Below are positions 1 through 20,457 of a stretch of 20,457 nt of DNA, in pieces. The notes beneath the pieces are model-generated. The model worked only from the letters and a program-made list of their open reading frames with translations. It was not told where the DNA came from and ran no database searches. Source of the stretch: Candidatus Methanomethylicia archaeon (lineage in GTDB: Archaea > Thermoproteota > Methanomethylicia > Methanomethylicales > Methanomethylicaceae); NCBI GenBank assembly GCA_024464205.1, contig JANHAI010000005.1, positions 1 to 20,457 on the forward strand. The letters run 5' to 3'. Each line of letters begins with the position of its first letter. The first letter of the stretch is position 1. Both the position numbers and the translations under genes were made by a program.

Positions 1-1
1 C

Positions 2-805
2 GTGGCGCTCGAGGGCGGCCTCGCACCGGACGTGGAGTACGCCTCGCTCGTCGCCCAGCAGCTGAGCCTCAACCACGAGGTCCGATACTTCAGCGAGAAG
101 GATATCGGCGAGACCATACCCTCAGTCATAAGGGCCCTCAGGACCTTCGACCCCATGGAGGTCAGGAACAGCCTGGCAATCCACATCTGCATGGGCGCCG
201 CGAAGGAGCGGGGCTTCAGGGCCGTGGTGTGCGGTGACGGTAGCGATGAGCTCTTCGCGGGCTACGCCTTCGCCCTCTCGCTCACCCCTGAGCAGCTTGA
301 CGCTGAGCTCAAGAGGCTCTGGAGCGTGATGTCTTTCTCATCTATCAGGCTGGCCGAATCCCTCGGGATCGAGGCGCGCCTCCCCTTCCTGGATCCGGAA
401 TTCAAGGCGCTCGCAATGAAGATACACCCAAAGCACAAGGTCGGCAGGCGAGGCGGTCGCCTATACGGGAAATGGATCTTGCGGAAGGCATACGAGAACC
501 TCCTACCCGACGAGATCATCTGGCGCCCGAAGACGCCGATAGAGTACGGCACCGGGACCACGGCTCTGACCCGGATCTTCGAATCCTCGATGTCGCCTGA
601 AGACTTCAAAGAGGCTGCGCTGAAGGTCAAAGAGGTGGACGGCGTAACCTTGAGGAACGCAGAGCACCTCCAATATTACCAGATCTACCGGGCGCTCTTC
701 GGACCGCCCAAGCCCCCTGTCTCAGGCAGGGCCTGCCCATTCTGCAAGGGGGCTGTCAATGGAGAAACCAGGTTCTGCAGGACTTGCGGCGCCTACCCCA
801 TCTGA
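2..805 (+). CDS. Asparagine synthetase-like amidotransferase domain, C-terminal part (5' end outside window)
   Basis: This is the C-terminal part of an asparagine-synthase-type ATP pyrophosphatase, which activates a carboxylate with ATP and transfers nitrogen to it. The reading frame is open at the window edge, and the SGGxDS PP-loop expected at the start of the domain is not in view, so the gene begins upstream; the GTG at position 2 is probably internal. The family motif GDGSDELFAGY is at visible residues 78-88, followed by the conserved EARLPFLDPEF stretch and a PKTPIEYGTG segment. The last 25 residues carry two CxxC pairs (CPFC and CRTC), a zinc-ribbon-like tail not typical of AsnB. Whether an N-terminal glutaminase domain exists cannot be seen. 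The substrate could be aspartate or another carboxylate. The family call is solid; the exact reaction is inferred. Confidence 0.8.
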   Translation: MALEGGLAPDVEYASLVAQQLSLNHEVRYFSEKDIGETIPSVIRALRTFDPMEVRNSLAIHICMGAAKERGFRAVVCGDGSDELFAGYAFALSLTPEQLDAELKRLWSVMSFSSIRLAESLGIEARLPFLDPEFKALAMKIHPKHKVGRRGGRLYGKWILRKAYENLLPDEIIWRPKTPIEYGTGTTALTRIFESSMSPEDFKEAALKVKEVDGVTLRNAEHLQYYQIYRALFGPPKPPVSGRACPFCKGAVNGETRFCRTCGAYPI

Positions 806-825
806 TGCCATCCGCGGGCGCCAGC

Positions 826-1077
826 TCACCACCAGACCCTGATCGCCTTTTCGGGGCAGACTTCGACGCACTTCATGCACTTCGTGCAGAGTGAGTTCCA
901 GACTGGGGTGATTCGCCAGAGTTGGGGGTCTATCGGGTCCTGCTCGACGCCGAGAGTCTCGTGCATAATAAAGACTGCAGGGTCGCACGCCCTGAGGCAC
1001 TTGCAGCAGTCCCTCGGATCGACCTTTCCGCTCTCGCCGCATTTGGTGTAGTCGATCTCGATCCTGATCTTTTCCAT
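826..1077 (-). CDS. Small two-cluster ferredoxin-like 4Fe-4S protein
   Basis: This is a small iron-sulfur protein, probably a cytoplasmic electron carrier or the ferredoxin subunit of a complex with the gene upstream. A C-terminal CTKCMKCVEVCP motif is a classical 4Fe-4S site. A second, N-terminal site is unconventional: one cysteine (TKCGESG) about ten residues before CCKCLRAC. I chose the ATG at 1077 because an AGGTGG Shine-Dalgarno sequence lies five bases ahead of it. A GTG at 1086 would directly abut the upstream stop and would lie inside that Shine-Dalgarno sequence. The stop codon of the upstream Fe-S gene (1087-1089) also overlaps the ribosome-binding site, so the two are very likely co-transcribed and translationally coupled. 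No redox partner is encoded nearby, so its pathway is unknown. Confidence 0.8.
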   Translation of the reverse strand: MEKIRIEIDYTKCGESGKVDPRDCCKCLRACDPAVFIMHETLGVEQDPIDPQLWRITPVWNSLCTKCMKCVEVCPEKAIRVWW

Positions 1078-1086
1078 GTAGACCAC

Positions 1087-1956
1087 CTAGTACATGCCCC
1101 TCACTACGGCGACCTCCTCCCTCGGCACGAGCTTGAGGGCCTCGTGCCTGCACATGTGTCGGCAGACCCCGCAGCCCCAGCACTTCTTCGGATCTATGAT
1201 GACCCTCCTCATGGACGGGATGTAGCGGATAGCACCGTATTGGCACTTTGCGACGCAGAGCGCGCACCCGTCACATTCCTCGTCTGCAACTTGCATCACG
1301 TACTCTGCCTTGTAGACGGTGTGCAGCCCAAAGTCGCTCCTCAACCTCATCCCGCCGCACTCTGGGTTCTCGCACGAGCATATCGCGTTGATGTACGGTA
1401 CGGGCTGGAACCATACAGACGCAACGTAACCCTTCCGGTTGTGCTGCTCTATCCTCTTCATCGCCTCGTCCCTGCTTATCCGCGCGGTGTTGTTCTCGGG
1501 GATGAACCGCGGGAGCTTCTCTATCACAGTCGAGAGGACCCCAAAGTTGATGCAGCACCTCTCCTTGACCCCCCTCTGCATCCACCTGCACATGCAATAG
1601 TTCTCTATTATCGGCTCTGCGGCGAGGTTCCCCAGGATGATCTTGGCCTCCTCGAGAGGGATGACCTGGCCGAAGTGGCCGTCAGCCCTCTTCGGGTTCC
1701 TCTTCATCGCCTCGCTGTGGATCATCCTCTCTGCCTGCCAACGGAGGACTTTGCCTATTATGGGGAGCTTTAGCTTGTATCCGAGGTCCACCGACGAGAT
1801 CCCCATTATCTTGCGGATGTAGACCTGCTCGAAGTTGGTCCACTGCTCCGTCAGGTACTCCTTTGCCCTCATCTCGTTCGCGAGCTCGTTCGAGTAATTC
1901 CGGGCATTCATATACCATTTCTTCCCGGCGCCATGCTTGGTGCACCAGTTGCACAA
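1087..1956 (-). CDS. Multi-cysteine 4Fe-4S protein, uncharacterised
   Basis: This is an Fe-S protein of about 289 residues with several cysteine groups in order. They are an N-terminal CNWCTKHG motif, a central YCMCR followed by CC, an ICSCENPECGG segment, and two C-terminal 4Fe-4S motifs, CDGCALCVAKC and CWGCGVCRHMC. The two last motifs are standard ferredoxin clusters. The earlier groups could bind another cluster or metal. It begins with TTG at 1956. I keep this start because the CNWCTKHG motif would be lost from the next ATG (1911), and because an AT-rich promoter-like element (about 1993-2003) sits at a suitable distance. I recall proteins of this arrangement in anaerobic archaea and bacteria without a known function. 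It leads a two-gene operon with the small ferredoxin. No membrane segment is evident. Confidence 0.78.
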   Translation of the reverse strand: MCNWCTKHGAGKKWYMNARNYSNELANEMRAKEYLTEQWTNFEQVYIRKIMGISSVDLGYKLKLPIIGKVLRWQAERMIHSEAMKRNPKRADGHFGQVIPLEEAKIILGNLAAEPIIENYCMCRWMQRGVKERCCINFGVLSTVIEKLPRFIPENNTARISRDEAMKRIEQHNRKGYVASVWFQPVPYINAICSCENPECGGMRLRSDFGLHTVYKAEYVMQVADEECDGCALCVAKCQYGAIRYIPSMRRVIIDPKKCWGCGVCRHMCRHEALKLVPREEVAVVRGMY

Positions 1957-1989
1957 ATTCAGCCACTACCTGGATCAAATTCTCCCGCT

Positions 1990-2004
1990 CAAGTTAGATT
2001 TAAC
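1990..2004 (-). promoter_or_regulatory. Probable TATA box of the Fe-S operon
   Basis: An AT-rich element (AAGTTAAATCTAAC on the minus strand) lies about 40 bp ahead of the TTG start at 1956. Counting about 25 bp from its centre gives a start of transcription near 1973 and a short leader. No better candidate exists between the Fe-S operon and the regulator gene. The assignment rests on spacing and composition only. Confidence 0.4.
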
Positions 2005-2072
2005 TTCTTTCTAATAATCGTTTGAGGTGCCCATGTACCGCATAGCTCCGCCTATCATCCCTCTGTGCTGAG

Positions 2073-2100
2073 AAAAGGGATCGCCGGCATTCCATTGCCG
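2073..2100 (-). terminator. Possible terminator after the winged-helix gene
   Basis: On the minus strand, a 5-bp stem (CGGCA/TGCCG, 2085-2100, six-base loop) follows the stop codon of the regulator gene and is followed by a short T-run (CCCTTTTCT). It may end transcription of that gene before the Fe-S operon promoter. The stem and the T-run are both short, so this is a weak call. Confidence 0.3.
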
Positions 2101-2104
2101 ATCT

Positions 2105-2377
2105 TCAGGAGATTCTATCCGTCTCGAACTCTTCGATCAGCTCTTTGTACTTCGAGAGGAACTGCCTCCCTTTCTCGGTCGTAACGTAAAGGTTCCTCTT
2201 CCCATCGCAGTTCCTCATGAACCCTTGCTCAAGAAGCATGCCGATATACTCCCCAGCCTTCGCGAAATTGAGGTTAGCCTGGTATACTATCGTGGTCTTT
2301 CTCACGCCGTTGGCCTTGTCGGCCACCTTCAATATATCGGAAAGCACATCAAAAACTGCCCTTTTCTGCCTCTTCAT
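2105..2377 (-). CDS. Winged helix-turn-helix regulator (HTH_45/ArnR1-like)
   Basis: This is a small archaeal winged-helix DNA-binding protein of about 90 residues. It carries the pattern of the HTH_45 (ArnR1-like) family: an N-terminal helix (FDVLSDILKVAD), then KTTIVYQANLNFAKAGEYIGML as two helices around the turn, and a wing (GFMRNCDGKRNLYVTTEKG). The ATG at 2377 is preferred over the GTG at 2398 because a purine-rich AAGGGGA lies just upstream of it. It sits last in the fibre-gene block on the same strand, but the 105-bp gap before it holds its own TATA-like element. ATACTTAT-type sites in that gap recur ahead of the first fibre gene. It is therefore a candidate local regulator, as activator or repressor. 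No sensor domain or membrane span is visible. Confidence 0.8.
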   Translation of the reverse strand: MKRQKRAVFDVLSDILKVADKANGVRKTTIVYQANLNFAKAGEYIGMLLEQGFMRNCDGKRNLYVTTEKGRQFLSKYKELIEEFETDRIS

Positions 2378-2400
2378 CTTCTTCCCCTTTTCACTCACGC

Positions 2401-2450
2401 ATGCGGAGCATTCCGATAGGAGAAGAATGGGTTGTTGATATTATCCGCAT
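2401..2450. repeat. Inverted repeat flanking the start region of the regulator gene
   Basis: ATGCGGA at 2401-2407 and TCCGCAT at 2444-2450 form a perfect 7-bp inverted repeat. One arm sits immediately upstream of the coding region, the other just downstream of the predicted TATA element. A smaller dyad (CGGA-GCAT-TCCG, 2404-2415) overlaps the first arm. Its role could be autoregulation or leader RNA folding, or it may be chance. Confidence 0.35.
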
Positions 2451-2454
2451 CTAA

Positions 2455-2462
2455 CTATAAAA
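2455..2462 (-). promoter_or_regulatory. TATA-like element of the regulator gene
   Basis: CTTTTATAG on the minus strand is a good archaeal TATA match and would start transcription near 2430, leaving a leader of about 50 bases before the ATG at 2377. An ATACTTAT half-site lies about ten bases upstream of it. Confidence 0.5.
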
Positions 2463-2472
2463 GAATACCGCA

Positions 2473-2510
2473 GATACTTATTAAAAAAAAGTATAAGATG
2501 TACTTATTTA
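2473..2510. promoter_or_regulatory. ATACTTAT-type sites upstream of the regulator gene
   Basis: Two copies of the motif lie here: GATACTTATT at 2473-2482 and TACTTATTTA at 2501-2510, the second overlapping the stop codon of the DUF5305 gene. Both 10-mers recur exactly, on the other strand, at 7233-7242 and 7231-7240 ahead of the fibre operon. They lie just upstream of the TATA-like element of the regulator gene, a common position for an archaeal activator site. Confidence 0.5.
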
Positions 2511-3526
2511 CGCTTTGTAAGCTCGGCTTCCTTGACCCTGTACTGGTATTTTATGTCTCCCTCGACTAATGAGAATGTGTGCTCATCTTCCTTTGTGCTG
2601 TGGAGTACCGGCTTTGCTAGGATCTCAGCCATCTTTATCAAGTCGCCCAAGCTGCTGACAGTTACGGCAGTCTTCACTGCCGGCTCCTGAGCCGCCTTCA
2701 TTATCATGTCTTTGTATTGCGCCAGTACGTCATCGACCGTCCTGGGTTCAATCGGACCGCTCTTTGTGTAAAGGAACGCGAGGGCAGCAAACGCAATCAA
2801 AGATAGTATCGTTCCAACAAGGGTCGCGATCCTCTGGTTCAGGACCCAGACCAGTGTCGTTTCTTGGGTCTCGGTGATCTCGTTGACCTCTGTCGAAACC
2901 AACGGCTCTATAGAGATGTACCTCCCCAGGTTGTTGTCCTGCTTGAACCCGATGGTCAGCTGCGGGTAGAAGGAATCGCTAATCGTTTTCACCGGCGTCA
3001 CCGCAACCAAGCTGATGTTGTTGTAGACTTTCAGGTTGTACGCAAGGCTCGAAGTGCCAACCTCACTGTCTATCGCCTTTACGTAAGCGTTTAGTGCCGC
3101 GTTGTCAATCTGCAGCGCATACTCGCTTCCGCCGCTGAGCTTGAACAGATCAAGGGCCTCCGCAGCTGTTAGGTTCTTCATCCACTTTCCTGGAGATTCT
3201 AGCTGCATCCATACCTGATTCTCGACGCTCCGATTTGTCGCACTTGGGTTTATGATTGAGTTATACTCAAAAGAGATGCTGATGTTGTCTACGAGGGAGG
3301 TGTATAGTATGCCCTCTCCAGGCCTAAGGGTGGTGAAGCCGTAGATTATGTTCGGCTTTAAGTAAGCAACGTAATCGTATGTTGCTACATGCCTGTAAGC
3401 CCCCAACCTCAAGGTTTCGGTCTGTGTTGTTGGCAACTGGTAAGAGTAATAGGCGCTGGCAGCGAGAATTGCTGCGATTATCGCCACCGCTATCGTAATG
3501 ATCCTCAAGGTCGATTTTTTGATCAT
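2504..3526 (-). CDS. DUF5305-family membrane protein
   Basis: This 340-residue protein has an N-terminal membrane anchor (about residues 8-28), a large extracytoplasmic region, a second membrane span (about 233-253) and a cytoplasmic tail of about 85 residues. The segment LGAYRHVATYDYVAYLKPN followed by a TLRPGEGILYTSL stretch fits DUF5305, an archaeal family of unknown function often found beside signal peptidase I genes. A GAGGAAAG Shine-Dalgarno sequence lies a few bases before the ATG. It follows the third TasA-like gene after 51 bp that include a T6 run, so it is probably the last gene of the fibre operon. It could be a membrane platform, chaperone or anchor for the secreted subunits; this role is inferred from neighbourhood only. 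No enzymatic motif is visible. Confidence 0.82.
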   Translation of the reverse strand: MIKKSTLRIITIAVAIIAAILAASAYYSYQLPTTQTETLRLGAYRHVATYDYVAYLKPNIIYGFTTLRPGEGILYTSLVDNISISFEYNSIINPSATNRSVENQVWMQLESPGKWMKNLTAAEALDLFKLSGGSEYALQIDNAALNAYVKAIDSEVGTSSLAYNLKVYNNISLVAVTPVKTISDSFYPQLTIGFKQDNNLGRYISIEPLVSTEVNEITETQETTLVWVLNQRIATLVGTILSLIAFAALAFLYTKSGPIEPRTVDDVLAQYKDMIMKAAQEPAVKTAVTVSSLGDLIKMAEILAKPVLHSTKEDEHTFSLVEGDIKYQYRVKEAELTKRK

Positions 3527-3577
3527 TTTCTTTCCTCATTGTTATTGCTCATCTATTGATCTTTGACGATAAAAAAG

Positions 3578-4402
3578 CTACGGGGGATAATGGGCAGTCG
3601 CTGATGTCGTGAACGGCAGCACGGGGCTGCTTATTACCCCTATCCTGTTCCCAGGTGTCCCGTCATCAGTAATCCGGAGCGTAATGTTGCTCGTGACTGC
3701 AGTCAGCGCGTGATCAAGCGCATAGGCATCGACCCTCGCGCCAGTCTTGTGGTCCATGTCGCCGTTGACCTCGAGGTACTGCCAGTCCCCCTCGTCTCCA
3801 CTGGTGGGCTCGTAAGCCCCTGCCGGATTCTTCTCAGTAGCCAGCCAAATTACGAGCCTCACGGAATCGCCTGGCCCAAGCGTCCCAATGAGCCACGTGA
3901 AGAAATATTTCGTGAAGCCGCTGGGGTTTGTGACATTAGTCCAGATCAGCCCCTCGCTGGCATTCTTGGGGCCTATGCCAGGTCCGATCCGGTCGCTCAC
4001 TTGCACGTTTGTCAACGTTGTCTCCCCGCAATTCTTGACGATTATTATTAGCTGGAATAGAGACGGGAACTCCTCGGGCGTCACAGGGCACAGCGGATCT
4101 TCGCCGACTAATCCCAGCAGATCGTCGGTGGATCCATTTATTACTTTGGGGGAAGATCCAGTCCCTATATGAATGAGGTTTGTAGGCGTCGTTAACTCCT
4201 TCCCTGTGTACGGATCAGTGAAAGATCCGTTCAATGTCTTCGAAACCTCAACGCACGCCCCCTGCCACGTGCCAGTAGTCACCGTCCCCTGGACATAGAA
4301 CTCCTTATACCATAGCGGGTACGCCGAACCCACAAACGACATCATTATTATCGGCGTGAGTACCAGTACCACAATTCCCCTACTCAATATTCCCTTTCTC
4401 AT
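3578..4402 (-). CDS. TasA/camelysin-like secreted protein with DUF11-like domain
   Basis: This 274-residue exported protein begins with a signal peptide (hydrophobic residues about 10-27) ending in SAYPLWYKEFYVQGTVTTG. That matches the AYGLWYQTL...G.V.TG signature of its two smaller neighbours and the SipW-dependent signal peptides of TasA and camelysin. A DUF11-like beta-sandwich region follows (about residues 114-235), with KNCGETTLTNVQVSDRIGPG and IGTLGPGDSVRL. Its ATG overlaps the TGA of the peptidase gene (ATGA), and a perfect AAGGAGG lies at 4411-4417, so it is translationally coupled and efficiently initiated. I infer a minor fibre component such as a tip, anchor or adhesive subunit, because it is larger than its paralogues and lies after the peptidase rather than with them. 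A direct function is not established. Confidence 0.78.
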   Translation of the reverse strand: MRKGILSRGIVVLVLTPIIMMSFVGSAYPLWYKEFYVQGTVTTGTWQGACVEVSKTLNGSFTDPYTGKELTTPTNLIHIGTGSSPKVINGSTDDLLGLVGEDPLCPVTPEEFPSLFQLIIIVKNCGETTLTNVQVSDRIGPGIGPKNASEGLIWTNVTNPSGFTKYFFTWLIGTLGPGDSVRLVIWLATEKNPAGAYEPTSGDEGDWQYLEVNGDMDHKTGARVDAYALDHALTAVTSNITLRITDDGTPGNRIGVISSPVLPFTTSATAHYPP

Positions 4403-5700
4403 ACAGAAAACCTCCTTCTAGTCCCCATGTAATATTTATAACAAACAATCGAGAACGCCCCGAAGAGCAAAACAAGGGCCGAATAGATCAGAAGCGCATT
4501 CGCTGCCAGAGCCGCTCCTGCTTCAGAAACCCATGCCTTTAGGTATATTGAGGCCCATCCGACTTGGGGTATAAGATAGACCACCTTGCTGACTGCCCCG
4601 CTCACTATTATCGGAGGGTCTGCTGCATTATTGGCGTCCCCCTTCGTCACGACCGTATAACCGCTTACTGCCTTGCTGATCTCCACCACGCGGTGTATGA
4701 TCAGCTGCTGGGATCCTTGCCGCATATAAACGATCACATCACCGCCCTTCAGATTTTCAACATTTGTGCTGACCGTGATGGCCACGTCCCCCATCTTCAT
4801 GAATGGCGTCATGCTCTCGCCAGCGACCACCGTAGGCTGGAACCCAAAGAGGCCGGTTGGCACCCAGAGAATGATGAGGAGGGCTATCGCAACAGCGACC
4901 CATGCGCCAAATCCCCCGCCTCTTTTAAGGCGGTGCCTCATCAGATCGCCCCTCCTCAATATGCCTGTTCGTATCAGCTTGTATCTGCTCTCGAACTGGC
5001 TCACTATAAGGAAGCCAAATGACGGGACCAATGTTTCTATGAGCGCTTTCACCGTCCAAGTGGGGTTCGGGAGGATAGGGGAGATCCATTGGAACGCCTC
5101 GATGACTGTCAGGTATAGTATTGATGATGACGGTCCGCCCAGCGCTACGAGGAAAGTCGCAAAGAGGTTGACAGCCAAAGTCGGTATGAAAGCGCTTCCG
5201 ATGAACTTTATGACCTCGAGTCCGCCTGAAAGGTAGATGAAAGAGCTTGGCGGCAAGTAAAATATCGTGAAAAGGAAAGCTATGATCGCAATCTTCCAGA
5301 GCATCCCCCTTTTGGAGCATCCGCTAATAATTGTCGCACGTGCGAACTCAAGGGCAATTATCGCCGAAGAGAATGTCAAAATGTTGACCGTGATGCCATA
5401 AGGCGTCAGCGAATACGGATTCCTTCCGAACCCCATGATGACGCCTGAGCCAAAAAGTACCACTATCTGGAAGATGGCGACGCTCACGCCCAGCATGATC
5501 ACGTCCCTGCTAAAATTCATCCTGAGCAGGCTCAGGCCGCCTCTCTTGCCCATTATAAACAGCACAATTATCAGAATAACCCATGATAAGATCGTCAAAA
5601 AATAGAAAGCAGGCCCGACGGCGACCCTGGGGACAACAAAATACACTGCCAAATACGTCAGCGCTGCGACTGCCGCCGTCCCCACAATCTTGCCGTCCAT
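4399..5700 (-). CDS. SipW-like signal peptidase I fused to an N-terminal multi-span membrane domain
   Basis: The C-terminal half is a type I signal peptidase of the archaeal/ER/SipW kind. The catalytic serine is in GESMTPFMKMGD (Ser296), the usual bacterial lysine is replaced by histidine in IHRVVEI (His336), and a conserved GDANNAADPP follows (Asp355, Asp361). The peptidase is anchored by spans at about 265-286 and 395-420. About 250 residues before it form some six membrane spans, which ordinary signal peptidases lack. Parts of this region (ALEFARATIISG, FTIFYLPPS and a later GGPSSSILYLTVIE) faintly resemble CPBP-type intramembrane proteases without the catalytic residues. An AAGGAT Shine-Dalgarno sequence precedes the ATG. 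Lying among three genes with TasA/SipW-type signal peptides, it most likely cleaves them. The peptidase call is firm; the N-terminal relation is weak. Confidence 0.88.
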   Translation of the reverse strand: MDGKIVGTAAVAALTYLAVYFVVPRVAVGPAFYFLTILSWVILIIVLFIMGKRGGLSLLRMNFSRDVIMLGVSVAIFQIVVLFGSGVIMGFGRNPYSLTPYGITVNILTFSSAIIALEFARATIISGCSKRGMLWKIAIIAFLFTIFYLPPSSFIYLSGGLEVIKFIGSAFIPTLAVNLFATFLVALGGPSSSILYLTVIEAFQWISPILPNPTWTVKALIETLVPSFGFLIVSQFESRYKLIRTGILRRGDLMRHRLKRGGGFGAWVAVAIALLIILWVPTGLFGFQPTVVAGESMTPFMKMGDVAITVSTNVENLKGGDVIVYMRQGSQQLIIHRVVEISKAVSGYTVVTKGDANNAADPPIIVSGAVSKVVYLIPQVGWASIYLKAWVSEAGAALAANALLIYSALVLLFGAFSIVCYKYYMGTRRRFSV

Positions 5701-5724
5701 CTGCCCACATCCTTATTTTTTTTT

Positions 5725-5741
5725 AAAAAAAAATAAAAAAG
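5725..5741 (-). terminator. U-tract between fibre subunit genes and peptidase gene
   Basis: On the minus strand the 56-bp gap after the second TasA-like gene reads T6-A-T9. The whole stretch 5711-5742 is also an imperfect inverted repeat (CCTTATTT.../...AAATAAAAAAGG). U-runs of this kind terminate archaeal RNA polymerase, fully or partly. Since the downstream genes show no promoter of their own here, partial read-through is likely. Confidence 0.55.
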
Positions 5742-5756
5742 GTTGGTTTAGTCCAT

Positions 5757-6425
5757 TTACTTGGGAGGAATGTATTCGTTCCATTGCACTACCGTCAGCT
5801 CGATCGAGAATGTCAATGTAGCCCCTTGCGGAGCTTCTTGGAGCACATGGATGTAGAAGCTTATTTCCACTCTGCCTGATCCAGGAACGTTAGGGTCATA
5901 TGGATGGACCTGCGTTCCGAAGTTGTCAAGCCAAAGTATCTCAATGTCCGCGTTTTGATCGTCATTGAGATCTAAAAGAACATATGGCGTCCCTTTTCTT
6001 GCAGTTGCAACTACATCACCATTGTTATCCTTGAACACCGCAGTATCGATTATCCATGGTAGAGTACCGGTGTTAAATGGCTTGAACGTGACATCCGTGA
6101 AGTAGCATGGATACACGTTTTGCAATGTGACGTATAGGCTGCAATTCCTAACTTCTACGATTGTCCTTCCCACGTCTTTAGCGTCTGGGATTCTCCAATA
6201 ATCTCCGCCAGAGGCGTTAGGTAAGAATCCTCTGGGGCTGCTTGTCCAGTCAAGGCTACCTATATCCATGTCTAGTGCTGAGACTCCAGTTATGCAAACT
6301 TCTAGCCTGCCTGTCTCAACTTCGCCCTCGACCGTGAGGGTCTGGTACCAAAGCCCATAGGCCATCGCCATCGCCAGCAGGGCAACTGCAATCGCTGCAG
6401 GGAACATCGCTACCTTTGTCTTCAT
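5757..6425 (-). CDS. TasA/AbpA-like secreted fibre subunit, second copy
   Basis: This is a 222-residue secreted protein. The N-terminus is a short basic stretch, a hydrophobic core (about residues 7-22) and then AYGLWYQTLTVEGEVETG, the signature of SipW-processed TasA/camelysin proteins and of archaeal bundling-pilus subunits. The remainder is beta-rich with no membrane span. It shares with the neighbour at 6436 an NxYPC segment, an NTGTxPxxI segment, a QVHP region and a C-terminal GATLTFSIELTVVQWNEY close. It starts 10 bp after that gene, with GGTGGT overlapping the neighbour's stop as ribosome-binding site. It is likely a structural subunit that polymerises outside the cell, possibly by donor-strand exchange as known for TasA. 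The polymerisation is inferred, not visible. Confidence 0.78.
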   Translation of the reverse strand: MKTKVAMFPAAIAVALLAMAMAYGLWYQTLTVEGEVETGRLEVCITGVSALDMDIGSLDWTSSPRGFLPNASGGDYWRIPDAKDVGRTIVEVRNCSLYVTLQNVYPCYFTDVTFKPFNTGTLPWIIDTAVFKDNNGDVVATARKGTPYVLLDLNDDQNADIEILWLDNFGTQVHPYDPNVPGSGRVEISFYIHVLQEAPQGATLTFSIELTVVQWNEYIPPK

Positions 6426-6435
6426 TTAGACCACC

Positions 6436-7053
6436 TTAAGATGCACCATTGTCAGGAACTGGAGGTGCCATCGGGAACTCGTTCCACTGCTCGACCACTA
6501 ACTTGTAGGCGAAGACATATGTTGCGCCCTGCTCTGCTGTGTTCTCAAGATGGATGTGGAAGACCCCCATCGCGAACTCGCCTGGATGCACCTGCGTGCC
6601 ATTAGTTATCCATAAAACTGGAAGAACATCTGGGTGCTTATAATCAGGTGGCCACTGCACATCATCAGGGTTAGTTATGAAGTCCAACTGGCCAACATTC
6701 GGTGACAGGTTACCATTAAAGAAACCTGGGTTGTAGATCTTTATCGGGATAGTGCCCGTGTTTGTCAAGTTGACTGCGCAATAGTAATGAACGCATGGAT
6801 ATGCGTTGGTCACCGTTATGTATATCGTGTCCCCGTCTGCCCTGCAAGAGATGCTTGAATAATTTTTGTACTCGCCTGTATTTTCGTTGTATTCTATGTC
6901 CCAGCAATGATGGCACGTCCATGTGGCGCTAACCGTTCCAGTGTTGACAGTTCCGTAAATGTACAATGTCTGGTACCAAAGCCCATAAGCGACGCTCATC
7001 CCCAATAGTGCAACAATAGACACTGCGAATAACATACCTGCTTTTGTTCTCAT
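6436..7053 (-). CDS. TasA/AbpA-like secreted fibre subunit, first copy
   Basis: This is the first gene of the fibre operon. The 205-residue product has a signal peptide (hydrophobic residues about 8-22) ending in AYGLWYQTLYIYGTVNTG, followed by a beta-rich body and a C-terminal GATYVFAYKLVVEQWNEF, closely parallel to its downstream paralogue. It is richer in cysteine (CHHC, SCRADG, YPCVHYYC), so disulfides or metal binding are possible. An AGGAG ribosome-binding site lies about 11 bases before the ATG. The long leader, with two hairpins and ATACTTAT sites upstream, suggests regulated and perhaps high expression. The family (TasA, camelysin, archaeal AbpA) forms extracellular matrix fibres or bundling pili; which of the two paralogues is the main subunit cannot be told from sequence. 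Confidence 0.78.
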   Translation of the reverse strand: MRTKAGMLFAVSIVALLGMSVAYGLWYQTLYIYGTVNTGTVSATWTCHHCWDIEYNENTGEYKNYSSISCRADGDTIYITVTNAYPCVHYYCAVNLTNTGTIPIKIYNPGFFNGNLSPNVGQLDFITNPDDVQWPPDYKHPDVLPVLWITNGTQVHPGEFAMGVFHIHLENTAEQGATYVFAYKLVVEQWNEFPMAPPVPDNGAS

Positions 7054-7084
7054 ACACTTTCAACTCCTTATTGGGGCTATCATC

Positions 7085-7133
7085 GGGAACGAAAAAACAG
7101 TTCCCTTTAACGGGGCCTCCCCTAAGTGCCCCG
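7085..7133 (-). promoter_or_regulatory. Two hairpins in the fibre operon 5' leader
   Basis: In the minus-strand RNA, CGGGGC/GCCCCG (7128-7133 with 7111-7116) is followed by GGGAAC/GTTCCC (7100-7105 with 7085-7090), the latter with a T6 run in its loop. A second GGGG in the first loop can pair with the same CCCC, so two alternative folds exist. They lie about 30 to 80 bases before the start codon, with the ribosome-binding site outside the stems. Confidence 0.4.
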
Positions 7134-7175
7134 AGCCAGCAACACCACCATAGGACTGTTATGCTGACTAATTCT

Positions 7176-7187
7176 GGTATATAATCC
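7176..7187 (-). promoter_or_regulatory. TATA-like element of the fibre operon
   Basis: GGATTATATACC on the minus strand is the best TATA match upstream of the first fibre gene. It would start transcription near 7155 and leave a leader of about 100 bases holding both hairpins and the ribosome-binding site. Confidence 0.5.
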
Positions 7188-7220
7188 TCGCCGATTGTAA
7201 TAAACCTTCATGCAAAAGTC

Positions 7221-7254
7221 ATACTTATCATAAATAAGTATCTAAAATAAGTAT
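7221..7254. promoter_or_regulatory. ATACTTAT operator-like palindrome and extra half-site
   Basis: ATACTTAT-CATAA-ATAAGTAT (7221-7241) is a perfect 8-bp inverted repeat with a five-base spacer, followed by a further AATAAGTAT at 7246-7254. It lies about 35 to 70 bp upstream of the predicted TATA element. The same half-site occurs twice before the winged-helix gene at the other end of the block, pointing to a shared regulator. Confidence 0.55.
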
Positions 7255-7420
7255 TCTTGATATCATTATTTGCACAAACGCACAATTTTTTTAAGCATTA
7301 TAACCTCGGACGAGATTTCGAGATTAATGCAGCTTTGGCGTCAAACGGCAAAATCAGATTTGTAGTAGAATACCCGTACCCATAGACCTTGGCAACCCCC
7401 TGGCGTCGATGGTTGAAAAG

Positions 7421-7505
7421 TGCGGGGGGTGGGATTTGAACCCACGAAGGCCTTCGCCACAAGGTCCTGAGCCTTGCGCCTTTGACCTGACTTGGCGACC
7501 CCCGC
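7421..7505 (-). tRNA. tRNA-Leu (anticodon CAG)
   Basis: The minus strand folds as a class II tRNA. The acceptor GCGGGGG pairs with CCCCCGC and discriminator A (7421). The D arm is GCC/GGC and the anticodon arm CAAGG-CTCAGGA-CCTTG gives anticodon CAG. A long variable arm holds GAAGG/CCTTC, and the T arm is GTGGG-TTCAAAT-CCCAC. A long variable arm, anticodon CAG and discriminator A identify leucine. There is no intron and no encoded CCA. A short T-run follows the 3' end. Confidence 0.95.
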
Positions 7506-7513
7506 ATCCGAAC

Positions 7514-7546
7514 TATTTTTATTAGCTCCCCCATATATTCTTAAAT
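7514..7546. promoter_or_regulatory. Divergent promoters of tRNA-Leu and the IMPase gene
   Basis: Two TATA-like elements are staggered in 43 bp. TATTTTTATTA (7514-7524) lies about 30 bp before the plus-strand ATG at 7549, implying a leaderless message. TTTAAGAATATATG on the minus strand (7532-7545) lies about 33 bp before the tRNA 5' end at 7505. Each box thus lies closer to the opposite gene. Confidence 0.5.
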
Positions 7547-7548
7547 CT

Positions 7549-8421
7549 ATGTCGTACTCCCTCCTCCACGGTCTCTGCAGGGCGGAAATGGAGGCGATCT
7601 CGCGCCTCTCCCCTCGGGCATCGGCGAAGGTTATCCGAGAGGGCGCAGGGGGGGACCTCACGAAGGCGATAGACCTCGTGGCGGAAGAGGCTGCCGTTGC
7701 GTACCTCTTGGAGAGGGGGTTCAGCGGCGTCCTCTTGAGCGAAGAGATCGGGGTAAAGTGCCTCGCCCCCGGCTGCGGGCAAAAGACCGAACCGCCACGG
7801 CGCAGCGCGCCGCCGAATGTTGCGATCCCCCGAGAAAAATCCCTCTGGTCTGGGACGTCGCTCGTCCTGGACCCAATAGACGGTACGACAAACGCCATCA
7901 GCGGCATCAGCTTCTACTCGATCTCTGCGGCACTGGCGGATGGCCCAAAACTCTCCGACGTCTTCGCAGGCATGGTCGTGGAGCTCCCCTCAGGCAGGGT
8001 ATTCTTCGCTGAGAGGGGATCTGGCGCGACCCTCGATGGGAATGAGATCCGCGTCCCGGAAGTCCCCTCGCCAGACCTTCCGGTGGGGGTCGACATGAAT
8101 GTGAAAGGCGACCGTTCAAAGCTCGAACGGATGTCAAAGGTGCTCCTCTCGGCAAAGCACCTCCGATGCATGGGATCGGCTGCGCTTGAGCTCTGCTACG
8201 TCGCCTCTGGCGGCCTATCGCTCTACTTCGACAGCAGGGGGATGCTCAGGGTCACCGACATCGCCGCCGCCGCGATCATAGTGAGGGAAGCTGGGGGATC
8301 CGTTTTGGGGTTGTCGGGATCGGATCTGGACTGCAAACTGGACCTCGGCGAGAGAGTGTCGCTCGTGGCTGGCAGCCGGAAGTTTTGCGAAGAAGCGCTT
8401 GCCCTCTTCAGGGGCGACTGA
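7549..8421 (+). CDS. Inositol monophosphatase / fructose-1,6-bisphosphatase family phosphatase
   Basis: This 290-residue metal-dependent sugar-phosphate phosphatase of the IMPase superfamily is probably the archaeal type acting on inositol-1-phosphate and fructose-1,6-bisphosphate. Metal-binding motifs are visible: LSEE (residues 63-66), DPIDGTTN (108-115) and the late VTDIAAAAIIVREAGG, where the aspartate is kept but the usual tryptophan before it is not. Between the first two motifs lies a longer than usual, proline-rich insertion with two cysteines (about residues 71-100). I start at the ATG at 7549 because an upstream in-frame ATG (7492) falls inside the tRNA, and because a TATA element is spaced for a leaderless start. 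The exact substrate cannot be read from sequence. Confidence 0.88.
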   Translation: MSYSLLHGLCRAEMEAISRLSPRASAKVIREGAGGDLTKAIDLVAEEAAVAYLLERGFSGVLLSEEIGVKCLAPGCGQKTEPPRRSAPPNVAIPREKSLWSGTSLVLDPIDGTTNAISGISFYSISAALADGPKLSDVFAGMVVELPSGRVFFAERGSGATLDGNEIRVPEVPSPDLPVGVDMNVKGDRSKLERMSKVLLSAKHLRCMGSAALELCYVASGGLSLYFDSRGMLRVTDIAAAAIIVREAGGSVLGLSGSDLDCKLDLGERVSLVAGSRKFCEEALALFRGD

Positions 8422-8465
8422 TCGCCCTTTCGCAGTAAAAAGTGCGCCTCGGCTCGCAGAGCGCG

Positions 8466-8720
8466 CTAGTCCTTTATCTGCTCGAGCGAGCTTATGGCCT
8501 GCCATATGGCGGTCCTTGCGAAGAGCGGCATGTTGGGGTCTTGCCCGCACTCCTCCAGTATGCTTATGGCGTTGGAAGCCTTGACCGCGTTAGAGTAGGT
8601 CTTTCCCTGGAGTGTCTTCATAGCGTCGGAGGCTGCCCTCCTTATGTTCCTCGGTATGCCGTTGTCCTCCGAGATCTTCTGGAGAATGTTGAGTGCCTGG
8701 ACCATCTTATCTTCAACCAT
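8466..8720 (-). CDS. UPF0147 family protein
   Basis: This 84-residue, all-helical protein has the UPF0147 pattern, with IPRNIRRAASDAM in the first half and AISILEECGQDPNMPLFART in the second. The family is widespread in archaea and of unknown function. The ATG at 8720 is chosen over 8750: a GGGTGGT ribosome-binding site lies just before it, and the TATA box at 8761-8768 would start transcription near 8738, downstream of the earlier ATG. It is divergent from the UPF0148 gene and appears to share one palindromic TATA box with it. It ends 44 bp from the IMPase gene, which converges on it. Confidence 0.9.
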   Translation of the reverse strand: MVEDKMVQALNILQKISEDNGIPRNIRRAASDAMKTLQGKTYSNAVKASNAISILEECGQDPNMPLFARTAIWQAISSLEQIKD

Positions 8721-8760
8721 CTTGACCACCCTGCCCTTAGCAAATAGCATATAGCCTTAC

Positions 8761-8768
8761 TTATATAA
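8761..8768. promoter_or_regulatory. Palindromic TATA box shared by two divergent genes
   Basis: TTATATAA is a perfect palindrome and the only TATA-like element between the two starts. Rightward it is centred about 24 bp before the ATG at 8789, so that message would be leaderless. Leftward it predicts a start near 8738 and an 18-base leader with a ribosome-binding site before the ATG at 8720. Confidence 0.6.
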
Positions 8769-8788
8769 TTTGATACAAGTGTGTGAAG

Positions 8789-9142
8789 ATGAGCGAAAGG
8801 GAAACCAGCATAAAAAAGATGTCCGACCTCCTGCGCAGCGGCGCCACCATGCTCTCCCAATACTGCCCTGACTGCAAGACGCCGCTCTTCCGCCTTCCCA
8901 GCGGAGAGACGATCTGCCCTTCCTGCAACAGGCGCGTGGTGTTCGCGAAAGGTACCGAGGTAGAGAAGACCGCGACAGAGGCTGAATCGGTGTCGCAGCT
9001 AGAGGAGACCCTCCTCCTCAAGGTGACGAGCATGAAGGCTTTGATGGTGAAAGCCGAATCCCCGGAGGAAATCGAGAAGATCACGAGGGCGCTGGCGGCG
9101 CTCTACGACCTTCTGGAGAAGGTCCGGAAGTCAAAGCCCTGA
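8789..9142 (+). CDS. UPF0148 / Sjogren syndrome-scleroderma autoantigen 1 (p27) family zinc-ribbon protein
   Basis: This is a protein of about 117 residues. The N-terminal LLRSGATMLSQYCPDCKTPL and the ICPSC pair form the CxxC...CxxC zinc ribbon typical of the autoantigen p27 (UPF0148) family, followed by two predicted helices. The family is common in archaea and its molecular role is not settled. I choose the ATG at 8789 rather than the GTG at 8783 because it lies at the distance from the shared TATA box expected for a leaderless start. It is divergent from UPF0147 and converges with the XPF nuclease gene, with 53 bp between them. Confidence 0.9.
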   Translation: MSERETSIKKMSDLLRSGATMLSQYCPDCKTPLFRLPSGETICPSCNRRVVFAKGTEVEKTATEAESVSQLEETLLLKVTSMKALMVKAESPEEIEKITRALAALYDLLEKVRKSKP

Positions 9143-9195
9143 GCCGGATTCTGACCGACTTGGGCTGCTGAGCCTTGGGATCGCGGGCAACCCAT

Positions 9196-9933
9196 TTACC
9201 CCTCACCAGTGGGCTCAGCCTTCGGCGCCCCATACCTGCCTGCGGCGACCTCCCTGATCCTCTTCGCCTTCTTAGGGCCTATCTTCTCGACCCTCTTGAG
9301 GTCCTCCTCGCTGGCACTGAAGACCCCCTCGACGCTCCCGAACTCCTCGAGCAGCCTCTTGGCGAGCGTCGCCTCAACCATCGGCAGGCTCGCCACCACG
9401 TACTCCTTCTCCTCGTCAGGCGTCTGCGGTCTCCTCCTGTCCTTCAGCGATATGCCCCTCACAGCGCTTGACTGCTCCCTCTTTGCAACGGCCATTATGA
9501 TGCAGGCCGCCTCCTCGGGGTCTGCCGCCATAATTACCGGCACCCCGAAGTCGAGGATCGTGCTTATCAGGGCTCCCCTGATCGCCTCCCTGGAGACCCC
9601 CCTAGGCTGCTGCCCGCCCCCCTCGATGAGGAGGAGCGGCCGCGCGTAGGCCTCCTTCATCGCCCTCGCCTGGGAGAATAAGCGCCTGTCCACTATCGAC
9701 GCAGCAAAGTCCGCAACGGTCTTCCTCTCGACCGCGACCTCGTCTGAGACTACATAGTCGCCGACCTTCAGGCTCCTTAGATCGATTCTTGCCCCCATGC
9801 CCTCGAGGAGTTCCACAATCGCTGATCCCCCCTCCCTGCGGTCGACGACAATGCTGACCCCTTCATCCCTGCCCTTACATATGAAGTCAGACAGGGTGCC
9901 CTGCGCCCTTCCAGTTCTCCCCCCCTCCTCCAA
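9196..9933 (-). CDS. xpf: XPF-type ERCC4 structure-specific endonuclease without helicase domain
   Basis: The ERCC4 nuclease domain carries VDRREGG, GDYVVSDEVAVERKTVADF (active-site ERK) and LLLIEGG. After a linker, a tandem helix-hairpin-helix domain follows (LPMVEATLAKRLLEEFGS... and VEKIGPKKAKRI). The family cuts branched DNA such as 3' flaps and forks as a dimer. Only the nuclease and HhH parts are present, as in crenarchaeal XPF, whereas euryarchaeal Hef carries a helicase too. The frame stays open far upstream, but that extension is antisense to thymidylate kinase. I place the start at the TTG at 9933, with a purine-rich GAGGGGG before it and a TATA-like CCTTTTTATC at 9971-9980. No PCNA-binding QxxLxxFF motif is obvious at the C-terminus. 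The start is uncertain; the function is not. Confidence 0.85.
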   Translation of the reverse strand: MEEGGRTGRAQGTLSDFICKGRDEGVSIVVDRREGGSAIVELLEGMGARIDLRSLKVGDYVVSDEVAVERKTVADFAASIVDRRLFSQARAMKEAYARPLLLIEGGGQQPRGVSREAIRGALISTILDFGVPVIMAADPEEAACIIMAVAKREQSSAVRGISLKDRRRPQTPDEEKEYVVASLPMVEATLAKRLLEEFGSVEGVFSASEEDLKRVEKIGPKKAKRIREVAAGRYGAPKAEPTGEG

Positions 9934-10038
9934 AGATCTGCCCCCTCTGCCCTCATTTCTCCCCAGACGGGATAAAAAGGTGCCCCCGATGGTCCCTTTC
10001 GTCGCCTGGCGTCGTCGCTCCTGCCCTTTGGGGATAAA

Positions 10039-10046
10039 GATATAAT
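10039..10046 (+). promoter_or_regulatory. TATA box of the thymidylate kinase gene
   Basis: GATATAAT lies about 27 bp before the ATG at 10070, the spacing of a leaderless archaeal message; no ribosome-binding site is seen between them. Confidence 0.5.
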
Positions 10047-10069
10047 CGCTCCGCTCCAGATATGAGAGC

Positions 10070-10693
10070 ATGCCAGACCTGAAGAGGGGCGTATTCATTG
10101 CAATAGAGGGTGTAGACGGCGCTGGATCCACGACCCAGACGCAGATGCTCGTTTCCCTTCTCAAGAGCAAGGGCTTCGACGCCGTCCAGACTAAGGAGCC
10201 GAACCCACGAGGCGAGGTTGAGCCCCTCATACGCCGCCTCCTGGCTTCCGGCGCCCCCCACCCGGCGCTCGACGCCCTCCTCTTCGCCGCCGACAGGGTC
10301 CAGCACACAGAGGAGGTCATTAAGCCTTACCTCGAGGCGAAGAAGATAGTGGTCTCGGACCGCTACCTCGAATCCTCGCTCGCGTACCAGGTCGCCCAGG
10401 GGCTTAACCCCAGATGGGTCTCCGCGATAAACCGTTACGCCGTCAAGCCGGACCTCACGATAATCCTGGACATAGACCCCCAGGTCTCGCTCAGGAGGAA
10501 GCCCTCCCCGCCTGAGCGCTTTGAGAATGCCGAGTTCCTGGCCAAGGTCAGGACCCTCTTCCTCCAGAGGGCGAGGACGAAAAAGTACGAAGTGATCGAC
10601 GCTAGCATGGCAATAGACGAAGTCCACACTGCCGTGGTGAAGGCCGCCCTCCCCCTGCTCGTCTCTGCCTCGGGCATCAATAGGAGACCCTGA
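10070..10693 (+). CDS. tmk: Thymidylate kinase (dTMP kinase)
   Basis: This 207-residue kinase converts dTMP to dTDP with ATP in the cytoplasm for DNA synthesis. Visible are the N-terminal FIAIEGVDGAGSTTQ P-loop (about residues 9-23), EPNPRGEVEPLIRRLL, VVSDRYLESSLAYQ (the DR-Y/F nucleotide motif), ILDIDPQVSLRRK and the LID-like ERFENAEFL. The P-loop is odd: the invariant Walker A lysine position is serine (GAGSTT instead of GxGKST). All other motifs are intact, so the gene is probably functional. A TATA box at 10039-10046 predicts leaderless translation from this ATG. Its 3' end overlaps the HD-phosphohydrolase gene on the other strand by 17 bp. Confidence 0.9.
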   Translation: MPDLKRGVFIAIEGVDGAGSTTQTQMLVSLLKSKGFDAVQTKEPNPRGEVEPLIRRLLASGAPHPALDALLFAADRVQHTEEVIKPYLEAKKIVVSDRYLESSLAYQVAQGLNPRWVSAINRYAVKPDLTIILDIDPQVSLRRKPSPPERFENAEFLAKVRTLFLQRARTKKYEVIDASMAIDEVHTAVVKAALPLLVSASGINRRP

Positions 10694-11942
10694 CAGATTC
10701 AGGGAGCTTCCCAAGCACCCGCTCGCACGCCCCCCTCACCCTCTCGCGGTCGTTGGCGTTGGTGTAGACCCTCACTATGTTGACGAACCCCTTCAGCACC
10801 TCTATTGTCCTCGACAGCTTTGTGGCCTTGAAGACCCTCGGCGACCCGCCCTCCCTGTCTATAACGGGTATCTCCATGGGGTCGACAGAGAGCTTTTGGA
10901 AATACGGGATCGATGGAAGCGACGGAGTGTCGATGTAAACGCTGGACGGCGGTATGCCCGCGGTCGAGGCTATCTCCTCCTCAACCTGCCGCCTGACGCT
11001 GTCGATGCTGAACAGGCTGGTGACTGACTTGTCCTCTGCCTGTACCTCCCTCTCGTAGGCGCACTTCAGGAGCCTCCTCCTCTCGAGATCCCTCATGATC
11101 CCAGTTGAGGCCCTGCATCCCTTCAGCCTGCTCCAGAGGCTGTAGTCGTCCATCTCCAAATACTCCTCCGGAGTCTTGAAGGCCGTTATGCCGAGCTCCT
11201 CGTCTGCCGCCTCCATCGCCTTTACCAGCATGAGCTGCCCAGCCCTCGCCGTCTTGTGGTAGTATATGGCCCTGAAGGACTCGAGGCGGGCGATGAGGAA
11301 AGCCTCGAGCGTCGCGAGGGATGAGCTGTCGACGGCGAGCGCCTCATCCGCGACGTCCATGGTGTATATCAGCCTGTAGATGTCCACCTTGCCGTACTCT
11401 GCCCCCGTGTGGTGGGTGTCCCTCACCAAGAAGTCCATCTTGTCTGCGTCGACAGCGCTGCTGATGATCTGGTTCATGAACTGCCTCTCATTCTGGGCCC
11501 TGCCGACCGCGAGCTCGGCGATGCCGGCCGCCTCCATCCCGTTCTTTGAAAGGATGTCGCCCAGCTCCGTGCCCTTTATGATCCACGGCGTGAGGTCCTC
11601 GTGTGTCTTGTTGAGCTTCCTCATGAGGAGCTGCTCGAACGTGTGGGAGAACGGGCCGTGCCCGAGGTCGTGGAAGAGGCCTGCGAGCCTTATCTTCTGG
11701 ACATCGGCGTCGCCCATCCCAATCGGGAGCGACTTCCCGAGGAGACCCGCGAGGTGCATTACCCCCAGCGAATGCTCGAACCTCGTATGGTTGGCCCCTG
11801 GGTAAACGTAATCGGCGAAAACGAGCTGCTTCACCCTCCTCAGCCTCTGCAAGGGCAGGGTGTCGAGCGCCTCCCTCTCTATGGCCGAGACGCGGACGTA
11901 CCCGAATATGGGGTCCTTTATCATTCCCCAGTCTCTTTCCAT
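10677..11942 (-). CDS. HD-domain phosphohydrolase (dGTPase/SAMHD1-like, COG1078)
   Basis: This HD-superfamily metal phosphohydrolase is related to dNTP triphosphohydrolases. It opens with IKDPIFGYVRVS and LPLQRLRRVKQL, then NHTRFEHSLGVMHLAG, LFHDLGHGPFSHTFE (the HD pair) and DADKMDFLVRDTHHTG with the distal aspartate. All metal ligands look present. Its substrate may be dNTPs; that is family-based. The ATG at 11942 is preferred; 11924 is a possible second start, and further upstream the frame runs into the aconitase-X small-subunit gene. It lies 34 bp downstream of that gene on the same strand, so it may be co-transcribed, though a weak TATA-like stretch (about 11975-11985) precedes it. It overlaps tmk tail to tail, an interesting neighbour given both act on nucleotides. 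Confidence 0.85.
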   Translation of the reverse strand: MERDWGMIKDPIFGYVRVSAIEREALDTLPLQRLRRVKQLVFADYVYPGANHTRFEHSLGVMHLAGLLGKSLPIGMGDADVQKIRLAGLFHDLGHGPFSHTFEQLLMRKLNKTHEDLTPWIIKGTELGDILSKNGMEAAGIAELAVGRAQNERQFMNQIISSAVDADKMDFLVRDTHHTGAEYGKVDIYRLIYTMDVADEALAVDSSSLATLEAFLIARLESFRAIYYHKTARAGQLMLVKAMEAADEELGITAFKTPEEYLEMDDYSLWSRLKGCRASTGIMRDLERRRLLKCAYEREVQAEDKSVTSLFSIDSVRRQVEEEIASTAGIPPSSVYIDTPSLPSIPYFQKLSVDPMEIPVIDREGGSPRVFKATKLSRTIEVLKGFVNIVRVYTNANDRERVRGACERVLGKLPESVRVSY

Positions 11943-11976
11943 TCTAGATCCCGATGGTGATTCTGACCCCTGATGC

Positions 11977-12420
11977 TTAATACCGTTGCCCCTTCTCAAC
12001 CCTCACGATCCCCGCCTCACCATCGACGGAGACGCGGTCCCCAGTCGCTATCGCCTCCGTCGGGTCTACACCGAGCCTGTCAACGAGCGGTATCTCCGCG
12101 AGTATGCAGCCAGTCGCTATTATCGCCTCAGTCTCAGAGTTGATTATCGCAGCAGGCGCGTGCCCTGACTTCTTAAGTTGGTAAATGACGTAGGAGCCGA
12201 CCGTGCTCCCCTTGCCCCTCGGGAAGACAAGGACCTTGCCCGTGATGTCCTTGCCGAAAAGCTCATGCCCCTTCTCCTTCACCAAGCCGCTCTTGGGGTC
12301 GACGCCGCCGAAGAACGAAATGCCCTGCCTCGTGACCAGCGCCTCGCCCTCTCCCCTGAACCTGGCGATCCCCCTCCCGCTGAACGTAGCCACTGACACT
12401 ACCTTCTCGGGCACGCTCAA
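11977..12420 (-). CDS. Phosphomevalonate dehydratase small subunit (aconitase X swivel domain, DUF126)
   Basis: This is the small subunit of the aconitase-X-type dehydratase that turns (R)-5-phosphomevalonate into trans-anhydromevalonate 5-phosphate in the archaeal mevalonate pathway. The 147-residue protein has the DUF126 swivel pattern, with SFFGGVDPKSG, FPRGKGSTVGSYV (conserved serine) and SETEAIIATG. The TTG at 12420 overlaps the TGA of the large-subunit gene (TTGA). A GTG at 12414 is better spaced from the GGAGGG upstream and may be the true start. The coupling to the large subunit and the UbiD-like gene before it support this role rather than hydroxyproline metabolism, which other AcnX members serve. 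Confidence 0.88.
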   Translation of the reverse strand: MSVPEKVVSVATFSGRGIARFRGEGEALVTRQGISFFGGVDPKSGLVKEKGHELFGKDITGKVLVFPRGKGSTVGSYVIYQLKKSGHAPAAIINSETEAIIATGCILAEIPLVDRLGVDPTEAIATGDRVSVDGEAGIVRVEKGQRY

Positions 12421-13613
12421 CCCTCCAGCACCTCGCTGACCGCACTCTCAAGGCTGCGGACCGATGCCCCCATCCCGGACGTCGAAGGGACGTAGTGGGC
12501 TGCCTTGCAGGAGTTCGTGACCATATGCGAGAAGCCAGACGCCTCGAGCGGGCACACTACCATGCATGTGTCCGCGAAGACCTTCCCCCCGGCAGCCTCT
12601 ATCGCCTGGACGTAGCCCCTCCTTTTCGCCTCATCGTAGGCTGCCCTCGAAGTCCAGACCCAAAGCCCCTTCCCCGCCCTCACCCTCCTCCCTTCGAGGA
12701 TCCTCGCGATCTCTGCGAGCTCTTTGACGCTGCAGTGGGGGCACCCGATGCAGGCAAGGTCTGGCTCGCCGTGGCTGCTCAGCCTCTCCCTCGCTTTCTC
12801 CAGGTCCTGCGCCGAGACAAGGATCCTCTCGAGCCCGGCCGTGTCCTGGAATCGGGCTTCCGGCGTCACCCCCTTCATGTGGAACATCCCGATCCCACCT
12901 GAGGCCGCGAGAGCGGCTGAGAGTATCTTGAGGTCCTCGACCTCGGCCCTCTTTATGCCCTCGAAGAAAGGCACCCCTGCGCCCATCCTCATCCCTACTG
13001 CGTAGCCAAGAAGGCTGAACTCATGGGGGCTCCGGAGTTCCGCGCCGACCTCGACGATCGCCGTCGCCCGCCTGCCCTCGTCGAGGTGGAGACCGTAGAG
13101 AGGGGTCCTCCCCGTCAGGGCTGCGGCGAGCGCAGAAGGGCCCCCCTCCCTGTTCGTCCTGGCCCCGAGAACCGAGTTGGCATAGACGACCGCTGAGGAC
13201 TCTGACCAAGCAATGTGATCCCCAAAGGACGGGAGGTTCCCCGCGAGGTATGGGGTGCAGGTGCAAGTCGTCTCTACCCCCATCCTCTCGAACGCCTTTA
13301 TGATCCTGATCTGCTTCCCGTAATACTCCTCGCCGACGCCCATCTCCCTCCACCTCTCGAGGTCCATGCCGGCGGGGTTTAGCGTAGCCTTCACCCTCAC
13401 CCTGGCGCCCGCTGACGCCCAGTCCTCGAGGAGCTCGAGCCCGGCATCCCCTATGTTCCCGTAAGAGACGCCCGCTATCTGGGCGCTGGTTATCCTGACG
13501 AGCCTCTCTGCCCCGAAGACCTCGCCGAGAGCCACGATCAGCTGCATCCCCTTCCCTACGGCCCTGCCCTCGGCCCCGGATAGCATCCTCTCCTCTTCGC
13601 CTGTGAGAAGCAT
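12417..13613 (-). CDS. Phosphomevalonate dehydratase large subunit (aconitase X, DUF521)
   Basis: This is the catalytic large subunit of the aconitase-X dehydratase, a cytoplasmic enzyme needing an iron-sulfur cluster. The 398 residues match family length from the ATG at 13613 (MLLTGEEERMLSG, a typical family start); the longer frame to 13673 would run into the UbiD-like gene. Candidate cluster cysteines lie in TTCTCTPYLAGNLP, CIGCPHCS, DTCMVVCP and TNSCKAAHY, and the SESSAVVYANSVLGARTNREG segment is characteristic. It starts 7 bp after the UbiD-like gene and overlaps the small subunit, forming a tight three-gene unit. The pathway assignment rests on this context plus known biochemistry of archaeal homologues. 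Confidence 0.9.
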   Translation of the reverse strand: MLLTGEEERMLSGAEGRAVGKGMQLIVALGEVFGAERLVRITSAQIAGVSYGNIGDAGLELLEDWASAGARVRVKATLNPAGMDLERWREMGVGEEYYGKQIRIIKAFERMGVETTCTCTPYLAGNLPSFGDHIAWSESSAVVYANSVLGARTNREGGPSALAAALTGRTPLYGLHLDEGRRATAIVEVGAELRSPHEFSLLGYAVGMRMGAGVPFFEGIKRAEVEDLKILSAALAASGGIGMFHMKGVTPEARFQDTAGLERILVSAQDLEKARERLSSHGEPDLACIGCPHCSVKELAEIARILEGRRVRAGKGLWVWTSRAAYDEAKRRGYVQAIEAAGGKVFADTCMVVCPLEASGFSHMVTNSCKAAHYVPSTSGMGASVRSLESAVSEVLEG

Positions 13614-13620
13614 CTGCCGA

Positions 13621-14949
13621 TCAGCCCTTCGTGCGCCCCTGCCGATCCCTAGGCGGTATCCTCGCCCTCTCAAACTTCTCCCTCGGCTTGTCCCATGGGA
13701 TCGTCGCGTCGATCCCGACCTTAGACGTCAGGTACCTGACCTGATCCGAGGACGGGTCCAGTGTGGACCCCCGGGCGCCCTTCACGATGATGATGTCGCC
13801 GTCGCCCTGAACCCTGGTAGCGATCGCCCACTCGACCTCTTCCATGTTGTCCACGTCGATGTCCTCGTCGACGACAACGACGTGCTTGACGCTCGGGTTC
13901 GAGCCGAACGCCGCCATCAGCGCGTTCTTACCGTCCCCCTCCGATTGCTTTTTGATTGAGACCACGGCGTGGAACCAGCAGGAGCCACCGAGGGTCAGCC
14001 TCACCCCCCTCACCTCGGGGACCGCCCTAGAGATCGCGTCGTACATCCTGGCCTCCTTCGGCAGACCCATCAGGAGCTTGTGCTCGGCCCCGCCTGGCAA
14101 TATCGACTGGAATATTGCCCCCTTCCTCCTCATCATGCTGACCACCTCGACAACCGGCTGCTTCCTGACTATGTCGTATGTCCCGGTGAGGTCCACGAAC
14201 GGCCCCTCAGGGACCTCCTCGTCGCACTTTATCACGCCCTCGAGGACGATCTCAGCCTCGGCAGGCACCGTCACGGAGACGTGTTTGCACTTCACGACCT
14301 CCAACCTCCCACCGAGCAGCGCGTTCCCAACACCAAGCTCGTCGACGCCGAACTTCGGTCCCGCGTTCGCCCCAACAAGGACCGCGGGGTGGAGCCCGAT
14401 CGCTATCGCCACCTGAAGGTCCTCCCCCCTCTTCTTCGCCTCCTCGTGGAGCGCATAGAGGTGCCTTGGGACGATCCTTATGGCGAGCCTGTCCTTCCCC
14501 AAGACAAGGAGGCGGTGCATAGAAGCGTTCTGGAACTTCCCGTCCGTCCCCCTCGCGATCACGAGCCCAGCGGTTATGTATCGCCCAGCATCCTTCTCGT
14601 AATGCAAGAAAGCAGGAAGCTTATCGAGGTCTGGCTTCTCGCGGACCTCGTTGACAGGCCCCTCCTCGACTATCTTCGGGGGGATCGGCCTGTTCACGGC
14701 GTCTATGAGACTCTTGTAGTAGCCCTCCCGGTCGGTCCCTATGGCGCGGAATATCCTGTCCCTGTTCCCGCAGAGCCCGCCAGCCACAGCGAACTCGCTC
14801 CCGCTTACCTTCCTGAACATCACGACCGGTCCGCCATCGTGATCCTTCATCAGGGCCGGCGCCTCGTACGTCGGCGAAACCTCGTCCTCGAACTCCAAGA
14901 AGTTGCCAGGGATCGCCTTCTCGGCTTCAATGAACGACCTCAAACTCAA
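13621..14949 (-). CDS. UbiD-family decarboxylase, likely anhydromevalonate phosphate decarboxylase
   Basis: This UbiD-type decarboxylase uses prenylated FMN. In archaea the homologue encoded with aconitase X decarboxylates trans-anhydromevalonate 5-phosphate to isopentenyl phosphate. The family pattern is clear in GNRDRIFRAIG, NASMHRLLVLGKDRLAIRIV, NAGPKFGVDELGVGNALLGG, CDEEVPEGPFVDLTGTY (catalytic glutamate region) and a C-terminal WAIATRVQGDGDIIIV. The frame reaches a GTG at 14958. The TTG at 14949 gives the common family start MSLRxFIE and lies about 26 bp from a TATA element (GTTATAATC, 14971-14979), implying a leaderless message, so I prefer it. The gene leads the trio with both dehydratase subunits. 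No UbiX-like flavin prenyltransferase is in the window. Confidence 0.88.
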   Translation of the reverse strand: MSLRSFIEAEKAIPGNFLEFEDEVSPTYEAPALMKDHDGGPVVMFRKVSGSEFAVAGGLCGNRDRIFRAIGTDREGYYKSLIDAVNRPIPPKIVEEGPVNEVREKPDLDKLPAFLHYEKDAGRYITAGLVIARGTDGKFQNASMHRLLVLGKDRLAIRIVPRHLYALHEEAKKRGEDLQVAIAIGLHPAVLVGANAGPKFGVDELGVGNALLGGRLEVVKCKHVSVTVPAEAEIVLEGVIKCDEEVPEGPFVDLTGTYDIVRKQPVVEVVSMMRRKGAIFQSILPGGAEHKLLMGLPKEARMYDAISRAVPEVRGVRLTLGGSCWFHAVVSIKKQSEGDGKNALMAAFGSNPSVKHVVVVDEDIDVDNMEEVEWAIATRVQGDGDIIIVKGARGSTLDPSSDQVRYLTSKVGIDATIPWDKPREKFERARIPPRDRQGRTKG

Positions 14950-15069
14950 AGAACTCACCCTGAAGCTATTGATTATAACGCTGCGGGGGATGACTAAAAC
15001 CTTTTTGCATCATTCAGTACCCCCTCGCAGCTCCCCGAGTTAATCTTAAATGGCGATCCGGGCTTCTAC

Positions 15070-17040
15070 ATGCTAGGGGATCCGTTGACCACCTCTGATT
15101 GGAAGTATTTCCCTTACAGCTCATTCAAGCCGAACCAGGAGGCGCTCCTCTCGGCGATCTCAGACGCCGTAAGCAGGAACTCACACGCCATAATAGACGG
15201 AGCTAGTGGCCTCGGGAAGACGGTCGGCTCCCTCGCCGGCGCCATTCAGGCATGCAAGCCGCGGGGGCTGAGGATCCTCTACGCTGCCAGGACCTACAAG
15301 GAGCTCGACAGGGTCATCGAGGAGCTCACTGAGATTAACAAGAGGGAGAATGTATCTGGCATATCTATCAGGGGGAGGTCCGAGACATGCGTAAACGACG
15401 CAGTCCTCCGGCTCTCGAGGGACCCGAAGACGGTCAGCGAGCTCTGCGCGGACCTAACCAAGAGCCACAGGTGCCCCTACTTTGAGAACATGGAGGACAT
15501 GGACAGGACCGTCCGGTCTTTCAGGGACGAGTTCCTCGACGAGCCGACCTCAGCCTACAGGCTAATCTGCACCCTCAAGGAGAATGACCTCTGCCCCTAC
15601 GAGATGATAAAGCTCCTGCTGCCGCACCTCGACGTGATCGCGCTCAGCTACGCCTACCTCTTCGACAGGACGATAAGGGAGCCGTTCATGAAGAAACTCT
15701 CTTCGGGCGAGCCAAGGTCCCTCTCGCAGTACGTCGTGATACTGGACGAGGCACACAACCTGCCGGAGATAGCGAACGACTACGAGAGCGATTCCATCAC
15801 CTCGATCAGCGTCTCGATGGCTGCGCAGGAGGCCTCCCACTACGGCAAAGCTGACGTCGAGCGCTTCGCAGAGAGCCTCGCAGGCACAATGAAGGGGATG
15901 GGCAGCGGGGAGAGCCTGGTCAACATCGGGACAATGATTGAGGGGGCCATGAAGGAGGCTAGGATAAACGAGCGCCCCGCCATTTTCCTTGAAGAGGTCC
16001 ACGCCTTCGGCGAGAAGATAAAGTTCGACCTGCTGGCGAAGGAGAAGATACCGCGATCCTACATCCACCGGCTTGGTGAGTTCTTCCTGAAGGGGCAGGA
16101 GACTGCCTCAAAGCGGGAATACGCCCACATCCTCCACGCCGAGGAACAGAAGGGCGCCGAAGGCGGCCGGGGAAGGGGAGGGTTCGGCGAAGGCCATGTG
16201 GCTGTGCTCGAGATAGTATCGCTAGACCCTAGATCAGCTTCCCAGGAGGTAATCAACAACGCCGCCTCGTCTGTAAGCATGTCAGGCACACTCGAGGACA
16301 CTGAGGCCTACAGGAAGGTGATGGGCCTCCCAGAGGACTCGCTCAAGATCTCACTGCCGTCGCCGTTCGGCGAACACCAGACCCTCGTCCTGGCATGCAA
16401 GGGGGTTTCGACGCTCTACGAGCGGCGGGGGGAGGAGTCCTACAGCAGGATGGTCTCCAAGATAGCCGAGGCTGCAACCTCAACACCCGCGAGCACCGGT
16501 GTCTTCTGCTCTTCCTACGGCGTCCTCGAGGGGCTAATCGCAGCGGGGCTGGAGCGCGCCGTCGGGAAGCCCCTCTACGTGGAGCGGCAGAGGACGAAGT
16601 CCACGGAGCAGGACCGCCTCCTTGAGGAGTTCAAGTCGATGTCGAAGAAGGGGGGTGCTGTACTCGCGGGCGTGATGGGTGGCAGGTTCAGCGAGGGGGA
16701 AGACTACCCGGGGGACGAGATGAACACAGTCGTAATAGTCGGGGTGCCATACCCCAAACCCTCGGCAAAGGTGAACGCCCAGATAGAGTATTATGAGTCG
16801 ATCTTCCCAGGCAAGGGTAGGGAATACGGCTATGTGCTCCCGGCGATGCGCAAGGCTGCGCAGGCAGCCGGCAGGCCCTTCCGAAACCTCGACGACCGCG
16901 GGGCAGTAGTTTTCCTTGACTACCGCTTCTGCACATCCTACCTCTCGCGGTTCCTGCCTGTGTGGCTCAGAGAGAGGATGCGCCAGGTCGAGGACGCCCC
17001 TGGCGCCTTGAGGCGGGTGCTCGGCGACTTCTACTCGTGA
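15070..17040 (+). CDS. xpd: XPD/Rad3-type iron-sulfur DNA helicase
   Basis: This is a 5'-3' superfamily 2 helicase of the XPD/DinG group, acting in DNA repair. The 656 residues hold Walker A GASGLGKT (44-51), the DEAH box VVILDEAHNLPE (about 222-233), and between them four cysteines that fit the XPD Fe-S domain (C107, C126, C135 and C175; C167 is a spare). Motifs V and VI are VLAGVMGGRFSEGEDYPG and QAAGRPFRNLDDRGAVVFLDYRF. Length and order fit archaeal XPD. A CTTAAAT element about 22 bp before the ATG suggests leaderless translation. It ends 74 bp inside the oppositely oriented RNase H-fold gene. XPF and a RadB-like gene are also nearby, but not in an operon with it. Confidence 0.9.
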   Translation: MLGDPLTTSDWKYFPYSSFKPNQEALLSAISDAVSRNSHAIIDGASGLGKTVGSLAGAIQACKPRGLRILYAARTYKELDRVIEELTEINKRENVSGISIRGRSETCVNDAVLRLSRDPKTVSELCADLTKSHRCPYFENMEDMDRTVRSFRDEFLDEPTSAYRLICTLKENDLCPYEMIKLLLPHLDVIALSYAYLFDRTIREPFMKKLSSGEPRSLSQYVVILDEAHNLPEIANDYESDSITSISVSMAAQEASHYGKADVERFAESLAGTMKGMGSGESLVNIGTMIEGAMKEARINERPAIFLEEVHAFGEKIKFDLLAKEKIPRSYIHRLGEFFLKGQETASKREYAHILHAEEQKGAEGGRGRGGFGEGHVAVLEIVSLDPRSASQEVINNAASSVSMSGTLEDTEAYRKVMGLPEDSLKISLPSPFGEHQTLVLACKGVSTLYERRGEESYSRMVSKIAEAATSTPASTGVFCSSYGVLEGLIAAGLERAVGKPLYVERQRTKSTEQDRLLEEFKSMSKKGGAVLAGVMGGRFSEGEDYPGDEMNTVVIVGVPYPKPSAKVNAQIEYYESIFPGKGREYGYVLPAMRKAAQAAGRPFRNLDDRGAVVFLDYRFCTSYLSRFLPVWLRERMRQVEDAPGALRRVLGDFYS

Positions 17041-17638
17041 TCCCGCCCGAGAGCGCTATGCTAACTGCTGACTTCGCGTCCTTCCCGATCCCCTTCCTCA
17101 TGAAGCCCGTCGGGGGCTTCTCGCCCCCTTCATCCACGAACTGGACTGACGCATTGCCGCTTTGCGAGCACGCCAAGGCGAACCCTTCCATCCAATCCGC
17201 CATCGGCATGCCTGTCCCGATCCTGAAGAGGATCTTTGAAGCTGGGTAAGCCCCTAGGATCTCCAGCAGCTCACGCTGAAGCGATTCACCTGGCACGGCA
17301 TAAGCCTCGATCAGCTCCCCGTCAGCGATCGTCGCTATCCCGGCCCTCTTGCCCGGATCGACACCGACGACGACCTCTTTAAACTCCAATTTGCCAGTCG
17401 CAAGGCTCAGCGCCCTCAGAGCAGTCCTCCTTGGATCCCCCCCGTACTCGACCCAGCGCCCATCAGAGACCCCTTCCATTGCCCCTCCGCAGCCTATCAC
17501 GGCTCTGACGTGCCTCGGGACCTTGTCGCCATCCCCCAAGAGGACAAATGGCACCTTGAGTCTCCTCAATTCCCTTATAACGCTGTAGGCATCCTTAATA
17601 TTACGGGCAAACAGACCGATGTATCTCAATCTCGCCAA
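16967..17638 (-). CDS. RuvC/YqgF-like RNase H-fold protein, uncharacterised
   Basis: I do not know a characterised homologue. The central VVVGVDPGKRAGIATIADGE is the first strand-turn-strand of RuvC/YqgF-like RNase H folds, with the catalytic aspartate. A later VDEGGEKPP and a GKDAKSAVSIALSGG (the usual last Asp-Ala helix) could supply further acidic ligands. The first 85 residues include VPFVLLGDGDKVPRHVRAVIG, perhaps a separate alpha/beta domain. The frame starts at a TTG (17638), with another TTG at 17629. The last 24 residues are Arg/Pro/Ser-rich and antisense to the end of xpd. It is divergent from the RadB-like gene with 23 bp between. A nuclease or resolvase role is possible; so is a non-catalytic one. 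Confidence 0.68.
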   Translation of the reverse strand: MARLRYIGLFARNIKDAYSVIRELRRLKVPFVLLGDGDKVPRHVRAVIGCGGAMEGVSDGRWVEYGGDPRRTALRALSLATGKLEFKEVVVGVDPGKRAGIATIADGELIEAYAVPGESLQRELLEILGAYPASKILFRIGTGMPMADWMEGFALACSQSGNASVQFVDEGGEKPPTGFMRKGIGKDAKSAVSIALSGGITSRSRRAPASRRQGRPRPGASSL

Positions 17639-17661
17639 CCCGCCGGGAGGTCAATAATACA

Positions 17662-18357
17662 ATGTCTGATCGGACCTTAAATAGGATCGGCACAGGCTGC
17701 AGGGAGCTCGATTCCCTCCTCTCAGGAGGGCTGGAGGTGGGCGAGATCCTCCTTGTCTATGGCGAGAGGGGATCTGGCAAGACCGCCCTCGCGTTCCAGG
17801 TGATGTCAAACTTCGCATCCCTAGGCAAGGGGGCCGCGATGGTCTACACCGAGGGGCGCCCTCCCGTATCGCGCCTAATGGCCATCTCGGGCAGGAGCTG
17901 GGACGCGATAAGCGACCTAATCTGGGTAGTGGAAGTGAAGAGCTTCGAATCCCAGGAGAGCGTCATAGAGGAGCTTGAGTACCAGATGCCGCCAGGGGTC
18001 GCCGTGATCGCTATTGACACAATAACCTCCAGGTACAGGGAGGTGCTAGGCGAGCATGACGAGAACATCGTCGTCAACAAGTCGCTCAACCGCCAGCTCG
18101 CCATGCTGAAGGACCTCTGCAGGAGGAAGGCCCTTTCTGTGCTCATAACTGGCGAGGTGAGGATGCAGCTTGACGGGAAGGGGATCCAGCCAGTGGCGCC
18201 TGCGATACTCAGCTACTGGTCCGACAGGATTGTCCGCCTCGAGAGGCCGCTTGGAGACGTCAGGAAGGCCGTTCTCGAGAGGCCGCCTCCAAAGAGGGAG
18301 GCCGTGATCCGGCTGACCGAGAAGGGCTTCATAGGGGCAGGTGGGGTCGCGCCATGA
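17662..18357 (+). CDS. radB: RadB-like RecA/RadA-family ATPase
   Basis: This 231-residue RecA-fold ATPase consists of little more than the core domain. It has the RadB-type opening GTGCRELDSLLSGGLEVGE, Walker A GERGSGKTA, MVYTEG, Walker B VAVIAIDTITSRYR with an arginine-rich follow-up, and a C-terminal strand region (SYWSDRIVRLERPLG). It lacks the N-terminal HhH domain of RadA. RadB proteins bind DNA and modulate recombination. A short KaiC-like or RadC-type paralogue is an alternative, since bona fide RadB is best known from Euryarchaeota. The start is supported by GGGAGG at 17645-17650. Its TGA overlaps the ATG of carS (ATGA), so the two are translationally coupled even though their roles look unrelated. 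Confidence 0.8.
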   Translation: MSDRTLNRIGTGCRELDSLLSGGLEVGEILLVYGERGSGKTALAFQVMSNFASLGKGAAMVYTEGRPPVSRLMAISGRSWDAISDLIWVVEVKSFESQESVIEELEYQMPPGVAVIAIDTITSRYREVLGEHDENIVVNKSLNRQLAMLKDLCRRKALSVLITGEVRMQLDGKGIQPVAPAILSYWSDRIVRLERPLGDVRKAVLERPPPKREAVIRLTEKGFIGAGGVAP

Positions 18358-18836
18358 TCGATCTTTTAAGCCTGGCATTCTCGTCCTTCGCCCTCATCTT
18401 CCCCGCCTTCATAGCGAACTCTGTCCCTGTCCTGGCGAGGGGCAAGCGCCCCCTCGACTTCGGCAGGTCGATGCCGGACGGGAGGAGAGTCCTCGGTGAC
18501 GGAAAGACCTTCGAGGGCTTCGGTGCAGGGCTGTTCATGGGGACCCTCACCGGCGCCATCGTAGGATACCCGATCCACTCCTTCCTTCTCGCCCTAGGCG
18601 CCCTCGTTGGGGACCTCGTTGGCGCCTTCATAAAGAGGAGGGCGGGGATCCCCAGGGGAGGCCCCGCCCCGATACTGGACCAGCTCGACTTCGTCGCAGG
18701 CGCCCTCCTCTTCGTCTACCCCATATACCACTTCACGATCGAGCAGGTGATCTTCATAATAGTCGTGACGCCGCCCATCCACCTCTTCACCAACTTCGTG
18801 GCCTACAAGCTCGGCCTAAAGTCGAACCCGTGGTAG
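18354..18836 (+). CDS. carS: CDP-archaeol synthase (CarS, DUF46)
   Basis: This integral membrane enzyme transfers CTP to 2,3-bis-O-(geranylgeranyl)-glycerol phosphate to give CDP-archaeol, the activated precursor of archaeal polar lipids. The 160-residue protein has four to five hydrophobic spans and the family's RPLDFGRSMPDGRRVLGDGKTFEGF stretch (about residues 31-56), shown here only by its key DGKTFEGF, with a later GAFIKRRAGIPRG. It is a very clear match. It is coupled to the RadB-like gene by an ATGA overlap and ends 42 bp before the convergent carboxypeptidase gene. Together with the mevalonate-branch genes it puts both early and late steps of ether-lipid synthesis within this window. 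Confidence 0.92.
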   Translation: MIDLLSLAFSSFALIFPAFIANSVPVLARGKRPLDFGRSMPDGRRVLGDGKTFEGFGAGLFMGTLTGAIVGYPIHSFLLALGALVGDLVGAFIKRRAGIPRGGPAPILDQLDFVAGALLFVYPIYHFTIEQVIFIIVVTPPIHLFTNFVAYKLGLKSNPW

Positions 18837-18878
18837 GGCGGGTGGATCAAAAATAGGAAAGTGGGGGTCCGTAGGTCC

Positions 18879-20405
18879 TCAGAGCCCGTATACCCTCGAG
18901 TACTTCGCATCAAGGTACGAGAGGAACGGGGCAGGCGTCACCTCCCCGCCCGCAGCCTTCCGCAGGAGATCCGGCGGGTCGTACAAGTTTCCGTGGTTGT
19001 GGACGTTCCTCCTGAGCCAGTCCCGGACCTCGGAGAAGCTCCCCCTCCTTATCGCATCCCTCCAGCTGGGGACCTCCCTGTCGATCTTCGGGATCATCAT
19101 CCCGGCATATATGTTTCCGAGGGCATATGACGGGAAATACCCGAAGTACCCGTGGGACCAGTGGACGTCCTGCAGGACCCCTTCCGCGTCGTTCTCCACC
19201 TCGATGCCGAGGTAGTCCCTGTACTTCTGGTTCCAGACCTGGGGAAGCTCCGCCACAGAGACCTTCCCGCTGAAGAGCGCCTGCTCTATCTCGAAGCGTA
19301 TGATTATGTGCATCGCATAGGTCGCCTCGTCCGCCTCTATCCTGATCTTCGATGGCCTGACTATGTTCACCGCACGAGCCAAGGCCTCAGCGCTTGCGTC
19401 CGAGAAGGCGCCGCCAGTTGCCCTGTTGAACTCAGGGAAGAAGTAATCCCAGAACTCAGGCGACCTCCCGACGACGTTCTCCACAAACCTCGACTGCGAT
19501 TCGTGGAATCCGTAAGAGCACGCAGAACCTATCGGCTGGTACATCCACTCACGCGGGAGGGAGGTCTCGTACATCGCGTGCCCGCCCTCGTGTAGCACGG
19601 ACATGAGAGACGAGAGGCAGTCCTCCTCGTAATAGTGGGTCGTTATCCGCACGTCGTCGTAATAGCCTGTCGTGAAGGGGTGCTCCGTCTCGTCGATCCT
19701 GCCCTTCGCGTTTGGCCCCTCTATCTCATAGCCTATGAACCTTGCGAGCGCCTTCGAGATCTCCCTCTGGGCGTCGATCGGAACCTTCCTCTTGAGGAGC
19801 GCAATGTCGGCTTCCGTCGCCCTGCCTGAGTACTTCGAAATCACCGACTTGAGGCCATTCCTCAGGCATTCGAACGTCACGGCTATCGAATCCGCCGTCA
19901 TTTTGGGCTCAAAGATGTCCAGCAGCGCATCGTATACCGTCCTTGTCCCCTTCACCCCCATGAGTATCTCTCCGACGCGCATCTTCAGCTCGAATATCTT
20001 CTCGAGCTCGGGCCTGAACAAGGAATAATCCTTCTTGGACTTTGCGCTCTTCCATGCGCTGTATGCCACGACCTCCTGCTTTGCGAGCTCCTTCACCAAG
20101 CTCTCTGGTATCTTCGTCTTCTCGTCGTACATCTTCTTTATGAGGTAAACATTCCGCTTCGCTTGTGCGTCGAGCCCCTCGATCCCGCCAAGCCTCGCCA
20201 GGAGGGGACCGATCTCGGGGTCTGTGGACATCCTGTGATCGATCTGGCTCAAGAGCGCTAGCTGCTCGCTCCTCAAGCCATACGCAGCAGGGGGCATCTT
20301 AGTCTCCATGTCCCACTGTATTATCGCAGAAGCGGATTGGAGGACCGTCAGGTCCTTGAACTTATCCATTAGCCTCTTGTAATCGTCAGGAACCGAGCTC
20401 TGCAT
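18879..20405 (-). CDS. M32-family metallocarboxypeptidase (thermostable carboxypeptidase 1 type)
   Basis: This is a cytoplasmic zinc carboxypeptidase that removes C-terminal residues from peptides. From the ATG at 20405 the product is 508 residues, normal for M32. The metal site is SVLHEGGHAMYE (HExxH at about residues 272-276), followed by GFHESQSRFVENVVGRS with the second conserved HES motif, and late family stretches (IIIRFEIEQALFSG, HWSHGYFGYFPSYALGNIYA). The N-terminal part shows the usual IIQWDMETKMPP. The ATG at 20405 is preceded by GGTGGTT; an in-frame ATG at 20441 would add 12 poorly conserved-looking residues, so both remain possible. No signal peptide is present. It converges with carS. 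Confidence 0.92.
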   Translation of the reverse strand: MQSSVPDDYKRLMDKFKDLTVLQSASAIIQWDMETKMPPAAYGLRSEQLALLSQIDHRMSTDPEIGPLLARLGGIEGLDAQAKRNVYLIKKMYDEKTKIPESLVKELAKQEVVAYSAWKSAKSKKDYSLFRPELEKIFELKMRVGEILMGVKGTRTVYDALLDIFEPKMTADSIAVTFECLRNGLKSVISKYSGRATEADIALLKRKVPIDAQREISKALARFIGYEIEGPNAKGRIDETEHPFTTGYYDDVRITTHYYEEDCLSSLMSVLHEGGHAMYETSLPREWMYQPIGSACSYGFHESQSRFVENVVGRSPEFWDYFFPEFNRATGGAFSDASAEALARAVNIVRPSKIRIEADEATYAMHIIIRFEIEQALFSGKVSVAELPQVWNQKYRDYLGIEVENDAEGVLQDVHWSHGYFGYFPSYALGNIYAGMMIPKIDREVPSWRDAIRRGSFSEVRDWLRRNVHNHGNLYDPPDLLRKAAGGEVTPAPFLSYLDAKYSRVYGL

Positions 20406-20457
20406 AGAACCACCGCTATTAGTGCCGACTTGCTCTAACATAATCGCTCCAGCATTT

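Follow-up and report, generated by a model that had tools for sequence, protein, structure and literature searches.

The block of six genes between positions 2105 and 7053 of the window (the window being the whole stretch of DNA analysed, an entire contig of 20,457 bases from a 1.17-Mb MAG that is 78.5% complete and belongs to the Methanosuratincola family of archaea) is best read as an operon for an AbpX-type donor-strand fibre, in which a signal peptidase of its own cuts the subunits A and B and a DUF5305 protein holds the fibre base at the membrane; we give this reading a probability of roughly 0.64. The three secreted proteins, A, B and C, would be exported via Sec and, judging from their motif and from gene linkage, cut by the long peptidase. 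By the precedent of AbpX, A and B would then polymerise as each newly freed N-terminal strand is pushed into the next subunit, and the peptidase and the DUF5305 protein would together make up the export and anchoring site, the latter as an Ig-like protein that receives freshly cut subunits and either anchors the fibre or takes part in its assembly.

All six ORFs named in a preliminary description of this DNA are present where it had placed them and all lie on the minus strand, in the 5' to 3' order A, B, peptidase, C, DUF5305, winged helix. That description had three consecutive secreted proteins with a common signature, and the signature is indeed found in all three (AYG-LWYQTLYIYGTVNTG in A, AYG-LWYQTLTVEGEVETG in B and AYP-LWYKEFYVQGTVTTG in C), but the peptidase gene separates C from A and B. 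The genes were likewise said to lie on one strand with tight spacing; the single strand stands, whereas the spacing has to be corrected, as 105 nt separate the DUF5305 and winged-helix genes. In 1-kb windows the GC content of the block is ~0.46-0.53 and that of the flanks mostly 0.57-0.64, and a tRNA-Leu(CAG) gene (7420..7505, minus strand) forms the upstream border. Apart from the peptidase of the block, the same MAG contains one further match to the peptidase alignment; it has a single DUF5305, and subunits were found at this locus only.

Subunit A (P0001, 205 aa; 6436..7053, minus strand) consists of a SipW-type signal peptide (residues 1-24) and a beta-rich core, and subunit B (P0002, 222 aa; 5757..6425, minus strand) is its paralogue, with 49% identity over residues 1-49 and 37% over A residues 75-194. 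A Pfam search of the two gave no match at E ≤ 1. When a profile of 28 subunits, A and B among them, was compared with the PDB, AbpX was found with E = 1.1e-12 (9sj2) and 1.3e-7 (9rhp), and TasA only faintly (E = 1.0-1.2). AbpX is archaeal bundling protein X and, by its name, belongs to the ABPx fibre of Pyrodictium abyssi, as far as the part of the source available to us goes (PMC11952670). The idea that A and B are homologues of fibre subunits is thus borne out by sequence, with AbpX as the relative. Across the 28 aligned subunits W26 and G39 are invariant (W26 in 28/28), T38 and G34 are each present in 90% or more, and the N-terminal strand is among the most conserved segments of the family.

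The exact AbpX motif was found in one genome (G231, locus L186) among the 40 loci L181-L220. From QW to its end the AbpX ORF there measures 163 aa, just as PDB chain 9sj2_C does, and this equality indicates that the mature fibre protein starts one residue before the Trp. Alignment with AbpX puts the predicted cut between G24 and L25 in A and B, and before Leu30 in C. Both A and B combine a SipW-type signal peptide with the conserved Trp in the AbpX manner, and cutting is predicted for both; the predicted donor strand spans residues 25-39 in each (nt 6937-6981 in A, nt 6309-6353 in B). In PDB entry 9rhp the first 15 residues sit at the C-terminus as QWSETLSLSATISTG, and because the N-terminal strand has been moved in this way we read the entry as a donor-strand-complemented construct. 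The AlphaFold model of A (pLDDT 81.6, pTM 0.68) has its strands between residues 43 and 189, and residues 26-42 are of low confidence and without secondary structure.

Structure comparison of A by Foldseek and VIA gave generic Ig-like matches only, none of which put A beside AbpX or TasA, and these would also suit a quite different role in which the three SipW-type secreted proteins serve as a coat or in adhesion, stay unpolymerised and form a monomeric surface layer. We regard this as very unlikely: AbpX, their nearest relative of solved structure, is a fibre protein (see the available part of PMC11952670), the presumptive donor strand is one of the family's best conserved segments, and the AbpX gene adjoins a peptidase of the same kind, a 380-aa long peptidase ~220 nt downstream that scores 16 bits with the HMM of the N-terminal domain and 102 bits with that of the catalytic domain. 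The AbpX locus has in common with the block the subunit family, the signal-peptide and strand motif and an adjoining long S26 peptidase; it differs in having, as found, one subunit gene and no DUF5305, whereas the block has DUF5305, a pair of subunit paralogues and a further secreted protein.

The archaeal bundling pili of Pyrobaculum calidifontis (AbpA) are reportedly TasA-like donor-strand fibres, and their likeness to the system proposed here is that of archaeal donor-strand fibres. PDB searches for AbpA that started from subunits in the family-f18 genomes turned up no chain of that name, and AbpX was the sole fibre protein found. Kinship of A and B to TasA and camelysin, as the preliminary description had it, is undetectable by sequence: beyond the PDB E-values near 1, hhalign comparison with TasA-like proteins from four short-SipW loci gave a probability of 13.5%, and the only 23 columns that align are the signal-peptide and strand motif. 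In the parts of the literature available to us, the Bacillus tapA-sipW-tasA and B. cereus sipW-tasA/calY operons have the genes of secreted subunits next to that of a signal peptidase dedicated to them, and TasA fibres assemble by donor-strand exchange (PMC9674648, PMC10151520, PMC13082335). The block resembles these operons in that gene arrangement; the Bacillus SipW, however, is short and without a membrane domain, whereas the peptidase here is long. The sipW-bsaABCRSD locus of Clostridium perfringens, which is required for the pellicle, is comparable in that sipW lies beside secreted-protein genes and that one of the products, BsaA, polymerises; it differs in its two-component regulators, and PMC7395162 makes no mention of a DUF.

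The long signal peptidase (P0003, 433 aa; 4399..5700, minus strand) is a fusion of a Ser-His catalytic domain with an N-terminal membrane domain to which Pfam assigns no family. Its S26B catalytic domain (~268-405) scores 85.8 bits with TIGR02228 over residues 270-405 (cut-off 51.85), in keeping with the Ser-His signal peptidase expected in the operon, and 56 bits with the Bacillus SipW model NF046067, short of the cut-off of 190. S296 (nt 4813-4815), H336 (nt 4693-4695), D355 and D361, which we take to be the catalytic residues, are kept in 96/96 distinct aligned proteins, P0003 included, of which 59 come from bacterial loci (98/98 when two duplicates are counted). The membrane domain, ~260 residues (1-~262), is hydrophobic with several likely helices in a Kyte-Doolittle scan; a Pfam search of it in P0003 and six relatives gave nothing over cut-off, with weak sub-cut-off matches that vary by protein. 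It has near-invariant residues of its own (E118 in 93/96, R121 in 92/96 and P208 in 93/96, with P211 in 84/96), and it may act as a docking platform.

To place the block among its relatives, genome contigs were scanned with the peptidase alignment, which yielded at least 491 relatives; the best 80 were kept, which biases the counts towards loci of the window's kind. The HMMs for the locus survey were built from seeds in these loci. The joint occurrence of peptidase, subunit and DUF5305 genes that the preliminary description proposed to look for is plain in this set: among the best 80 of at least 491, DUF5305 lies within 3 kb of 56 of the 61 long peptidases versus 2 of the 19 short ones, starts no more than 100 nt from the peptidase end in 46 of those 56, and a subunit-like ORF lies within 4 kb in 57 of the 61 versus 2 of the 19, although many of the 61 long loci come from related gut MAGs and are not 61 independent cases. 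The two short loci with DUF5305 are both doubtful (L110 is a 122-aa ORF and L118 a 370-aa protein with its N-terminal half below threshold), and the TasA-like proteins of the short, SipW-like type are unmatched by sequence. Five long loci are without DUF5305: three of them (L041, L047, L049) end within 900 bases, and two bacterial ones (L059, L087) have room for it downstream. The full trio of subunit-like ORFs, long peptidase and DUF5305 occurs in Bacillota and in a small number of other bacterial MAGs, and the Chloroflexota loci L047 and L059 have peptidase and subunit-like ORFs with no DUF5305 in view. Among the bacteria with the peptidase-DUF5305 pair is a cultured one, Acidaminobacter sp. 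JC074 (L055). The gene combination had looked unlike the bacterial one; the presence of the trio in many Bacillota MAGs shows that it is not confined to archaea.

Seen from the other side, PF17231 (DUF5305) matched in 49 of 398 genomes of the phylum, 36 of them over cut-off, and in none of 14 control genomes. Among the 39 matches over cut-off (the window and the second piece of a broken gene in G005 left out), 27 have an ORF recognised by the S26 HMM within 3 kb. Nine of the other 12 have less than 1.4 kb of sequence on one side, and those in G040, G032 and G005 have no such partner despite room. With our own HMM, DUF5305 was not found at the AbpX locus, at L181-L183 (three f18 genomes), L200, L206, L212, L214 or L215, all of which have at least 3.6 kb of sequence downstream of the peptidase, or at L040; it is therefore not obligatory nearby. 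Separately, the genome of L214 (G074) has a DUF5305 on another contig. DUF5305 is present at 24 of the 34 S26-bearing loci among L181-L220, some of which were chosen because of it. It is thus a frequent, though not constant, partner of the long peptidase.

The partnership goes as far as fusion. In two archaeal genomes of one genus (G259, G264) a single ORF joins the peptidase domain to DUF5305, and in the fusion ORF of locus L243 these occupy residues 13-125 and 185-516. Such ties bring up two broader interpretations. According to one, which we put forward tentatively, the long peptidase and DUF5305 are a single machine found in both domains of life, in which the peptidase frees the donor strand and the Ig-like ectodomain receives it, anchors the fibres and nucleates them. 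The other, possible though doubtful, makes DUF5305 and S26 a general signal-peptidase pair for several exported cargos, fibre subunits being one. A subunit-like ORF lies within 6 kb of 19 of the 39 PF17231 matches; the remaining 20 have none, several of them at contig ends. Of the 27 that have an S26 partner, 9 are without such an ORF, so that the function of DUF5305 may lie with the peptidase and not with the fibre. No subunits were recognised near the S26-DUF5305 fusions or the pairs of family f27, which also suits a general pair; however, over-divergent subunits would escape the subunit HMM, and the 57 of 61 long-peptidase loci with subunit-like ORFs (in the best 80 of at least 491) speak for a fibre-linked one.

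The DUF5305 protein itself (340 aa; 2504..3526, minus strand) scores 55.1 bits with PF17231, well above the gathering score of 29, as the preliminary assignment implied. Its model, built with 58 sequences, is confident (pLDDT 93.6, pTM 0.69) and consists of a helix (4-30), a beta ectodomain (34-224), a second helix (226-255) and a small mixed domain (264-338); we take 264-338 to be cytosolic and 34-224 to face outwards. Structure comparison gave weak, generic matches only, Ig domains among them. That the protein is a membrane-held Ig-like partner at the fibre base we consider close to an even chance, if slightly under it. It may instead be a sensor that binds the peptidase, or subunits not yet assembled, with its ectodomain and reports through its far domain to the cell, with feedback on the operon, and the two-helix topology, the confidently modelled domain 264-338 and the winged-helix gene directly downstream in the Methanosuratincola group would all accord with this. 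No signalling domain family was recognised in the protein by Pfam, however, and fusion to the peptidase and close adjacency to it in bacteria point more towards a structural or enzymatic partner, which leaves a sensor unlikely.

Protein C (P0004, 274 aa; 3578..4402, minus strand) is the third SipW-type secreted protein, and its gene overlaps the peptidase end by 4 nt. It scores 22.9 bits with DUF11, below the gathering score of 24.6, and its counterpart in L042 passes with 26.5. A subunit-like ORF also lies between peptidase and DUF5305 in four bacterial loci (L048, L052, L070, L076), and from this position C is likely a minor or adaptor subunit.

The last gene encodes a winged-helix protein of the Sso10a/HTH_45 type (97 aa, GTG start; 2105..2398, minus strand), the candidate regulator; it scores 70.3 bits with NF053610 (Sso10a family; cut-off 60), which upholds the original call. 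Proteins that match it by phmmer (E ≤ 0.001) occur at 19 of the 40 loci L181-L220, and several of them measure 200-250 aa. The motif ATACTTAT is present in four copies in the window versus 0.21 expected, three upstream of A and one (2474..2481) upstream of the winged-helix gene. Those upstream of A make up a candidate operator (7221..7254), composed of the dyad ATACTTAT-N5-ATAAGTAT (7221-7241) and a third half-site (7247-7254), and ATACTTAT-N(2-8)-ATAAGTAT has this single occurrence in the whole MAG, with a gap of 5 bases. At least four copies of ATACTTAT were seen in 0/5000 local simulations, and some 8-mer reaches at least four copies in 5/400 simulated pairs. Related imperfect half-sites lie upstream of A in L035, L036 and L038. 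Half-sites of the ATACTTAT type are absent before the winged-helix gene in L035 and L036, so that the case for autoregulation is confined to the window, and the winged-helix protein is at best a putative regulator of the operon through the ATACTTAT dyads. A riboswitch was also sought in the 5' leader of A; no Rfam family matched, and the hairpins present in the A leaders have folding z-scores of only -1.0 to -1.7.

The six-gene order is complete in the relatives L035 and L036 and is kept up to the contig end in L037, L038 and L039, and this sharing argues that the block is not a chance assembly. The more distant L040 has subunits and peptidase in a different layout. Loss of either the peptidase or the secreted proteins in relatives had been held to speak against the system; in all six loci, L035-L040, the two occur together. 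On either flank of the block, L035 and L036 have the same genes as the window, and L035, L036 and L038 carry a tRNA at the equivalent upstream place. In a congener (G003, L222) the tRNA-Leu ends at 5629, a ferredoxin-like gene starts at 5786 and the block is missing between them, and G005 has a DUF5305 fragment beside its tRNA-Leu. From the shared flanks, the gap and the fragment we conclude that the block has probably occupied this site in the family for a long time and was lost, or gained, more than once. A mobile island or provirus is not favoured, given the common flanks of L035 and L036 and tRNAs as the only hits over the Rfam cut-off; a scan for viral contigs gave one partial match (L248). 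A quick tree of 94 long peptidases, used loosely, leaves out G010, G033 and G056 (loci L037, L039 and L040 were outside the pool, and L041 and L049, from G010 and G033, were dropped as duplicates). In it the window peptidase groups with those of Methanosuratincola (96) and with one from Archaeoglobaceae (94), next to a Bacillota group with a Chloroflexi MAG and one Thermoprotei MAG (80), a placement that hints at exchange between Bacteria and Archaea.

The subunit family (AbpX) and the concept of archaeal TasA-like fibres (AbpA) are already known. A literature search found no paper on DUF5305, and neither it nor the long peptidase is described in the portions of the fibre literature available to us, though key original papers may cover the neighbourhood. 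If the reading of the block as an AbpX-type fibre operon is true, fibres of this type would extend to the Methanosuratincola family of archaea, which has a cultured relative, Methanosuratincola petrocarbonis, that forms aggregates according to the available part of PMC12244365. The uncharacterised DUF5305 would be tied to fibre biogenesis, as would a membrane domain outside any Pfam family, and one gene pair for cutting and anchoring would be shared across Bacillota and Archaea. Should peptidase and DUF5305 prove to be a single machine, they would provide a membrane-anchored chaperone and base for fibres that have no known assembly platform, and the pair makes testable the question of how such fibres start and are attached to the cell.

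In the window, tRNA-Leu borders the operon upstream. At this site in G003 (locus L222), which belongs to the window's genus, the operon is absent between tRNA-Leu and a ferredoxin-like gene (interval 5629 to 5786). A fragment of DUF5305 adjoins tRNA-Leu in G005 (L225, 4079-4678); no other operon genes were found near this fragment, which is likely a decayed copy. Another genome of this genus, G002, encodes a diverged pair of S26-type peptidase and DUF5305 protein (L216, 343-3133), located on a different contig from its tRNA-Leu site.

The leader of subunit A (window 7054-7170, minus strand) is able to form hairpins, as are the corresponding leaders in three of the relatives that retain the gene order (L035, L036, and, up to a contig end, L038). 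The leaders of L036 and L038 each have a run of Cs after two hairpins, directly 5' of the likely ribosome-binding site. Folding z-scores for the leaders range from -1.0 to -1.7, and none of the leaders has an Rfam match.

S26-type peptidases, with or without DUF5305, are also found in other arrangements. Locus L040 of G056 (13480-17941) combines a long peptidase, whose match includes an in-frame TGA, with three subunit-like ORFs and divergent winged-helix genes; DUF5305 was not found there. At three loci of family f27 (L244, L245, and L246), where no subunits were recognised, DUF5305 is adjoined by a protein of 347-369 aa that matches S26 weakly (29-38 bits), possibly representing a second class of S26-DUF5305 pair. 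Finally, the S26 signal peptidase domain and DUF5305 are fused in a single ORF in two genomes of one genus, G259 (L243, 8138-9691) and G264 (L247, 6913-8499).
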